From contig NZ_JACYFK010000002.1 in NCBI RefSeq assembly GCF_014855515.1, positions 744,001 to 808,000 of the forward strand: a stretch of DNA of 64,000 nt, written 5' to 3'. The translations under genes and the position numbers were made by a program. Below, in pieces: positions 1 through 64,000 of the stretch. The notes under the pieces were generated by a model. It did not search any database. It worked only from the letters and a program-made list of their open reading frames with translations, and had not been told where the DNA came from. Positions within the stretch are counted from its first letter, which is position 1. The number at the start of each line of letters is the position of its first letter. Origin of the DNA: Euzebyella marina (GTDB taxonomy: Bacteria > Bacteroidota > Bacteroidia > Flavobacteriales > Flavobacteriaceae).

Positions 1-580
1 ATTTTATACCCATATGGCCCAAGCCTCCTAGACCTATGACACCTACTTTATCTCCCTTTTTCACGCCCCAATTGGCTAGGGGCGACCATGTAGTAATTCC
101 TGCACATAATAATGGTGCCGCTGCCTTGGCATCTATATTTTCAGGAACCTTTAGAACAAATTTTTTGTCTACGACCACCGCTTCGGAATATCCACCAAAA
201 GTATGCCCCCCTAAATGCTTGTCGGGACTATTATAAGTGAAAGTTGCGCCATTCTCACAAAACTGTTCTAAATCGTCTTTACAGGAGCTACATTCTTGAC
301 ACGAGTCGACTAAACATCCAACGCCCACCAAATCACCTTCTTTAAAGTTTTCTACATGATCACCTACTGACATAACCTTGCCGATGATTTCATGCCCGGG
401 TACTACCGGATAAACCGAATTTTTCCAGTCGTTTCTTACTTGGTGAAGGTCACTATGGCAAACTCCACAATAAAGAATGTCAATTTTCACATCATCAGGA
501 GTAAGCTCTCGTCTTTCTAGCTTATATGGTTTCAAATCGTCTTCTTTCGAAGCAGCTGCATATGCCTTTATTTCTGTCAT
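1..580 (-). CDS. Zinc-dependent alcohol dehydrogenase, 5' part only (gene runs off the left edge)
   Basis: The first 193 residues of a medium-chain zinc alcohol dehydrogenase, resembling the NADP-linked YahK/cinnamyl-alcohol-dehydrogenase branch, which interconverts aldehydes and primary alcohols in the cytoplasm. Visible: the catalytic zinc cysteine and serine in CGVCHSDLH, the GHEIIG histidine, the structural zinc quartet in CQECSSCKDDLEQFC, and the beginning of the nucleotide-binding fold (GVIGLGGLG) just before the edge. The ATG at 580 gives MTEIKAYAA, a normal start for the family. The catalytic domain end and the rest of the NADP fold lie outside the window, so substrate choice cannot be judged. 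It is separated from the upstream molybdenum hydroxylase operon by a terminator and is probably transcribed alone. Confidence 0.9.
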   Translation of the reverse strand, partial: MTEIKAYAAASKEDDLKPYKLERRELTPDDVKIDILYCGVCHSDLHQVRNDWKNSVYPVVPGHEIIGKVMSVGDHVENFKEGDLVGVGCLVDSCQECSSCKDDLEQFCENGATFTYNSPDKHLGGHTFGGYSEAVVVDKKFVLKVPENIDAKAAAPLLCAGITTWSPLANWGVKKGDKVGVIGLGGLGHMGIK

Positions 581-656
581 AATCAATTTTAGTTTCTAGC
601 AAGCTACCTTTAAAGAGTTAGGTACTTTAATGCAATCGACGAAAAAATGAAGGCAC

Positions 657-684
657 AAAAAAACCCGACACACTTTGTCGGGTT
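657..684 (-). terminator. Rho-independent terminator of the molybdenum hydroxylase operon
   Basis: The arms AACCCGACA (662-670) and TGTCGGGTT (676-684) are a perfect 9-bp stem with a 5-nt loop. On the minus strand the stem is followed by a U-run (657-663 read in reverse). It lies 24 bp after the stop codon of the last operon gene at 708. Confidence 0.85.
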
Positions 685-707
685 ATGAATGCTTTATTTC
701 TTAAAAC

Positions 708-1508
708 TTACTCTTCCAGAGCTCTCTTTACCATGACCTTTGCCAAATGACTTCTATAATTTTCGTCTGCAAAATGGTCGCTCATCACCTCTATTCCATC
801 GACTGCATGTTCGGCTGCATCACCATTACCCGTATAAGCCTCTTCAACAGCAGTAGCTCTATAGGGCGTATCGGAAACACCTGTTATACCAACTTTGACC
901 TTACTATCATCGAATACCACGGCGACTCCCACAATAGCGAATCTTGAGGCAGATTGATAAAACTTCAGGTATTTGCCATGCGCCACTTTGGGAAAACGTA
1001 CCGCAGTGACGATTTCATCGTCTTCTAATGCCGTTGTGAAAATGCCTTGAAAGAAATCTGTAGCGGCAATGGTTCTTTTACCCCCTTTTCCTTCCACCTC
1101 AATTTGGGCATTACAAGCCAGCACCACCGCAGGATAATCGGCCGAGGGGTCGGCATGAGCCAGACTACCGCCAATAGTTCCCCGGTTTCTTACCTGAACA
1201 TCACCCAAGGTGGTAACAGCCTGATGTAAAATATTTACGGTTTTATAAACCATATCGGAATTCAATATTTGTGTATGGGTACAATTGGCTCCTATGATGA
1301 CCTCATCACCTGTTTCCTCAATGGAATTCATACCTGGAATACCATTGATATCAATCACGATCTCGGGTCTGTTGAGTCTTAACTTCATAGCCGGTAAAAG
1401 ACTTTGACCCCCTGATAATATCTTGGCATCAAAACCGTGCTCGTCCAATAGATTGACTGCCTCACTAATGGAGGTCGCCTTTATATAATCAAATTTTGCT
1501 GGTATCAT
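708..1508 (-). CDS. FAD-binding subunit of a xanthine-oxidase-family molybdenum hydroxylase (CoxM-like)
   Basis: A 266-residue medium subunit that passes electrons from the [2Fe-2S] subunit to FAD. The FAD-binding loops are visible as SGGQSLLPAMKLRL near residue 32 and RNRGTIGGSLAHADPSADY near residue 107, both characteristic of the CO dehydrogenase flavoprotein family. Length is normal for the family (about 260-290). It is the last gene of the operon, 12 bp after the large subunit, and a terminator follows. The order large-medium at the 3' end differs from the medium-small-large order of classical coxMSL. The physiological substrate cannot be read from this subunit. Confidence 0.9.
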   Translation of the reverse strand: MIPAKFDYIKATSISEAVNLLDEHGFDAKILSGGQSLLPAMKLRLNRPEIVIDINGIPGMNSIEETGDEVIIGANCTHTQILNSDMVYKTVNILHQAVTTLGDVQVRNRGTIGGSLAHADPSADYPAVVLACNAQIEVEGKGGKRTIAATDFFQGIFTTALEDDEIVTAVRFPKVAHGKYLKFYQSASRFAIVGVAVVFDDSKVKVGITGVSDTPYRATAVEEAYTGNGDAAEHAVDGIEVMSDHFADENYRSHLAKVMVKRALEE

Positions 1509-1520
1509 GTTCTTCTTATT

Positions 1521-3881
1521 TTAATTCTGCATGGCTTTCCAAACCGTTTGTGGTTTTAGGGGCATTTGTATATCAGTAACACCAAGATGGGCCAGTGCAT
1601 CAACTACTGCATTTACTACGGCCGGTGTCGACCCTATGGCACCCGCTTCTCCGGCCCCTTTCACCCCTAATGGGTTATGAGGACATGGCGTTACGGTATT
1701 TTCGGTCTCTATCATTGGTAGGTCATCTGCCCTCGGCATCGCATAATCCATATACGACCCTGTAATCATTTGACCCGCCTCATCGTAGGCGACCTCTTCC
1801 AACAAGGCTTGCCCGACACCCTGGGCCACACCGCCATGAATCTGACCCTCAACAATCATTGGGTTCATAATATTGCCCACATCGTCGACAGCAATAAATC
1901 GTTGCAATTCAACCGCTCCCGTATCGGCATCGACCTCAACAACGGCAATGTGTGTACCGAAGGGATAAGTAAAATTACTTGGGTCATAAAAGCTTGAAAA
2001 GTCGAGCCCTGGCTCTAACCCTTCAGGATAATTATGGGGCACATAGGCAGTAAGTGCGACATCGCCAAAAGAAACGGATTTATCAGTGCCCTTGACCGTC
2101 CATTTACCGCTGGCATATTCCAAATCGTCTTCAGCGGCCTCCAATTTATGGGCTGCTATCTTCGCACCCTTTTCCAATATTTTATCTATGCTTTTTATTA
2201 TAGCACTACCCCCCACTGCCAGACTTCGAGAACCGTAGGTTCCCATTCCAAAAGCAACTTGGTCGGTATCGCCATGCTCGATTTCAACATCGGCCATATC
2301 TATACCCAACTTATCGGCCACAAATTGAGCGAAAACGGTCTCATGGCCCTGCCCATGGGAATGAGCCCCGGTAAAAACGGATACTTTTCCGGTGGGTTGA
2401 ACACGTACCTGCCCTACTTCATAAAGACCGGCCCTAGCACCTAAGGCTCCAACCACTGCAGAGGGGGCTATTCCGCAGCCTTCGATATAGGTAGAAATAC
2501 CGACGCCGAGCAGACGCCCGTTTTTGCGGGCTTCCGATTGTTCCTTTCTAAAATCATCATATCCTAACCTCTCCAACCCTTTCTTTAAGGCTGCTTCGTA
2601 ATTACCGCTATCATATTGCAGGGCCACTTGAGTTTGATAACCGGCCTCTTCGACCCCATCAAAAGGAGGTATGAAGTTTTTATATCTGATTTCAGCAGCG
2701 TCCATACCCATTTCTTGAGCGCCCTTGGAAATAATACGTTCCAATAGATAGGTTGCCTCAGGTCTTCCGGCACCGCGATAAGCATCCACCGGAACGGTAT
2801 GCGTAAATGGGGCAATTACATTTAGATGAATCAATGGCGTTGTATATACCCCTTGAAACAGCGTTCCGTGTAAATAGGTCGGTACTGCCGGAGCAAATGT
2901 TGAAAGATAAGCACCCATTCCGCAGTACTCATCGGTAAGATGAGCCACAATCTTTCCGTCTTTATCAAAACCCATTCGTGATTTGACCACATGGTCGCGA
3001 CCGTGGGCATCAGTCAAAAATGCCTCACTTCGGTCGGATGTCCATTTCACTGGTCTTCCTATTTCCTTGGCGGCCCAAGTCAATAAAGCTTCCTCGGTAT
3101 AATGATAAATTTTGCTACCAAAGCCTCCGCCTACATCTTTAGAAACTATTCGAACCTTATGTTCCGGTAAACCTAGAACAAATGCGCACATTAGAAGACG
3201 GATCAAATGCGGATTTTGGGTACTCGTGTACAACGTATATTTATCGCCATTCACATCATAATCGGCAATGTAACTACGTGGTTCCATAGCGTTAGGTGCC
3301 AACCTTTGGTTTCTATATTCCATTTCAGTTACATGATGGGCTTTCTCGAGAGCAGCCTCTACTTCTGCACGATCGTTACCGATACACCAGTCAAATGCCG
3401 CATTACTGTCCCAATCATCATGAACCAATGGCGCCCCTTCTTCCATTGCCTTTTTGGGGTCTGTAACCGCAGGAAGTTCTTCGTAATCTACCTCTACCAA
3501 TTCCGCCGCATCGCGTGCCTGCTCCAGTGTTTCTGCGATGACTATAGTTACCGCTTCACCCAAATGGCGGATTTTATCTTTTGCCAAAAGTGGATGTTTG
3601 GGCTCTCGCATCGTTTCACCATTCTTAAAATCGACTTGCCAACCACATGGAACGCCATATTCGCCACAAGCATCTTTACCTGTGAAAATAGCTACCACAC
3701 CATCGGCCTTCTCAGCCTCAGAGATATCGACATTTTCTATTTTTGCATGGGCATACGGACTTCTAACAAAGGCCGAATGTGTCATTTTGGGCAATTTTAT
3801 ATCGTCTGTATATTTGCCCATACCTTTGAGGAATCGGGCATCTTCACGTCTTTTTACTGATTTACCTATAAACTCTCCCAT
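1521..3881 (-). CDS. Molybdopterin-binding large subunit of a CO-dehydrogenase-like hydroxylase (form II CoxL type)
   Basis: The 786-residue catalytic subunit, of usual length. Visible: an N-terminal aldehyde oxidase/xanthine dehydrogenase a/b hammerhead domain (about 20-130), the molybdopterin-binding loop GGGFGSK, a GSRSLAVGGSA loop, and the C-terminal GVKGAGEAGAIG carrying the catalytic glutamate. The active-site loop reads AYRGAGR. True aerobic CO dehydrogenases (form I) have AYxCSFR here with a Cu-ligating cysteine; AYRGAGR marks form II, whose substrates are mostly unknown. So CO oxidation should not be assumed. The start ATG at 3881 lies 2 bp after the stop of the small subunit, implying translational coupling. 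Confidence 0.92.
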   Translation of the reverse strand: MGEFIGKSVKRREDARFLKGMGKYTDDIKLPKMTHSAFVRSPYAHAKIENVDISEAEKADGVVAIFTGKDACGEYGVPCGWQVDFKNGETMREPKHPLLAKDKIRHLGEAVTIVIAETLEQARDAAELVEVDYEELPAVTDPKKAMEEGAPLVHDDWDSNAAFDWCIGNDRAEVEAALEKAHHVTEMEYRNQRLAPNAMEPRSYIADYDVNGDKYTLYTSTQNPHLIRLLMCAFVLGLPEHKVRIVSKDVGGGFGSKIYHYTEEALLTWAAKEIGRPVKWTSDRSEAFLTDAHGRDHVVKSRMGFDKDGKIVAHLTDEYCGMGAYLSTFAPAVPTYLHGTLFQGVYTTPLIHLNVIAPFTHTVPVDAYRGAGRPEATYLLERIISKGAQEMGMDAAEIRYKNFIPPFDGVEEAGYQTQVALQYDSGNYEAALKKGLERLGYDDFRKEQSEARKNGRLLGVGISTYIEGCGIAPSAVVGALGARAGLYEVGQVRVQPTGKVSVFTGAHSHGQGHETVFAQFVADKLGIDMADVEIEHGDTDQVAFGMGTYGSRSLAVGGSAIIKSIDKILEKGAKIAAHKLEAAEDDLEYASGKWTVKGTDKSVSFGDVALTAYVPHNYPEGLEPGLDFSSFYDPSNFTYPFGTHIAVVEVDADTGAVELQRFIAVDDVGNIMNPMIVEGQIHGGVAQGVGQALLEEVAYDEAGQMITGSYMDYAMPRADDLPMIETENTVTPCPHNPLGVKGAGEAGAIGSTPAVVNAVVDALAHLGVTDIQMPLKPQTVWKAMQN

Positions 3882-3883
3882 AA

Positions 3884-4348
3884 CTAATCATTTATTGTTT
3901 CAGCAGCCAATTGAATAGACTTGACTATATTATGATACCCAGTGCAGCGACAAAAATTTCCTTTAAGCCCGTGTCTGATATCTTCTTCTGAAGGATTCGG
4001 ATAGTTTTTGAGAATATCGGCGGCCACCATCACCATACCCGGTGTACAAAAACCACATTGCAAACCATGTTTCTCTTTAAAGGCCGCCTGAATCGGATGC
4101 ATTTCTCCATTTTGGGCCATACCTTCAATCGTAGTTATTTCGCTACCGTCGGCTTGAACGGCCAAAACGGTGCATGATTTCACGGCATTTCCATCCATTG
4201 TTATGGTGCAAGCCCCACACCCACTGGTATCACAGCCAATGTGCGTGCCTGTTAAATCTAAATTCTCTCTAAGATATTGGGCCAAACTTAGTCTCGGTTC
4301 TATGTCATGGGTAAACTGTTTACCATTGACAGTGATGGTTACGTTCAT
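3884..4348 (-). CDS. [2Fe-2S] small subunit of the molybdenum hydroxylase (CoxS-like)
   Basis: A 154-residue iron-sulfur subunit with the two clusters normal for the family. The N-terminal plant-ferredoxin-like cluster uses the cysteines in GCDTSGCGACTI and the one in KSCTV. The C-terminal four-helix domain has CGFCTPGM and CRCTGYHNIV. It carries electrons from the Mo centre to FAD. No signal peptide is present, so the complex is cytoplasmic. It sits 35 bp downstream of the CoxG-like gene and directly before the large subunit. Confidence 0.93.
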   Translation of the reverse strand: MNVTITVNGKQFTHDIEPRLSLAQYLRENLDLTGTHIGCDTSGCGACTITMDGNAVKSCTVLAVQADGSEITTIEGMAQNGEMHPIQAAFKEKHGLQCGFCTPGMVMVAADILKNYPNPSEEDIRHGLKGNFCRCTGYHNIVKSIQLAAETIND

Positions 4349-4383
4349 ATGCTAGTGTTTTAAATTGTAGAAATATTTAGAAA

Positions 4384-4833
4384 TTAGGCGCTGCGCTTAT
4401 CTATTTCTTCTTCCATTGATTTGAAGAACTGCTTAGAAAGCGTACTTACCACCCCGCTCATAATACGCTGCCCCATACTGGCCAAGGTACCGCTCATCTT
4501 AGCCTCACCCGTATACGTAACATCTGTACCACCTTCATCTGAAGAAGCCAAATTCATAACAATCTCGGCCACTACATTGCCCATCTTACTTTTCTGATCG
4601 ATGACCAATGTGCAACCCTCTTCTTCTGTTTTATCTTTTATGGAAAGTTTACCTGTGAAATTACCCTTGACAGGCCCTACCCTAACTTCGGAAACTGCCT
4701 CATATTGGTCTTGAGATAGCTCTTTTAACTCTTTAATGCCCGGGGTAACCCTCTCTAAGATTTCGGGGTCCATAACCATATCCCAAACAACTGACCTTGA
4801 AGCCGGAAGTTTGTAATTACCTTTAATTTTCAT
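4384..4833 (-). CDS. CoxG-like SRPBCC family protein
   Basis: A 149-residue protein of the START/SRPBCC fold, the carbon monoxide dehydrogenase subunit G family. It begins MKIKGNYKLPASRSVVWDMV, the typical opening strand and helix of CoxG, and ends in the amphipathic helix around SMEEEID. In Oligotropha, CoxG helps anchor the enzyme to the membrane; other members bind lipids or quinones. It starts the catalytic part of the operon. The 119-bp A+T-rich stretch upstream (4834-4952) could hold an additional promoter, as it separates this gene from the VWA gene. Confidence 0.88.
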   Translation of the reverse strand: MKIKGNYKLPASRSVVWDMVMDPEILERVTPGIKELKELSQDQYEAVSEVRVGPVKGNFTGKLSIKDKTEEEGCTLVIDQKSKMGNVVAEIVMNLASSDEGGTDVTYTGEAKMSGTLASMGQRIMSGVVSTLSKQFFKSMEEEIDKRSA

Positions 4834-4952
4834 ATAGCTCGCTTGAGATATTGAATATAAAAAATCAAATTGAATATTCTAAACCAAAAGGGCTAATTTT
4901 TACTAAATATTTAGTTTAATTAAAGTTTAAATGACAAATTGTTAATACAAAC

Positions 4953-6128
4953 TCAAAATTGACCTGCAATTTTCTTTCTTCTTTTCCCTATTAAAAGAAG
5001 AACCTTTTTTAAGCTTTCTAGGTTGTGGGCCGGAGCCAATTCATCGATATATGGAAGCGCCGACTTCATACCTAATACCTCAGGGGAAAAGTTTTTGTTA
5101 CCAGCAAGTGGATTGAGCCAAATGACCTTTCTTGAGCTCTTAAAAATATGGTGCATGGCTTTTTGTATGTTAGTCGGTTTTCCAGTGTCCCAACCGTCAC
5201 TTAATATCAAAACAATGGTTTTTTTATCTAGATATCGATATCGATAGGAGTAATTTTCTACAAAATCTTCTAGGCATTCACCAATTGTTGTACCACCAGA
5301 CCATTGGGGAACCCTATCGGAGATACTTTGGAATGCATTTTCAAAATCATGGCCGTTCAAAATATCTGAAACCCGATGAAGAGCTGTACTGAAAACAAAG
5401 GTTTCTATTTTATCATACGAATTTTGAAAGGCATAAATTAAATGAATAAAAAAACGGCTGAAAAGGTCCATCGACTTACTCACATCGCATAACAGCAGCA
5501 ATTTTAGCTTTTTATGCTTTGGCTCAGAATAAAGTAATTGCTGAATATCTCCCCCTTTTCTCAAACTTTGGCGAATGGTTCTTTTTAAATCAATTTTACT
5601 TCTGTGTTTGGTAAGCTTTTTTAGTCTGCTTTTTTTTCGCATGGCTTTTAAGGCCATTTTTTTTAGTAGCCGCATTATCAGGCGTACTTCATCATCACTT
5701 AAATCAGTAAACTCCTTTTTTGCAAGTACTTCTACTCCACTAAAGGATGCTGTCTCTTTGATTTCCTTTTCTTTACTCAGGTTCAGCCAACTTTTGAGCG
5801 CATCAAAACGTTCTTGTTCTTGCCTGGCCCTATTTTTAACTGGTGTTTTTCTTGTTTTTACTTTAGAATCTGAAGCCTGCTTCAGCTGGTGTTTAAACTC
5901 TAAATAGTTTTCTTTAAAATGGATGTACTGCTGTTTATTCTTGGCCAAAACAGTTTGTAGCGCCAAAATAAATTTTGCCTCTTCGTTAAAGTTATAGCCA
6001 CCAAGGGCCAAAATGGCATCAACCTGCTCGACCGGGCCTATGACATAGCCTTTCTTACGAAGGAATTGACAAAGCAGTACGATATACGCAGATATTTCAG
6101 TTTGATGTTCCAGATAAGAGCCTTGCAT
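4953..6128 (-). CDS. VWA domain-containing protein (CoxE-like)
   Basis: A 391-residue cytoplasmic protein with a C-terminal von Willebrand A domain (about 205-390). The MIDAS metal site is visible as DVSKSMD, the threonine in GGTTIGE and the aspartate in LSDGWDTG. The N-terminal part is a charged, helical region rich in lysine. CoxE proteins act with the MoxR-type ATPase CoxD to mature or insert the metal centre of molybdenum hydroxylases. It lies 15 bp downstream of that ATPase gene here, so the pair is likely co-expressed. A chaperone role for this enzyme is inferred from context. Confidence 0.88.
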   Translation of the reverse strand: MQGSYLEHQTEISAYIVLLCQFLRKKGYVIGPVEQVDAILALGGYNFNEEAKFILALQTVLAKNKQQYIHFKENYLEFKHQLKQASDSKVKTRKTPVKNRARQEQERFDALKSWLNLSKEKEIKETASFSGVEVLAKKEFTDLSDDEVRLIMRLLKKMALKAMRKKSRLKKLTKHRSKIDLKRTIRQSLRKGGDIQQLLYSEPKHKKLKLLLLCDVSKSMDLFSRFFIHLIYAFQNSYDKIETFVFSTALHRVSDILNGHDFENAFQSISDRVPQWSGGTTIGECLEDFVENYSYRYRYLDKKTIVLILSDGWDTGKPTNIQKAMHHIFKSSRKVIWLNPLAGNKNFSPEVLGMKSALPYIDELAPAHNLESLKKVLLLIGKRRKKIAGQF

Positions 6129-6143
6129 GGTCGATCATTATTA

Positions 6144-7037
6144 TTAGCCTATTCTCGATACCACGCCGGTTTTATCTAAAAGTTCGGAGAGGGCATCTTG
6201 TGTGTGCCTCATATCTTGCCAATCTTTGAGTACTACCCCAAGTGTAGATTCTACTACTTCTTTGTTTAGGTGTTTTAAGTGCATACCGGCCAAGGCTTTT
6301 GCCCAATCTAGGGTTTCGGAAATGCCAGGAGTCTTTTCTAGCCTCAATTGCCTAAGCTCTTTCATGAACGTACAAATCTCTTGCCCCAATCGCTCATCGG
6401 CCTCCGGAACCTTCGCTTTAACAATGGCCAATTCCTTCTCAAATTCAGGATAATCTATCCAAAGATAGAGGCAGCGCCTGCGCAATGCTTCCGACAATTC
6501 CCGGGTTCTATTTCCTGTTAGTATAATCTGTGGTTTTTGAACTGCCTTGATACTGCCGATTTCAGGTATGGTCACTTGCCAGTCGGATAGCACTTCCAAA
6601 AGAAAACTTTCAAATTCTTCATCGGCTCTATCAATTTCATCAACTAATAAAACTGGTTGTGTTTTCTGGGTTATTGCTTGTAAAACGGGTCTTTTGAGCA
6701 AAAATCGGTCGGAGAAAATCGTTGATTCGGCAGTAGTAATATCCACCTTATTATTCTCCTGCATTTTTAGATATAACAGTTGATGCTGGTAATTCCACTC
6801 ATAAAGGGCATGCGTACTGTCTAAACCCTCATAGCATTGCAGTCTAATCAAATTGGTGTCGAGTGCCTTTGCCATTACTTTGGCAATTTCAGTTTTACCC
6901 ACCCCGGCAGGACCTTCAACCAGTAAAGGTTTTTCAAGTTGCATAGCCAAGTAAACCGACATAGCAATCGATTTATCACCTATATACCCTTGAGAGGTGA
7001 GCATTTGTTCTATTTCAAGCAGGCGTCGGTTTTCCAT
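6144..7037 (-). CDS. MoxR family AAA+ ATPase (CoxD-like)
   Basis: A 297-residue AAA+ ATPase. Visible: Walker A GPAGVGKTE (near residue 41), Walker B LLVDEIDRADEEF and the sensor 1 region LTGNRTRELSEAL with the arginine-rich RRRCLY finger. MoxR ATPases couple ATP hydrolysis to remodelling of metal-enzyme partners together with a VWA protein, which follows directly. The ATG at 7037 (MENRRLLEIEQ) is preferred; the frame is open to a TTG at 7058, but the added seven residues have no family support. A single TACGTA at 7067-7072 upstream appears to be chance. Confidence 0.9.
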   Translation of the reverse strand: MENRRLLEIEQMLTSQGYIGDKSIAMSVYLAMQLEKPLLVEGPAGVGKTEIAKVMAKALDTNLIRLQCYEGLDSTHALYEWNYQHQLLYLKMQENNKVDITTAESTIFSDRFLLKRPVLQAITQKTQPVLLVDEIDRADEEFESFLLEVLSDWQVTIPEIGSIKAVQKPQIILTGNRTRELSEALRRRCLYLWIDYPEFEKELAIVKAKVPEADERLGQEICTFMKELRQLRLEKTPGISETLDWAKALAGMHLKHLNKEVVESTLGVVLKDWQDMRHTQDALSELLDKTGVVSRIG

Positions 7038-7237
7038 GAAATTTGTTTTTACTACCAAGGTAAAGTTACGTATTATCGATTAAGCCTTAGAAGTAAACAG
7101 AGAAGGTTACAAATCTTCGTAAGATGTAAACAAACACAAAGTTTTATCAATTCATCATGAAATATGAACAATTCGGTAAAATCTATTTCAAATTACGCAG
7201 GTGTAGGGCCAATTTTACAACATCTAAAAACAAAACC

Positions 7238-7660
7238 ATGAACATGAAAACTTTTACAACCATTTTAGCGTTGGCCAGTGTGCTGCTGATCAACGCGCAG
7301 TCTGAGAAAACCGCAAACATTAAAATAACGATTGAAAATGTTCTTTCTGAGGAAGGCTCGGTCATTGCATCTTTACATAATGAAGATACTTTTCTAAAAT
7401 CACCAGGGGTAAAAACAGCTAAAGAACCGGCTAAGAAAGGTGAAGTGACCCTTCTCTTTGAAAATGTTTCACCAGGCACCTATGCAATCCTGGCCATTCA
7501 CGATTCAAACAGCAATAATTCCATCGATTTTGATGCTTCTGGAATGCCCTTGGAAAGTTATGGACAGACGGGAGATATTAATCCGTTCGGGCCTCCCATC
7601 TTTGCCGATGCGAAGTTTGAAGTAAATGGTGAAGATCAAGAATTTAGAATTCGATTCTAA
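7238..7660 (+). CDS. Secreted DUF2141 domain-containing protein
   Basis: A protein of about 140 residues with an N-terminal signal peptide (hydrophobic ILALASVLLINAQS, likely cleaved after NAQ). The DUF2141 domain fills the rest, ending with the characteristic DFDASGMPLESYG and FGPPIFADAKFEV segments. Function is unknown; the family is a small periplasmic or surface beta-sandwich, common in Bacteroidota and proteobacteria. ATG at 7238 or 7244 both precede the signal peptide directly; the open frame extends upstream to 7157 but those residues would block the signal peptide. Single-gene unit, closed by a strong terminator. Confidence 0.82.
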   Translation: MNMKTFTTILALASVLLINAQSEKTANIKITIENVLSEEGSVIASLHNEDTFLKSPGVKTAKEPAKKGEVTLLFENVSPGTYAILAIHDSNSNNSIDFDASGMPLESYGQTGDINPFGPPIFADAKFEVNGEDQEFRIRF

Positions 7661-7661
7661 A

Positions 7662-7701
7662 AATAACGGGCCCCATGGAAATTTCCATGGGGCCCGTTAT
7701 T
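7662..7701. terminator. 40-bp perfect palindrome, bidirectional terminator
   Basis: The arms 7662-7681 and 7682-7701 are exact reverse complements (20 bp each, core GGGCCCCATGG) with no unpaired loop bases beyond those needed to turn. It starts 2 bp after the stop of the DUF2141 gene and ends 16 bp before the stop of the convergent dps gene. T-rich flanks are modest on both sides, so it probably serves both genes. Confidence 0.8.
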
Positions 7702-7717
7702 CAATTTTCATTAGTCT

Positions 7718-8197
7718 CTAGATTTCTTCTGCCAACCAAGCCTTCATCATCCAAACCGTTTTTTCTTGTTCAGTGATAAAATCACTCATCATGGCGTTGG
7801 TACCCTCATCACCTGATTCATCAGAAGCATCTAATATTCGACGCTCAATAATGAGTAGTTCTTTCAAAGAATCTACAATCAACCTGATTGAATCTTCATC
7901 ATTACTGACGTTCTTACCTACCGGTACTTTTGAGGTCTTGATATAATCTTCGAACGTATGAAGAGGTACGCCACCGAGGGTCAAAATTCTTTCGGCAACT
8001 TCATCAACTTTTTCATTGGCATCATCATATAGTTCCTCAAATTTTGGATGCAATTCAAAGAAACGCTTGCCTTTTATATTCCAGTGTATTCCACGAAGAT
8101 TCTGATAATAACGTTGAAAATTAGCGAGTAATTGATTCAAATCATCACTAATCGATTTTGAATCTTTTTCGCTTAATCCTATACTATTGAGTTTCAT
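7718..8197 (-). CDS. dps: Dps family DNA-binding ferritin-like protein
   Basis: A 159-residue Dps/ferritin-like protein that stores iron using hydrogen peroxide as oxidant and protects DNA. The inter-subunit ferroxidase ligands are visible: His in GIHWNIKGKRFF and the Asp and Glu in YDDANEKVDEVAERI. Length and helix pattern fit the dodecameric Dps family. It is divergent from an oxyR gene across a 107-bp intergenic region, which suggests peroxide-dependent control by OxyR. Confidence 0.94.
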   Translation of the reverse strand: MKLNSIGLSEKDSKSISDDLNQLLANFQRYYQNLRGIHWNIKGKRFFELHPKFEELYDDANEKVDEVAERILTLGGVPLHTFEDYIKTSKVPVGKNVSNDEDSIRLIVDSLKELLIIERRILDASDESGDEGTNAMMSDFITEQEKTVWMMKAWLAEEI

Positions 8198-8252
8198 AAA
8201 TGTGTTGATTTTAGTTTTCGATTATAAAATTATAAAATATAAATCCGCTTAA

Positions 8253-8288
8253 CGATAAATTTTATTGATAGTTTTTATACATTTATCG
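8253..8288. promoter_or_regulatory. Candidate OxyR operator between dps and oxyR
   Basis: An inverted repeat with arms CGATAAAT (8253-8260) and ATTTATCG (8281-8288), 20 bp apart, with an internal GATAG at 8267-8271. The ATAG/CTAT-like tetrads spread over about 36 bp resemble the extended OxyR tetramer site. It lies 17 bp upstream of the oxyR ATG and 56 bp upstream of the dps start, so it could control both. Assignment to OxyR is inference from position and dyad symmetry. Confidence 0.45.
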
Positions 8289-8304
8289 TCATAATTTATT
8301 AGCA

Positions 8305-9246
8305 ATGACAATAACGCAATTACAATACGTTCTGGCGGTCGCAGAACATCAAAATTTTACCTTGGCCGCACAAAAGAGCTTCGTTACCCAACCTACTTTG
8401 AGCATGCAAGTTCAAAAACTGGAAGATGAGCTCGATGTGTTAATATTCGATCGTAGTAAGAAACCTATTACCATCACCGAAGTCGGTAAAAAAATTGTCG
8501 AACAGGCCAAGAATATCGTAAACGAAGCTCATAGAATTCAAGATATTGTAGACCAAGAAAAGGGCTTTATAGGAGGTGATTATACGTTGGGCATCATACC
8601 TACAGTTATGCCGACCCTACTACCCATGTTTTTGAAAACCTTTATTAAAAGATACCCCAAGGTCAACCTAATTATTAAGGAACAAAGCACCGAAAGCCTG
8701 ATAAGAAATATTCAAGACGGGCATATCGACGCGGGTATTGCCGCTACACCTCTTGAAATCGAATTCATTAAAGAACGCCCCTTGTACTATGAGCCGTTTG
8801 TGGGTTATGTACCTAAGAACCATAGGCTCAATGGCCAAGACAAACTGAAACCGGAAGATTTAGATATAAATGACGTGCTCTTACTTCAAGACGGACACTG
8901 TTTTCGTGATGGCGTTATCAATCTATGCCAAGCCCCTCGAAATTTTCAGGAAGAACATTTTAGGTTGCAAAGCGGAAGTTTTGAAACCTTGGTGAACTTA
9001 GCTGATGAAGACCTTGGCATGACCTTATTGCCGTATTTAAATACTTTAGAACTGGATGAACAAAAAAGAAGTAAACTAAAGTTTTTCGAAAATCCTTCAC
9101 CGGCCCGCGAGGTAAGTCTGATCTATCATAAAAGTGAGCTAAAGATTCAGATTACCGAGGCGCTCAGAGATGTGATACTCGGCATTGTTAGGGGTGCCAT
9201 TGCTTTTCAAGATGTAAAAATCGTGAGTCCTGTGAACAAGAAATAG
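8305..9246 (+). CDS. oxyR: Hydrogen peroxide-sensing LysR-type regulator OxyR
   Basis: A 313-residue LysR family regulator. The N-terminal winged helix-turn-helix (residues 1-60) begins MTITQLQYVLAVAEHQNFT. The substrate domain carries the redox cysteine pair in GHCFRDGVINLC, matching the GHC...C pattern of OxyR (Cys199 and Cys208 in E. coli). Disulfide formation between these converts OxyR to an activator. Its divergent neighbour dps is a classical OxyR target. Single gene, followed by a strong hairpin terminator. Confidence 0.95.
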   Translation: MTITQLQYVLAVAEHQNFTLAAQKSFVTQPTLSMQVQKLEDELDVLIFDRSKKPITITEVGKKIVEQAKNIVNEAHRIQDIVDQEKGFIGGDYTLGIIPTVMPTLLPMFLKTFIKRYPKVNLIIKEQSTESLIRNIQDGHIDAGIAATPLEIEFIKERPLYYEPFVGYVPKNHRLNGQDKLKPEDLDINDVLLLQDGHCFRDGVINLCQAPRNFQEEHFRLQSGSFETLVNLADEDLGMTLLPYLNTLELDEQKRSKLKFFENPSPAREVSLIYHKSELKIQITEALRDVILGIVRGAIAFQDVKIVSPVNKK

Positions 9247-9253
9247 ATTCAAC

Positions 9254-9285
9254 AAAAAATCCCTCCGTTGCGGAGGGATTTTTTT
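9254..9285. terminator. Bidirectional terminator after oxyR
   Basis: Arms AATCCCTCCG (9258-9267) and CGGAGGGATT (9271-9280) with a TTG loop. The stem has an A-run to the left (9254-9259) and a T-run to the right (9279-9285), so it can end transcription of oxyR and of the convergent small gene, whose stop codon lies inside the T-run. Confidence 0.88.
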
Positions 9286-9481
9286 ATGCCTTTAAATAAA
9301 TTAAACTTTGTTGAAGTTCTGGTTTGTCAGTTATAAACTGCTGCAACCAGAGTTTAAGTTCTTCGATTTCTTCGGGGAGTAATCTGGTAACTGCTTTTTT
9401 CAATTCTTTTAAAAACAGCCTTGAATCGAAACTAACTTTTTTCAGTACAGTTTTAGTGTACTCAAGCATAGCTTTAGCCAT
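9284..9481 (-). CDS. Small conserved hypothetical protein (65 aa)
   Basis: A small basic, helical protein with the pattern KTVLKKVSFDSRLF, KELKKA and LLPEEIEELKLWL. I recall similar short proteins of unknown function across Flavobacteriia, which is why I accept it as a real gene. The ATG at 9481 (MAKAMLEYTK) is preferred; the frame is open to a GTG at 9520. No domain with a known role is recognised and there is no signal peptide. It is convergent with oxyR. Confidence 0.62.
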   Translation of the reverse strand: MAKAMLEYTKTVLKKVSFDSRLFLKELKKAVTRLLPEEIEELKLWLQQFITDKPELQQSLIYLKA

Positions 9482-9632
9482 ATGTGAAAAATCTTTAGTT
9501 AATTGTTTCTTGTGAAGCACAGCTTCAAGCTAAAGTTAAACATTAAAGCCCTTTTTATATTGCTAGTTCGTTGTTAAAAGTTCGCCAAATTCTTGTTAAA
9601 AGCCCTATTTTTGGGCTATTAGAGCTTTTTAT

Positions 9633-10901
9633 ATGAAATCATTCCTACCCGCATTACTATTGGCACTGTTGTTATTAAGTTGCGCCACGAAGTCTAAAAT
9701 TGTCAGTAGAACAACAGAGAATATCTTGAATTCTAAATTCTACGAATCACAATTTACCGGCTTTGTATTATTTGATCCGGAAACAAAAGACACCCTTTAC
9801 AATCAAAACGGATCGAAATACTTCACCCCGGCCAGTAACACTAAAATTTTTACGCTTTACACTTCCCTGAAGATGTTGCCCGATAGTTTGCCATCATTAT
9901 TCTATCATCAAGCATCGGATACAACCTATGTTCAAGGAACTGGCGACCCGACTTTTCTACATCCTTATTTTGATGATTTAAAAGCGCTTGAATTCCTCAG
10001 GAAGCAAAACAATGTCAAACTATATCTGGGCAATCTTATCGATGAGAGACTTGGCCCTGGTTGGTCATGGGGAGATTATCAGTACTATTATCAACCTGAA
10101 AGAAGCGCAATGCCTCTTTATGGCAATGTAACTACACTTCAAAACATTCAAGAACCGAAGGTGCTACCTGCCGTGTTTGTTGATAGTGTGGTACGGGTAA
10201 ACGCTGCCGATAATAGAAAGGCTGAAGAAAACATCTTCTTTTTTGACGGTAACCGAAAAGACACTTTAGAAGTACCTTTTAGAACAGGGCCCCAACTAAC
10301 CAAATCTATTCTGGAATCAGAACTTAACAGAGCAATTGAACTGACCGATAAAAAGACATCTCCATCTTTAAAAACTTTTTATGGTATAGAATCAGATACT
10401 GTTTATCGCAGAATGATGCATAACAGTGATAATTTTATAGCTGAGCAATTACTGATTTTAGCTTCATCAACCTTGTCTGACACACTCGACAGCCAAAGAG
10501 CGAGAGATTTCATGTTAGAAAATTTTCTTTGGGATCTAAAACAAGAACCGCGATGGGTAGATGGTTCCGGATTATCAAGATACAATCTCATTACCCCAGA
10601 ATCACTAATTCAAGTATTACACAAATTGTATACAGAGCTACCGAGGGATAGGTTACTGAGCTTCTTTCCTACTGGTGGAAAGTCAGGAACTTTAAAAAAT
10701 TGGTATCCCGGTATTGACAAGCCTTATATCTATGCTAAGACCGGAAGCTTAAGCAACAACCATTGTCTTAGCGGATTTTTGATTACCAAATCAGGTAAAA
10801 CTTTAATTTTCAGCTTTATGAACAATCACTTTCGGGAATCTTCTTCTGAGGTCAAAAAGAGAATGCAGCTTATATTGGAAAAAGTAAGGGACACTTATTA
10901 A
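9633..10901 (+). CDS. dacB: D-alanyl-D-alanine carboxypeptidase/endopeptidase (PBP4/DacB family), lipoprotein
   Basis: A 422-residue serine peptidase of family S13 that trims or cleaves peptide cross-links in peptidoglycan. The three penicillin-binding motifs are visible: SxxK as SNTK (about residue 69), SxN as SDN (about 269) and KTG in YAKTGSL (about 370). The N-terminus is a lipoprotein signal with lipobox LLSC, so it is anchored in the outer or inner membrane facing the periplasm. The 112-bp upstream region contains TTGTTAAAAG twice, 23 bp apart, and a short hairpin (AGCCC/GGGCT, 9601-9616) just before the start, of unclear meaning. Confidence 0.92.
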   Translation: MKSFLPALLLALLLLSCATKSKIVSRTTENILNSKFYESQFTGFVLFDPETKDTLYNQNGSKYFTPASNTKIFTLYTSLKMLPDSLPSLFYHQASDTTYVQGTGDPTFLHPYFDDLKALEFLRKQNNVKLYLGNLIDERLGPGWSWGDYQYYYQPERSAMPLYGNVTTLQNIQEPKVLPAVFVDSVVRVNAADNRKAEENIFFFDGNRKDTLEVPFRTGPQLTKSILESELNRAIELTDKKTSPSLKTFYGIESDTVYRRMMHNSDNFIAEQLLILASSTLSDTLDSQRARDFMLENFLWDLKQEPRWVDGSGLSRYNLITPESLIQVLHKLYTELPRDRLLSFFPTGGKSGTLKNWYPGIDKPYIYAKTGSLSNNHCLSGFLITKSGKTLIFSFMNNHFRESSSEVKKRMQLILEKVRDTY

Positions 10902-10909
10902 GAAGGATG

Positions 10910-11497
10910 TTACTGACCTAATAATTGGTGAATCTTAGCGTACTGTAAAAGCATGATGGATTTAGCATCTCGAATTTCACCACTTGCTATCATGCCCATG
11001 GCCGATTCAAAATCAAGTTCTAAAACTTCTATGTTCTCCGTTTCATCTTCGGCTCCACCGCCCTCGTTCACTCTCATCTTTTCTTTATACTCTCCAACGA
11101 AAAAATAAAGTATTTCAGTGACCGATCCAGGAGACATATAGCTTTCAAAAACTTTTCTGACCCGGTCTATTTGATAACCGGTTTCTTCCTCTACCTCTTT
11201 TTTGATACACTCCTCAGGGTTCAAGCCATCTAAAAGACCTGCGCAAACCTCAACCATCATACCATCTTCGTTACCATTCACGTAAGTTGGCATTCTAAAT
11301 TGCTTGGTCAGAACAATGGTGCCCTTCTTTTTGTTATAAAGCAAGATGGCGGCACCATTACCGCGGTCATAGGCTTCACGCTGTTGAGTCTCCCAAGAAC
11401 CATCATCTTTCTGGTATTCGTATGTATACTTATTTAAAATGTACCAATTATCGGATAGTACCTTTTTTTCAATGTTCTTAATTCGATTGTTTTTCAT
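10910..11497 (-). CDS. NUDIX hydrolase, GDP-mannose/ADP-ribose pyrophosphatase type (NudK-like)
   Basis: A protein of 195 residues that hydrolyses a nucleoside diphosphate sugar. The NUDIX box is visible as GLLDGLNPEECIKKEVEEETGYQ split around the catalytic REExEE-like core (here KEVEEETG, with Lys at the usual Arg position). The N-terminal arrangement and the KQFRMPTY segment match the NudK/ADP-ribose pyrophosphatase group. The ATG at 11497 (MKNNRIKN) is chosen over an upstream GTG at 11518, which would overlap the upstream gene's stop codon. It is convergent with dacB at 8 bp and closely follows the GMC oxidoreductase pair. Confidence 0.88.
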   Translation of the reverse strand: MKNNRIKNIEKKVLSDNWYILNKYTYEYQKDDGSWETQQREAYDRGNGAAILLYNKKKGTIVLTKQFRMPTYVNGNEDGMMVEVCAGLLDGLNPEECIKKEVEEETGYQIDRVRKVFESYMSPGSVTEILYFFVGEYKEKMRVNEGGGAEDETENIEVLELDFESAMGMIASGEIRDAKSIMLLQYAKIHQLLGQ

Positions 11498-11505
11498 GCA
11501 ATTGG

Positions 11506-12099
11506 CTAGAGACTCCACTTATTTCCAACCTCAGAAAGAGGTTTACAAGATTCGTACCCACCAGGAATTGGGTCATAGCTCAAGATTTTCTCCCCTACCT
11601 CTTCCGAAGTGGTGTAGGCCCATATGGCCATCGACTTCATTGAACGATAGAAACCGATGGGTTCTTGATCTCCCACCGTAGTTCCCCAAACACCTGGGCT
11701 AAATTTTCCTGAAGTCTTTTCTTGCTCCTCCAAAACCTTTTTCTTGTCAGTTTCGTTCAGCTCATAAAAATTGGCTCCAAAGTCATTTTGACACTTCTTG
11801 TTAAATTCTGCGATTTGATTTCTTAGGTTTTCTTGTCCCTTTTCGTCATAGGTGTTCGCAACCACTTTATCGATAAAAATATCTGACTTGACATCTAAAC
11901 CTCCAGGAGTTTCCGTTCTAGGAAGTACCATATCTATAATAGATGCTATTGTTAGAGCCTCTTTTTTAGAAAAGAATTCAGGGTTCCAGTCCAATCGCTT
12001 TTCATCTTTACAAGATTGTAATAGCGAAAATAACGAAGGTGCGATAACCGTAGCACCGGCCAACAGTCCGGTTCGCTTAAGGGCTTTTCTCCTATCCAT
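11506..12099 (-). CDS. Gluconate 2-dehydrogenase subunit 3 family protein, Tat-exported
   Basis: A 197-residue protein beginning MDRRKALKRTG with a twin-arginine motif, a hydrophobic stretch, and a cysteine in LLQSC that could be a lipobox. The rest matches the gluconate 2-dehydrogenase subunit 3 family, the small partner of periplasmic GMC-type sugar dehydrogenases. It starts 2 bp after the stop of the GMC gene and the GMC protein has no signal of its own, so the flavoprotein is probably exported together with this subunit through Tat. The open frame extends to 12189 inside the GMC gene but the Tat signal fixes the ATG at 12099. Confidence 0.85.
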   Translation of the reverse strand: MDRRKALKRTGLLAGATVIAPSLFSLLQSCKDEKRLDWNPEFFSKKEALTIASIIDMVLPRTETPGGLDVKSDIFIDKVVANTYDEKGQENLRNQIAEFNKKCQNDFGANFYELNETDKKKVLEEQEKTSGKFSPGVWGTTVGDQEPIGFYRSMKSMAIWAYTTSEEVGEKILSYDPIPGGYESCKPLSEVGNKWSL

Positions 12100-12101
12100 A
12101 A

Positions 12102-13802
12102 TTAAATATTTCGTTTTTTTAATTCTGATACGGCATGGTCTGCTGCCCTGGCAGTCAATGCCATGTAAGTCAAAGAAGGGTTGACGCATGAAGATGAAGT
12201 CATACAGGCCCCATCGGTTACAAAAACGTTTTTTGCCCCGTGTACTTGATTGAATTCATTCAATACCGCTGTTTTAGAATCTTTACCCATTCTGGCCGTA
12301 CCCATCTCATGCACACCGTACCCTGGCGGATGTTCATTATCGAACCCAAGCACATCTTTCAGACCTGCCTTTTCGAGCATTTCTACCGCATCTTCTTGAA
12401 TCTGTTTATTCAATGCTTTTTCATTTTCTTTAAACTCTGCATCGATGGACAGGGTGGGTTGGCCCCACTTATCAAGAACTTCTTTATTTAAGGAAATTTT
12501 GTTGTCATGATACGGTAGGCATTCGGCAAAACCGGTAATGAAAAATTCCCAAGGCCCTGGTTTTAACATATTGTCTTTAAAATCGGCACCGAACGACTCG
12601 GTATTAGCGGCATTACCGCCTCGATAGCCGCCACCTTGAAAACCAAAGCCCCTAACAAATTTATCCGATTTGGTTTGTTCGTCAACATTCCAGTAGCGTG
12701 GTATATAAATACCGTTAGGCCTTCTGCCCTTATAGTACTTGTCATCGAACCCATTAACCTTGCCCATAGCACCGACACGGTAGGTATGATCCATCAAATT
12801 ATGCCCAAGCTCGCCACTATCGTTACCTAAACCATTTTCAAATCTGTTTGAAACAGAATTCATCAGTATTTGTGTAGTACTCAATGTTGAAGCGTTCACA
12901 AATATAATTTTGGCCGAGTACTCAATATCTTCGTTGGTTTCGGCATCGATAATTCTTACCCCCGTCGCTTTGCCCTTTTTATCATCATAAATTACGGATT
13001 GCACTATCGAATACGGTCTAATCGTCAGATTACCGGTGGCATTTGCCGGTGGCAATGTAACCGCATTACTGCTGAAGTAAGCACCATAAGGGCACCCTCT
13101 ACTACATCTATTTCTGTATTGGCACTGCCCCCTACCATTATGGGGTTGCGTCAAGTGGGCCACCCGCCCTATAATCATATGCCTTCCCGGAAAATCTTTT
13201 TCTATTCTACCCTTCACATGCTTCTCAACACAGTTAAGTTCCATTGGGGGCAAAAAATGGCTGTCGGGCAATTGTGGAAGCCCTAGAGACTCACCACTAA
13301 TACCGGCAAACTTTTCTACGTAAGAGTACCAAGGTTCTATGTCTTTATAGCGAATGGGCCAATCAATACCATGACCGTCTTTGGCATTGGCCTCAAAATC
13401 AAGATCGCTCCAGCGATAGGTTTGTTTTCCCCAAAGTAATGATTTGCCTCCCATTTGATGACCCCTAAGCCATAAAAAGGGCTTCACCTCAGTGTAGGGA
13501 TTGGCTTCATCGTCTGCCCAGAAATGCTCGGTATCTTGACCGACCCAACCAGAGCGAATGTTTTTGTAATGCTTTTTCTTCTGTTCAGGGGTAAGTCCAC
13601 CACGGTAATCCATATCCCATGGGTCTAAATGCATGGTAGGATAATCCACTACGTGTTCCACAATGTTACCCCTTTCGAGCACCAAAGTCTTTAGTCCTTT
13701 TTCACAAAGTTCTTTGGCAGCCCAACCGCCACTGATACCTGATCCTATGACAATGGCATCATAGGTCATGTCTTTTTTAGCGTCAATATTATAATTCGCC
13801 AT
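12102..13802 (-). CDS. GMC family FAD-dependent oxidoreductase
   Basis: A 566-residue glucose-methanol-choline type oxidoreductase that oxidises an alcohol or sugar hydroxyl. The FAD-binding Rossmann motif DAIVIGSGISGGWAAKEL lies near residue 15, a cysteine-rich stretch CQYRNRCSRGCPYG near 227 resembles that in periplasmic sugar dehydrogenases, and the C-terminal GMC_oxred_C domain has YGVHEMGTARMG and SSCVNPSLTYMALTA. The natural substrate is unknown. First gene of a two-gene operon with the Tat-exported subunit 3 homologue. Confidence 0.9.
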   Translation of the reverse strand: MANYNIDAKKDMTYDAIVIGSGISGGWAAKELCEKGLKTLVLERGNIVEHVVDYPTMHLDPWDMDYRGGLTPEQKKKHYKNIRSGWVGQDTEHFWADDEANPYTEVKPFLWLRGHQMGGKSLLWGKQTYRWSDLDFEANAKDGHGIDWPIRYKDIEPWYSYVEKFAGISGESLGLPQLPDSHFLPPMELNCVEKHVKGRIEKDFPGRHMIIGRVAHLTQPHNGRGQCQYRNRCSRGCPYGAYFSSNAVTLPPANATGNLTIRPYSIVQSVIYDDKKGKATGVRIIDAETNEDIEYSAKIIFVNASTLSTTQILMNSVSNRFENGLGNDSGELGHNLMDHTYRVGAMGKVNGFDDKYYKGRRPNGIYIPRYWNVDEQTKSDKFVRGFGFQGGGYRGGNAANTESFGADFKDNMLKPGPWEFFITGFAECLPYHDNKISLNKEVLDKWGQPTLSIDAEFKENEKALNKQIQEDAVEMLEKAGLKDVLGFDNEHPPGYGVHEMGTARMGKDSKTAVLNEFNQVHGAKNVFVTDGACMTSSSCVNPSLTYMALTARAADHAVSELKKRNI

Positions 13803-13893
13803 AAAATCGTTAATTCATCTTTTCCGAAGATAAGAATTATTCAACCAGACGGCAAGCCATCGTCATTTTCTCAAAAATAGAGGGGTTAACTTT

Positions 13894-14313
13894 CTATAGA
13901 TAATTGGCATTGAACACTTCTTCCAACAAACTTTTAGAAAGAGGTTTATCAAAATGACCTTTGACAGATGGATGCCCTTTAGCCTTCTTACGATCTCTGG
14001 AATTTGTAAAAGCAGAAAGAATATAGATGTCAGTACCGGGATTTCCCTGCGTCATTTTCTCGAAATTCGAAAGAAAAGTCCACCCATCCATGCCGGGCAT
14101 AATCAAATCAAGAAGAATGATATCAGGTCTTTCCTCCTCATTATCCAAGGTATCGGAGAAAATTTTCAGAGCTGTCTCAGCGCTATCGAAATCAACCACC
14201 TTGCAGTTACTGTTCCACTGTTCTATTCCGTAACGGGTAGCAAAAATGGATACAAAATCATCATCTATTACCCATACGACCAATTGTGTGTTCGTTACCG
14301 AGTTAGATTCCAT
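13894..14313 (-). CDS. Single-domain response regulator
   Basis: A 139-residue CheY-like receiver without an output domain. Visible: the acidic pocket VIDDDF, the phosphoacceptor Asp in DIILLDLIMPGMDGW, the switch Ser in YILSAF and the conserved Lys in HFDKPL. It probably relays phosphate or binds a partner protein. No kinase gene lies next to it; it stands alone between the GMC operon and an AIM24-like gene. Confidence 0.85.
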   Translation of the reverse strand: MESNSVTNTQLVVWVIDDDFVSIFATRYGIEQWNSNCKVVDFDSAETALKIFSDTLDNEEERPDIILLDLIMPGMDGWTFLSNFEKMTQGNPGTDIYILSAFTNSRDRKKAKGHPSVKGHFDKPLSKSLLEEVFNANYL

Positions 14314-14595
14314 GAATTAAATTTGAAAGGGCATTAGGGGCACAAAACTGAAGTTTACGGCGTAAATATAATTAAAAGTAGGCATGCCAACACAATCTTT
14401 CTGAGCTTATTACGGCCTTCTAAAGGTTTATCAATTGAATTTATCTTTTGAAAAAGGCATGTACTTTCCACTCCTATTCTTAAAAATGTATTACCATTCC
14501 AGTCTTCTAGATCCTTCAAAATCGTGGAAGTTCAAGCCAATTAATCAAAGGGAATCCAGTAATAGCAATTGAATTTACGGAAGGGAAAAATTTGT
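14314..14595. other. Intergenic region without recognised gene
   Basis: 282 bp of A+T-rich DNA between two minus-strand genes. On the minus strand a TATATTTA (close to the Bacteroidota -7 element) occurs near 14366, suitable for the receiver gene. No open frame with coding character, tRNA-like fold or strong hairpin was found. Confidence 0.5.
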
Positions 14596-15393
14596 TTAAA
14601 AACGATTATCACCGCCCACGATATCTCCCAAGGTGCCTAAAATACTACCTTCTCCCTTGTCTTTTCCCCCTCTAGGAACCGAGGCCAAAACACGGCCAGC
14701 CAAACGGCTGAATGGCAATGATTGTATATATACGGTACCTGGCCCACGAAGCGTTGCGAAAAACAAGCCTTCGCCCCCAAAAACCGTATTTTTGATTCCA
14801 CCAATGAACTCGATATCGTAATCGACATCTTTTGAAAAGCCTACGATGCAGCCGGTATCTACTCGAAGCACCTCTCCGGGTGCCAATATTTTTTTGGCCA
14901 AAGTACCTCCTGCATGTACAAATGCCAGGCCATCACCTTCAAGCTTTTGCATAATGAAACCTTCACCACCGAAAAGGCCCCGCCCGAGTTTTCTAGAGAA
15001 TTCTATACCTACTGAAACACCTTTGGCCGCACACAGAAAGGCATCTTTCTGGCAAATAAATTTACCCTGCTTTTCTGAAAGGTCTATTGGAACAATTTTA
15101 CCGGGATATGGAGAGGCAAAACTAACTTGTTTTTTTCCTTGGCCTACATTTAAAAACGCGGTCATAAACAAGCTCTCGCCCGTTAATATGCGCTTTCCCG
15201 CAGAAAATATCTTGCCCAACACCCCTGAATCTTGGTTCGAGCCATCTCCAAAAATGGTATCCATTTTAATATCGGAGTCCATCATCATAAAGCTTCCGGC
15301 TTCGGCAACCACCGCCTCTTGAGGGTCTAGCTCAATTTCTACGTATTGCATCTCTTCGCCGTAAATCTGATAGTCTATTTCGTGTGCATTCAT
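14596..15393 (-). CDS. AIM24/TIGR00266 family protein
   Basis: A 265-residue protein of the AIM24 family (TIGR00266), a beta-rich fold found in bacteria and mitochondria. It begins MNAHEIDYQIYGEEMQYVEI and has the repeated motifs GSFMMMDSDI, GGEGFIMQKLEGDG and GGEGLFFATLRGPG. No enzymatic role is established; bacterial members have been proposed to act in surface or membrane organisation. No signal peptide is seen. Confidence 0.85.
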   Translation of the reverse strand: MNAHEIDYQIYGEEMQYVEIELDPQEAVVAEAGSFMMMDSDIKMDTIFGDGSNQDSGVLGKIFSAGKRILTGESLFMTAFLNVGQGKKQVSFASPYPGKIVPIDLSEKQGKFICQKDAFLCAAKGVSVGIEFSRKLGRGLFGGEGFIMQKLEGDGLAFVHAGGTLAKKILAPGEVLRVDTGCIVGFSKDVDYDIEFIGGIKNTVFGGEGLFFATLRGPGTVYIQSLPFSRLAGRVLASVPRGGKDKGEGSILGTLGDIVGGDNRF

Positions 15394-15461
15394 TTTTTTG
15401 ATTGATTTATTGTGATGTCTATTGGTTGTCTATACCAATAGTTTTGTTACAAAAACTCTAA

Positions 15462-15929
15462 TTATTTTGAACTTTTCACTTTCACCGTCCACTCAAAGTT
15501 AAAAGTAGAAACCACGACTCCCTGTTCGTTAACACCTACAGATTTCATCCAAAAGGTTTGCCCCTCGGCCGTGGCGACAGTTTTATCAATGGCCTCTTTG
15601 ATAAGATGCCCATCATTACATGTAAACGTAATTTTACCGGTGGCCTTTTTTGAAAAATTAGCATTGTTATTGGCGACCAGCATACTAATTTTCTTTTTGC
15701 TTTTTCTGATTTCGTTAATGACCATAGCACCTGTACTTAACTCAGCGGCCATACCTTGAACGGCCCAAAACATACTCTTAAATGGGTTCTGATTGCGCCA
15801 AGAATGCTTAACAGTTACCACGCAGGTATCCCCATTTAATGATTTTACCCGAACACCCGTCCACCAAGCGGCAGGTAATTTGAAAAAAGTGAATTGATTG
15901 AACTTTTGTGCGGTAACGCCCATATCCAT
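15462..15929 (-). CDS. DUF4442 domain-containing protein, hot-dog thioesterase-like
   Basis: A 155-residue protein of the DUF4442 family, related to the hot-dog fold acyl-CoA thioesterases. The segment FKSMFWAVQGMAAELSTGAM corresponds to the hot-dog central helix. The substrate is unknown. The ATG at 15929 (MDMGVTAQKF) is chosen; a TTG at 15944 would add five residues. It lies 68 bp upstream of the AIM24-like gene on the same strand. Confidence 0.8.
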   Translation of the reverse strand: MDMGVTAQKFNQFTFFKLPAAWWTGVRVKSLNGDTCVVTVKHSWRNQNPFKSMFWAVQGMAAELSTGAMVINEIRKSKKKISMLVANNNANFSKKATGKITFTCNDGHLIKEAIDKTVATAEGQTFWMKSVGVNEQGVVVSTFNFEWTVKVKSSK

Positions 15930-16003
15930 TAAGGTTTTACTCAAAAATATGCAAAATAACCGAATTTAAAATTGTTAATTTTATCTTAAATTTAAGTACT
16001 TTG

Positions 16004-16037
16004 TTTTGCATAGTACCTTTTTTTAGAAATATATTTG
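16004..16037 (+). promoter_or_regulatory. Bacteroidota-type promoter for the DUF4870 gene
   Basis: TTTTG (16004-16008), a 21-bp spacer and TATATTTG (16030-16037) match the Bacteroidota sigma factor consensus (TTTG, 19-22 bp, TAnnTTTG). The ATG follows 20 bp downstream, giving a short leader. Confidence 0.65.
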
Positions 16038-16056
16038 CATAAGAAATTACTAAGTC

Positions 16057-16539
16057 ATGGAAAGTACAATCACCAAACACGAACGAAATCTATCGGCATT
16101 GATACATGCATCGACCTTTTCAAGGTTCCTTATTCCCTTCGGTAATTTTATCATTCCGTTGGTACTTTGGACAGCCAATAAGAACGAGAATTCATTTGTC
16201 GACTACAATGGCAAACAAGCCCTGAATTTTCAAATCAGCTTACTGATTTACTCGGTAGTATTGGGGGTCATTAGCATTCCTTTCTTTGTAGGTTTCTTTC
16301 CCGATATTTTCGATTTCGGCTTCTTCGGTTTCGACAAATTGAACAACTATAACAATTTTTCAATCAATTTCGATCCTGACAATTTCAGGTTTGGATCTTG
16401 GCTTATACCACTAAGTCTTGCTGGGCTGGCACATGCTGCTCTTTTCATCATTAACGTGGTATACACCCTATTGGCTACTATTAGAACGAACGAGGGCCAA
16501 TATTTTGAATACCCCTTGACCATTAAGTTTATTAAATAA
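16057..16539 (+). CDS. DUF4870 domain-containing membrane protein
   Basis: A 160-residue integral membrane protein. The DUF4870 hallmark is visible: LIHASTFSRFLIPFGNFIIPLV followed by NKNENSFVDYNGKQALNFQ and a second membrane segment, then two further segments after a Phe/Asn-rich loop. Function is unknown. Members are often encoded with PspC and PadR genes, as here, where it lies 176 bp upstream of a PadR gene on the same strand. Confidence 0.85.
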   Translation: MESTITKHERNLSALIHASTFSRFLIPFGNFIIPLVLWTANKNENSFVDYNGKQALNFQISLLIYSVVLGVISIPFFVGFFPDIFDFGFFGFDKLNNYNNFSINFDPDNFRFGSWLIPLSLAGLAHAALFIINVVYTLLATIRTNEGQYFEYPLTIKFIK

Positions 16540-16715
16540 AATGGGGCTCATCAACCCTTAACTAACGGAGTTTATTCATCAATCAAAATCATCAATCAAC
16601 GGTAACATGTTTATTCATCTATCAAAAAACGAACAGTCAACCAATGCAGAAGACATTTTCAAAACAAACACGTTCCCCCAATGTGAAGGAACTGCATAAA
16701 AAGCAAAACGAGATT

Positions 16716-17045
16716 ATGAACGTAGAAAATACAAAGGCGCAAATGCGCAAAGGGGTTCTCGAATACTGCATCCTTTCCATTTTAAACGGAAATGACAAGT
16801 ATGCCTCAGAGATTCTTGAAACCCTTAAAGATGCCAAAATGTTGGTAGTAGAAGGTACTATTTATCCCCTTCTCACCCGTCTGAAAAATGCAGGTTTGCT
16901 CAGCTATCGCTGGGAAGAATCAACTTCAGGACCACCTAGAAAGTACTATGCCCTAACCGAAACAGGTAAGCTTTTCTTGAAAGAGCTTGATTCGACCTGG
17001 GATGAACTTAGAACGGCTACCAACTTGGTAACCAATAACCGATAA
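16716..17045 (+). CDS. PadR family transcriptional regulator
   Basis: A 109-residue PadR repressor, a single winged helix-turn-helix with a C-terminal dimer helix. Visible: MRKGVLEYCILSIL, YASEILETLK, VVEGTIYPLLTRLKNAGLL and SGPPRKYYALTETG, all hallmarks of the family. The ATG at 16716 (MNVENTKAQ) is chosen; the frame is open upstream to 16644 but those residues have no family support. It precedes the PspC gene by 63 bp and most likely controls this module. Confidence 0.92.
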   Translation: MNVENTKAQMRKGVLEYCILSILNGNDKYASEILETLKDAKMLVVEGTIYPLLTRLKNAGLLSYRWEESTSGPPRKYYALTETGKLFLKELDSTWDELRTATNLVTNNR

Positions 17046-17108
17046 ACTAACGAACATAGCTATATGCCCTAAAAGGCTAACAACAACACAAGCCTAAAAA
17101 CAACGACA

Positions 17109-18872
17109 ATGAACAAGACAATAAATATAAATCTAGCCAACATGCTTTTTCATATGGATGAAGAAGCATACAATAAAATGCAGCGCTACCTTGAGTCGGT
17201 CAAACGCTCGTTTGCCAATACGCCCGGTAGCGAAGAGATTCTAGCCGACATTGAGGCTCGAATTGCCGAACTGTTCAGTGAAAAGCTGGAAAATGAAAGA
17301 CAGGTTATAACGGTCAAAGAGGTCGACCAAGTAATCGCCATCATGGGGCAGCCCGAAGATTACATGGTAGATGAAGACATGTTCGAAGATGAACCAATCA
17401 GCGGTAAACAAAAAGCGCCTAAAAGGGCGAAAAAATTCTATCGCGATACAGATCATAAGTACATTGCCGGTGTATCATCTGGGTTGGGCCACTACTTTAA
17501 TATCGACCCGCTTTGGGTTCGCCTCATATGGATTGTCTTGACCATTGGTTCAACAGGAGCTTTCATTGTCATCTACGCCCTGCTTTGGTTATTGATCCCG
17601 GAAGCTAAAACCACCTCTCAAAAACTTGACATGCGGGGGGAGGATGTCAACATCAGCAATATAGAACGCAAGGTCAAGGAAGGCTTTGATGATGTTGCCC
17701 ACAAAATTAAGAGCGTTGATTATGAAGGTGTAACCAAGAAAGTAAAGAACGGCGGCAAATCGTTTTTTGAGACCTTGGGTGATATTATCATGTTTTTCTT
17801 CAAGATAATCGGTAAGTTCATTGGTATTATTCTGGTTGTTGTTGGTGCTGCTACCATTATCGGAATGTTCATTGGCATGCTAACCATGGGTACCTTAGAT
17901 TGGATCAATCTACCAGGTGTTGACGGGGTACTGAACAACCTGACAGTAGCCCCGGTTTGGGTATTCTCAATTCTCTTGTTCTTTGCCATAGGTATTCCGT
18001 TTTTCTTCCTGATGTATTTAGGACTTAAAATACTTGTCAATAACTTAAAATCAATTGGTAACATTGCCAAGTTCTCATTGCTGGGCCTTTGGATTATCTG
18101 TATCATTTCATTAATAGTTTTGGGTGTAAGGGAAGCGGCTTCCCATGCCTTTACAGGTAGTATTAAAGAAGACTACTCTTTGACTATCGATCAGAAAACC
18201 GACACCCTTAACTTACAACTGGTATCTTCAGAATACTATGATGATGGCGAGTATGTTAGAATGAACGATATGATTCTGGTATATGATCAAGATGGGTCGC
18301 CTATGTTGCAATCTGAAGATGTTCGGTTCAATATCAAAAGATCGAACGATTCGGTAGCTCGTATCACAGTTAAAAAAGAAGCTAACGGGCCTTCTTTTGA
18401 CCAAGCTAGGTCAACAGCAGAAAAAATAGATTATAAGTTCGAGCAAAAGGGTGAGACATTGATGCTTGACACCTACCTTACCACGAATGACCAAAGTAAA
18501 TTTAACGATCAAGAAGTAAAGGTCAATCTCTATCTGCCGACGGGGCAGTACATGAAATATGCGCCTTCGAATACCCGAAACTGGACCATTCGGGCAGATA
18601 GGGATACCAATATAGATGATGCCGAAGATTATTTGTGGATGATGGGCGAAGATGGTCAGTTGAAATGTCAAAACTGTCCGGTTCAAACAGATGATGAAAA
18701 TGGCGAAAACAGAATTAAGATAAATGAAAATGGTATCGACATTAACATCAATGAATCGAACGGAGAGTCTTTCAAAATGAAAATTGACAATAACGGGGTT
18801 CAAATAAAGGCAAAAGACCAGAAAGATTCTTTAGATATTAACATTGACGGAAGTGAAGAAAGCCCTCAATAA
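17109..18872 (+). CDS. PspC domain-containing membrane protein
   Basis: A 587-residue protein. The N-terminal part (about 1-110) is a cytoplasmic domain that begins MNKTININLANMLFHMDEEA. The PspC domain follows at about 115-165 with KFYRDTDHKYIAGVSSGLGHYF and its membrane segment. Three to four more membrane segments lie at about 220-350, and the C-terminal 230 residues are an acidic, repeat-rich extracytoplasmic region (NENGIDININES, NNGVQIKAKD). PspC proteins take part in membrane-stress responses. Together with PadR and the DUF2807 protein it forms a module common in Flavobacteriia. Confidence 0.9.
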   Translation: MNKTININLANMLFHMDEEAYNKMQRYLESVKRSFANTPGSEEILADIEARIAELFSEKLENERQVITVKEVDQVIAIMGQPEDYMVDEDMFEDEPISGKQKAPKRAKKFYRDTDHKYIAGVSSGLGHYFNIDPLWVRLIWIVLTIGSTGAFIVIYALLWLLIPEAKTTSQKLDMRGEDVNISNIERKVKEGFDDVAHKIKSVDYEGVTKKVKNGGKSFFETLGDIIMFFFKIIGKFIGIILVVVGAATIIGMFIGMLTMGTLDWINLPGVDGVLNNLTVAPVWVFSILLFFAIGIPFFFLMYLGLKILVNNLKSIGNIAKFSLLGLWIICIISLIVLGVREAASHAFTGSIKEDYSLTIDQKTDTLNLQLVSSEYYDDGEYVRMNDMILVYDQDGSPMLQSEDVRFNIKRSNDSVARITVKKEANGPSFDQARSTAEKIDYKFEQKGETLMLDTYLTTNDQSKFNDQEVKVNLYLPTGQYMKYAPSNTRNWTIRADRDTNIDDAEDYLWMMGEDGQLKCQNCPVQTDDENGENRIKINENGIDININESNGESFKMKIDNNGVQIKAKDQKDSLDINIDGSEESPQ

Positions 18873-18923
18873 AGCAAGTTTTAAACAATTCATCAATATA
18901 AAAGAACAGTTCGGTAACATATA

Positions 18924-18955
18924 TTGACTTCATTCGTCGTTATCGTACATCTTTG
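18924..18955 (+). promoter_or_regulatory. Possible promoter for the DUF2807 gene
   Basis: TTG (18924-18926), 21 bp, then CATCTTTG (18948-18955), one mismatch from TAnnTTTG. It lies 48 bp upstream of the DUF2807 start, so this gene may be expressed separately from pspC. Confidence 0.4.
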
Positions 18956-19003
18956 TTCCCATCAATCGAAAAACTTAAATCAACAATCTAAAAACCAACA
19001 GTC

Positions 19004-19735
19004 ATGACAACTTTAGTACGCGTAGCAATCGCTTTCATAGTAGCCATATTTCTTTCTTCCTGTGGTTTCGACATCAACATTGGAGACTTCAGTACCGGAA
19101 AGCCGGGTAATGGCCACGTGGTTACCGAAAACCGTAACGTAAGTGGAGATTTTGACGAAATATCGGTCTCCGAAGGTCTTGAGGTGTACATCACCCAAAA
19201 CGATGATTTCAATATTGAAGTTCAAGCCGATGAAAATATCATCGATTTGATAGCGACCGATATTGAAAATGGTAAACTACGTATTCATGCAGAATCGAAT
19301 ATTGGTAGGGCAACCAAAAAGGTTTTCGTCTCATTACCCCAAGTGAGCAGTTTGAGTGCCTCAAGTGGCGCACAGATGAAAACAGAAAACTCTTTAGTAG
19401 CCGAAGATTTACAAATCGATGGCAGTAGTGGTGCTCAAATCAACTTGGCGCTCGATTCTAAAAATGTATCGATCGATGCCAGTAGCGGATCAAATATCAA
19501 TATCGCCGGTGATACCGAACATGCAGACATCGATGTAAGTTCTGGTGGCAACATCAATGCAAGCGACTTTCAAAGCCAAACCTGTAATGCAGGTGCTAGC
19601 AGTGGAGGTAACGTAAAAATCATGGTCGCGAAATCGTTGGTTGCCGATGCCAGTAGCGGGGGCAACATATCGTACTCAGGTGAGCCCAACGTTTCCCAAA
19701 AAAAATCCGTTTCAGGTAGTGTACATCAATATTAA
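19004..19735 (+). CDS. Head GIN domain-containing (DUF2807) lipoprotein
   Basis: A 243-residue lipoprotein with lipobox LSSC near residue 20. The DUF2807 (putative auto-transporter adhesin, head GIN) domain forms a right-handed beta-helix; the repeated turns are visible as LSASSGAQM, DGSSGAQI, DASSGSNI, DVSSGGNI, GASSGGNV and DASSGGNI at near-regular intervals of about 15-25 residues. A role in surface or envelope-stress physiology is inferred from its constant company with PspC and PadR genes. A strong terminator follows. Confidence 0.88.
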   Translation: MTTLVRVAIAFIVAIFLSSCGFDINIGDFSTGKPGNGHVVTENRNVSGDFDEISVSEGLEVYITQNDDFNIEVQADENIIDLIATDIENGKLRIHAESNIGRATKKVFVSLPQVSSLSASSGAQMKTENSLVAEDLQIDGSSGAQINLALDSKNVSIDASSGSNINIAGDTEHADIDVSSGGNINASDFQSQTCNAGASSGGNVKIMVAKSLVADASSGGNISYSGEPNVSQKKSVSGSVHQY

Positions 19736-19757
19736 TCTATGACAACCGTAAACACCT

Positions 19758-19790
19758 AAACCCCCATGCCTCAATGGGGGTTTTGCTTTT
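19758..19790 (+). terminator. Terminator after the DUF2807 gene
   Basis: Arms AAACCCCCAT (19758-19767) and ATGGGGGTTT (19774-19783), loop GCCTCA, followed by a T-rich tract to 19790. Confidence 0.88.
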
Positions 19791-19858
19791 TAAAAAAAGA
19801 CCGTTTGAATTTAAATGGGTCGTTAGGTCTTGCTATCTTCGTATAAAGCTAATTCGCT

Positions 19859-20869
19859 ATGCAACTGACCCTCGACAAAAAAGTGCTTGAGCTTAAGCAC
19901 ACCTTTAGCATTTCGCGTGAATCACATGACTTTCAAAACACACTGATTGTTGGTCTAGAAATTAACGGTAAAGTAGGTTTTGGTGAGAGTACCTCTAATC
20001 CCTACTATAAAATCACCATTGAAAGCATGATGGCCGAGATAGAGGCCATTCGGTCTGAAATCGAAACCTTTGATTTTGATAGACCAGAAATATTTCACCA
20101 ATTTTTGAAAGATTGTCAACTTTCTAATTTTGCCATTTGTGCGCTTGACCTTGCCGCTTGGGACTTGTATGGCAAAATACATGATAAACCCCTATATGAA
20201 GTTTGGGGAACCTCAAAAGACTATTACCCGATTACCAATTATACCATCGGAATTGCCCCCATTGAAAAAATGGTTGCAAAAATGAAAGAAATGCCATGGC
20301 CCATTTATAAAATAAAATTAGGAACTGATGACGATGTGGCTATCGTTAAAGAACTGCGAAAACATAGCGATGCCATTTTCAGAATCGACGCCAATTGTGC
20401 TTGGTCGGCCGAAGAAACTATTCAAAATGCCCCTCTACTCAAAGATTTAGGTGTTGAGTTTCTAGAGCAACCCTTAAAAGCAGATGATTGGGAAGGTATG
20501 GAAAAAGTAGTTCACCAAAGTGTGCTACCAGTTATCGCCGACGAAAGCTGTATCGTTGAAGAAGACGTTGAAAAATGTGGCCTTCATTTCAATGGTATCA
20601 ATATCAAGTTGACCAAATGCGGCGGTCTTACCCCTGCCCTACGTATGATAGAGAAAGCAAAACAAATGGGCCTGAAGGTCATGGTCGGTTGCATGACCGA
20701 ATCAACCGTAGGCATTTCGGCCATTGCCCAATTACTACCACAATTGGATTATGTAGATATGGATGGCCCCCTTCTTATCAAAAACGATATCGCCGAAGGA
20801 GTAAAGATCTTACAAAACGGAGAATTAAAGTTTCCTGAACTGGCAGGATCAGGTATAACGATGAAGTAA
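19859..20869 (+). CDS. Dipeptide epimerase (L-Ala-D/L-Glu epimerase type, enolase superfamily)
   Basis: A 336-residue enolase-superfamily enzyme that epimerises the second residue of dipeptides such as L-Ala-D-Glu, a step in murein peptide recycling. Visible catalytic elements: the KIKLG lysine near residue 152, metal ligands in FRIDANCAW, EQP and ADES, and the second catalytic lysine in IKLTKCGG. The C-terminal GCMTESTVG is typical of dipeptide epimerases. Length is normal. Its stop TAA overlaps the next gene's ATG by one base, so the two are translationally coupled. A TATCTTCG at 19834-19841 may be the -7 element. Confidence 0.9.
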   Translation: MQLTLDKKVLELKHTFSISRESHDFQNTLIVGLEINGKVGFGESTSNPYYKITIESMMAEIEAIRSEIETFDFDRPEIFHQFLKDCQLSNFAICALDLAAWDLYGKIHDKPLYEVWGTSKDYYPITNYTIGIAPIEKMVAKMKEMPWPIYKIKLGTDDDVAIVKELRKHSDAIFRIDANCAWSAEETIQNAPLLKDLGVEFLEQPLKADDWEGMEKVVHQSVLPVIADESCIVEEDVEKCGLHFNGINIKLTKCGGLTPALRMIEKAKQMGLKVMVGCMTESTVGISAIAQLLPQLDYVDMDGPLLIKNDIAEGVKILQNGELKFPELAGSGITMK

Positions 20870-21924
20870 TGAGTTATCATATAGGTTCATTTCCTGGTAG
20901 AAAACTCAACCTCGATGGAGAAAGTTATCTCTATTTCGGGGGAACCGGTTATTTGGGGCTGCAGACAAATGAAGAATTTCAGAACTTATTCATCGATAAC
21001 CTAAAAAAATACGGAACCAACTACGGTGCCTCCCGAAAGTCGAATATTCAAATTGATGTTTTTGATAAAGCCGAGAAGCTATTATCGAATATTGTGGGCT
21101 GCGAACGTTCGCTAACCTTATCGTCGGGTTATTTGGCGGGGCAATTAATGTCGCAAACCTTCAATAATAAATACCATCAGTTATTCTATGCACCTAATAC
21201 CCACGCAGCACTCTACCAAAGTAAGATTCGTCCATATACCACATTTACAGCTTTAAACATAGCAGTTAGAGAACACCTTTCTACACGAAACATCAAAGAA
21301 ATACCCGTTGTGTTTTTAGATGCCATTGACTTCTCAGGATGCAACTATCCTAAATTTGAAGCGCTACAGACCCTGCCTTTAGATGAAGTTATCTTAGTGG
21401 TTGACGATTCGCATGGTATCGGAATCGTCGGGCAGGAAGGAGGAGGTGTTTATCGTTCGCTTTTAAAGCTTAAGCCGAGAGAGCTGATAGTCTGCTGTTC
21501 GCTCGGAAAAGGCTATGCCATTCAAGGAGGTGCCATTTTTGGCAACCGGCAAAGATTGGATGCCTTGGAAAAAACCGCTTTTTTTGGAGGGGCGAGCCCG
21601 GCGACACCTGCATCTATAGGAACCTTTATCGAGGCACAAGACCTTTACGGTGTACAGCGAAAGTTGCTAAAGGAAAACATCGACTATTTTTTGCTTTTAT
21701 TGAAGCACAAAAAGAAGTTTCACTACATGGCAGACCATCCCGCCTTTACATTTTCTGATGTTCAACTTACGGAGTATCTAGAGGCGCTTAAGATTATAGT
21801 GACCAGCTTTCCGTACCCAGATGAAGACGCCCAGTTAATGAGCCGAATCGTTTTGAGTGCGGCCCATAAAAAAGAGGACATTGGACATTTATTAAAATGT
21901 CTCAACGTCCTCCCAGAAATTTAA
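20869..21924 (+). CDS. PLP-dependent enzyme of the alpha-oxoamine synthase/aminotransferase I/II fold
   Basis: A 351-residue fold type I PLP enzyme resembling 8-amino-7-oxononanoate synthase. Visible: YLGLQTNEEF, GTNYGASRKSN, the LTLSSGYLAG cofactor-phosphate region, the aspartate in VVDDSHGIGIVG, and the Schiff-base lysine in SLGKGYAIQGG. It is somewhat shorter than BioF (about 380-390). It is coupled to the dipeptide epimerase by a one-base overlap, which argues against a role in biotin synthesis and for handling of murein-derived amino acids or dipeptides; that role is inference. Confidence 0.85.
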   Translation: MSYHIGSFPGRKLNLDGESYLYFGGTGYLGLQTNEEFQNLFIDNLKKYGTNYGASRKSNIQIDVFDKAEKLLSNIVGCERSLTLSSGYLAGQLMSQTFNNKYHQLFYAPNTHAALYQSKIRPYTTFTALNIAVREHLSTRNIKEIPVVFLDAIDFSGCNYPKFEALQTLPLDEVILVVDDSHGIGIVGQEGGGVYRSLLKLKPRELIVCCSLGKGYAIQGGAIFGNRQRLDALEKTAFFGGASPATPASIGTFIEAQDLYGVQRKLLKENIDYFLLLLKHKKKFHYMADHPAFTFSDVQLTEYLEALKIIVTSFPYPDEDAQLMSRIVLSAAHKKEDIGHLLKCLNVLPEI

Positions 21925-21934
21925 TTCTCTTAAA

Positions 21935-23350
21935 TTATTCTACATCCCAAAAAATTCGGTCCAACAAGGTCACCGAAGGTACGTTACCACCGTTTCTACT
22001 GACCTCATTATCTGGATATGGCAGCCTTCTTATATACTGGCCATTCAAATCAGGGTTTAAATTGGCAGGCAAGGTCATATTCTCATATTGATAGTCGTAT
22101 CTTCTGGCATCATTCCATGTTTCCGGATGCAAGAACATTGCCACCCATTTCTCCTTGAAAATATCATCAATGGTAAAAGCCCCCTCACCCATCGATACTT
22201 CTGGGCTGGCCAAATATGCATCAATATCCTCCTGGGCAACTTCTAACATTTGCATATGCGCAGCAATACCGTCAAGATACGCCTGATAGGCACGAGGCTT
22301 ATCGCCTTCAAAAGCGGCTTCTGCCTCAATAAATTTCAATTCGCTAAAAGTGCTGATTAGAACTGGCGAGGTTTGGCCCGTATAGTACTGGTCTTCTATT
22401 AGAGTACTTCTCGCACCTTGTTCCGGCGCGTTGCCTCTTCCTGCACCATTAACTGTACCTATGTATTCACCGTCATCAGTGGCCCCGACCATCAAAGGCA
22501 ATCTAGGGTCTACCGTAGTATAGGTGGTACCATCAAGTGCTTCAATGAATTGTTCCGAAATCCATCCGCCTAAAACCAAATTCGCATTATCACGGGCCAC
22601 ATCTGACCATGGGTTAATAGACTGCTCAAAAAATGAAAGTTGTGCATTGGCATCATTAGATGCGAAACCGTTATCGACTGCATTCAATAACTCATCTGCA
22701 TCATAAGAAGGTAAATCTTTCACGTGTACCATATACCTTGCTTTTAAAGTGTATGCAAAAGCAATCCATTTATCGATATCACCTGCATAAAGAAAATCGT
22801 CATCCCCTAGACTTGAGGTCGTAGGGCCTTGCAAATTAGCGATACCTTGATCTAGGTAATTCAATATAACTGTATACAGCGATTCGTCAGAATCGTAAAC
22901 CGGTGTAACCGTTTCAAAATTAAAACCTTCGCTGTAGGGCATGTCTCCAAAAATATCGACGCCCATACCCAAGTTCAAGGCCATTAGAACTTGTGCAGCT
23001 CCCTGATAATGACCAGCCCCCTGTTCTTCGGCCTTATCGATTAAAACAACAAGGTCGGTCATTACATTATACAGCCTGAACCAAGTAGTGTTGTTACTGA
23101 CAGGATCCATGGTATCAGATGAACTTGCCGGGTTCGGTGATGCCAGGTACTGAACGTAATTTGATGTTATATCGCCCACGCGAAAAACATTATACGCCGA
23201 TTCATAAACGCTATTGATCATTAACCCAGAGATAGGAGCATCTTGAGGATTATTGGGGTTTTCGTTTACATCGAGATAGGAATCGCACGCCGATAGAACC
23301 AATATCAGGCCTATCGCGAAAATTCTTTTAATATTATCTGAAATCTTCAT
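21935..23350 (-). CDS. SusD/RagB-like outer-membrane lipoprotein (SusD-like family 2)
   Basis: A 471-residue nutrient-binding lipoprotein, the surface lid of a SusC-type transporter. The signal ends in a lipobox LSAC, followed by DSYLDVNENPNNPQ, which is diagnostic of the SusD-like 2 family. Helical TPR-like architecture is expected; the C-terminal NDARRYDY and LPYPDNEV segments fit. The ATG at 23350 (MKISDNIKR) is chosen over the ORF start at 23377 because it places the signal peptide at the N-terminus. It is 44 bp downstream of the SusC gene. No glycosidase, protease or sulfatase gene is adjacent. Confidence 0.9.
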   Translation of the reverse strand: MKISDNIKRIFAIGLILVLSACDSYLDVNENPNNPQDAPISGLMINSVYESAYNVFRVGDITSNYVQYLASPNPASSSDTMDPVSNNTTWFRLYNVMTDLVVLIDKAEEQGAGHYQGAAQVLMALNLGMGVDIFGDMPYSEGFNFETVTPVYDSDESLYTVILNYLDQGIANLQGPTTSSLGDDDFLYAGDIDKWIAFAYTLKARYMVHVKDLPSYDADELLNAVDNGFASNDANAQLSFFEQSINPWSDVARDNANLVLGGWISEQFIEALDGTTYTTVDPRLPLMVGATDDGEYIGTVNGAGRGNAPEQGARSTLIEDQYYTGQTSPVLISTFSELKFIEAEAAFEGDKPRAYQAYLDGIAAHMQMLEVAQEDIDAYLASPEVSMGEGAFTIDDIFKEKWVAMFLHPETWNDARRYDYQYENMTLPANLNPDLNGQYIRRLPYPDNEVSRNGGNVPSVTLLDRIFWDVE

Positions 23351-23394
23351 ATGTCTTATATTTATTAGGATGGACAAATGTTGCCCATTACCAT

Positions 23395-26300
23395 TTATAG
23401 TCCGAAGTTAAAAGTTAGAAAATAGCTCTGCGTACCTGGAAAACCAAGTCCGGTAAAGCCTACGGCATTGCCACCTGCACCAGCTGAAAATGATTCTGGA
23501 TCAAAACCATCCCACGGTGAGTACAAAATAATATTGTTAGCTGCCAAAGACACTCGCATCGACTTAAAAGGTATTCTATCAAGCACCCTGTCACCAAAGG
23601 TATAGGCCAATGAGATGTTTCTCAATTTCACATAACTGGCATCTTGAACGAAGTTTTCGCTAACCCCTCGGTAGTAATTCCTCCAAAAACCTGCTCCGTA
23701 ATCAACTCCATCAGGCCCTACACCTTGCCCTAACCAAACTTCTTGCGTGTTGGGCGAGCCGTCTGCGAGAACACCATCAAAAACCTTGAAGTCATTTCTC
23801 GTGAGAGTATATTCATTTTTACCAAAGGCCGATAAGAAATTATCAAATTGGTTGTACTGCTCAACATCGGCCCTGAAATCTACCAAAAAGCTTAACTCTA
23901 AGTTTTTGTATGAAAACATGTTTCGAAGACCCCCTATCCATTTAGGCACTGCATTGCCCAATATTAACTGATTTGAATTGGTTAGAGGAAAACCATTATC
24001 ACCGATTACTGTCGGCAGGCCATTATTGAGGGATACCGCATTTTCATCGGCACCAAAACGCTCATAACTAGTACCATATAAATTTCCGTAGGCATCACCC
24101 TTTATCAATTTCATGGTAACGGTACTACCGGCGTAACCAAATTGAGATCCGATTACAATTTCATCTATTCCTTCACGAATTGACTTGATCTCATTGTTGT
24201 TCATAGAAAGGTTGGCAGTCGCCGTCCATTGAAAATCACTTTTCTTGATTATATCGCCGCTAAGTACTACTTCGAAACCACTATTCTCAATTTCCCCTGC
24301 GTTGGTTATGTAAGAAGAGAACCCCGTGCCATCAGATATCGGAACAGGAATAATTTGATCTTCGGCATTTGATTTATAGTAAGTGACATCTAAATCTAAT
24401 CTACTATCTAAAAAAGACAACTGCGTTCCAAATTCAACTGATGTTGTCAACTCGGGTTTAAGTTCAGGGTCACCAAACTCGCTGTTACGGCTAAACCCTA
24501 CTTGACCATTTAGAGGAAAAATATCATCGCTTACAAAAGTAGCCCCTAGAATATGAGGGTTGGTGTCTTTACCAACCTGTGCCCAAGAAGCCCTCAGTTT
24601 ACCGAAGGTAAACCAACTTGGTGTCTCAAAATTCTCGGTGAAGACATATCCAAGATTTACAGAAGGATAAAAGAAAGAGTTATTGTCTTTCGGCAAAGTC
24701 GATGAAATATCATTTCTACCTGTCAGGTTCAGATAAAGAAAGTCTTTGTAATTGACCATCAAATCGCCGTAGAAACCGACTAGCCTTCTGATACTTTTTG
24801 CTTGGCCCGTAAATATTTGACGGGTATTGTTGACATTAAAAAAATCTGGAATTACATAATTTTCACCCCTTAAAAATACCCTATCGAATTTTCTTTGAAA
24901 TATATCGTTACCTAAGCGAAGCGTGGTGTTGAAATCGTCGTTCCAATCTTTTTTCAGGGTTATGTAGAAGTTCGAAGTAATATCCTTACTATTAATTCTG
25001 GTCTCTTCGATAAAACCGGTTGAACTTAGGGCTACTTCATTATCTATACCTTTCGGTCCTGGAGTAATCTCGGTTCTCATATCAGTATAAAAGTCAGTTC
25101 CCAAACGATAAGAAAGTGTCATCCACTCCCAAGGACTGTAATTAAAGTTTAAGTTACCGATAACCCTATTTACATCGTCTTTATAGGTACTGAACCTAGC
25201 ATCATAAATAGGATTGGTATTACTATATGTTTTCATCGTACCATCTGGATTGATGTAGTCACGAACATCTTGGGTCTCTGCCCAATACATCATACGCTCC
25301 ATAAACCTATCATGGGGTACCCTGTTACCACCAGAATTGGTATAGTTGATAGAACCACTAAAATCAAATTTCTCATTGAGCTTTAACGTTCCAGAAATTT
25401 TGGCCGATGTACGCGCCCAATCACTAAAGGGAATAATACCCTTTTGGTCAAATCTACCGAAAGAACCATAGAACGTCGCATTTTCGCTACCACCTGATAC
25501 ACTAATACTGTGGTCGGTCTGTATACCGGTGTCAAATGCTCGGTTCCAGTTATCTTGATACTTATGGCCCGGTACGTCTTGAGCTATCTCTGCAATTGGC
25601 GCACCCCATGAAGGCCAAAAGCTTGATGGATCATACTCGCCACTAAATCCTTGACCGTATTCTTTTTGAAGCTTTGGCAGACGATTCAATTCTTCGAAAC
25701 CGACCGATGTGTTCAGGTTGATCTTTACTTGACCTGCCGCACCTTTTTTGGTCGTAATGATGACGGCCCCATTCGCTGCTCTTACCCCATAAAGAGCTGT
25801 TGCAGCGGCACCTTTTAACACCGACATCGATTCTATATCATTAGGGTTGATATCAGAAGCACGGTTTGAAAGCCCACGAGGGGTATTACCATTATCATTG
25901 ACACCTGCCTCTACCGTTGAGTTATCTATAGGCACACCATCGACCACGAATAAGGGTTGGTTATCGGCAGATGGGTCTAAAGAGTTGATTCCGCGTATGA
26001 TAATCCTTGCACTTTGACCTGGCGCACCCCCGGAGTTGGTAATCTGAACACCGGCCACTTGACCTTGAAGGGCATTTACAATATTTGTTTGTTTGGTTTG
26101 GGTTATGGCCTCCGCATCAATACTTTGAGCTGCATACCCCAAGGCTTTCTTCTCTTGCGAAATACCGAACGCCGTAACGATTACCTCGTCAAGTTGTTCA
26201 GAATCTTCTTGCATAACCACATTTACACTGGTCTGATTTGCAACTTCAACCTGCTGGGCCAACATGCCTAAATAAGTAAATTCAAGAATATCTCCTGAAG

Positions 26301-26481
26301 TTGCTTCAATGGAATATTCTCCATCGAAGTTAGTCGTAGTACCCTTGGTTGTTCCAGAAACGATAATGGACACACCGGGTAAGGGTTCACCCGAGCTGTC
26401 AGTGACGTTTCCAGAAATCATTTGCCCCCACGTGAATTGTACACATAAGAGAGCGATCATAGCAATCGTAATGTTTCTCAT
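23395..26481 (-). CDS. SusC/RagA family TonB-linked outer-membrane transporter
   Basis: A 1028-residue TonB-dependent barrel. Order: signal peptide (1-19), carboxypeptidase-like DUF4480 beta domain with SGNVTDSSGEPLPGVSI, a TonB box region (EVIVTAFGI), plug domain (GVQITNSGGAPGQSARIIIRG through RAANGAVIITTKKG), then a 22-strand barrel ending in a terminal aromatic strand (FLTFNFGL). It imports a ligand captured by the SusD partner, powered by TonB. The ligand is not evident; the neighbouring dipeptide epimerase makes peptides possible. No anti-sigma or sigma gene is nearby. Confidence 0.95.
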   Translation of the reverse strand: MRNITIAMIALLCVQFTWGQMISGNVTDSSGEPLPGVSIIVSGTTKGTTTNFDGEYSIEATSGDILEFTYLGMLAQQVEVANQTSVNVVMQEDSEQLDEVIVTAFGISQEKKALGYAAQSIDAEAITQTKQTNIVNALQGQVAGVQITNSGGAPGQSARIIIRGINSLDPSADNQPLFVVDGVPIDNSTVEAGVNDNGNTPRGLSNRASDINPNDIESMSVLKGAAATALYGVRAANGAVIITTKKGAAGQVKINLNTSVGFEELNRLPKLQKEYGQGFSGEYDPSSFWPSWGAPIAEIAQDVPGHKYQDNWNRAFDTGIQTDHSISVSGGSENATFYGSFGRFDQKGIIPFSDWARTSAKISGTLKLNEKFDFSGSINYTNSGGNRVPHDRFMERMMYWAETQDVRDYINPDGTMKTYSNTNPIYDARFSTYKDDVNRVIGNLNFNYSPWEWMTLSYRLGTDFYTDMRTEITPGPKGIDNEVALSSTGFIEETRINSKDITSNFYITLKKDWNDDFNTTLRLGNDIFQRKFDRVFLRGENYVIPDFFNVNNTRQIFTGQAKSIRRLVGFYGDLMVNYKDFLYLNLTGRNDISSTLPKDNNSFFYPSVNLGYVFTENFETPSWFTFGKLRASWAQVGKDTNPHILGATFVSDDIFPLNGQVGFSRNSEFGDPELKPELTTSVEFGTQLSFLDSRLDLDVTYYKSNAEDQIIPVPISDGTGFSSYITNAGEIENSGFEVVLSGDIIKKSDFQWTATANLSMNNNEIKSIREGIDEIVIGSQFGYAGSTVTMKLIKGDAYGNLYGTSYERFGADENAVSLNNGLPTVIGDNGFPLTNSNQLILGNAVPKWIGGLRNMFSYKNLELSFLVDFRADVEQYNQFDNFLSAFGKNEYTLTRNDFKVFDGVLADGSPNTQEVWLGQGVGPDGVDYGAGFWRNYYRGVSENFVQDASYVKLRNISLAYTFGDRVLDRIPFKSMRVSLAANNIILYSPWDGFDPESFSAGAGGNAVGFTGLGFPGTQSYFLTFNFGL

Positions 26482-26750
26482 ATAACTTTTAGTTAACTAG
26501 TTTAACTTAAATATAACAAAATGATAGCCATTTGGTACTTCTCATGTAAGAAATAGCATATTGTCAAATTGTAGTACCGCTTTTTACGATATAGGTTTTC
26601 ACCACCTTCCTATTTAAAAATATTACAATGTCAAACTGCTTTACGTGAATTAAATAATTTCTAATTAACAAGAGAAATATTAATAATAATTCAAAAAATA
26701 TCGTATCTTATTATTGCAAATTGAATATCAATCCTTTAAAACACTGTATT

Positions 26751-27197
26751 ATGAAAAAACTATTCGGATTGGTTTTCCTGATGTTATTTTTGGTATCGGC
26801 TACCATATACACATCTTCAAAACCTCAAACGGCCCCTACGTTAGAGGGCACTTGGGAACTTATCAACCGTTACAATTGGGAAGACGGTTATGTTTCGGAC
26901 ACCATACCCAATACGAACGGATATCAGCAAGTAAAGATTTATAGTAAAGGAAAAGTCATGTGGACGCGTTATTCGCCCGAAGATCCGAACGAATGGTTCG
27001 GCTACGGTTCTTATAATACCACTGATAATAGTTTGGAAGAGCGTTTGGAATATGGATCAAAAGTAATGATGAGTATTCAAGATACGATTGAATCGTTTAA
27101 ATTTGAACTGGTTCTAGATGACAATTCCTATAGCCAAATATCACTTGATCAAAATGGTAATCGAACCTTCTCTGAAAATTACAGGAGAATAGATTAA
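26751..27197 (+). CDS. Small secreted protein, lipocalin-like or DUF4488-like
   Basis: A 148-residue protein with a clear signal peptide (MKKLFGLVFLMLFLVSATIY). The mature part starts with LEGTWELINRYNWEDG and continues in alternating strands, resembling the lipocalin-like proteins of Bacteroidota. No enzymatic motif is seen. ATG at 26751 places the signal at the start. It is followed by a bidirectional terminator. The 269-bp region before it (26482-26750) carries the susC promoter on the other strand and no further gene. Confidence 0.68.
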   Translation: MKKLFGLVFLMLFLVSATIYTSSKPQTAPTLEGTWELINRYNWEDGYVSDTIPNTNGYQQVKIYSKGKVMWTRYSPEDPNEWFGYGSYNTTDNSLEERLEYGSKVMMSIQDTIESFKFELVLDDNSYSQISLDQNGNRTFSENYRRID

Positions 27198-27218
27198 CAC
27201 CATTCTAACATTTACTTC

Positions 27219-27252
27219 AAAAAAAATCCGGCTCAAATTGGCCGGATTTTTT
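27219..27252. terminator. Bidirectional terminator between the secreted protein gene and trxB
   Basis: Arms AAAATCCGGC (27223-27232) and GCCGGATTTT (27241-27250) with an 8-nt loop, A-run on the left and T-run on the right, between convergent genes. Confidence 0.88.
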
Positions 27253-27274
27253 ATTTCTCAAGATTATCTTTTTC

Positions 27275-28240
27275 TTAGACAACCTCTTTTTCTGTTTCAA
27301 CAGTAGCTAAGTAACGCTCGGCATCTAAAGCGGCCATACAACCCGTACCTGCGGCAGTTACGGCCTGTCTGTATTCTTTATCCTGAGCATCTCCACTGGC
27401 AAATACACCAGGCTTGTTCGTCTTGGTAGATTTTCCTTTGGTAATGATATAACCTGTTTCATCCATATCTAACTGACCTTTAAAAATATCGGTGTTAGGC
27501 TTATGGCCGATAGCAATGAACAACCCTGTTATGGCTATCTCATCTTTTTCACCGGTATCGTTATTAACTACCCGAAGACCTTCAACTACTTGGTCTCCCA
27601 AAACCTCATCAACCTCGGTATTGTATCTCACCTCGATATTCTTGAGGCTATTGACCCTATGCTGCATCGCCTTTGAAGCTCTCATGTAATCTTTTCTGAC
27701 CAACATGGTTACCTTGTTACAAATATTCGCCAAGTAAGAAGCTTCTTCGGCGGCAGTATCACCGGCACCTACAATTGCAACATCTTGACCTTTGTAGAAA
27801 AAGCCATCACAAACCGCACAGGCAGAAACGCCCCCACCCCTCAGACGTTGTTCACTAGGAATATTCAAATATTTGGCAGAGGCACCTGTTGAAATAATAA
27901 TTGTTTCGGCCTCAATTTCTTTACTGTTATCAACAGTTATCTTATGTATACCACCGATCTCATCGCTTAAATCGACAGAAGTTACCATACCGATTCGCAC
28001 GTCAGTGCCAAATCTTTCGGCCTGTTGTTGCAACTGGACCATCATGGTAGGACCATCGATACCTTCAGGATAACCAGGAAAATTATCTACCTCGGTCGTA
28101 GTGGTAAGTTGCCCCCCAGGCTCCATTCCCGTATAAAGAACCGGTTTTAGGTCAGCCCTTGACGCATAAATAGCAGCTGTATAACCCGCAGGACCAGAAC
28201 CGATAATCAATGTTTTCACTCTTTCTATGTTCTCAGCCAT
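27275..28240 (-). CDS. trxB: Thioredoxin-disulfide reductase
   Basis: A 321-residue flavoenzyme that reduces thioredoxin with NADPH. Visible: FAD-binding GSGPAGYTAAIYASRA, the redox-active CAVCDG, the NADPH-binding GAGDTAAEEA and the C-terminal FAD motif GVFASGDAQD. The ATG at 28240 (MAENIERVK) is preferred over the frame opening at 28306. Single gene ending in a bidirectional terminator. Confidence 0.96.
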   Translation of the reverse strand: MAENIERVKTLIIGSGPAGYTAAIYASRADLKPVLYTGMEPGGQLTTTTEVDNFPGYPEGIDGPTMMVQLQQQAERFGTDVRIGMVTSVDLSDEIGGIHKITVDNSKEIEAETIIISTGASAKYLNIPSEQRLRGGGVSACAVCDGFFYKGQDVAIVGAGDTAAEEASYLANICNKVTMLVRKDYMRASKAMQHRVNSLKNIEVRYNTEVDEVLGDQVVEGLRVVNNDTGEKDEIAITGLFIAIGHKPNTDIFKGQLDMDETGYIITKGKSTKTNKPGVFASGDAQDKEYRQAVTAAGTGCMAALDAERYLATVETEKEVV

Positions 28241-28479
28241 AATTGATTGCTCGTTTATAAAATTTAAAAAAACAAATGTAACTTTTTTGATATAAGCCCT
28301 TTGCAAAAGTTATCAAAAGTTATAGGGCATTAGTCGGCAATAAACGATTTGTCTTACAAACTACCAAATCAATGCAGCAACACCTTTGTATTAGAACCAA
28401 ACGAAAAATAATTTTATAAAAACAAACCCTCTCTCAATTATTTCGTAGGTACGGTAGAGACCGATGAAAACTTACGAAA

Positions 28480-29169
28480 ATGGAAAAATTGAGAACAGTA
28501 ATTGTTGATGCTTCCGACAATCATAGAAATAAATTGTCACAATTAATTGAGGGCCATACGGCCCTTCAACATGAGGGTTCTTTTCGAAACGCCATTCATG
28601 CCAAAAAAGAAAGTATAGACCAGATTGCCGATATTGTCTTTTTAGACATAGAAATGCCTCTCATAAATGCTTTCGATTTAATCGACACTTTTCACGGAAA
28701 GCCAGAAATCATTTTACTCTGCGATAAGGCTGATTATGCTGCTAAAGCATTCGATTACCACATTACCGACTATTTATTAAAACCGGTCTCTTATGATAGA
28801 TTCAGAAAAGCGGTCAATCGAGCCAAAGAGAACCTCAAGTTAAGGGCAGATGCAGAAGAAAAGGCTCACTTCTTTGTCAAAAGTAACCTAAGAAAAGTTA
28901 AGATAAATTACTGCGATATCAAGTGGATAGAAGCATTGGGTGATTACATAAAATTGGTGACCCAAAAATCAAACCATGTGGTACTCAGCTCAATGAAGGC
29001 TTTTGAGAAAGAGTTACCTGCCGAACACTTTATAAGAATACACAAATCTTACATCATCAATATCAACCGTGTTCAAAACTTGAACCATGCTGTGGTCGAG
29101 GTTGAAGGTCATCAAATGCCTATAAGTCGCAAGAGGCGGTCTGAACTCATGCTGGCTTTGGGTCTTTAA
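28480..29169 (+). CDS. LytTR-type response regulator with an atypical receiver
   Basis: A 229-residue protein with an N-terminal receiver (1-120) and a C-terminal LytTR DNA-binding domain (about 135-229: DIKWIEALGDYIKL, HKSYIININRVQNL, MPISRKRRSEL). The phosphoacceptor Asp is kept in VFLDIEMP and the Lys in YLLKP. The usual acidic pair is degraded: VIVDASDN instead of VxDD. The switch Thr/Ser is a Cys in IILLCDK, where its tandem paralogue has IILITSK. So phosphorylation may be weak or absent. No histidine kinase is adjacent. Confidence 0.9.
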   Translation: MEKLRTVIVDASDNHRNKLSQLIEGHTALQHEGSFRNAIHAKKESIDQIADIVFLDIEMPLINAFDLIDTFHGKPEIILLCDKADYAAKAFDYHITDYLLKPVSYDRFRKAVNRAKENLKLRADAEEKAHFFVKSNLRKVKINYCDIKWIEALGDYIKLVTQKSNHVVLSSMKAFEKELPAEHFIRIHKSYIININRVQNLNHAVVEVEGHQMPISRKRRSELMLALGL

Positions 29170-29250
29170 AACTTTTATAGTTCATGAAAGTCAATAAATT
29201 TTGAGTATTTGGCAATATTGTTAATTGATCTTTATGAATTTGTAAAGTAG

Positions 29251-29258
29251 TATATTTG
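29251..29258 (+). promoter_or_regulatory. Likely -7 element of the second LytTR gene
   Basis: TATATTTG is a perfect TAnnTTTG, 108 bp upstream of the ATG at 29367. A weak TTG lies 23 bp upstream at 29225. The leader would be about 100 nt, unusually long for this window, and no stable fold is obvious in it. Confidence 0.5.
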
Positions 29259-29366
29259 CATATGGGGTGAACTAGAAGCAGAGCCCGGATTTTGATTCAC
29301 ATTCTACTTTCAAAAATGGTGAACTGAAATACCAAATTTGACCTCTGTTTCAATGAAAAAATAGAC

Positions 29367-30071
29367 ATGAGTATTCAAACACTGAAGTGCGTTGTTATTG
29401 ACGATTCAAAAACTCAAAGAACAGCGGTTTCAAAACTTATAAATGATCACAAGAATTTGGTCTTGATTGCTGACTATGAAAATGGCATCAAGGCACAAAA
29501 AGGGCTCGTTGATCAACAGATAGACCTTGTGTTCTTGGATATTGAAATGCCGGTTATCAACGGTTTTCAGTTTATGGAGGCTTTGAAAGACCGGCCACAG
29601 ATCATACTCATTACCTCAAAGGCCGATTATGCCATGCAGGCTTTCGATTATGATGTTACCGATTATCTTCTCAAGCCTATCAATTTTGAAAGGTTCAACA
29701 AGTCGGTACAAAAGGCTATTTTGAGAACCAAAGGTGCCCCAAATGAAGAAGAGGGCCATATTTTCGTGAACAGTAAGCTGAAAAGAGTAAAAGTCTATCT
29801 GAAAGACATTCGTTGGATCGAAGGTCTTGGTGATTATCTTAAAATCATAACTGATAATGAAAACTTATTGGTTTTAAGTACCATGAAAGGTTTTATGACG
29901 CAGCTTCCTTCTGACGATTTTTTACGAATTCATAAATCGTATATCATAAACCTGAATCGTGTAGACCGCTATAACAGTCAGTATGTGGAGCTATGCGGAG
30001 AACAAATTCCTTTAAGCCGTCATAAAAAACTAGAACTGGAAGAAGCCCTATTGAACACCTCTGTTCACTAG
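29367..30071 (+). CDS. LytTR-type response regulator
   Basis: A 234-residue receiver plus LytTR protein, a clear paralogue of the preceding gene. The receiver is complete: VIDDSKT, VFLDIEMPVINGF, ITSKADY and YLLKPINF. The LytTR domain shows DIRWIEGLGDYLKI, HKSYIINLNRV and IPLSRHKKLEL. It likely regulates transcription in response to a LytS/YehU-type kinase located elsewhere. Its TAG stop overlaps the convergent galK stop codon. Confidence 0.93.
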   Translation: MSIQTLKCVVIDDSKTQRTAVSKLINDHKNLVLIADYENGIKAQKGLVDQQIDLVFLDIEMPVINGFQFMEALKDRPQIILITSKADYAMQAFDYDVTDYLLKPINFERFNKSVQKAILRTKGAPNEEEGHIFVNSKLKRVKVYLKDIRWIEGLGDYLKIITDNENLLVLSTMKGFMTQLPSDDFLRIHKSYIINLNRVDRYNSQYVELCGEQIPLSRHKKLELEEALLNTSVH

Positions 30072-31204
30072 CTGGCTTCAACTATTCGCGTACCGCCACT
30101 AGGTTTCACTTCAAAGATTTCTAAGAGAATGTCGAACTTTTTCTTATAGGCCTCTTTTGCCGCTTCCGTGAATTCTTCTAATTGGTCTTCGTGAACAATA
30201 TTCAGGGTGCAACCTCCGAATCCACCCCCAGTTTGCCTTGCTCCCAACACACCGGAATATTCTTTTGAGAAATCAACCAAAAAGTCAGACTCTGGGCAAC
30301 TTACTTCGTAAAGTCGACTAATACCATCGTGGGCCTCGTACAACAACTCACCAACTGCCGTTAAATCGTTCTTTTTTAAATATTCGGTCATTTGAATAAC
30401 CCTTTCGTTTTCATCTACTATAAAAGAACATCTTTTAAAAACCGTCTCCGAAAGTTCACCTTTACAATATTGTAACATTTCCTGCGTAACATCCCTTAAA
30501 GATTTTACCTCAGGGTAACTTTGCTGAATAATGGCAACCCCCTGCTCGCACTCCATTTTTCTCACATTGTATTCACTCGTGGCCAAATTATGCGATACTT
30601 TGGTATTCAAGAGAATTATTTTGTAGGGATTCAAATCGATTGGAATATAACTGCTGTCAAGGGATAGACAATCTAAAAGAATCACATGGCCTTCTTCACT
30701 CATTACGGAAGCATATTGATCCATAATACCACATTGCGTACCTGCATAGGTGTGTTCTGCCGTTTGAGACAACTGAACCATCTCTAGTTTGGTCAAATTC
30801 AATTGGAATAACTCGTTCAGACCGAAAGCCAGACCACATTCTAAAGCCGCCGAAGAACTTAGGCCAGATCCAGTTGGTAGATTACTCTCTAGAACACAAT
30901 CAAAACCCTTTAGGTTTCGTTCTCGCAGTAGTATTTCATTGACCACACCTAGAATATAGTTATGCCATTCGACCTCGCTTTTAGCAACCTTGGTCAAATC
31001 AAAACTAAAACCGGTATCAAAGGTTTTACTATATATATTACAAATAGATTCAGAACCATTTTCTTGAAAATCGAAAGTGATATTCTTTTCGATTGCCGTG
31101 GGTAAAACATAGCCCATATTATAATCGGTATGTTCGCCAATTATATTGATTCTGCCAGGTGATACCACCCTCAGTTGTGATTTAAAATTCTGTAGAAATT
31201 CCAT
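30068..31204 (-). CDS. galK: Galactokinase
   Basis: A 378-residue GHMP kinase that phosphorylates galactose to galactose 1-phosphate in the Leloir pathway. Visible: signature GRINIIGEHTDYNMGYVLP, the ATP-binding LPTGSGLSSSAALE and the C-terminal GARQTGGGFGGCTL. Its start is 14 bp after the stop of the formylglycine-generating enzyme gene, the third gene of the operon, so galactose phosphorylation is co-expressed with desulfation. The operon ends here with no strong hairpin; its stop overlaps the stop of the convergent LytTR gene. Confidence 0.95.
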   Translation of the reverse strand: MEFLQNFKSQLRVVSPGRINIIGEHTDYNMGYVLPTAIEKNITFDFQENGSESICNIYSKTFDTGFSFDLTKVAKSEVEWHNYILGVVNEILLRERNLKGFDCVLESNLPTGSGLSSSAALECGLAFGLNELFQLNLTKLEMVQLSQTAEHTYAGTQCGIMDQYASVMSEEGHVILLDCLSLDSSYIPIDLNPYKIILLNTKVSHNLATSEYNVRKMECEQGVAIIQQSYPEVKSLRDVTQEMLQYCKGELSETVFKRCSFIVDENERVIQMTEYLKKNDLTAVGELLYEAHDGISRLYEVSCPESDFLVDFSKEYSGVLGARQTGGGFGGCTLNIVHEDQLEEFTEAAKEAYKKKFDILLEIFEVKPSGGTRIVEAS

Positions 31205-31218
31205 AAAAATTCGTGATA

Positions 31219-32358
31219 CTATTTAGCATTGAGCATTTCAGTTGTGGCTACCGTTCTGAAACCCAAATGTTCCAAAGAAGAATCAAGGCTTGTTGCCATA
31301 CGTGCAGAAACCCTATAACTCGCACAATAAGATGCGTTGCATAAAAAAGAGCCACCTTTCATAACCTTTTCTCTTGCATAAGGGTCTCGAGCATTGTAAG
31401 GTGATGTGGCACCCTGAGGGTTTTTGACAATTGTATTTTGAGTGCTTAGTTCATTGTAGTAATTACTATTGTACCAGTCAGAAGTCCATTCCCAAACATT
31501 TCCGGCCATGTCAAAAAGCCCCAAACTATTACTAGGATATGATTTTACCGGAGCGCGGCCCTCAAAGCCATCTTCTGATGTGTTCGTTACAGGAAACTCT
31601 CCTTCCCAAGTATTTGCTTTTTTGTTAAGGCCTTCCCCTGAATTTCCCCAAAAATAGACCGACTCAAAATTATCGCCTCTAGCCGCCAATTCCCATTCGG
31701 CCTCTGTAGGCAAACGTCTATTGGCCCATTCACAATATGCCAAAGCATCTTCATACGCCACCTGCACTACAGGAAAGTCATCTTTTCCTTCAATATTACT
31801 ATCCGGTCCGTTCGGGTGTCTCCAATTAGCACCGATAGTCCATTTCCACCATTGAGAAAAATCATAGAGATTCGGTACGGTACTTTTTGCCTTTTTAAAC
31901 GTTAAAGACCCGGGCTGCATGATGGAATCGTGAGGTTTTGGTGTTCCTTCGGGCAGCTGTTTTTTCATTTCTTCCCAATCAATTTCCCTCTCGGCTACGG
32001 TTACGTATCCTGTTTCTTCTACGAATTTTTTAAACTGCCCATTTGTAACTTCGGTAACATCTATAAAAAAACCGTCTACCGCTACTTTGTGTGCAGGCCT
32101 TTCATGAGACATTGCCATTTGATCACTAGCAACGGCCCCTTTCGTAAAAACACCTCCGGGCACCCATACCATGCCAGTAGGCACATTGACCCCTTCAGGA
32201 ATATCTTTAACCACCGTCGTATCAATCTTTCCAGTTGACTGTGCTATTGAGGCAGTTGAACTGTCTTTTTGATTGTTTTTACTTTTTTCTTTTTCATTAC
32301 AACCCAGCAATAGAAAAGTACAGATTGCCGAGAATAATAAACGATAGGGTAATTTCAT
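31219..32358 (-). CDS. Formylglycine-generating enzyme (sulfatase modifying factor), lipoprotein
   Basis: A 379-residue SUMF1 family protein. FGEs oxidise the active-site cysteine of sulfatases to formylglycine. The two catalytic copper-binding cysteines are kept in GGSFLCNASYCASYRVSAR, equivalent to Cys336 and Cys341 of human FGE, followed by SLDSSLEHLGFR. Many SUMF1-fold paralogues lack these, so a true FGE is likely. The signal ends in lipobox LLLGC, so it works in the periplasm, where the neighbouring sulfatase lipoprotein is exported. It lies 30 bp downstream of that sulfatase gene. Confidence 0.93.
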   Translation of the reverse strand: MKLPYRLLFSAICTFLLLGCNEKEKSKNNQKDSSTASIAQSTGKIDTTVVKDIPEGVNVPTGMVWVPGGVFTKGAVASDQMAMSHERPAHKVAVDGFFIDVTEVTNGQFKKFVEETGYVTVAEREIDWEEMKKQLPEGTPKPHDSIMQPGSLTFKKAKSTVPNLYDFSQWWKWTIGANWRHPNGPDSNIEGKDDFPVVQVAYEDALAYCEWANRRLPTEAEWELAARGDNFESVYFWGNSGEGLNKKANTWEGEFPVTNTSEDGFEGRAPVKSYPSNSLGLFDMAGNVWEWTSDWYNSNYYNELSTQNTIVKNPQGATSPYNARDPYAREKVMKGGSFLCNASYCASYRVSARMATSLDSSLEHLGFRTVATTEMLNAK

Positions 32359-32388
32359 AGGTTGAGATAATGAAGGTCAAATTTAACC

Positions 32389-33963
32389 TTAATTTTCTGC
32401 AATAAGGCCATTCTCGATTTCAGGAATTTTAAAATGTTCAAGTTCAGGGGCTTCACGTTCATTTTTAAAAATCATCGCCGCCTTTTTTACAATTTCCGGA
32501 TGCTGGTCTGCCACGTTGTGCTGTTCAGTGGGGTCGTTCTTGAGATGATAGAGCTCCAAGGTCGAAGGTTCTTTGTTTGAGAGGTTCTGCCTTACCAATT
32601 TCCATTCTCCCATTCTTATGGCTACCTGCCCGCCATAACTTGGAAACTCCCAATACAAATATTCATGTTCTTTTTGGTCGGTTTCTCCCAGTAAGGTGGG
32701 TAGTATACTGATTCCGTCAGTATCCGTAGGTATATCAAAACCTGCTACCTCGCCAAATGTTGCCAGCATATCATAGTGCACAGAAGGCAAATCACTTCTT
32801 TGACCCGATTGAATATGATTTGGCCATGAAGCAGTCATTGGCACTCGAATGCCCCCCTCATAGAGATACCCCTTGCCTTTACCATAGGTGCCGTCGAAGG
32901 GTTTTGCACTATCGAAGAAAGTAGGGTCGGCACCTCCGGCATAACTAGGTCCGTTATCGGAAGTAAAAACAATCAAAGTATTCTCATAGATTCCCTCATC
33001 TTTAAGTTGCTGTACGAGACGGCCAATATTCTCATCTAGGTAAGAAACCATCGCGGCATAGGCCGCATGCGGATTTTTATGCGGAAAGTAACCATTAGAA
33101 CCTAGGTAAGGTTCTTCATTCCCGAACTTATCGATATAATAGTCAACCCACTTTTTCGGTGCTTGAAGTGCTACATGGGGCAAGGGCGTCGCCCAATAAA
33201 GAAAAAAGGGATTCTCTTTATGAACCGATACAAAATTGGTCAACTCCTTGAACATTAAATCAGGTGCATACTGCTTTAGAGTGTAATTAGCATAACTATC
33301 ATCATTACTGGGGTCAGCTCCCTTGACCAATTTGGTATTTGGGGCTATCGTATCATTTGACAGATGTATCCTAGACTTGTTTTTGTAAAGGTGTAAAGGA
33401 TAATAGGTATGTGCCTGTCTTTGACAATTAAACCCGTAAAAGAAATCAAAACCCATATTATTGGGAATTGAATGGGTATGAGGCGCACCCAAACCCCATT
33501 TACCGACCATTCCTGTAGTGTAACCGGCCTCTTTAAACCGGTGCGCCAAGGTAACGGTCGATTCCGGCATGGGGCCTTGCCCTTCTAATGTGGAATCGTT
33601 GGCCATGGCTCGGTAGTTCCAAACATCTCCCCTTTCCTTCCATTCATAATTACTTCTAATATAAGAATGGCCGGCATGCTTACCGGTAAGAAACATATAT
33701 CTGGCAGGGGCACACACAGGAGCACTGCTGTAGTGTTGTGTAAATAACATACCGGAATGGGCCAAGGCATCGATGTTGGGCGTCTCTATTTTTTCTTGAC
33801 CGTAAACCCCAAGCTCGGCATAGCCCAAGTCATCTGCCAGAATATAAATAATATTAGGTTTCTTTGAATTGATAGAGACCTCGTTCTCTTTCTGTTGTTC
33901 TTTACAGGAATAAAAAAGAATCCCTGCCAAAAGCAGGGATACCCATATATTTAGAAATCGCAT
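32389..33963 (-). CDS. Cysteine-type sulfatase (family S1), lipoprotein
   Basis: A 524-residue alkaline-phosphatase-fold sulfatase that removes sulfate esters from carbohydrates. The signature PVCAPARYMFLTGKHAGH carries the C-x-P-x-R motif whose Cys becomes formylglycine. Metal ligands are visible in ILADDLGYAE and FTSDNGPSY. The lipobox LFYSC places it on a membrane facing the periplasm or surface. It is encoded in one operon with a formylglycine-generating enzyme and galactokinase, which suggests a sulfated galactan fragment (agar, porphyran or carrageenan-like) as substrate; this is inference. Confidence 0.95.
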   Translation of the reverse strand: MRFLNIWVSLLLAGILFYSCKEQQKENEVSINSKKPNIIYILADDLGYAELGVYGQEKIETPNIDALAHSGMLFTQHYSSAPVCAPARYMFLTGKHAGHSYIRSNYEWKERGDVWNYRAMANDSTLEGQGPMPESTVTLAHRFKEAGYTTGMVGKWGLGAPHTHSIPNNMGFDFFYGFNCQRQAHTYYPLHLYKNKSRIHLSNDTIAPNTKLVKGADPSNDDSYANYTLKQYAPDLMFKELTNFVSVHKENPFFLYWATPLPHVALQAPKKWVDYYIDKFGNEEPYLGSNGYFPHKNPHAAYAAMVSYLDENIGRLVQQLKDEGIYENTLIVFTSDNGPSYAGGADPTFFDSAKPFDGTYGKGKGYLYEGGIRVPMTASWPNHIQSGQRSDLPSVHYDMLATFGEVAGFDIPTDTDGISILPTLLGETDQKEHEYLYWEFPSYGGQVAIRMGEWKLVRQNLSNKEPSTLELYHLKNDPTEQHNVADQHPEIVKKAAMIFKNEREAPELEHFKIPEIENGLIAEN

Positions 33964-33974
33964 TTGATGCTGGT

Positions 33975-35324
33975 TTACATTACTTGCGTTTTGCCAGGGG
34001 TAGGTATATCATATAAACCTTCGGCATTTGGTTGAACCGGTGCCGGAGAATCCCATGTCAAAGTATCTGGAGCCAAAGCAAGATTTGACTGTAGCGCCTC
34101 ATCCCACTTAATTACTTTTCCTGAATAGGTGGCCATTCTACCAATGATAGCACTCATGGTACTTTTAGCACCGTTTTCAGCGTCTGCAATAACACCTCCG
34201 TTTCTTATGGATTCAAAAAGTTTGATATGCTCTACTTGATACGGGTTTGGATCATCTTTACCTCTGTGCTCAAAAATCACTTGACCGGTCCAATCTTTTA
34301 GGGTAGCGTTGTCTCCTTCTGTCGAGACGGTTCCCTTCGTACCTTGAAAAAATTCCGATACCCTGCTCATAGTTTCTGGCATATGCCTACACTGACTGGC
34401 AATGACCGCTCCACTAGGGTAAGTGAACTCCACAAAATGATGGTCATAGATTTCACCATGGTCTTTACCCGTACGAACCTGTCTACCGCCCATTCCCTGT
34501 GCGGAAATAGGGTATTCCCCAATAAACCAGTTGGCTACGTCAATATTGTGAATGTGTTGCTCTAAAATATGATCGCCGCACAACCAATTGAAGTAGTACC
34601 AGTTTCTCATTTGGTATTCAAGTTCACTTTGGCCGGGCTGTCTTTCACGCACCCAAACACCACCACTGTTCCAATACACTTGACCAGAAACTATCGAACC
34701 TATGGCATCTTTATTTAGATGGTCTATAGCTGCCAGATAACTGTCTTGGTAATGACGTTGAAGACCTACTACCACGTTCAGCTTTTTCTCTTTGGCCACC
34801 TTTGCCGCCGCCAAGACTTTTCTAACACCGGGAACATCGGTTGCCACCGGTTTTTCCATAAACACGTGCTTTCCATTATTTATGGCATATTCAAAATGTT
34901 GAGGACGAAACCCTGGAGGTGTGGCCAAAATAACCACATCGGCCATATCAATGGCCTTCTCGGCCGCATCGAAACCTACAAAGCGATGCTTTTCTTTCAC
35001 ACTAACCTTCTTGGTTTCACCCATAGCCTTCGAAATATTCATAAGACTACTTTGCAAACGATCTTCAAAAGCATCGGCCATGGCCACTAGCTCAATATTT
35101 TCGTCGGCAGTAAGCGCTTGTACCGCTGCACCCGTACCTCTACCGCCACAGCCTACTAAGGCCAGCTTTAATTTTTTATCGTTCAATACGTTCACCATAG
35201 CGTTCATTTGCATATTAGGCAATAGCATGGCGCCCCCTGTAAATAAGGCCGTATTTTTTACAAACCCCCTTCTTGAATTGGTAACTAAAGGTGATTTTTG
35301 ATTTTTTGAATCAGAATTCTTCAT
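33975..35324 (-). CDS. Gfo/Idh/MocA family oxidoreductase with Tat signal
   Basis: A 449-residue protein. The N-terminal NSRRGFVKNTALFTGG is a Tat signal. The Rossmann fold has LALVGCGGRGTGAAV, then FMEKPVATDVPG (the EKP motif) and the C-terminal substrate domain with HNIDVANWF. Exported members with bound NAD include dehydrogenases and the retaining glycosidases of family GH109, so either activity is possible. It is the first gene of the operon (11 bp before the sulfatase), directly behind a LacI-type operator. Confidence 0.9.
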   Translation of the reverse strand: MKNSDSKNQKSPLVTNSRRGFVKNTALFTGGAMLLPNMQMNAMVNVLNDKKLKLALVGCGGRGTGAAVQALTADENIELVAMADAFEDRLQSSLMNISKAMGETKKVSVKEKHRFVGFDAAEKAIDMADVVILATPPGFRPQHFEYAINNGKHVFMEKPVATDVPGVRKVLAAAKVAKEKKLNVVVGLQRHYQDSYLAAIDHLNKDAIGSIVSGQVYWNSGGVWVRERQPGQSELEYQMRNWYYFNWLCGDHILEQHIHNIDVANWFIGEYPISAQGMGGRQVRTGKDHGEIYDHHFVEFTYPSGAVIASQCRHMPETMSRVSEFFQGTKGTVSTEGDNATLKDWTGQVIFEHRGKDDPNPYQVEHIKLFESIRNGGVIADAENGAKSTMSAIIGRMATYSGKVIKWDEALQSNLALAPDTLTWDSPAPVQPNAEGLYDIPTPGKTQVM

Positions 35325-35391
35325 TTCTTACAGTCGTTTAGTTGAATTTGGATTTTAAACAATAATCCTGTGAATATATAAATAATATCGC

Positions 35392-35407
35392 ACTCAAACG
35401 TTTGAGT
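35392..35407. promoter_or_regulatory. Perfect 16-bp palindrome, LacI-family operator
   Basis: ACTCAAACGTTTGAGT is fully symmetric with an AACGTT core, the form typical of LacI/GalR-family operators. It lies 68 bp upstream of the sulfatase-galK operon start and 285 bp upstream of the divergent MFS gene, in the 367-bp intergenic region 35325-35691. A LacI-type repressor gene is not in the window. The rest of the region shows a TATCTTTC (35603-35610) that could be the MFS -7 element, and no gene. Confidence 0.75.
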
Positions 35408-35691
35408 TCTTATGTTTTTGATGATATTACGGTTTTTTTAACTCCAAGGTCAACCTTGGGCTTGTCTTAGTTACTGCCTTTGAGAAAATTACAGTTTTCT
35501 TTTAACTTTTTATCAGGCTGGTTTCGAAAAAATCAAGATAACAACTTCACCGTAATTTGTCGTTTCTAATGTATTTTTTTTATCAATTACGGATTTTTGA
35601 ATTATCTTTCGTTGCAATTTTCTCAAAAAACACTGCTTTTCTATACCATATCGGAAGAGCGCACTTAAAACGATAAACCAAATAATACCTT

Positions 35692-36960
35692 ATGGAAACA
35701 TCAACGAATGTACAGGCAGTTAATGCCAATCGACTCTTTTATGCAAGTTGCTTTGCATTGATTACCACAGCATTTTCTTTCGCCATTGCGGCAGGAACCT
35801 TAGACCAACTAAAAACAGAATTAGAATTGACAGCCGGAGAAGCCGGTCTTATTTCTTCCATGTGGTTTTTGGGCTTCCCGATTTCAATGGTTATAGGAGG
35901 GCTTATTTACCACAAAGTAGGTGGTAAATCAATTATGCAGTTTGCATTTTTCGCACATACGATAGGTATTTTACTTTTGATCTTTTCAGGAAGCTATATG
36001 GGTTTACTAGTAGCCAACCTTTTAATAGGACTTGGAAACGGATGTACCGAGGCTGCCTGTAACCCAATGATTGCCGATGCCTATCAAGGAAATCGGATGA
36101 GTAAAATGATGAACCGCTTTCACATGTGGTTCCCCGGTGGTATTGCTTTGGGAAGTTTACTTTCAGGAGGTATGACCCAAATGGGAATTTTAGGTCAAAA
36201 TCAAGTGTGGTTGCTTTTGGTACCTGCCCTGATCTACGCATTTCTTTTCTTTGGACAAACATGGCCAAAAGCAAAAGTAGAGGAGGCTGCAACCTTATCA
36301 GGAAACATCAAAGCTATGCTGTCTCCCCTATTCATTTTTATGGTCGTCTGTATGGCGTTGACCGCTATTACAGAGTTTGGGCCTAACCAATGGGTCGGAC
36401 TCATATTATCAAATAGCGGTGCCCACCCTATGTTAATTTTAGCCTTGACCTCAGGTCTTATGGCTGTTGCCAGATTCTTTGGTGGCGATATGGTAAAAAA
36501 ATTCGACCAAACCGGGGTTCTTCTAGGCTCTGCGGTTTTGGCCTTGGTCGGATTGTATCTCTTTAGCTCTCAAACAGGAGCCATGGCTTATGTTGCCGCT
36601 ATTTTCTTTGCATTGGGTATTGCCTATTTTTGGCCGAACATGTTGGGCTTTATCGCCGATAAGATACCAAAGAGTGGTGCTTTGGGATTATCTATTTTGG
36701 GTGGTGTCGGAATGTTCTCTTCATCTATTTTTCAACCGATAATCGGTACTTGGATCGATGCTGATCAAGAAATGGCAGCTGCCCAAGGTTTAACAGGAAA
36801 TGAGCTTAATCTAGTAGCGGGTCAGGCCACTATTGGTACTATGACCGTCTTTCCAATCATATTGATTGTATTGTTTACCATCTTATATTTCTGGGTTCGT
36901 AAAATGAAAGCTAGCACTAGTGCCCAAGCTCATTCAGAAGCTGAATCTACCGCCATGTAA
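35692..36960 (+). CDS. MFS transporter, probably for a sugar
   Basis: A 422-residue inner-membrane transporter of the major facilitator superfamily with about 12 hydrophobic segments. Visible: the first helix LFYASCFALITTAFSFAIAA, the central NRFHMWFPGGIALGSL, and a long cytoplasmic loop near residue 200. Sugar or nucleoside symporters of this branch are common next to polysaccharide genes. It is divergent from the sulfatase-galK operon across the LacI-type operator, suggesting uptake of the released sugar. Substrate is inferred only. Confidence 0.88.
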   Translation: METSTNVQAVNANRLFYASCFALITTAFSFAIAAGTLDQLKTELELTAGEAGLISSMWFLGFPISMVIGGLIYHKVGGKSIMQFAFFAHTIGILLLIFSGSYMGLLVANLLIGLGNGCTEAACNPMIADAYQGNRMSKMMNRFHMWFPGGIALGSLLSGGMTQMGILGQNQVWLLLVPALIYAFLFFGQTWPKAKVEEAATLSGNIKAMLSPLFIFMVVCMALTAITEFGPNQWVGLILSNSGAHPMLILALTSGLMAVARFFGGDMVKKFDQTGVLLGSAVLALVGLYLFSSQTGAMAYVAAIFFALGIAYFWPNMLGFIADKIPKSGALGLSILGGVGMFSSSIFQPIIGTWIDADQEMAAAQGLTGNELNLVAGQATIGTMTVFPIILIVLFTILYFWVRKMKASTSAQAHSEAESTAM

Positions 36961-36977
36961 AACGGTTAATTTATAAA

Positions 36978-37007
36978 ATAGAAAAGCGGCCTTTGAGGCC
37001 GCTTTTT
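36978..37007. terminator. Bidirectional terminator between the MFS gene and the rubredoxin-tailed gene
   Basis: Arms AAAAGCGGCC (36982-36991) and GGCCGCTTTT (36997-37006), loop TTTGA, with A/T runs on both sides, between convergent stops. Confidence 0.9.
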
Positions 37008-38447
37008 CTATGCCATTTGAAGTTGTATTCTTTGAAAATTACTTTTAGGAGCCTCACAAACGGGACAACAATAAGCTTCCGGAAGTTCTTTAAAATCAGT
37101 ATTTATTGACATCCCTGCTTTCGCATCGCCGAACTGGGGATCATATATGGTCAAGCAATCGGTACATTGATATACTGGTTTGCTCTTCTCCACTGTAAAT
37201 TTTTCTACCGTTTCAGCAATAGCCGGTTTTACTACCGACCCTAATTGGTCAAAGTATTTTTTACTTAATTCCATTAAGAGACCCGGTAATTCAATTTTAT
37301 CCACATCTTGAGCCAAGGCCAAATATTTTTGTGTATTGGGGTCAAAATTCTCAAAGTGTAATACATTATAGGTCGGTCTTACCTCAAAATCTTTGATAAT
37401 CGATGGCGGAGCATTTTTTTCAATGATAACGGATGCAAAATGAGAACGTTTTCCCACATCATTACTAATTCCGAAAGTCAACCCGTAGGTACTTATATCG
37501 TTTTGATCAAAACTTCTGACCAAAAACTTTTTAAGCTCCATGGCTTCTGCATCATCAACAGGCAGGTGCCAGTTCATCTCAAGTTGCGAATGCCGCACGT
37601 TAATTCCTCTTTTACCCAAAAATCTTTCTAATTCAGGTCTAGAGTTCTTTTTAATTCCTTTAATAATGAAAGACTTCCATGGGGTTATGCATATCTTTCC
37701 AATGCTGTTGTCCAAACAGAATCCGCAGAGTTCCTTCAAAAACTGAAGGTCGTACCTGTTGTTACGCCAATACAGCCCCAACCAATACTGTTCGAGCCCC
37801 ATGCGGTTCATACCCTCATAGTACGGGAATTTAATATAAGACAACTCTAACGGTTTGTCAATAGTACGGCTGTTGGTGTCGAGTTTTTTATTGAGAACGA
37901 ACGAAAGTTCTTCCACATCATTTACTTCTTCATATATCTCCTCTATGGCCTTTGCGAGATTCGAGATATCCCAACTATAGATTAAAACCGGATAGTATGC
38001 AGATCTTTTCCAGTGAGGCAATTTTATATTGAGATACCAATAGTCTTCATTGTCCGATGCTATAAAATTTAGGTTTCCGTTGAACAAAGGCACTAGACGT
38101 TGTTTCGGGTCCGTGATATTTATCTTGAGCTTGGGCTTAAAATCAAAACCTTCTAAAATATAAAGATAGGTAGACCCTTTTAACCAATAGGTCATGTCGA
38201 ATATATCGGCGGAAACATAGGAGCATACAATGTTTTGATAACTTCTGTTGGGTTCTATTTCTACATTGAATTTCGATATGACATCAAGATGTTCATCATT
38301 AACCTCAAGAGGAAATAACAAATCTTGCCTAGATCCAAAGTAAACCTCTTTTAAGCCGGCCGCCTCTAACATGGCAATACAATCTTTCAGCTCACCCGGT
38401 GAGGTAACGCCCCCTTTGATCATTATTCGATGTAGATTATCGTTCAT
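37008..38447 (-). CDS. Nitrite/sulfite reductase-like protein with C-terminal rubredoxin domain
   Basis: A 479-residue protein. The C-terminal 54 residues are a rubredoxin: YQCTDC and, about 29 residues on, CCPVCEAPKSNF give the Fe(Cys)4 site. The N-terminal part twice resembles the ferredoxin-like half-domain of nitrite/sulfite reductases (GGVTSPGELKDC...SRQDLLFPL near residue 13). The CX5C/CX3C ligands for siroheme and [4Fe-4S] are not present, so it is unlikely to reduce nitrite itself. It is 22 bp downstream of the fused nitrate reductase gene, so an electron-transfer or assembly role for that enzyme is likely. Confidence 0.82.
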   Translation of the reverse strand: MNDNLHRIMIKGGVTSPGELKDCIAMLEAAGLKEVYFGSRQDLLFPLEVNDEHLDVISKFNVEIEPNRSYQNIVCSYVSADIFDMTYWLKGSTYLYILEGFDFKPKLKINITDPKQRLVPLFNGNLNFIASDNEDYWYLNIKLPHWKRSAYYPVLIYSWDISNLAKAIEEIYEEVNDVEELSFVLNKKLDTNSRTIDKPLELSYIKFPYYEGMNRMGLEQYWLGLYWRNNRYDLQFLKELCGFCLDNSIGKICITPWKSFIIKGIKKNSRPELERFLGKRGINVRHSQLEMNWHLPVDDAEAMELKKFLVRSFDQNDISTYGLTFGISNDVGKRSHFASVIIEKNAPPSIIKDFEVRPTYNVLHFENFDPNTQKYLALAQDVDKIELPGLLMELSKKYFDQLGSVVKPAIAETVEKFTVEKSKPVYQCTDCLTIYDPQFGDAKAGMSINTDFKELPEAYCCPVCEAPKSNFQRIQLQMA

Positions 38448-38469
38448 AGCCTTTAAATATCAATTAAAC

Positions 38470-41400
38470 TCAATGTGCAGCAACTTGTATTTGCGATGAC
38501 AAGATTTCTTGTACTTCGGGTTTACAGCTACCACAGCCCAAACCGGCACCTGTTTCAGAACAAAGCTTACCAAAGTCTTCACAACCACCCCGAATTGCAT
38601 CAATGATATTACCTTCACCAATTTGGCTACAAGAACAAACCAATTTACCTTTCATGGGAACCGAACTTGAATTGCCCCTTAACAGCTCATCACGCTTCTC
38701 TGACAATTCAATTTCTTCTTCGATCAATCTCTTGAATTCGGCAAATTCATTCTTATCGCCCATTAATATGGCACCTTTTAAGGTATCATCTTTCACGATA
38801 CACTTTTTGTAGTACCGTTTACTGACATCCATAAAAATAATCTCTTCATAACTTGGGTCGTCAGAAGGTATGTTCACCATACCAAGACTACAAAGGTCTA
38901 AATCTTCAAACTTGAGTATGTTCATAAGAATTGACCCGTTGTAAATACTGGAGAAATCCCCTAAAATAAATTTTGCTGCAATATCGGCCTGCTGCTCTGC
39001 CGCAGAAGTAATACCGAACAAGGCATTTCTAAACTCGGCAATCTCACCGAGGGCAAAAATATCGGGCTCACTTGTTTGCAAATATTCATTCACAATCACC
39101 CCCCTACTGGTATCGATATCAGAAAATTTGGCCAATTCAATATTCGGTCTGGTACCTATGGCATATACAATGGCATTGCTTTTAATGGTTCTACCTGTTT
39201 TGAGAGTGATGCTCAAGAAATTCTTTCTTCCTTTTTCCTCAAAAACAGTGCTAACCTCATTATCAAAATATATCTTGATACCCCTTTCTGAAACATCTTC
39301 GGCCAACAACCTACTTGCCACCCGATCTAATTGGCGCTCCATTAACCTCGGTGCCCGCTGTATAATACTGATGTTGATATTTCTTTTTTTCAAAGCGGCT
39401 GCCAACTCCAGCCCCAATAAACCGCCTCCCACAATCACCACATGCTGTTCTTCTTCCGGTAGGCCAGTTTGGTGAAGGTACGTTCTTAGTTCATCGGCAT
39501 CACCTCTTTCTCTCATGGTAAATCGCCCTGGCAAATTGATGGGCACATCGCTGGGTACAAATGCACGGCTGCCTGTAGCCAAAATCAGTATATCATAAGC
39601 ATGCACCTCTCCTTTCTCATCGGTTACCTGCTTTTTGACTTTATCGACGCTTTTAATACCAAGCCCCGAATGCAAGGTAATACCAAGCTTTTTTATCTCT
39701 CCTTTTTTCAGTTTCTCCAGTGCTTCCCAAGAAAGCTCTTCACTCACATATTCCGGTAATAAAACCCGATTGTAAAATGGGTCTTTTTCTTTGGAAAATA
39801 CATGAACTTCATCCGTTCTGTTTTTTGACCTATAGGTCTGAACAAATCTATAGGCAGCGGCACCTGCACCAATGACTACCACTTTTTGTTTTGCCTTCAC
39901 ATATTTTGATACTTGTACGGCACAGTATTTAAAATCAGGTTCTTTTGAAATGGGGTCGACCAGATCGCTGGTCATATTATTGGCCCTACCAAAATCATTA
40001 TTGAGCATTTTTCCCCAATGCATCGGTAGAAAAACAACCCGTTCCCTAATATCGTAATTAACCTTAACCTTTACCTGTACATCACCCCTTCTACTTTTAA
40101 CAACCGCTACATCGCCGTCTTTAAGGTTTCTCAGGTAGGCGTCGACTTTGTTCATTTCTAGAAACGGTTCGGGTATATGGGTCAATAATCGTTTCACCTT
40201 TCCCGTTTTGGTACGGGTATGCCATTGATCCCGAACTCTACCGGTATTCAAAATCAACGGGAAATCTACATCGGTCTGCTCTGACTGATTATATAATTTG
40301 GGAGGCGCATTGAAATGCGATTTTTCGTCGTTGGTAAAAAAATGCAAATCGGTAAATAGCCGTGGGGTACCTTTATGTTTAGGGTCTGGAACCGGCCACT
40401 GAAAACTGCCTTCGTTTTTCAGTCGATCATAAGATAAACCTGATATATCGATATTCGTTCCTTTGGTCAACAAGCAATGCTCATCATATACTTCGCTTGC
40501 ATCACTATAATCAAAACCTTCATACCCCATCTTTTTGGCAAACTTCCAAAGTATTTCTACATCGGGCAAGGCTTCCCCGGGCGGGTCGATCACTTTTGGA
40601 AGGTAACTGATACGCCTTTCGGAGTTCGTCATGGTGCCTTCTTTTTCCAGCCAGCCAGCTGCAGGCAATAGCAAATCAGCAAATTCGGTTGTTTCAGAAT
40701 TATGCGATATATCTTGAACCACCACGAAACTGGCATTTTTTAAGGCCCTTTCAATTTTGTTGGCATTCGGGAGACTAACAATGGGGTTGGTACAGATTAT
40801 CCAAATAGCTTTCATTTTTCCACTTTCCAAAGCATCGAACATTTCCGTAGCCGAATAGCCAGCTTCGCCGGAAATTTCCTTTCCCCCCCAAAATTCAGCC
40901 ACTTCAGCTCTGTGTCTGGGATTGCCAAGGTCCCTATGAGCCGCCAGTAAACTTGCCATACCACCTACTTCCCTGCCACCCATGGCATTTGGTTGACCCG
41001 TAAGGGAAAAAGGACCCGCACCTGGCTTACCAATCTGACCGGTAAGTAGGGAGAGATTGAGTAGGGCCAAATTTTTACTTACCCCAATGACACTTTGATT
41101 GAGACCCATCGTCCACATAGAAATAAAAGCTTTCGCATTGCCTATATAACTGGCGGCAGTACGTATATCATCAATCGAAATACCACACAATTCAGCCGCC
41201 TTACGCAATGAAAGCTGAAAAGCACTTTCTTTACACGCCTCAAAATTCACAGTGTGGTTCTTAATGAACTTTTTATCTATTTTCTTTTTTTCGATAAGCC
41301 AACGGGCAATCGCATTGAATAGAATGACATCGGTACCCGGCAATATTTGAAGATGCAAATCGGCAATGGCGCAAGTTTGCGTTTTTCTAGGGTCAACGAC

Positions 41401-42003
41401 AATAATTTTAACCTGCGGATTTTCCTCTTTATGTTTTTCAATTCTTCTAAAGAGAATGGGGTGACACCAAGCAGGGTTGGCACCCGCAATCAAAAAGCAA
41501 TCTGAAAGTTCGATATCGGCATAAGAAATAGGAACCGAATCTTCGCCCAACATTTTTTTGTAACCTACCACTGCAGAACTCATACAAAGCCTACTATTGG
41601 TATCGATATTATTGGTGCCTATAAAACCTTTGGTAAGCTTGTTTACGAGATAATATTCTTCGGTAAGGCACTGGCCGGATACGTAAAAACCAACACTATT
41701 AGGCCCATGTTTGTCTATGATACTTTTGAATACAGCCGCCGCTCTTTCGAAAGCAGTATCCCAAGAAATTCGTTGCATAGGGTGATTTCGACTCCACCTC
41801 ATTTGAGGATATAGAATTCGATCCGTAGTATCTTGTGCTACATAATTCAGGTTTTTTCCTTTTGAGCATAACATGCCCATATTTACGGGATAGCTCTCAT
41901 CACCTTTCACAGAAAGAGTACCTTTGCTATCAACAGAAACCTCTATACCACATCCAACACCACAATACGAACAAATGGTTTTATGAGTACTTTTCTTTAA
42001 CAT
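38470..42003 (-). CDS. nasA: Assimilatory nitrate reductase fused to an FAD oxidoreductase and a BFD [2Fe-2S] domain
   Basis: A 1177-residue cytoplasmic fusion. Residues about 1-705 are a molybdopterin (bis-MGD) nitrate reductase with an N-terminal [4Fe-4S] site (CSYCGVGCGIE...LCSKGKN) and a C-terminal dinucleotide-binding domain. Residues about 710-1100 are a NirB-type FAD/NAD(P)H reductase (VVVIGAGAAAYRF; VIVGGGLLGLELAAAL). Residues about 1121-1177 are a BFD-like [2Fe-2S] domain (LVCSCSQIGEGNI; GCGSCKPEVQ). This unites the NasC reductase and NasA catalytic functions of other bacteria in one chain, so NAD(P)H could feed nitrate reduction directly. Two TACGTA palindromes lie 52-67 bp upstream. 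Confidence 0.93.
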   Translation of the reverse strand: MLKKSTHKTICSYCGVGCGIEVSVDSKGTLSVKGDESYPVNMGMLCSKGKNLNYVAQDTTDRILYPQMRWSRNHPMQRISWDTAFERAAAVFKSIIDKHGPNSVGFYVSGQCLTEEYYLVNKLTKGFIGTNNIDTNSRLCMSSAVVGYKKMLGEDSVPISYADIELSDCFLIAGANPAWCHPILFRRIEKHKEENPQVKIIVVDPRKTQTCAIADLHLQILPGTDVILFNAIARWLIEKKKIDKKFIKNHTVNFEACKESAFQLSLRKAAELCGISIDDIRTAASYIGNAKAFISMWTMGLNQSVIGVSKNLALLNLSLLTGQIGKPGAGPFSLTGQPNAMGGREVGGMASLLAAHRDLGNPRHRAEVAEFWGGKEISGEAGYSATEMFDALESGKMKAIWIICTNPIVSLPNANKIERALKNASFVVVQDISHNSETTEFADLLLPAAGWLEKEGTMTNSERRISYLPKVIDPPGEALPDVEILWKFAKKMGYEGFDYSDASEVYDEHCLLTKGTNIDISGLSYDRLKNEGSFQWPVPDPKHKGTPRLFTDLHFFTNDEKSHFNAPPKLYNQSEQTDVDFPLILNTGRVRDQWHTRTKTGKVKRLLTHIPEPFLEMNKVDAYLRNLKDGDVAVVKSRRGDVQVKVKVNYDIRERVVFLPMHWGKMLNNDFGRANNMTSDLVDPISKEPDFKYCAVQVSKYVKAKQKVVVIGAGAAAYRFVQTYRSKNRTDEVHVFSKEKDPFYNRVLLPEYVSEELSWEALEKLKKGEIKKLGITLHSGLGIKSVDKVKKQVTDEKGEVHAYDILILATGSRAFVPSDVPINLPGRFTMRERGDADELRTYLHQTGLPEEEQHVVIVGGGLLGLELAAALKKRNINISIIQRAPRLMERQLDRVASRLLAEDVSERGIKIYFDNEVSTVFEEKGRKNFLSITLKTGRTIKSNAIVYAIGTRPNIELAKFSDIDTSRGVIVNEYLQTSEPDIFALGEIAEFRNALFGITSAAEQQADIAAKFILGDFSSIYNGSILMNILKFEDLDLCSLGMVNIPSDDPSYEEIIFMDVSKRYYKKCIVKDDTLKGAILMGDKNEFAEFKRLIEEEIELSEKRDELLRGNSSSVPMKGKLVCSCSQIGEGNIIDAIRGGCEDFGKLCSETGAGLGCGSCKPEVQEILSSQIQVAAH

Positions 42004-42054
42004 GACCCGAGCCTTTATAAGTTAAGAACTGTAGATACATGCAAGTTATAAAAA

Positions 42055-42070
42055 TACGTATATATACGTA
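42055..42070 (-). promoter_or_regulatory. Paired TACGTA motifs upstream of the nitrate reductase gene
   Basis: TACGTA at 42055-42060 and 42065-42070, 10 bp apart. The same hexamer is clustered at the nrtA and cobA/nirB promoters. A poor -7 match (TATAACTTG read on the minus strand) follows at 42050-42042, about 40 nt before the start codon. Confidence 0.6.
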
Positions 42071-42142
42071 GTGAATTAATCGTAAAAGTCGACCTTATTT
42101 TTACGAGTACTTTAAAAAAGTGTTGGTTTTAGTTCTATTAAT

Positions 42143-43498
42143 TCAACTTGACAGTTGAAGAATTCGTCCTTTTTCTGGGGGAATTTCAATAAACACGGTA
42201 TCTGAGTCTACATTTTTTTGAAAATCGGCATCCAATAAATCAATTAAAACACCTTTTCCCAAATTTATTTTGACACTAACTTTTGCAGCACAACTAGCCA
42301 TATTTAAGGCCATAATTAAATTTTCTTCCCTGAATTTTCTTACATAAACAAATTGTTCGCCACTTACCAATATGGTTCGGTAATTGCCTTTTCGCAGCGC
42401 AATTTGCTTGCGACGTATCGATATCAACTTCTTGATCCAATTGAACAAGTCTGGCTTATGGGCTTTTTCAAATCTATTCCTGTATCGTATAGCAGGCCTC
42501 AGTTCATCATCAATATGACCGGTTTTTTTACCTGAATACCCATATTCACTTCCATAATAAATAGAGGGAATACCTGGTAGGGTAAACAAAAGAAAGTACA
42601 GAAGGTTCAAATGTTCTTTATGGTGAATGGACGTATAAGAACGTTGCACATCATGGTTATCTACAAACGAGTATAATTCTAAATCAATGTACCTACCATA
42701 CATACCGAACTGATCGCTCAGTATCTTTTCAATAAACTTGAAACTTCTTTTATTAAAAGACTCGAAGAAAGGTCCGTGAAATTCATAATTCGTTACTGAG
42801 TCTAACTTTGCTTCTTTTATCCATCGGTTGTAATCGCCCTGTACCACTTCACCCATCAACCAAAATTCAGGATTCAGACCTTTACATACCCTATTCAGTT
42901 CCTGCATGAAATTGAAGTCGAGAATATCGGCAGTATCCAATCGCAAACCGTCTATGTTAAAATACCGGATCCAAAACTTGACCGCTTCCAGAAGATGTTC
43001 CTGAACTTCTTCATTTAATAAATCAAGCTCTACCAACTGGTAGTGGCCGTGCCAAGCATTATAAGTAAAAGAATCGCCCATAGGGTTGCCCTTACTAAAA
43101 TCTAACCCGGAGAACCAATATTTATAGGCTGAAGATGATTCTTTTTTCAATACATCTTTAAAGGCCCAAAAATTACGGCCTACATGGTTAAAAACGCCAT
43201 CGAGAACGACCTTGATATTTCTTTTATGGGCTCTTTCCACGAAATCTTTAAAGTTTCTGTTGCTGCCCAGACGTCTATCGATTCTGAAATAATCAGCGGT
43301 ATCGTACCCATGTGAAGTCGATTCAAAAACAGGACCTATATATAAAATGTCGCAACCAAGGTCTTGCATGTGATCCAGCCAAGAATACAAATCTTTGATT
43401 CTGTTGGTGGGCTCCATTTGAAAGGAATTTTTCCTCTCCGCACCCAAAAGGCCGATCGGATAGACATGATAAACAACCGAATCTTGAATATTTGTCAT
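42143..43498 (-). CDS. GH13 alpha-amylase family protein, cytoplasmic
   Basis: A 451-residue glycoside hydrolase family 13 enzyme. The catalytic set is visible: nucleophile Asp in GLRLDTADI (near 195), acid Glu in WLMGEVV, and the transition-state Asp in FVDNHDVQRS. Also present is the region I histidine in LDGVFNHVG. There is no signal peptide, so it would act on internal maltooligosaccharides or cyclodextrins, as neopullulanase or maltodextrin glucosidase types do. It has no visible link to nitrate, although it lies inside that island. Confidence 0.9.
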   Translation of the reverse strand: MTNIQDSVVYHVYPIGLLGAERKNSFQMEPTNRIKDLYSWLDHMQDLGCDILYIGPVFESTSHGYDTADYFRIDRRLGSNRNFKDFVERAHKRNIKVVLDGVFNHVGRNFWAFKDVLKKESSSAYKYWFSGLDFSKGNPMGDSFTYNAWHGHYQLVELDLLNEEVQEHLLEAVKFWIRYFNIDGLRLDTADILDFNFMQELNRVCKGLNPEFWLMGEVVQGDYNRWIKEAKLDSVTNYEFHGPFFESFNKRSFKFIEKILSDQFGMYGRYIDLELYSFVDNHDVQRSYTSIHHKEHLNLLYFLLFTLPGIPSIYYGSEYGYSGKKTGHIDDELRPAIRYRNRFEKAHKPDLFNWIKKLISIRRKQIALRKGNYRTILVSGEQFVYVRKFREENLIMALNMASCAAKVSVKINLGKGVLIDLLDADFQKNVDSDTVFIEIPPEKGRILQLSS

Positions 43499-43622
43499 TT
43501 AACACTGAAATGGGAGATAAAAATTAAGGAATTAAATAAGAAAATGTGTATTTCATCCGTTATTTGTGTAATTCATCCTATATTCATGCCACATAACCGA
43601 ACTACTAAATCCTAACTTTTTC

Positions 43623-44915
43623 ATGCGGACTATCAAATTTCTGGCTGTATTTGCAATTTTAGCCCTTACCATGTTCATTGCAACTTCAAGTGTCAAAACG
43701 CCAGAAAAACTAAATACCTCTTCAGAAGCGACTGCTACGATTACCATAAAAGAGGAAATCAAAAATCCCGTCGACGCCCGTCAATACAAAGCTGACAAAG
43801 AAGAACTACAGAAAAAATTACGTAGTTATTTTGCCAAGGCCATTGCCTCGGGTGATATTGTTGGTGCCGGGGTAAGCATCGTTCAAGGTGATAGTATTAT
43901 TCTTTCTGATGGATACGGAAAAAGAAATGCCCGTTATAACGATCAAGTTGATGGAGAGACCGTTTTTCGATTGGGTTCTTTATCTAAAGGGTTTGCAGGT
44001 GTACTTGCCGCCAACCTTAAAAATGAAGGTTACCTTTCATGGAAAGATAGAATTATCGATTATCTACCTCAATTTCAATTAGGAGATGCAGTAAATACTT
44101 CGGAAATAACTCTGGCCAACATTCTTTCGCACACTTCTGGAACTCCTTACCATAGTTTCACCAATCTGGTTGAGGCTGGTTTACCGATGGAAACTATTGC
44201 CGAAAGATTTAAAGAAGTTGCTCCGATCAGTAAGCCAGGTGCTATGTACAGCTACCAAAACGCCATTTTTGCTTTATGCGGCGAGGTAATGAAAAAAGCG
44301 ACGGGAGATGAAATTTCAACCTCTCTAAAAAATAGATTTTTCAGTCCGTTAGGAATGTGCAGTACGTCAATGGATCACAAAACCTTAAAACAGACTATCA
44401 ATATTGCACTGCCTCACTCCAAAAGAGGTCATGGATGGAGAACTCTCAATCTATCGGATAATTATTACAATGCCGTCGCTGCTGGCGGAATCAACGCCAG
44501 TGCACATGATATGGGTCGATGGATGCGTTTTTTACTTGGCCACAACCCTGAAATCATGGGTAAAAATGCCTTGGAAGAAGCCTTTACGCCTTTTATAGAA
44601 ATTACCGGGCATCATAAGTATTACCACAAATGGCCCGGGCATCTTAAATCTTACTATGGTTTTGGATGGAGAATTCACAAATTTAAAGATGAACAAAGCT
44701 CTCAAGAAAAGACCATTTGGCATCATGGCGGTAGCGTCAATAACTATAGAAACGAAATTGCGGTATACCCCAATTCTGATTTAGGCATTTGTGTTCTCTT
44801 GAACAGTAATTCAAGATTGGCGCGCACGGTCATTCCTGATTTGTATGAAATCGTTTCTGAGATTTACAATTCGGAAAACGTCGTTCAAAAAGAAGAGCAA
44901 AACAACACCTTATAG
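43623..44915 (+). CDS. Serine hydrolase, class C beta-lactamase-like
   Basis: A 430-residue exported protein of the beta-lactamase/D-Ala-D-Ala peptidase fold (Pfam beta-lactamase). An N-terminal membrane or signal segment (FLAVFAILALTMFIATSS) is followed by a linker. Catalytic motifs: SLSK (SxxK) near residue 119, YSYQN (Y-x-N) near 214 and HHGGS in place of KTG near 366. Such proteins act as esterases, peptidases or D-amino-acid amidases. Real resistance activity is not implied. Divergent from the GH13 gene. Confidence 0.88.
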   Translation: MRTIKFLAVFAILALTMFIATSSVKTPEKLNTSSEATATITIKEEIKNPVDARQYKADKEELQKKLRSYFAKAIASGDIVGAGVSIVQGDSIILSDGYGKRNARYNDQVDGETVFRLGSLSKGFAGVLAANLKNEGYLSWKDRIIDYLPQFQLGDAVNTSEITLANILSHTSGTPYHSFTNLVEAGLPMETIAERFKEVAPISKPGAMYSYQNAIFALCGEVMKKATGDEISTSLKNRFFSPLGMCSTSMDHKTLKQTINIALPHSKRGHGWRTLNLSDNYYNAVAAGGINASAHDMGRWMRFLLGHNPEIMGKNALEEAFTPFIEITGHHKYYHKWPGHLKSYYGFGWRIHKFKDEQSSQEKTIWHHGGSVNNYRNEIAVYPNSDLGICVLLNSNSRLARTVIPDLYEIVSEIYNSENVVQKEEQNNTL

Positions 44916-44964
44916 GCCCTTTAAGAGTACAAATAGAAGGGAATAATTCAGAAAAACTAAAGTC

Positions 44965-45636
44965 TTAAACCAAATTAAATTCTTGGGCTTTTTTTGATAA
45001 ATCTATCAAGTTCTTTACCTCCATCTTACGCATTAAATTAAATCGATGGGTTTCTACGGTACGTTTGCTATTTTGCAGTTTTTCTGAGATTTGCTTATTT
45101 GTTAAACCAGAAAGAACCAGCTCTAAAACCTGTAATTCCTTATTGGTGAGGTCGAATGGGTTATTGCCAATTTTTGGTTTTGTAGTGGTTTCAACTATTT
45201 CTTTATTCGGATTGAGAAGGTTATTGACCAGTACATTTGAAATATCGCCACTGTAGTACTTGCCCCCTTCCCTAACCGTATGAATAGCTTTAATAAATTC
45301 GGTCTTATCAGTGTCTTTCAGTAAATAACCTTTGGCACCTGCACTAACTGACTGCAATATGTACTCTTCAGAATCATGCATGGAAAGAATGATACTTTTC
45401 ACTTGAGAATTATTGGCATTCAAGGCCTTGACCGCCTCTATACCTGTCATTTCAGGCATTCTAATATCAATAATCAACAGGTCAGGATTCTTTTCCTCGA
45501 CAAGTTTTAAAGCTTCCTTTCCATCAGCGCCCTCGCCAATGACCTCTAAATCTGATTCACTTTCTAATAAAGCCCTGATACCGTCGCGTACCAAAGAATG
45601 GTCATCGACTAGCACTATACTGGTAATTGTACTCAA
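44965..45636 (-). CDS. NarL/FixJ-type response regulator
   Basis: A 223-residue receiver plus LuxR-type helix-turn-helix protein. Receiver: VLVDDHSLVRDGI, LLIIDIRMPEMTG, ILSMHDSEEY, KGYLLKD. Output domain: LTNKELQVLELVLSGLTNKQI and SKRTVETHRFNLMRKM. The first codon in frame is TTG at 45636; no ATG is available, and a GTG at 45615 would remove the first strand. The same bases (TAATTTTG, 45641-45634) also resemble a -7 element, so the start is uncertain. Its likely partner is the HisKA_3 nitrate sensor kinase at 56121. Confidence 0.88.
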   Translation of the reverse strand: MSTITSIVLVDDHSLVRDGIRALLESESDLEVIGEGADGKEALKLVEEKNPDLLIIDIRMPEMTGIEAVKALNANNSQVKSIILSMHDSEEYILQSVSAGAKGYLLKDTDKTEFIKAIHTVREGGKYYSGDISNVLVNNLLNPNKEIVETTTKPKIGNNPFDLTNKELQVLELVLSGLTNKQISEKLQNSKRTVETHRFNLMRKMEVKNLIDLSKKAQEFNLV

Positions 45637-45651
45637 AATTATAGGTATTTA

Positions 45652-45657
45652 TACGTA
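45652..45657 (-). promoter_or_regulatory. TACGTA upstream of the NarL-type regulator
   Basis: A single TACGTA 16 bp upstream of the reading frame start, inside its likely promoter. The other nitrate promoters have two to four copies. One copy alone could be chance, so autoregulation is only suggested. Confidence 0.4.
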
Positions 45658-45741
45658 CAAATATAGTTGAAATTTGAGATGAACACCAGCTTTCTGAACT
45701 AATCGGTATATTTTTCGGATAGAACTATTTCAAAATACAAC

Positions 45742-45782
45742 AAAAAAAGGACCGCAAACACCTAAACTGGTGAGCACGGCCC
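45742..45782 (-). terminator. Terminator of the nitrate transport operon
   Basis: On the minus strand the stem pairs GGGCCG (45782-45777) with CGGTCC (45754-45749), plus an inner CACC/GGTG stem around a 6-nt loop, followed by a U-run (45748-45742). It lies 28 bp after the porin stop codon. Confidence 0.75.
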
Positions 45783-45810
45783 CATCGAAGCATAACAGTA
45801 AACAGAATTT

Positions 45811-47103
45811 TTATTCTTTTGCCGTGTTCAAGAACTTAGGCTTAATAATCAACATGGCCCAGGCCCAATTTTGACTACTTGCGGCAGCATCTTCAGCAAC
45901 ACCCTTCAGCTCATACATACCACTAGCTGAAAACATTTGTGAGTAGCCTATTTTTAGGGCATAACCGTTGAAACTATGTGAATAGACCAAATCAACCTCG
46001 GTTCCTAATGACTTCTCACCACTCGGTAGCTCTTGTTCGCCATTAAACTTTAAGACCTTTAAGAGTAATCCTGATTTTTCTCCCAATTTAAAATTGGCAC
46101 TTGCGTGAATATCGAACAACCCAATAGAATTGGCATGGTTGCCCACGTAGAAATAATCCATAAACCCATTGAACTTGTGATTGGTTCCATAAAGAGGGAA
46201 GAAAGCCTCTGTTTTATCAGTAGTGTCGGCCTTATTGCCGCTAATCAATTCGGTACCCACACCTAAAGCAATTTTTGGGCTTGCCTTATAGGTCAAATCT
46301 AAACCTAAGAGATACGCCCCGCCAACATCTACGCTATTTTGGCGTTCTCCGGTCTGAAGAAATGCGTTAAGCGCTGCACCAAATTGCCCTGATTTGTAAT
46401 TCAAATGTGTACCGAAAGTCTGAAGGTTGCTCACCCCATCGGCCACTTGCGCATCTCCTTCCCCAGAAAAGTTCTGAAAGCCATTGTTCAAGAGTAAAAA
46501 GCTACCTGACAAATGCTCTCCCGATTGTTTTAGATAAAGGTATTGCATGGTTTTATATGAAAAGAAACCGGTAGTCGTATAAGCGGTACCTATAGATTGA
46601 AAACCTGCTGGGTTACTGAAATCTTGATTAAAGGCCAGACCCAAATCCATATAAAACTTATTCTTTTTATAGTTGATCAAGGCGGCATCATGGTTACGGC
46701 CCTGCTGCGCCCAATCTAACCCCCCAAAAATACGTTGGTCATCATATGAAATGACCTGTCTACCCAGTTTAGTAGAGAAGCCTTTGCCCAAATCAAGTTT
46801 GGCCCATGCCTGAAAAACTGCAAATGAATTATTTTGATCGTATGGCAGGATCTGACGGTTCTCGCCCCACACCATCACATCTTGTAGACTTAGGTAAAAC
46901 TCATAAGAACTAAACTTATAACCTGCGTTGAGCCGCGTTCGCGTAGATATGGCGAAACCGGGGTCTACCGCATCGGGAATAATACCTCCGAAGCCATTTC
47001 TATATTCGGTACGAGGCCTGAACTCACCATCCAATAGAAATTGAGAATTAATATATTGAGCCGATAGGAATACTAGGATAATAAGAGTGTACTGCTTTTT
47101 CAT
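45811..47103 (-). CDS. Alginate-export-type outer-membrane porin of the nitrate operon
   Basis: A 430-residue beta-barrel protein with a signal peptide (LIILVFLSAQYINSQ). It starts with LDGEFRPRTEYRNGFG, a first strand typical of the alginate-export (AlgE-like) porin family in Flavobacteriia. Alternating strands run to the C-terminal WAMLIIKPKF. It is the last gene of the nrt operon (31 bp after the ATPase), so it likely lets nitrate or nitrite through the outer membrane. Despite the family name, export of alginate is not implied. Confidence 0.82.
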   Translation of the reverse strand: MKKQYTLIILVFLSAQYINSQFLLDGEFRPRTEYRNGFGGIIPDAVDPGFAISTRTRLNAGYKFSSYEFYLSLQDVMVWGENRQILPYDQNNSFAVFQAWAKLDLGKGFSTKLGRQVISYDDQRIFGGLDWAQQGRNHDAALINYKKNKFYMDLGLAFNQDFSNPAGFQSIGTAYTTTGFFSYKTMQYLYLKQSGEHLSGSFLLLNNGFQNFSGEGDAQVADGVSNLQTFGTHLNYKSGQFGAALNAFLQTGERQNSVDVGGAYLLGLDLTYKASPKIALGVGTELISGNKADTTDKTEAFFPLYGTNHKFNGFMDYFYVGNHANSIGLFDIHASANFKLGEKSGLLLKVLKFNGEQELPSGEKSLGTEVDLVYSHSFNGYALKIGYSQMFSASGMYELKGVAEDAAASSQNWAWAMLIIKPKFLNTAKE

Positions 47104-47134
47104 CTTGGTTTAATGTTATCGTTAGTTATTTAAA

Positions 47135-47968
47135 TTAGTGCTCTAAGAAATCGATAAGATGTTTACGGTAAGTATAGTAGTCGTCATGCTCCAAGACTGC
47201 CTTTCTAGTTCTAGGTCTTTCAAAATCAATATTTAAGATATCACCGATTTTGGCCCTTGGCCCACTTGTCATCATGACCACCCTGTCGGCCAAGAAAATC
47301 GCCTCGTCAACATCATGGGTAATCATTACGGCAGTAATTTTCTCCTTGTTCCATATTTCAATGAGAATATCCTGCAACTCGCCACGGGTAAGCGAATCTA
47401 ACATTCCGAATGGCTCATCTAGTAAAAGTACTTTGGGTTTGATAGCAAATGCCCTTGCGATACCTACCCTTTGTTGCATACCTTGAGATAGCTCTTGCGC
47501 TTTTTTATGAAAAGCCCCATCAAGACCTACCTTATGTAGATAGTACTTGGCTATATCATTTCGCTGTGATTTCGTAGCATGCGGAAAAACCTGGTTCACT
47601 CCTAAAAGTACGTTCTGCAAAGCCGTCATCCATGGCATTAGACTCGGCGCCTGAAATATGACGCCTCTATCAGGACCCGGCCCTTTGACCGGGTTGCCCA
47701 ATACTGATATGTTCCCCCCGGAAATTTCGTTGAGGCCGGCAATCATCGAGAGCATTGTCGTTTTACCACAGCCAGAATGTCCAATTATGGTAACGAACTC
47801 CTCTTTCATTATCTGAAGGTTCAAATGTTCAAGAACTACATAATCTCCTTTTGGTGTCGGATACACTTTCTTAAGATCGTTCAAATCTAGCATCACTTGT
47901 GAAGGATACAATATTCCGTTTTCAACAGTGCCTAGATTTTTTTTAGATTCTATGGTAGTAGTACTCAT
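47135..47968 (-). CDS. Nitrate ABC transporter ATP-binding protein (NrtD-like)
   Basis: A 277-residue ABC ATPase of the nitrate/sulfonate/taurine family. Visible: Walker [10 protein letters not shown], signature [14 protein letters not shown] and Walker [16 protein letters not shown]. It is the second ATPase of the operon, similar to the first one 16 bp upstream, and would form a heterodimer under the permease. The N-terminal 28 residues are an extra leader before the first strand. Confidence 0.93.
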
Positions 47969-47984
47969 GATTTTCTTTTTAATG

Positions 47985-48824
47985 TTAGGCTACAAAACTC
48001 TTTGGACTCAGGTCGGGAAGTACATACTCTTGTTGCACCACCGCTTTTCTTTCGTTACCAATATCCATCAAGTATTCAATGATGGCGTTTCTCGTCTTTT
48101 TATAGACAGGATTATCATTTAATGCCGTTTTATCCCTAGGTCTTTCTATATCGATTTTAAATTCAGGACCGAGCGTTGCATTAGGACCTGGTCTTAAAGG
48201 AATAATTCGATCGGCCATATAAATGCCCTCATCTACATCATTTGTAATTAATAATGCAGTTCGTTTATCCTTACTCCAGATGTTTAATATTTCATCCTGC
48301 AGGTTACCTCTGGTCAGTGCATCCAAAGCGCCCAAGGGTTCATCCATAATAATCATCTCAGGGTTCATTGCAAGTGCTCTGGCAACGGCTACCCTTTGCC
48401 TCATTCCTCCAGAAAGTTCCTTTGGTCTTTTATTGATTGCGGGGCTGAGGCTTACCATATCCACAAAATCCCTTACTCTCTTTTGCAGCTCACTTTTCGA
48501 TGCCTTCGGAAATGCCTCTCTCACTGCCATATGCACATTTTGACCTACGGTTAACCACGGCAAAAGAGAATAGTTCTGAAATATGACGCCACGGTCATGA
48601 CTGGTATCTTTTACTGGTTCACCTTTAAAAAGCACTTCACCGCTTGTAGGCTGCAACAAACCGTTGATCAAGTTGACCAATGTGGTCTTTCCGCTTCCGG
48701 TAAAACCGACAATCGCTACAAACTCGCCTTCTTCGATGCTCAAATTAATATCTGTAAGCACTTCAGTGGCATCGGCCCCTTGACCGTATGTTTTATATAC
48801 ATTTTTAAGTTCTAAATAAGCCAT
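47985..48824 (-). CDS. Nitrate ABC transporter ATP-binding protein (NrtC-like, without solute-binding tail)
   Basis: A 279-residue ABC ATPase: Walker [10 protein letters not shown], signature [14 protein letters not shown], Walker [16 protein letters not shown]. Cyanobacterial NrtC has an extra C-terminal nitrate-binding domain of about 380 residues for feedback control; that is missing here, so regulation by that domain is absent. It is followed closely by the second ATPase gene. Confidence 0.93.
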
Positions 48825-48843
48825 GACAATTATTTTTTAGATA

Positions 48844-49941
48844 TTAAATCGCATCGTTTTTATTAAAGGACACCATGTTTTGTATAGTCAGCATCAATCT
48901 ATCTAATAGGAAACCAATTATGCCTATTACGAACATCGCAACAATGATTTTTGAATTAGAATCTATGGCCCCGTTTTGAAATTCTTCCCAAACGAACGAA
49001 CCTAATCCCGGGCTCTGTGCCAATAGTTCTATGGCTATAAGAACCATCCACGCTACAGACAATGTGATTCTCAAACCTGTAAAAATCAATGGTAAAGAAG
49101 AAGGTAGAATAACCTTGAATACCTTTTGAAGAGGTCTTAGCTTTAGAACTTTTGCGACATTGATATAGTCTTTATCTACTGATGAAACGCCCATGGCAGT
49201 GTTCACCAAGGTTGCCCACATGGCACATAGACCAACACTTATAAAAGAAATGATAAAGGCACTATCTGAATTAGAATCTTTAGTCATAGTCTTTACAATC
49301 ATAAAAACCAATAGCAACCAAACAACGGGAGAAACCGGTTTAAAAATCTGTATCAGCCAATTGAAAGAACTTCTCAATACTGGGCTTAAACCTATAACAA
49401 TACCAATAGGAACGGCAATAATCAATGCTAACAAGAAACCGGCAAAAACAGTCTTGAGACTCGTGAAAATTTGATCTACAAAAGATGGTCTACCCGTATA
49501 AGTAATCGGAGCTTTACCCTCTGCTTCCCTTTTGGCGTTTATACCAGCGGTTTTTTCGGCAAAGGCTTTCTTATCGGCAGAGATTACTTTATGGTCTGCG
49601 ATCAATGATTGTAATGACTGCCAAACTTGAGATGGAGAAGGCAGCGTATTTGGCTGACAACTTACGTCGCCAGATGCAATACATGCTTGCATGGCTTCCG
49701 CCGCTTCCCTACCCTGATCTGTAAGGGCTTTTTCTATCTTGTAATCGGCCTCCATTTGAAATAATGCCTTCGAACCCGTATGCCATAAACCGACAAAGAG
49801 CAATATCGACAGTGCAGGAATTAAAAATTTTCTAAGAATTTTATTTCCATCAAATTTGAAGGATCCAATTTTGAATTTTCCGAAAATAGACTTGGTACCT
49901 ACCAAATCGCTTACCTTGTTCAACACTAAACTCTGTTTCAT
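48844..49941 (-). CDS. nrtB: Nitrate ABC transporter permease (NrtB-like) with periplasmic insertion
   Basis: A 365-residue inner-membrane permease. The first membrane segment (near residue 37) is followed by about 110 mostly hydrophilic residues containing a Cys pair (CIASGDVSC), then the usual five-segment BPD_transp_1 core from about residue 165, with the EAA-type loop GLRITLSVAWMVLIAIELL. The extended first periplasmic loop is larger than in cyanobacterial NrtB and may contact the binding lipoprotein. Confidence 0.92.
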   Translation of the reverse strand: MKQSLVLNKVSDLVGTKSIFGKFKIGSFKFDGNKILRKFLIPALSILLFVGLWHTGSKALFQMEADYKIEKALTDQGREAAEAMQACIASGDVSCQPNTLPSPSQVWQSLQSLIADHKVISADKKAFAEKTAGINAKREAEGKAPITYTGRPSFVDQIFTSLKTVFAGFLLALIIAVPIGIVIGLSPVLRSSFNWLIQIFKPVSPVVWLLLVFMIVKTMTKDSNSDSAFIISFISVGLCAMWATLVNTAMGVSSVDKDYINVAKVLKLRPLQKVFKVILPSSLPLIFTGLRITLSVAWMVLIAIELLAQSPGLGSFVWEEFQNGAIDSNSKIIVAMFVIGIIGFLLDRLMLTIQNMVSFNKNDAI

Positions 49942-49969
49942 GATGCTTCGTTTTACTGATTAAACTTTT

Positions 49970-51370
49970 CTAGAGAGATGAATCATCTTTGTTTCCGATA
50001 CTGAAACTATTGATGTAACCAAGGGGGTCTTTGGCATCGTAGGTTTTACCGTCGATAAATTCATCGGTAGCGGGCTTATATCCATCTGTTTCGGGGACAT
50101 CCGCTGCAGGAATATGACCTTCTTTGACCAATAGGTTGGCCGCTTTTTTCCAAATATCAGGTCTATAGATTTCTTTAATAGTCTCATCGTACCATTCGGC
50201 TGGTTTTGATTCAGGAATTTGTCCCCATCGACGCATCTGTGTCAAAAACCACACTCCATCTGAATAGAAAGGATAAGTTGCATTGTATTTGTAGAATACA
50301 TTGAAGTCGGGCATTTCTCTTTTATCACCCTTTTCGAATTCGAAAGTACCTGTCATAGAATTAGAAAGAACAGCCTCATCTGCCCCAACATACTGTGACA
50401 TAGAAAGTATTTTCACCGCTTCCGCCCTATTTTCTGGCTCATCAAGCCATTTACCCGCACGAATGAGCGCTTTTGTGACCGCAATGGCCGTATTAGGATT
50501 CTCCTCTACGAACTTCTTGGTCATAACGAATACCTTTTCAGGATTGTTTTTCCATATGTCGTAGTTAGTTGTGACCGGCACACCAATACCTTTAAATACT
50601 GCCTGCTGATTCCAAGGTTCACCAACACAATATCCGTAAATCGTGCCAGCCTCCAATGTCGCTGGCATTTGGGGAGGTGGGGTTACCGATAACAATACTT
50701 CGGCATCTATCTGACCTTGTACATTGTCTTTTGTATACATTCCCGGGTGAATACCTGCTGCGGCAAGCCAATAACGAATTTCATAGTTATGTGTAGATAC
50801 GGGAAATACCATACCCATCTTAAAGGGCTTGCCGTTATTCTTATACTCCGTAATAACCGGCTTGAGGGCATCTGCCTTTATAGGATGTACCGGATTACCA
50901 TCTTCATTCAGCGGTAAATTAGATTTCATCTTCGACCATACTTCATTGGACACGGTGATACCGTTTCCGTTCAAATCCATTGAAAAAGGCGTTACCAGTT
51001 TGGCCTGTCTACCAAAACCCGCTCCGGCAGCTATTGGCTGCCCTGCTAACATGTGTGAACCGTCAAGCTGACCATCTATCACACGATCTAGTACGTTTTT
51101 CCAATTTGACTGAGCCTCGACCGAGACAAAAAGTCCTTCATGTTCGAAGAAACCCTTCTCCTTGGCTATTGCCAAAGGTGCCATATCTGTCAGCTTTATA
51201 AAGCCAAAAGTGAGTTGAGGCTTTTCGATATCTAATGTGCTCGCACCGCTTGCATCTATAGAAACCTCGGCACTTGCAGTTTCAGCCGATTTTTTTTCAC
51301 TTTTTCCACCGCAGGCCACAAAAAGAATAGCTGACAGAAAGAAAAAAACTGATTTTGTTCTCGATTTCAT
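49970..51370 (-). CDS. nrtA: Nitrate/nitrite ABC transporter substrate-binding lipoprotein (NrtA family)
   Basis: A 466-residue lipoprotein (lipobox FVAC, residue about 20) of the CmpA/NrtA family that binds nitrate or bicarbonate. Visible: [25 protein letters not shown] and the ligand-site stretch [12 protein letters not shown]. The rest of the operon (permease, two ATPases, porin) follows with 15-30 bp gaps. Its promoter region carries four TACGTA motifs. Genomic context with nitrate and nitrite reductases favours nitrate. Confidence 0.94.
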
Positions 51371-51399
51371 GACTAAAGTTTTAAGAGTGAATATTTAAC

Positions 51400-51430
51400 T
51401 ACGTATCAAACTTACGTATTTAATTACGTA
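51400..51430 (-). promoter_or_regulatory. Three TACGTA motifs upstream of nrtA
   Basis: TACGTA at 51400-51405, 51413-51418 and 51425-51430, spaced 13 and 12 bp, with a fourth copy at 51544-51549. They occupy 30-60 bp upstream of the nrtA ATG, where the promoter should be. The spacing near one helical turn suggests that several dimers bind side by side. Confidence 0.7.
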
Positions 51431-51597
51431 TTAATACTTAGTTTTTAAAAAAAATGGCTTTTGATGTGTAGATTTGCCAGTCTGCAGAAATGACAAGCTG
51501 AAAATTGCTATTTTCTAAATTGAAGATGTGCTTTTTTACCAATTACGTATTTAGCACAGTGACACTCAACTCGGCATTAAGAACCTATACCTTAATA

Positions 51598-52371
51598 TTA
51601 TAGCGCCGAGAACAAAACACGCTGAACCTCATCGTTAAAAAAGGAAGGATGTTTAGCCACAACATTACCTATAATTATAATACCGGGCATTGATTGATTG
51701 ATTTGTTGTTTGAAGTTTAAAATGGTAGATAGCGTACCAACCGCACAAGATTCATTTTTCAAGGTCCCGTTCTGAATTATAGCGATAGGTGTATCGGAGC
51801 CCCTATATTCACTAGCTTTACGAACGATTTCATCGAGCTTTCTTATTCCCATCAATACGACCATGGTGGAGGATGACTGCGCCGCTAAAACAAAGTCATC
51901 TGAAATTTCGGTATTCGATTTAGTCGCCGTCATCACCCAAAAACTTGTACTAACACCCCTTGAAGTCATAGGAATACCTTGACTGCCCGGTACCGAAATC
52001 GCACTGGTAATACCAGGTACAACGGATACAGGAATGCCAAAAGATTCAACATAGGCAATTTCTTCGCAGGCCCTGCCAAAAACAAAAGGATCGCCACCCT
52101 TTAACCGTACGACGTGACCATAATTTAACGAAGCATTTACCAATAATTTATTTATTTCCGATTGAGTTACCGAATGACTTCCACAACGCTTTCCTACGTA
52201 TATTTTAGGTATGTCACCACGTACCGTTGAAAGTAATTCTTTATCCACCAAAGCGTCGTATAAAATAACGTCCGCATTTTCCATAGCTCTTAAACCTCTA
52301 ATAGTTATAAGGTCTGAGCTACCGGGACCAGCACCTACCAATGTTACTTTTGCTTCTTTATTTACTTCCAT
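51598..52371 (-). CDS. cobA: Uroporphyrinogen-III C-methyltransferase
   Basis: A 257-residue SAM-dependent methyltransferase that makes precorrin-2 from uroporphyrinogen III, the first step to siroheme, the prosthetic group of NirB. Visible: VTLVGAGPGSSDLITIRG, DALVDKELL and the VRLKGGDPFVFGRACEEI signature. It is monofunctional, without the CysG oxidase/chelatase part. It is divergent from nirB with TACGTA motifs between, so siroheme supply and nitrite reductase are probably co-regulated. Confidence 0.95.
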   Translation of the reverse strand: MEVNKEAKVTLVGAGPGSSDLITIRGLRAMENADVILYDALVDKELLSTVRGDIPKIYVGKRCGSHSVTQSEINKLLVNASLNYGHVVRLKGGDPFVFGRACEEIAYVESFGIPVSVVPGITSAISVPGSQGIPMTSRGVSTSFWVMTATKSNTEISDDFVLAAQSSSTMVVLMGIRKLDEIVRKASEYRGSDTPIAIIQNGTLKNESCAVGTLSTILNFKQQINQSMPGIIIIGNVVAKHPSFFNDEVQRVLFSAL

Positions 52372-52415
52372 ATCTAATTTGTTAAAGGTCGCTGTTGCGA
52401 TATCCGCAATAAAAA

Positions 52416-52470
52416 TACGTAATTATTTCTATAAAATCATACGTAAAATACGTATTTATACTTATTTTTG
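52416..52470. promoter_or_regulatory. cobA/nirB divergent control region: three TACGTA motifs and a -7 element
   Basis: TACGTA at 52416-52421, 52440-52445 and 52449-52454. A perfect -7 element TATTTTTG (52463-52470) faces nirB, 26 bp before its ATG. The two right-hand TACGTA copies start 23 and 14 bp upstream of it, overlapping where a -33 element would lie; no TTTG is there. This suggests an activator site. Confidence 0.7.
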
Positions 52471-52496
52471 ATTCATAGATTCTAAATCGAAGCAGT

Positions 52497-55013
52497 ATGA
52501 AAACAATAATTGTTGTCGGCAACGGCATGGTCGGATACAAGTTTTGTGAAAAATTTGTTTCCAAGAATGAAAGCAAAAACTTCAAGCTTCAGGTATTCGG
52601 TGAAGAACCTAGGGCAGCCTATGACCGAGTTCATCTGAGTCAATTCTTTGAAAAAAGAGACGCTAAAGCCCTCGAGCTGGCTCCCTTAGAGTGGTATCAA
52701 GAAAATGATATCCATTTAATCGTGAACGAGCGTGTCACAGATATTCATCGCGACAGAAAAAGTATTACCACCTCTACCGACAAAGAGTATCATTATGATT
52801 ATTTGATACTGGCGACCGGCTCCGCGCCCTTTGTCCCCCCTATTACCGGTATCGAGAAGAAAGGAGTGTTTGTTTATAGAACTATTGAAGACCTTGAGGG
52901 TATGCTTGCTTATGCCGATGAAATTAAAAAGAACAAGCCTAATTGTCGGGCAGCCGTTCTAGGAGGTGGGCTTTTAGGCTTAGAAGCAGGCAAAGCTGTA
53001 ATGGATATGGGCCTTGAACCACATGTAGTTGAGTATGCTCCAAAATTAATGCCGAGACAATTAGATTCCAGAAGCAGTAATGTGCTGCAGCTCACTTTAG
53101 AAGAAATGGGTATTAAAATACATACCGGCAAGGCTACTAACCAAATATTGGGCAATGGCGTCATCACCGGAATGGACTTTGGAGAAGATGATACCCTTGA
53201 AGTTGACATGCTTGTTGTTTCCGCAGGAATACGCCCTCGAGACGAATTGGCAAAAACATGCGATTTGGAGATGGGCGTTAGAGGAGGCATCGTTGTCAAC
53301 AAAAAAATGCAGACCTCAGACCCTTACATATATGCTATTGGAGAAGTAGCTCTGTACAATCAAATGATTTATGGTCTTGTGGCACCCGGTTACGAAATGG
53401 CGGAAGTAGCGGTCAACCAGATACTTGAAAACCATCAGGCTGCCATGCAAGAAAGCATCGATATGTCGACCAAGCTAAAACTGATAGGGGTTGATGTTGC
53501 CAGTTTCGGCATACCGTATATGCCTGCAAACAAGGGTCTTTCGATTATTTATGAAAACAAGACCAAAGGCATTTATAAAAGAATCAATGTAAGCCATGAC
53601 GGTAAAACCCTGTTGGGGGGAATCATGGTCGGTGATGCTGCGGATTATAGTATTCTACATCAAATGTACCTCAATAATATGCCCCTTCCAGATAATGCGG
53701 AAGAACTGATTGTTGGGGCACGAGGAGAAGGTGGTTCTGCGTTCGGCAGTGCTATGGATTTACCCGATACTGCCGTTATCTGCTCCTGTGAAGCGGTTAC
53801 GAAAGGTGCCATTTGCTGTTCTGTTCTAGAAGATGGCAATGAAACCGTAAAAGGTGTTTCTAAAGCTACCAAAGCAGGTACTGGTTGCGGTGGGTGCAAA
53901 CCCATGTTAAGCGATTTGGTCGCAGAAAGTTTAAAATCTATTGGCAAAACCGTCAAACAAAGCATCTGTGAACATTTCAACTATTCGAGACAAGAGCTTT
54001 ATGATATCGTCAAAACTAGAGCGGTTCAAGACTACGATGAACTTCTTGATACCGTCGGTACCGGTCATGGTTGTGAAGTCTGTAAGCCAGCTGTTGCGGC
54101 TATTTTTGCCAGTATATATAACGAAACCGCCAATAGACAAGAGACTATTCAAGACACCAACGACCGTTTCTTGGCGAATATTCAGCGAAATGGTACCTAC
54201 TCTGTGGTACCAAGGGTTGCCGGAGGTGAAATAACGCCCAAACAACTAATGGCATTAGGTAGAATTGCACAAAAATACGATCTATACACTAAAATAACCG
54301 GTGGGCAAAGAATAGATATGTTCGGGGCCAAACTTCATGAATTGCCCTTGATTTGGGAAGACTTAATAGCAGAAGGCTTTGAAACCGGTCAAGCCTATGG
54401 TAAGTCGCTTCGAACCGTAAAGAGTTGTGTCGGATCTACCTGGTGCCGATATGGAATGGACGAAAGCGTCAGTTTTGCCATCGAAATCGAACATAGATAT
54501 AAAGGTATTCGCTCACCGCATAAACTAAAAGGTGGCGTCTCTGGATGCATTAGGGAATGTGCCGAGGCCCGTTGTAAAGATTTCGGATTCATTGCCGTTG
54601 AAGGCGGATGGAATGTTTATGTAGCCGGTAATGGAGGCGCTAACCCGAAACACGCCGAACTATTGGCCGAAAAAGTAGATAAACAGACCGCGATAACTTA
54701 TGTAGACCGCTTCATCATGTTCTACATCAAAACTGCCCAACCCCTGCAAAGAACAGCTGCTTGGCTAGAAAAACTAGAGGGTGGAATCACGTATTTGAAA
54801 AATGTGGTCATCAATGACTCCTTGGGCATAGCGAACGAGCTCGACCTTGAAATGCAAAGTTATGTCGACACCTATAAATGCGAATGGAAAGAGGCTGTAG
54901 AGAACCCTGAAATTAGGTCTAGATATTCCCATTTTGTCAACTCTGAAGACGAAGACGACACTATTGAATTCGTGAGTTTAAGAGAACAAAAAATGCCCAA
55001 ACAATGGGCCTAA
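52497..55013 (+). CDS. nirB: Assimilatory nitrite reductase large subunit
   Basis: An 838-residue NAD(P)H-nitrite reductase subunit reducing nitrite to ammonium. Order: FAD/NAD(P)H domains (about 1-400: VVGNGMVGYKF; VLGGGLLGLEAGKA), two BFD-like [2Fe-2S] stretches (ICSCEAVTKGAI...GCGGCKP; GHGCEVCKP), the ferredoxin-like half-domain (TKITGGQRIDMFG), and the siroheme/[4Fe-4S] site with CVGSTWC and CIRECAEARC. Length is typical. NirD follows after 33 bp. Confidence 0.97.
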   Translation: MKTIIVVGNGMVGYKFCEKFVSKNESKNFKLQVFGEEPRAAYDRVHLSQFFEKRDAKALELAPLEWYQENDIHLIVNERVTDIHRDRKSITTSTDKEYHYDYLILATGSAPFVPPITGIEKKGVFVYRTIEDLEGMLAYADEIKKNKPNCRAAVLGGGLLGLEAGKAVMDMGLEPHVVEYAPKLMPRQLDSRSSNVLQLTLEEMGIKIHTGKATNQILGNGVITGMDFGEDDTLEVDMLVVSAGIRPRDELAKTCDLEMGVRGGIVVNKKMQTSDPYIYAIGEVALYNQMIYGLVAPGYEMAEVAVNQILENHQAAMQESIDMSTKLKLIGVDVASFGIPYMPANKGLSIIYENKTKGIYKRINVSHDGKTLLGGIMVGDAADYSILHQMYLNNMPLPDNAEELIVGARGEGGSAFGSAMDLPDTAVICSCEAVTKGAICCSVLEDGNETVKGVSKATKAGTGCGGCKPMLSDLVAESLKSIGKTVKQSICEHFNYSRQELYDIVKTRAVQDYDELLDTVGTGHGCEVCKPAVAAIFASIYNETANRQETIQDTNDRFLANIQRNGTYSVVPRVAGGEITPKQLMALGRIAQKYDLYTKITGGQRIDMFGAKLHELPLIWEDLIAEGFETGQAYGKSLRTVKSCVGSTWCRYGMDESVSFAIEIEHRYKGIRSPHKLKGGVSGCIRECAEARCKDFGFIAVEGGWNVYVAGNGGANPKHAELLAEKVDKQTAITYVDRFIMFYIKTAQPLQRTAAWLEKLEGGITYLKNVVINDSLGIANELDLEMQSYVDTYKCEWKEAVENPEIRSRYSHFVNSEDEDDTIEFVSLREQKMPKQWA

Positions 55014-55046
55014 TTAAAGCCTTTAAAAAGTTTAAAAAATTAAGTT

Positions 55047-55424
55047 ATGCTCAAAGCAATAGAAAAATATCAACCCGTGGGTGCCGACCAAATAAAAGTC
55101 TGGTATAAGGCCGCCGCCTTAGAAAAATTTCCAAAAAACGGGGGGGCGTGTATCAAGTATAAAGAAAAACAGATAGCCGTTTTTAATTTCACGCGAACCG
55201 GGCAATGGTACGCCTGTCAAAATCTATGCCCGCATAAAATGGAAATGGTTTTATCGAGGGGAATGATTGGCGAAGAGAATATGATTCCGAAAGTAGCCTG
55301 CCCTCTTCATAAAAACACCTTTTCGTTACAAACCGGCGAGAACCTAAACGGTAGTTTAGAGGCTATTGCCACTTATCCCGTAAAGGTTGAAAATGGCTAT
55401 GTTTACGTGGGTTTTGCTGAATAA
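55047..55424 (+). CDS. nirD: Nitrite reductase small subunit (Rieske-type)
   Basis: A 125-residue Rieske-fold subunit. The ligand pattern is complete: CPH in CQNLCPHKMEM and CPLH in VACPLHKNTF. The E. coli NirD, as I recall, has lost these ligands, so this one may bind a [2Fe-2S] cluster and take part in electron transfer. It lies directly after nirB. Confidence 0.93.
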   Translation: MLKAIEKYQPVGADQIKVWYKAAALEKFPKNGGACIKYKEKQIAVFNFTRTGQWYACQNLCPHKMEMVLSRGMIGEENMIPKVACPLHKNTFSLQTGENLNGSLEAIATYPVKVENGYVYVGFAE

Positions 55425-55507
55425 AATGAGTATTCGGATCGGTCGTTAGAAGGCACTTTATTCAAACGGAAAAAGTAAATTGCTATCTTTCCTAAAAATT
55501 TGTCCCT

Positions 55508-56101
55508 ATGTCCACCTCCGATAAACTTATTGAAGCCTTTAAAAAATTTGACGAAGCCAACAGTGCCGACCCGAATATAGAGGTTTATAAAGGCGAGAGC
55601 TATCCTAAAGAAGTTTTGTACGCCATGCGCATGACCAAACAGCTCAACGAGTTTGAACCCAATGCCTCAGAAGCCTTAAAACTAACGGCTCGAAGTCAGC
55701 ATATCAAACGTTGGGAAATTCCACGGGAGTCTTATGAGATGAACCGTGTAGGGTACCTTAAGTGGAGACAAGAGCTTAAAAAATTTCATGCGAAGACTGC
55801 CTCTGCTATTTTAGAGGAGGTCGGTTATGACGAAGAAACCATTGATAAGGTTTCCTTTTTACTTGAAAAAAAACAGCTAAAAAAGAATGAAGAGACCCAA
55901 ATACTCGAAGATGTTATTTGTTTGGTCTTTATGGAGTACTATTTCGAAGATTTTAGTGAAGAGCATCCTGATGAAAAGGTAATTGACATTCTACAAAAGA
56001 CTTGGCGAAAAATGTCTGAAAAAGGGCAAGAAGCTGCCCTAAAGTTGCCACTCTCACAGAAATCAGTCGATTTGGTAACAACAGCAATCGAAGGATTGTA
56101 A
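55508..56101 (+). CDS. DUF4202 domain-containing protein
   Basis: A 197-residue soluble protein of the DUF4202 family, mostly helical, with the conserved LTARSQHIKRWEIPRESY segment near residue 60 and LEDVICLVFMEYYFEDF near residue 135. Function is unknown, though members are often encoded next to nitrate or sulfate assimilation genes, as here. A possible -7 element TATCTTTC (55484-55491) 17 bp upstream of the ATG suggests it can be expressed apart from nirBD. Confidence 0.88.
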   Translation: MSTSDKLIEAFKKFDEANSADPNIEVYKGESYPKEVLYAMRMTKQLNEFEPNASEALKLTARSQHIKRWEIPRESYEMNRVGYLKWRQELKKFHAKTASAILEEVGYDEETIDKVSFLLEKKQLKKNEETQILEDVICLVFMEYYFEDFSEEHPDEKVIDILQKTWRKMSEKGQEAALKLPLSQKSVDLVTTAIEGL

Positions 56102-56120
56102 TCATATTAAATGAGGTTCG

Positions 56121-57968
56121 GTGGAAGAAAAAAAGTACCATAAATCACTTGATAATGCGACCTTTTTACGTATTCGCAAATGGTATCTTTTGGCACTTGC
56201 CGGTATAGCCTTGACCATTGTAGTAGCCCAAATTCTTATTCAAAGCCACTTAAATTCTCAATTGAGTGATTCTAGAATCATCAATGTAGCAGGAAGGCAG
56301 AGGGCCTATAGTCAAAAATTGGCCAAAGAAGTTCTACTGATCAATAACTCCGATAATAGCAAAGAAATTTCTGAACAGATAGCCAACCTGAAAGAAACGG
56401 TTAGAATTTGGTCTATATCGCATTTGGCCCTTCAAAAAGGCAACGACTCCATTAATTTACCGGTTGAGAACCATCCTGAAATTTTAGAATTATTTAGCGA
56501 ATTAGATCCTCACCATGAGGCGATGGTCTCAGCTGCACGCCAAGTTATAGCATTACATGGTGATGAAAAACTGGAAAAGGCGCAATTAAAAACGCTTACA
56601 GAGAGGGTTTTAAATAACGAGTCGGCCTTTTTGTTATTGATGGATAATATTGTGAACGAATACGATATTAGAAGTAAACATCAACTTGAAAACCTTAAGC
56701 AAAAAGAATATGTTCTCTTAGGTATTTCATTACTTATTTTACTACTGGAGATTATTTTCATTTTCAGGCCACTATCCCTACAAATACGAAAAACGATTGC
56801 CCGTCTAGTGGAGAGCACCCGCAAGTTTGAAAATCAGGCAAAAGAGACCAAAAACATGTTCTTGGAAAAAGAAAAGTCGCTCAAAGATTTACAAGAATTA
56901 AATTTCGTAATAGATAATGCCGCCCTTTTTGCCAGTGCCCGTCAAGACGGAAGCATTGTTTTCATCAGTAAAAAATTTCTAACACTTCTCGATCTCAAAC
57001 CCAACGAAATCAAAAAGCACATCTCAGAAATTTTGACCACCGAAGAAGGGCAGCAGCAATATTTAAAAGAGATTCTCAAAAACAACAGAAAAAATGTAAT
57101 ACGTACCGAAGAGATTAAGATTGTTACCGTGAAAGGCAACCATTACTGGCTTGACGTATCAATAGTACCTATGCATCAATCGAGCGAGCGACAAAGCGTT
57201 TTGATATTATGCTCAGACATAACCGAACGAAAAGAAAATGCCTTAAAGGTAGAACAACTTACCCAACAGAACTTCGAGGAGCGTATGCGCCAGAAGAAAA
57301 TTCAGGCAAGCCAAATTGTTGAGGGCCAAGAACAAGAGCGTAAAAGAATCGCCAAAGATATTCATGATGGTATCGGGCAAATGCTTACGGCACTTAAGTT
57401 CAATATAGAGTCTATAGACCCGGAAAATGTTGAAAAGACTACCGAAAAAGTTGAATACCTCAAATCGTTATCATCAGACCTGATCAAGGGCATTCGCACC
57501 GCAACCTTTAATTTAACTCCTCCAGAACTGGGGGATCATGGCCTTTTTCCTGCCCTTCATAAAATGACGGGAGAATTGGCAAAACTGACCGGTAAGAACA
57601 TTCTTTTTGAAAACAGAACCGATGACCATATTCGTTTTGATTCCCTCGCAGAGACCAATATTTATCGCGTAACACAAGAGGCGGTAAATAACGCCATTAA
57701 ATACGCCCAGGCCAATTATATTTTGGTGACTATCAATTACAAAGAAGGTATTTTAAGTGTTGTAATCGATGATGATGGAAAGGGATTTGACCCCAAAAGG
57801 ATTTCGAGCGCCCCAAAAAACAACGGAGGTGGCGGTATGGGACTCTTTTATATGAAGGAACGGATCAGTTACATCAATGGTCGATTGTTCATCAATTCAG
57901 AACCAGGCAGTGGCACAAGGGTTACTATCAATTATAAAACAGAACATAAAGAAATTGTAAATACATAG
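56121..57968 (+). CDS. NarX-like sensor histidine kinase
   Basis: A 615-residue membrane kinase. Domain order: transmembrane helix (about 20-40), periplasmic sensor helix bundle of the type IV pili methyl-accepting/NarX family (NVAGRQRAYSQKLAKEVLLI near 52-71), second transmembrane helix (about 193-215), coiled coil, PAS domain (about 265-370), HisKA_3 with phosphorylated His in KRIAKDIHDGIGQMLTAL, and an HATPase domain (DDDGKGFDPKR, GGGGMGLFYMKERI). The HisKA_3 class works with NarL-type regulators. Start is GTG at 56121, preceded by GAGG, with no ATG in frame nearby. Nitrate sensing is inferred from domain and context. Confidence 0.92.
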   Translation: MEEKKYHKSLDNATFLRIRKWYLLALAGIALTIVVAQILIQSHLNSQLSDSRIINVAGRQRAYSQKLAKEVLLINNSDNSKEISEQIANLKETVRIWSISHLALQKGNDSINLPVENHPEILELFSELDPHHEAMVSAARQVIALHGDEKLEKAQLKTLTERVLNNESAFLLLMDNIVNEYDIRSKHQLENLKQKEYVLLGISLLILLLEIIFIFRPLSLQIRKTIARLVESTRKFENQAKETKNMFLEKEKSLKDLQELNFVIDNAALFASARQDGSIVFISKKFLTLLDLKPNEIKKHISEILTTEEGQQQYLKEILKNNRKNVIRTEEIKIVTVKGNHYWLDVSIVPMHQSSERQSVLILCSDITERKENALKVEQLTQQNFEERMRQKKIQASQIVEGQEQERKRIAKDIHDGIGQMLTALKFNIESIDPENVEKTTEKVEYLKSLSSDLIKGIRTATFNLTPPELGDHGLFPALHKMTGELAKLTGKNILFENRTDDHIRFDSLAETNIYRVTQEAVNNAIKYAQANYILVTINYKEGILSVVIDDDGKGFDPKRISSAPKNNGGGGMGLFYMKERISYINGRLFINSEPGSGTRVTINYKTEHKEIVNT

Positions 57969-57972
57969 TCAA

Positions 57973-58359
57973 ATGAAGATTAGAATAAAGGGAAATTCTG
58001 TTCGCTTGCGCCTAACGCGTACAGAAGTGGAGACTTTTTGTGAAACTGGAATGTATACTGAAACTACAGAGTTCATTTCACAACAGTTTGTTTATGAATT
58101 ACGTGCAAGCGCACATATTACTGGACCGCAGGCCGATTTTAAAGATGACAAGATTACTGTATTGATTCCTTTTGAAGAATCGAAAAACTGGGCAAACGAC
58201 ACGACGAAGGTGGGCTTTGAAGGAAACTACCGCTTACCGAGCGGAGAAAGCTTGTATCTTCTGATTGAAAAGGACTTTGTATGCCTTGATGACCGTGATG
58301 AAGACGAGTCGGATAACTACCCGAACCCTCTAGCCATCAAAAACAACACAACTAACTGA
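57973..58359 (+). CDS. DUF7009 family protein
   Basis: A 128-residue soluble protein that begins MKIRIKGNSVRLRLTRTEVE. Its strongly acidic C-terminus contains CLDDRDEDESDNYPNP. It starts 4 bp after the kinase stop and must be co-translated with it. Members are small conserved proteins of unknown function, seen often near nitrate genes in Bacteroidota, as far as I recall. No catalytic motif is seen. Confidence 0.8.
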   Translation: MKIRIKGNSVRLRLTRTEVETFCETGMYTETTEFISQQFVYELRASAHITGPQADFKDDKITVLIPFEESKNWANDTTKVGFEGNYRLPSGESLYLLIEKDFVCLDDRDEDESDNYPNPLAIKNNTTN

Positions 58360-58441
58360 TTTATAGTAATTTTAAGGTATTTGAAAGAATATACCTACAA
58401 CGTTATAGTTGACAGTAATTTTACTCAACGTCGGTTAACTA

Positions 58442-58511
58442 CCATTCGTCTACACTTATTTTCCATTCGTCTACAAATCGAATTTTTTCTATGAAGAATG
58501 TAGGTACTTTG
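58442..58511 (+). promoter_or_regulatory. LytTR operator and promoter A (receiver gene)
   Basis: Two identical repeats CCATTCGTCTACA at 58442-58454 and 58463-58475, 21 bp apart, followed by a -7 element GTACTTTG at 58504-58511 (41 bp from the second repeat start). CCATTCGTC differs by one base from the AlgR consensus CCGTTCGTC. No TTTG -33 element is seen, so the promoter should need an activator. Confidence 0.8.
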
Positions 58512-58534
58512 TTATTCACTTAATGAATTGCGCC

Positions 58535-58936
58535 ATGAAAATACTTTTTATAGAAGACGACCAAGTAGAGACCATGAAAATGAAACGGACCCTTGCCAAA
58601 CTGCAGTTAAAGCATGAGCTTATACTTGCTGAAAACGGTGAAGATGCCTTAAACAAATTAAAAGATAGCAGCAGACTACCTGATCTTATTTTGCTCGATC
58701 TTAATATGCCACGTATGAATGGCTGTGAATTTTTAAAAGCCATCAAGCAAGATAACAGCTACAAAAACATTCCTTCTGTGGTTTTGACCACCTCTCAAAA
58801 TAGGGATGATCTTCTGGACTGTTACAGCAGCGGAATAGCAGGTTATGTAACCAAACCTCTTAAATACGATGATTACGTCGAAAAAATGAGAAAGGTTTTT
58901 GCTTATTGGGAAGTTAACGACCTTCTAACCGTTTAA
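58535..58936 (+). CDS. Single-domain response regulator (Rcp1-like)
   Basis: A receiver of about 133 residues: LFIEDDQVETMKMKRTL, LILLDLNMPRMNGCEF, VVLTTSQNRDDL and GYVTKPLKYDDY. All phosphorylation residues are present. This type pairs with phytochrome-like or other histidine kinases and passes phosphate to a partner. ATG at 58535 puts the first strand at the N-terminus; ATG at 58523 is also possible. Its promoter carries a perfect LytTR-type direct repeat. Confidence 0.88.
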   Translation: MKILFIEDDQVETMKMKRTLAKLQLKHELILAENGEDALNKLKDSSRLPDLILLDLNMPRMNGCEFLKAIKQDNSYKNIPSVVLTTSQNRDDLLDCYSSGIAGYVTKPLKYDDYVEKMRKVFAYWEVNDLLTV

Positions 58937-59211
58937 ACGAATTTGATTCGGAAATTTTAAATTTCTTTATTTCTTCTTTTTTACTTGAAGCAAAACCTTG
59001 ACTACCGAAATTAAATGGCGTAATTGCTGGTCGTCTGTTTATATTGTGCACAAGTCTTTAAGCCCTTCTCGATTTATTAAATCAAATACTTAAGAAACAC
59101 AATTCTAGCCGCTTTCTTACCGTTTGTCTAGTAGCAAGTAGTTTAATTTTGTTAATAGCAAAATATTATTTGTAACTTAAACAGATAATATCGGTAGGTA
59201 ATTTCTTGACT
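58937..59211. other. Intergenic region before the LytTR regulator
   Basis: 275 bp of A+T-rich DNA. It contains one half-site-like CCGTTTGTC at 59120-59128, but without a partner 21 bp away and at a different distance (45 bp) from the nearest -7-like ATTATTTG (59165-59172). No gene or RNA is recognised. Confidence 0.5.
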
Positions 59212-59922
59212 ATGAACTGCATAATAGTTGATGATGAAGCAGCTGCTAGAGCAATAGTAGCCCAACTCTGTTCCAAAGAGTCTAATTTGAATGTAATCGA
59301 ACAATTTGAAAGTGCTGTAGAAGCTATCAAATTTTTAAATCAGAATACCGTCGACGTGGTATTTCTTGACATTCATATGCCAGGCTTTACAGGCGTTGAT
59401 TTTGTGCAGACCCTCAAGAACCCGCCGCATATTGTTCTGACCACTTCAGATACTGAGTTTGCCATCGAAGCTTATGAATATGAGGCCATAGTCGATTATA
59501 TCGTTAAGCCGATTACCCCAGAGCGTTTTCAAAAATGTATTGTAAAGCTTGAAAAGGTTATGAGCCGTGCTCCGAAAATAGAGAAAAGCGAGCCAAAAGA
59601 GCCGTCAAGTGAAAATGATTTGTACATCAATATTGACCGAAGGTTGATAAAGCTTAAATTAAACGATATTCAGGTTATTGAGGCCAAAGGTGACTATATT
59701 GAAATTAAGCTTGAAAAAGATACACATCGAGTACACACCACCCTTAAAAAAATAAAGGAAAAGCTTCCTGAGAAGACCTTTTTACAAATTCATCGCTCAT
59801 TCATTATCAACTTCACCAAGATTATAGATATTGAAGACAATAGCGTGTTGATAGGTAAAAACGTCGTACCTATCAGTCGTTCGAATAGACCGGAGCTCAT
59901 GAGAAGGCTTAATTTGGTCTAA
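59212..59922 (+). CDS. LytTR-type response regulator, candidate master regulator of the flanking promoters
   Basis: A 236-residue receiver plus LytTR protein. Receiver: IIVDDEAAARAIV, VVFLDIHMPGFTG, VLTTSDTE and DYIVKPITPERF, all complete. LytTR domain (about 145-236): DIQVIEAKGDYIEI, IHRSFIINFTKII, VPISRSNRPELM. LytTR domains bind two direct repeats about 21 bp apart; such repeats occur at three promoters around this gene. ATG at 59212 is chosen over TTG at 59206. No kinase is adjacent in the window. Confidence 0.93.
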   Translation: MNCIIVDDEAAARAIVAQLCSKESNLNVIEQFESAVEAIKFLNQNTVDVVFLDIHMPGFTGVDFVQTLKNPPHIVLTTSDTEFAIEAYEYEAIVDYIVKPITPERFQKCIVKLEKVMSRAPKIEKSEPKEPSSENDLYINIDRRLIKLKLNDIQVIEAKGDYIEIKLEKDTHRVHTTLKKIKEKLPEKTFLQIHRSFIINFTKIIDIEDNSVLIGKNVVPISRSNRPELMRRLNLV

Positions 59923-60023
59923 CCAGAATCCCCTCCTACTCCATTTCATTTAAAGTTTTCAGCACTAAACTGAAAGTTTGAATTACACCCTATTTTCAAA
60001 AAATATAAATCGACGGATAATAT

Positions 60024-60093
60024 CCATCCACCATAGGTAAACTACCACCCACCGATCCTGGCAATTTTTCTTCCTTTAAGTAACGGATATTCG
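60024..60093 (+). promoter_or_regulatory. LytTR operator and promoter B (DUF4114 gene)
   Basis: Degenerate repeats CCATCCACC (60024-60032) and CCACCCACC (60045-60053), 21 bp apart, with a -7-like element GATATTCG at 60086-60093, 41 bp from the second repeat start. Repeat similarity to CCATTCGTC is 6 and 5 of 9; the spacing is exactly as in sites A and C. Confidence 0.6.
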
Positions 60094-60120
60094 TAGCACC
60101 AAATCCAAAGACTTAACCCG

Positions 60121-62625
60121 ATGAAGAGATATTTACTTTGCCTACTAGCAGTTCTTTCTTTTAGTGTTGCATCTGCCCAGAACTATAATTTTTTGGGTTC
60201 TTACACTGCTGACGGAACTCCAGAATATTTTGATGAAAAAGATTCGGTTTCCCCCGAAACGCTGAGCATGATTGCCGACGCTCTTCCAGAGAGCTTTCCG
60301 GTGCCTCAGTACAACCCGCAGTATATCACCTCTGGCTACGATACTGATGTTATCTTGAACGAGAATGCAGATGTATGGGTAACTTTCGTAGCAGAGGGTG
60401 CGGGTTACAGAAATGTTTTAGGCTTCTATACCTATGATATCAATAACCCTTTAACCCAAGCCCCAAGCCCAGAGGATATAACCATTATCTTTCCGAACGT
60501 ATCGGCCAAAAATTCAGGTGGTAGCTTAGAAGCCGGACACAAGGTAAAAATAGGAACTTTCTCTGCCGGTACCGGTATCGGATGGGTTCTTTTGGCGAAC
60601 GGTTGGAACGGTTCACAGGTCACCTCAGGTCTTTGGCAACTGTATTCCGGAACGGCCTTTAATCCTGAACCACTCGAAAATCTTAGACATCACAACGTTC
60701 TTTTGAACGATCCTGATAATGAAAGAATTATTCTAGGTTTTGAAGATATTAGAAGAGATTACGCCAGCTGTGACAATGATTTTAATGATGCATTGTTCTA
60801 TATATCGGCCAACCCATATACGGCTATCAAAACTACCAACTTCAATAAAATAACCGACCATACCGATGTTAGTTCAGGTAATGACGGTGGTCTTGAAAGC
60901 AATGGTGATTTGGCCTCATTGATAGCGAAGAGAAACTTCGATAGAAATAAGAACAATACTTTTAAGAACACACAAAAGCGCCAGAGCAAGTACAGCAAAA
61001 AAACGTATAAGGGTAATGCCGCTATCGATGGAAGCTTAAATGCCTATTTTCCGGAGACCGGAATGTTCGGTGATGAATCGACCTATATTTCAAGTCCTGA
61101 CGACCTATTGGCAATCACAAATGCCAGCCGCATATTTTCAATTGATTATTATAGAGGCTATGGTCGCGTTGCCGCCGCACTTGCTACTGAAACCGTAGAC
61201 GGCGTTTACAACCATACCAAGACTATCTGCGATCGACTTAACGATTCAAAACTTCTTGACGTGCGAACGGTAGAGTTACAGGGTCACGAATTGGTCTACA
61301 CTCAATTGGAAAGAGCAAATGGCGATTTGGAATATGCGCTACTCTTTTCTGCAAAAATCGACGCAGACCATTACACAGTTTACAGCTTTTGGAATCTTGA
61401 CCAATATCCTGCCGGCGATTATATCAACTTTCAGGTATGGGGTCATAGTATGGGCCAGGTTAGTACGATGGTCAATCATATAATCGAACAATTGAACGAA
61501 GAAAAGGCGGTGAACCCCTTCAAGACCGAAAATATTCTGCCAACTGTTTTTATCAAAAACGGATTTTATAAGAACGGAAAGCTACACTTGAATGTGGTGA
61601 ACTCTTCTAAAGCCAGATCATTGAATATAAACTCAAATTACAAAGCCACTGAGCAGTCTGGTTTGAGCAAGTTTTCAAAGTCTATCTCGCTTAACGGCAA
61701 TTGGGAAGAAGAGGTTATTGTAGACACAGGTTTCTTGTTCGATGCAGGCATTTCGATAAAAGGTGATAATTCTCCCCAAATCGATGCCCTTTATTTAGCA
61801 GATGGGCCGTGGGGTGTTGATTATAATGCACAGGCCGATTCGATAGGGTCTTTTGAAATTACCAAACACGAAGGTAGCGTTCAAAAATCTGAAAATTATA
61901 TGGTAGAGCGAGGGGTAGCCCTCGACGGTGAAGTAAAAGAAACTATTAATATCTTTAGAAATCTCTTGGCCGGCGACCGTAACCTAAGCGTAGATGATTA
62001 CAGCTACCTACAGTTCAGCATCGAAAATGATACGCCCATAGAAGTGAGCCTGGTTACGGAGAACACTGCGGACTGGAGCAATCGATTAAGGCATCAAATT
62101 TCTGTTCACGATGAAGAGTCGGTAGTAAGCCTACATTTTTCAGACTTCACCGACGAATCAGGAAACCCAGTTCAGTTCAGCGAAATTAAATCAGTTGTTT
62201 TTTCGGTACAAGGTGATTATCATGGCTATCAGGAGTATTCCCTAAAAATCAACTCTATGGTTCTTAGCGCTGAAGGCTACACTCCCGCAGAAGAAGAGGT
62301 ACTTGAAGAAACCGAGGTTGCACAAACCACGGAAGCCGATTTAGAGACCATAGAAGAATTAGAGAACAACGAAGTAAAGGTGCGAAACTATCCCAACCCG
62401 TTTACGACACACACCAGCATCGATCTACCTAAATCAACTTCAAAGGTTGAAATAAGATTAACAAACACCGTAGGGGCCATGGTTTACCATAAAATGTTGC
62501 ATACCCAAGCGGGAGGTAGAACTGTCATGATAGAAGCCTCATCTCTGGTAAACGGTATCTACATATTTACGGTTTTAGATGCCGAAAATGGAAAAATCTA
62601 TCAAGGCAAAGTGATTAAAAATTAA
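60121..62625 (+). CDS. Large secreted DUF4114 protein with T9SS type A sorting domain
   Basis: An 834-residue protein. The signal peptide (LLCLLAVLSFSVASAQ) is followed by a DUF4114 domain (about 20-225) with the motif ILGFEDIRRDYASCDNDFND; then a region of unknown fold (about 300-720) with a Glu-rich linker, and a C-terminal sorting domain starting at RNYPNPFTTHTSIDLP. The tail sends it through the type IX system to the surface or medium. It is probably a surface adhesin or matrix protein. Its promoter shows LytTR-like repeats. Confidence 0.88.
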   Translation: MKRYLLCLLAVLSFSVASAQNYNFLGSYTADGTPEYFDEKDSVSPETLSMIADALPESFPVPQYNPQYITSGYDTDVILNENADVWVTFVAEGAGYRNVLGFYTYDINNPLTQAPSPEDITIIFPNVSAKNSGGSLEAGHKVKIGTFSAGTGIGWVLLANGWNGSQVTSGLWQLYSGTAFNPEPLENLRHHNVLLNDPDNERIILGFEDIRRDYASCDNDFNDALFYISANPYTAIKTTNFNKITDHTDVSSGNDGGLESNGDLASLIAKRNFDRNKNNTFKNTQKRQSKYSKKTYKGNAAIDGSLNAYFPETGMFGDESTYISSPDDLLAITNASRIFSIDYYRGYGRVAAALATETVDGVYNHTKTICDRLNDSKLLDVRTVELQGHELVYTQLERANGDLEYALLFSAKIDADHYTVYSFWNLDQYPAGDYINFQVWGHSMGQVSTMVNHIIEQLNEEKAVNPFKTENILPTVFIKNGFYKNGKLHLNVVNSSKARSLNINSNYKATEQSGLSKFSKSISLNGNWEEEVIVDTGFLFDAGISIKGDNSPQIDALYLADGPWGVDYNAQADSIGSFEITKHEGSVQKSENYMVERGVALDGEVKETINIFRNLLAGDRNLSVDDYSYLQFSIENDTPIEVSLVTENTADWSNRLRHQISVHDEESVVSLHFSDFTDESGNPVQFSEIKSVVFSVQGDYHGYQEYSLKINSMVLSAEGYTPAEEEVLEETEVAQTTEADLETIEELENNEVKVRNYPNPFTTHTSIDLPKSTSKVEIRLTNTVGAMVYHKMLHTQAGGRTVMIEASSLVNGIYIFTVLDAENGKIYQGKVIKN

Positions 62626-62696
62626 GTTTTTCGGTAGTGATTATAGACAGCACCCTTTTTTTATTTGGGTTCAAAGCGGTGCACAAGTCTCTTTTA

Positions 62697-62735
62697 AAGC
62701 AACCAGGTCAGGCGCATCTGGTTGCTTATTTTTTT
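62697..62735 (+). terminator. Terminator after the DUF4114 gene
   Basis: Arms AAGCAACCAG (62697-62706) and CTGGTTGCTT (62718-62727) with an 11-nt loop, followed by a T-run to 62735. Confidence 0.88.
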
Positions 62736-62785
62736 AGCGGTTATATCATCTGGTAGGCAAAAAATAGCTCAAAGAAAGAAATTAT

Positions 62786-62855
62786 CCATTCGTCTACAGA
62801 AAATTTCCATTGACCCATTTCTCTCTATTCAAGCATTGTTTACTAGTGATATTTG
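62786..62855 (+). promoter_or_regulatory. LytTR operator and promoter C (flippase-like gene)
   Basis: CCATTCGTCTACA at 62786-62798, identical to the site A repeats, and a weaker CCATTGACC at 62807-62815, 21 bp apart. The -7 element GATATTTG (62848-62855) starts 41 bp after the second repeat start, exactly as in sites A and B. Confidence 0.78.
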
Positions 62856-62889
62856 TTAGACAAACAGGTTGCTGAACAGCGCTTGTTCA

Positions 62890-63963
62890 ATGATAACAGA
62901 GAACACTGATAATATGGAAATTAATAGAACTTCCCCCGAAAGGTTGATCATAGGTAGTGCGCTTCTAGCTAATGGAAGCAGCTACCTATACAACCTTCTT
63001 CTGGGGCACATAATGGGCCCGGAGAGTTTTATGCTGAAGGCACATACCATTACGCTAATAATCTATTTTATTTTTTTGGGATTTTTGATTCGTCTTGCCT
63101 GGGGCAGACTGGGGCGATTATTTAATCTAACTTCAACATCACTAATAACAAATACCATGGGTTGCCGTATTACTTTTGCCTTACTTGCCGTTTTAGGTAT
63201 TCTATTTTTTTCAGAAGACTTCACGGCGTACTTTACTTTGCAGGAAGCCGGAATCTCTTTAGGAATAGGCATCGCATTTCCCGTCTGTATGATGAAGAAA
63301 GTTTTGCCCAAGAAACTTCAACCGCTATTCTTTGGCAACATAAAAAGAGTATCTCGAGAGCACACCAAAAAAATAATCTTCTTATTGCTATTGATTGCCG
63401 CTTACGAGCTCGCCCATATCTTTTTGAAGAATAGCGATATATTATTGGTGAGACAATATTTTAGCCAAACAGAAGCTACCCTTTATACGTCTATAGCGTT
63501 GGTCGGAAGGGGAATTTATTTAATCGCTTGGATTTTTTTAATCGTGATTGCCACCAAATTCGTCAATTATAAGAAGTCTGGCGTCTTAACGGCCACGGTC
63601 ATTAAAAAATACATCATGCGAACCGCCCTCTTGCTAATGGGTTTATTAATGGTTTGTTACTTATTTCCTGAACAGATTATTAATTATTTATTCGGTCCGG
63701 AATACTTATCAGTGGCCTCCTTTCTTTGGCAACATGCCTTAACGACTTCACTTTTTATAATGGCCAACATTTTCACATATTATTTCATGTTCTTAGGAGA
63801 GTACCTTCCCATTCTCTTTTCTGTGCTTGTAGGTATTGTTCAAATGTTACTAATGAGCATTTTCAATAGTAGTATGGATCTAGTGGTACAACTGCAAATA
63901 GTTGCCATGGTTGCACTTTTAACGGCCAACGCAATCTTCTTCTATAGCAGAACCATTAGGTAG
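62890..63963 (+). CDS. Integral membrane protein, oligosaccharide flippase-like, shorter than the family
   Basis: A protein of about 357 residues with 9-10 hydrophobic segments. The beginning YLYNLLLGHIMGPESFML and the later FLKNSDILLVRQYFS resemble the two halves of polysaccharide flippases (MATE/Wzx/PelG-like), which are normally 420-480 residues. The middle of the first half seems to be missing, so it may be condensed or carry an in-frame deletion. ATG at 62890 is chosen (62914 also possible). It is the first gene of a cluster that likely continues past the right edge. No downstream terminator is seen. Confidence 0.72.
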   Translation: MITENTDNMEINRTSPERLIIGSALLANGSSYLYNLLLGHIMGPESFMLKAHTITLIIYFIFLGFLIRLAWGRLGRLFNLTSTSLITNTMGCRITFALLAVLGILFFSEDFTAYFTLQEAGISLGIGIAFPVCMMKKVLPKKLQPLFFGNIKRVSREHTKKIIFLLLLIAAYELAHIFLKNSDILLVRQYFSQTEATLYTSIALVGRGIYLIAWIFLIVIATKFVNYKKSGVLTATVIKKYIMRTALLLMGLLMVCYLFPEQIINYLFGPEYLSVASFLWQHALTTSLFIMANIFTYYFMFLGEYLPILFSVLVGIVQMLLMSIFNSSMDLVVQLQIVAMVALLTANAIFFYSRTIR

Positions 63964-64000
63964 ACCACTGCTTGAGTTTTATTCTTTAAATAACCATTTT

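Follow-up and report, generated by a model that had tools for sequence, protein, structure and literature searches.

Predicted LytTR direct-repeat promoters of surface-polysaccharide genes in Euzebyella marina and related Flavobacteriaceae

Promoters read by LytTR regulators at direct repeats have been described for YpdB, HdrR/BrsR and others, where the available text of the sources reports 9-bp repeats separated by 12 bp and located upstream of where the polymerase binds (PMC4847170, PMC6193735). Published LytTR sites more generally comprise 9-11-nt repeats with 11-13-nt spacers (PMC4847170, in the part available); in the accessible portion of PMC6193735 the spacers are mostly 12 bp and the sites tend to lie 10 bp upstream of the -35. 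AlgR of Pseudomonas aeruginosa is likewise a LytTR regulator with an exopolysaccharide output; its sites, as far as the excerpted source goes, are scattered, single and in either orientation, in some cases hundreds of bp away from the start (PMC4064291). RcoM and CoxC also tie a LytTR output to a diatomic gas: the portion of the source at hand describes triplet repeats, a sensor fused to LytTR and CO as the signal (PMC11347149). H-NOX networks of Shewanella and Vibrio, including H-NOX - HqsK - LuxU - LuxO, place H-NOX beside a kinase with a phosphotransfer step and a biofilm-related output, the outputs named in the accessible text being c-di-GMP enzymes, LuxO or HnoC (PMC6769237, PMC8738867). 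A search of the open-access literature brought up no paper presented as linking H-NOX or NosP to a LytTR regulator. The targets of Bacteroidota NO sensors seem to be little described.

The locus analysed here lies in a 64,000-nucleotide stretch of the Euzebyella marina genome (the window), and its features are collected in Table 1. In comparison with the YpdB and HdrR/BrsR promoters, as far as these are described in the available text, a Bacteroidota -7 element replaces the -35/-10 boxes and is accompanied by a recurrent TTTG at +45 (TTTG offsets are counted from the start of the second repeat), one half-site is kept across many genera, and input would come through an HPT relay rather than a LytS-type kinase. 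The half-site CCATTCGTC is one base off the AlgR consensus CCGTTCGTC, so the label "AlgR-like" in the original prediction holds for the resemblance of the half-site. It does not hold for the arrangement, which is paired in tandem at 21 bp and in fixed phase, in contrast to the scattered single sites of AlgR, and the locus was not assigned to an AlgR-type regulon. As with RcoM/CoxC, triplet repeats occur and the LytTR output would be tied to a diatomic gas; in contrast to them, separate H-NOX and FIST proteins presumably act through a phosphorelay, and in contrast to the Shewanella and Vibrio networks the output is a LytTR regulator beside polysaccharide genes.

Table 1. Genes, repeat pairs and -7-like elements of the locus, in window coordinates.
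Feature	Position	Strand	Details
Stand-alone receiver protein	58523..58936	+	Response_reg only; PF00072 E 3.3e-22; match of at least 100 bits in 78/78 loci
LytTR response regulator, predicted to bind the repeats	59212..59922	+	PF00072 + PF04397
Secreted DUF4114 protein, type IX sorting tail	60121..62625	+	PF13448 E 6.2e-19; PF18962 E 5.9e-8; TIGR04183
Flippase-like membrane protein, polysaccharide transporter superfamily	62869..63963	+	Start uncertain: TTG 62869, ATG 62890 or ATG 62914
Direct repeats, predicted LytTR type, receiver-gene promoter	58442..58475	+	Starts 58442/58463; two exact CCATTCGTCTACA, 21 bp apart
-7-like element GTACTTTG, receiver promoter	58504..58511	+	TTTG 45 bp past second-repeat start
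Degenerate repeat pair CCATCCACC / CCACCCACC, DUF4114 promoter	60024..60057	+	Starts 60024/60045; 21 bp apart; weakest of the set
-7-like element GATATTCG, DUF4114 promoter	60086..60093	+	Reads TTCG; congeners have GATATTTG
Repeat pair CCATTCGTCTACA / CCATTGACC, flippase promoter	62786..62819	+	Starts 62786/62807; 21 bp apart
-7-like element GATATTTG, flippase promoter	62848..62855	+	TTTG equally placed in 17/21 pair-bearing orthologous promoters

The repeats are probably binding sites of the regulator encoded at 59212-59922, which is predicted to activate surface-polysaccharide promoters, with nitric oxide the likeliest signal. The regulator has the domain composition of a LytTR-type response regulator (PF00072 E 2.4e-20 and PF04397 E 2.2e-18, 59212-59919). 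The original prediction placed two half-sites 21 bp apart at each of three promoters, with a -7-like octamer 41 bp past the second; on re-reading the sequence all coordinates proved correct, as did the identity of three of the six half-sites (CCATTCGTCTACA exact at 58442, 58463 and 62786). The 9 + 12 bp arrangement, its second repeat starting 45 bp ahead of the -7 TTTG, is that of an activating LytTR direct-repeat promoter (9-bp repeats, spacers of 10-13 bp, close to the promoter on its upstream side). Compared with the Bacteroidota sigma-A element TANNTTTG, the four -7-like elements (GTACTTTG, GATATTCG, GATATTTG and, from the fourth promoter described below, GAACTTTG) carry TTTG in three of four cases and the leading T in none. 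The receiver-promoter repeats are kept in both congeners, and the receiver start at ATG 58535 agrees with relatives. The 60024 pair has 3 and 4 mismatches to CCATTCGTC by hand count, is weak taken alone and is absent from the genome scan at 3 mismatches; in its favour, two congeners have a similar pair at the same place, with TTTG. Within the window the 13-mer at up to 3 mismatches gave 22 matches, against 14 +/- 4 in shuffles (4 of 100 shuffles as high). The 13-mer alone is only mildly enriched; pair plus phase is what exceeds chance. The half-site CCGTTTGTC near 59120, before the LytTR gene, was rejected as a site: it is single, and the LytTR upstream regions of 78 relatives have no pair at up to 4 mismatches.

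The 4.67-Mb genome was searched on both strands, minus-strand pairs being checked for the +45 TTTG on their own strand. The exact 13-mer has five copies, four at three cluster promoters and one inside a sulfatase gene; one mismatch adds two places (reversed control, 2). Pairs with up to 3 mismatches number eight (reversed-pattern control, 2). The three of these that lie in the cluster have TTTG at +45, against none of the other five. Occurrence of the same geometry at unrelated positions would have spoken against a local LytTR regulon; TTTG-phased pairs were confined to this cluster and surround only this LytTR gene. A fourth promoter with the same geometry was found just past the window end, before a glycosyltransferase gene (G000:C2:808123). 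As it lies outside the window, the original prediction could not have been fitted to it. The corresponding glycosyltransferase sites of two congeners are degenerate, with TTTG at +46 (by hand). In several other genomes the pairs with up to 3 mismatches do not exceed the reversed control (G100, 7 vs 6; G107, 2 vs 10; G110, 4 vs 7), so a match without phase means little. A scan of nine genomes reported 60 matches, of which loci were given and looked at for 30.

Conservation was measured at loci of LytTR orthologues, the best 80 of 545 being kept (61-86% identity to the 59212 protein). A set of 78 loci was formed by leaving out L049, L050 and L079, which are of the relocated type described below (L050 and L079 match contigs of G002 and G001, respectively), and adding L046; these loci are interrelated, many coming from few genera, so that all counts are of non-independent events. 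Counted on both strands over spacings of 10-40 bp, pairs with up to 2 mismatches occurred 29 times at 21 bp, and none of the remaining spacings gave more than one; at up to 3 mismatches there were 78 at 21 bp and at most 5 elsewhere. At up to 4 mismatches, 21-bp pairs lie upstream of the receiver in 57/77, the flippase in 21/47 and the glycosyltransferase in 17/43 orthologous promoters (77 of the 78 loci had enough sequence upstream of the receiver, and lower n elsewhere results partly from loci ending 10 kb or less from LytTR). The opposite strand gave none at any of the three, and spacings of 17-20 and 22-25 gave at most 13, 2 and 4, respectively. No such pairs were found upstream of HPT (0/55) or of LytTR (0/78) in related loci. 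Upstream of the TPR/outer-membrane gene they were found in 0/55 on its own strand and in 25/55 on the other, these being divergent flippase sites.

The phase to TTTG varies with the promoter. Among promoters with a pair, +45 was found in 17/21 for the flippase, in 8/17 for the glycosyltransferase (with +66 in another 8/17) and in only 7/57 for the receiver, where +64 to +66 accounts for 16/57. No TTTG lies 15-30 bp past the second half-site in the 21 flippase promoters. In a joint table for pairs with up to 4 mismatches, in which overlapping pairs of triple repeats are counted separately, 45 fall at spacing 21 with TTTG +45 and 21 at spacing 21 with +66, against a mean of 0.17 and a maximum of 13 in 960 other-spacing cells. 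Spacing and offset sum to 66 in each of the four commonest of those cells, which look like the same promoters out of register. A third half-site, which would explain the +64 to +66 cases, is weak, with a mean of 5.2 mismatches in 9 vs 7.0 at shifted places.

The 78 loci contain a relay-like gene set: the receiver, HPT and LytTR genes are each present in all 78, H-NOX (at least 100 bits) is present in 73 and FIST (at least 400 bits) in 36, and kinase genes belong to the set. No H-NOX match of at least 100 bits was found in L046, L087, L101, L115 and L127. The window has the receiver and LytTR genes only. The sensors of the same genome are on contig C4 (HNOB, PF07700, E 4.2e-39; FIST, E 3.9e-40). 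A kinase gene directly follows the C4 HNOB gene, in the gene order of H-NOX signalling, and the LytTR gene in the window is not adjacent. This H-NOX protein contains the histidine and the YSSSR segment expected of its family. In this genome the H-NOX relay and LytTR are thus on different contigs, and the kinase nearest to LytTR is NarX-like.

Polysaccharide genes are present in many of the 78 loci. In L100, L102, L109 and L115 other (Wzx/Wzy-like) polysaccharide genes lie behind LytTR and the 21-bp pairs are kept, with TTTG at +44/+45 or +65/+66. The proposal that surface-polysaccharide functions are the targets is supported by these related loci, where the repeats persist through a swap of target. 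The flippase-like protein itself has no Pfam match but is 32% identical (396 aligned positions) to a relative matching Polysacc_synt_3; NCBIfam gave no match above cut-off for the flippase and glycosyltransferase (Pel-type classification). The DUF4114 protein has close orthologues (at least 45% identity) in 14/78 loci and relatives of 26-34% in 29 more, nearly all of which align from about residue 243 on, without the DUF4114 domain. A good repeat pair precedes 3 of the 14 close orthologues and 5 of the 29 weaker relatives. The DUF4114 promoter, which the original prediction included, keeps its pair in congeners and is weak outside the genus; a DUF4114-centred system was rejected, this protein being an occasional target and not core.

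In the window lineage the regulator has moved together with its sites. In four genomes (G000, which is the window genome, G001, G002 and Pseudozobellia, G099) the TPR/outer-membrane-protein locus keeps HPT and has no LytTR match. All repeat pairs there have 5 or more mismatches (loci of about 5 kb in G001, G002 and G099, and C4), those in C4 intergenic regions 7 or more, and the sites at the relocated LytTR gene of these four genomes have 0, 0, 1 and 1 mismatches. Gene and sites are thus present or absent together, as a local regulon would have it. In the window lineage the receiver-LytTR pair stands behind nirBD-DUF4202-kinase and would control a reduced set of fast-evolving copies. The window locus is a relocated, reduced copy whose sensors and HPT stayed on C4, and the relocation was probably one event. 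In a 43-row glycosyltransferase tree the window copy and its congeners stand apart on long branches and the C4 copy groups with the rest; the tree is evidence of fast evolution and does not tell where the copies came from. Three things lie beyond the window and so outside the original prediction: the fourth promoter, the larger H-NOX, FIST, HPT and kinase locus, and the relocated, reduced state of the window copy.

The position of the relocated pair allows another input. The adjacent NarX-like kinase (PilJ-PAS-HisKA_3) behind nirBD may have captured the receiver-LytTR pair for nitrate or nitrite in place of the C4 H-NOX relay; in G000, G001, G002, G013 and Pseudozobellia (L049) the genes for kinase, DUF7009, receiver and LytTR are neighbours on the same strand. 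However, that kinase lies behind nirD and DUF4202 in 19/19 genomes with a match at E <= 1e-60 and is followed by receiver-LytTR in 4/19, a receiver-GerE (NarL-type) regulator follows it in both relatives opened, the window genome retains such a regulator 10.5 kb off (window 44968-45621), and between DUF7009 and the receiver there is a promoter with repeats. We give this rewiring a small chance. That the regulator represses at these sites is unlikely. The LytTR repressor CoxC is known, but its operator overlaps the -35 box according to the part of PMC11347149 available, whereas in the present promoters 36 bp separate the end of the second repeat from the -7 TTTG. The repeat thus lies upstream of the -33 region, where activating LytTR sites are found according to the available text of PMC6193735. 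The 21 flippase promoters with a pair also have no TTTG near -33. The dependence on an activator proposed in the original prediction is consistent with this absence, which is weak evidence for an activator because F. johnsoniae promoters in general show a weak -33 motif (PMC6847099, in the portion available).

It is very unlikely that another LytTR protein reads the repeats and that the neighbouring gene is a bystander. LytTR domains are matched 20 times in the genome, and one further pair with 3 mismatches and TTTG at +42 (C1:195401) precedes an ORF in the vicinity of another LytTR gene; against this, the sites and the 59212 gene stay together across loci, relocation and target-gene exchange. 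Nor is it credible, save at the very margin, that the repeats are dispersed DNA without regulatory meaning. Two Allomuricauda genomes do carry 17 and 16 pairs at up to 3 mismatches, many differing in extended sequence, but the exact 13-mer of the window genome is limited to three promoters and one coding match, and the pairs have a strong strand bias and a strong phase to TTTG.

The reading we prefer is activation by the neighbouring LytTR regulator. The sites, their phase and conservation, the gene content and the joint relocation of gene and sites are observed; binding, activation, the order of phosphotransfer, the NO signal and the function of the sugar genes are deduced from sequence. Once phosphorylated, the LytTR protein would occupy a pair of 9-bp half-sites spaced by two helical turns, with 45 bp from the start of the second to the -7 TTTG, and would recruit RNA polymerase to promoters that have no clear -33 element. 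The best pair of some relatives lies one repeat period farther out (+64 to +66), and a weak third half-site stands in between. The predicted targets are the stand-alone receiver gene, as feedback, the flippase and the glycosyltransferase just outside the window; the DUF4114 secreted protein is a less sure one. In most of the 78 loci H-NOX, and often FIST (NosP-type), with kinases would pass phosphate to the receiver, then to HPT and then to LytTR. LytTR is the last gene of this relay-like set, often beside polysaccharide genes with the same repeats, and nitric oxide is for that reason the likeliest signal. In the window lineage the C4 sensors and HPT would have to act in trans.

The sensors, relay, output protein, DNA code and target genes of this system are all readable from sequence, which makes the circuit testable in marine bacteria that grow in culture. 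The motif and phase rule predicted a promoter outside the window, and the locus offers a natural case of a regulator and its sites having moved together. On balance we lean towards a wider circuit from NO to exopolysaccharide in the Flavobacteriaceae. In it, H-NOX and FIST/NosP kinases would feed one receiver-HPT-LytTR relay with a portable promoter code (21-bp repeats with TTTG at +45 or one period farther); code and LytTR gene would travel together, would act on polysaccharide clusters of at least two dissimilar kinds and, in the window lineage, would have jumped beside nitrite reductase genes.

Re-inspection of the sequence confirmed the repeat and -7 geometry that the original prediction had assigned to the receiver, DUF4114 and flippase promoters, including -7-like octamers (GTACTTTG, GATATTCG and GATATTTG) that each start 41 bp past the second repeat start. 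The -7 consensus is given as TANNTTTG in the accessible text of PMC6847099. The pair at 60024 is weak taken alone. The genome (G000; 4,672,668 bases), in which the window spans C2:744001-808000, was scanned for CCATTCGTC-N12-CCATTCGTC with up to three mismatches, yielding 8 places vs 2 for the reversed control pattern. Three of the 8 lie in the LytTR cluster, one of them past the window end (C2:808123) and upstream of a glycosyltransferase gene, where the octamer GAACTTTG also starts 41 bp past the second repeat. Among these 8 places the full geometry was confined to the cluster: TTTG stood at +45 from the second repeat start in all three cluster pairs and in none of the five others, of which four lie within ORFs and one (C1:195401) ahead of an ORF. 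Five copies of the exact 13-mer were present genome-wide, two at the receiver promoter, one each at the flippase and glycosyltransferase promoters, and one inside a sulfatase gene. By gene and site geometry, the window system is a LytTR direct-repeat regulon with putative sites. The term AlgR-like holds for the half-site and the output, and the likeness to AlgR extends no further.

The C1:195401 pair (L037), which has TTTG at +42, precedes a 361-aa ORF in the neighbourhood of a different LytTR gene and is possibly a related code of a LytTR paralogue. The window also holds two further tandem LytTR genes, with 31% identity to the 59212 protein.

Coordinates of repeats and genes in the window and in related loci (L-numbers)
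Feature	Position	Description
Receiver promoter pair	58442/58463	two exact copies of CCATTCGTCTACA
Flippase promoter repeat	62786	third exact CCATTCGTCTACA copy
Tandem LytTR genes	28489-30038	
Receiver-GerE (NarL-type) regulator	44968-45621 (-)	
NarX-like kinase	56121-57968	
DUF4114 pieces, congeners	L044:8269-8544; L045:9347-9619	N-terminal, about the first 95 residues
Small STAS-type proteins	L046:7062-7677	two, ahead of flippase
Receiver-fusion genes	L159:9266-10402; L109:13888-15066; L102:13869-15053	

A search of species genomes for relatives of the LytTR protein supplied the comparison set (best 80 of 545, 61-86% identity), taken with flanks of up to 10 kb. Both congeners retain the order kinase-DUF7009-receiver-LytTR-flippase-glycosyltransferase and keep the 21-bp pair at the receiver, DUF4114 and flippase promoters, although only an N-terminal piece of DUF4114 is left. 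Their glycosyltransferase sites are degenerate, with TTTG at +46 (offsets counted by hand).

The common order in other loci is receiver, H-NOX, kinase, (FIST, kinase), HPT and LytTR, often followed by a TPR/outer-membrane protein on the opposite strand, STAS proteins, a flippase and a glycosyltransferase, and often then by a glycoside-hydrolase-like and a large membrane protein. Across 78 loci (L051-L128 minus L079, plus L046), receiver, HPT and LytTR were each found in 78/78. H-NOX reached at least 100 bits in 73, the exceptions being L046, L087, L101, L115 and L127, and FIST at least 400 bits in 36 (41 counting weak matches). The counts for the other genes were 59 for TPR/outer-membrane protein, 47 for flippase, 41 for glycosyltransferase, and 14 close orthologues and 29 weaker relatives for DUF4114. 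Relatives of the small STAS-type proteins occur in many loci and suggest an additional partner-switch layer; a Pfam STAS match was obtained for one copy, in L115. In the polysaccharide loci or next to them, receiver domains also occur as fusions, with a family 2 glycosyltransferase in one form and a bacterial sugar transferase in the other.

On both strands of these loci, pairs with up to two mismatches numbered 29 at 21 bp, whereas no other spacing in the 10-40 range had more than 1; with up to three mismatches the figures were 78 vs at most 5. This spacing matches published LytTR sites, as far as described in the accessible text of PMC4847170, PMC6193735 and PMC11347149. Allowing up to four mismatches, a 21-bp pair lay upstream of the receiver in 57/77, flippase in 21/47, glycosyltransferase in 17/43 and DUF4114 with its relatives in 8/43 (close orthologues 3/14, weaker relatives 5/29); maxima at spacings 17-20 and 22-25 were 13, 2, 4 and 5, respectively. 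No such pair was found upstream of HPT (0/55), glycoside hydrolase (0/17), large membrane protein (0/8) or LytTR (0/78). Among promoters with a pair, TTTG stood at +45 in 17/21 for flippase, 8/17 for glycosyltransferase (+66 in another 8/17) and 7/57 for receiver (+64 to +66 in 16/57). In promoters with TTTG at +64 to +66, the next 9-mer, one repeat period on, weakly resembled a half-site (mean mismatches of 9: receiver 5.2 vs 7.0 at shifted places, glycosyltransferase 5.3 vs 6.8). Jointly tabulated over whole loci, (21, +45) held 45 and (21, +66) 21, vs a mean of 0.17 in 960 cells of other spacings.

Different polysaccharide genes stand behind LytTR in L100, L102, L109 and L115, with 21-bp pairs and TTTG at +44/+45 or +65/+66. 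The exchanged families, assigned for part of the genes, include nucleotide-sugar dehydrogenase (tested in L100 and L109), epimerase, a receiver-sugar transferase fusion (tested in L102 and L109), outer-membrane efflux protein, chain-length/ATPase-type protein and flippase; L115 also has an O-antigen-ligase-type protein. Nine whole genomes gave 60 pairs with up to three mismatches. Among the 30 inspected, TTTG stood exactly at +45 in four, three within the LytTR locus (L185, L194, L195) and one 3.6 kb beyond its end (L213); at the unrelated places L187, L198 and L207 it stood at +44, +46 and +64. Bare pair counts did not always exceed the reversed control (G107 2 vs 10, G110 4 vs 7, and in a separate scan G100 7 vs 6). 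The counts in two Allomuricauda genomes were 17 and 16, and most of these pairs belong to another repeat. Many of the 21-bp pairs that Allomuricauda genomes carry outside the LytTR locus (L187, L188, L196, L197, L204, L205, L211, L212) are of type CCATCCGTCAATTCAAACGG, which is a different repeat; TTTG stood exactly at +45 in 0/8.

Contig C4 of the window's genome carries the complete locus of sensor and polysaccharide genes: receiver, H-NOX (HNOB E 4.2e-39) with its kinase, FIST (E 3.9e-40) with a second kinase, then HPT, TPR/outer-membrane protein, flippase and glycosyltransferase. This locus contained no LytTR match, and no repeat pair under 5 mismatches was found in 16.5 kb (at least 7 in the intergenic regions examined). 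The corresponding locus in G001, G002 and Pseudozobellia likewise kept HPT, with no LytTR match and no pair under 5 mismatches. In all four genomes the LytTR gene and repeats lie elsewhere, behind a nitrite-reductase-linked kinase; gene and sites are thus jointly missing at one place and jointly present at another. This kinase is probably not the original partner of receiver-LytTR, since it follows nirD and DUF4202 in 19/19 genomes with a match (99 searched) and receiver-LytTR stands behind it in 4/19, a receiver-GerE (NarL-type) regulator comes next after it in two relatives inspected, and the own genome retains such a regulator. The latter lies 10.5 kb from the NarX-like kinase and is likely its partner.

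No account of the H-NOX/FIST-HPT-LytTR combination came up in searches of the open-access literature, which is not proof of absence. A chain from sensors through relay and LytTR to polysaccharide is, as a whole, the most likely reading. The sequences directly show the domains, the gene order, the sites with their phase and conservation, and the joint relocation of gene and sites; the steps that follow are inferred from them. Sensors and kinases would pass phosphate to the receiver, then HPT, then LytTR, and the C4 relay may act in trans on the regulator in the window. Nitric oxide may be the signal, because of the HNOB and FIST families and the role described for members in the accessible text of PMC6769237 and PMC8738867. 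LytTR would bind the repeats upstream of the -33 region and activate surface polysaccharide genes, with the receiver gene under its feedback.
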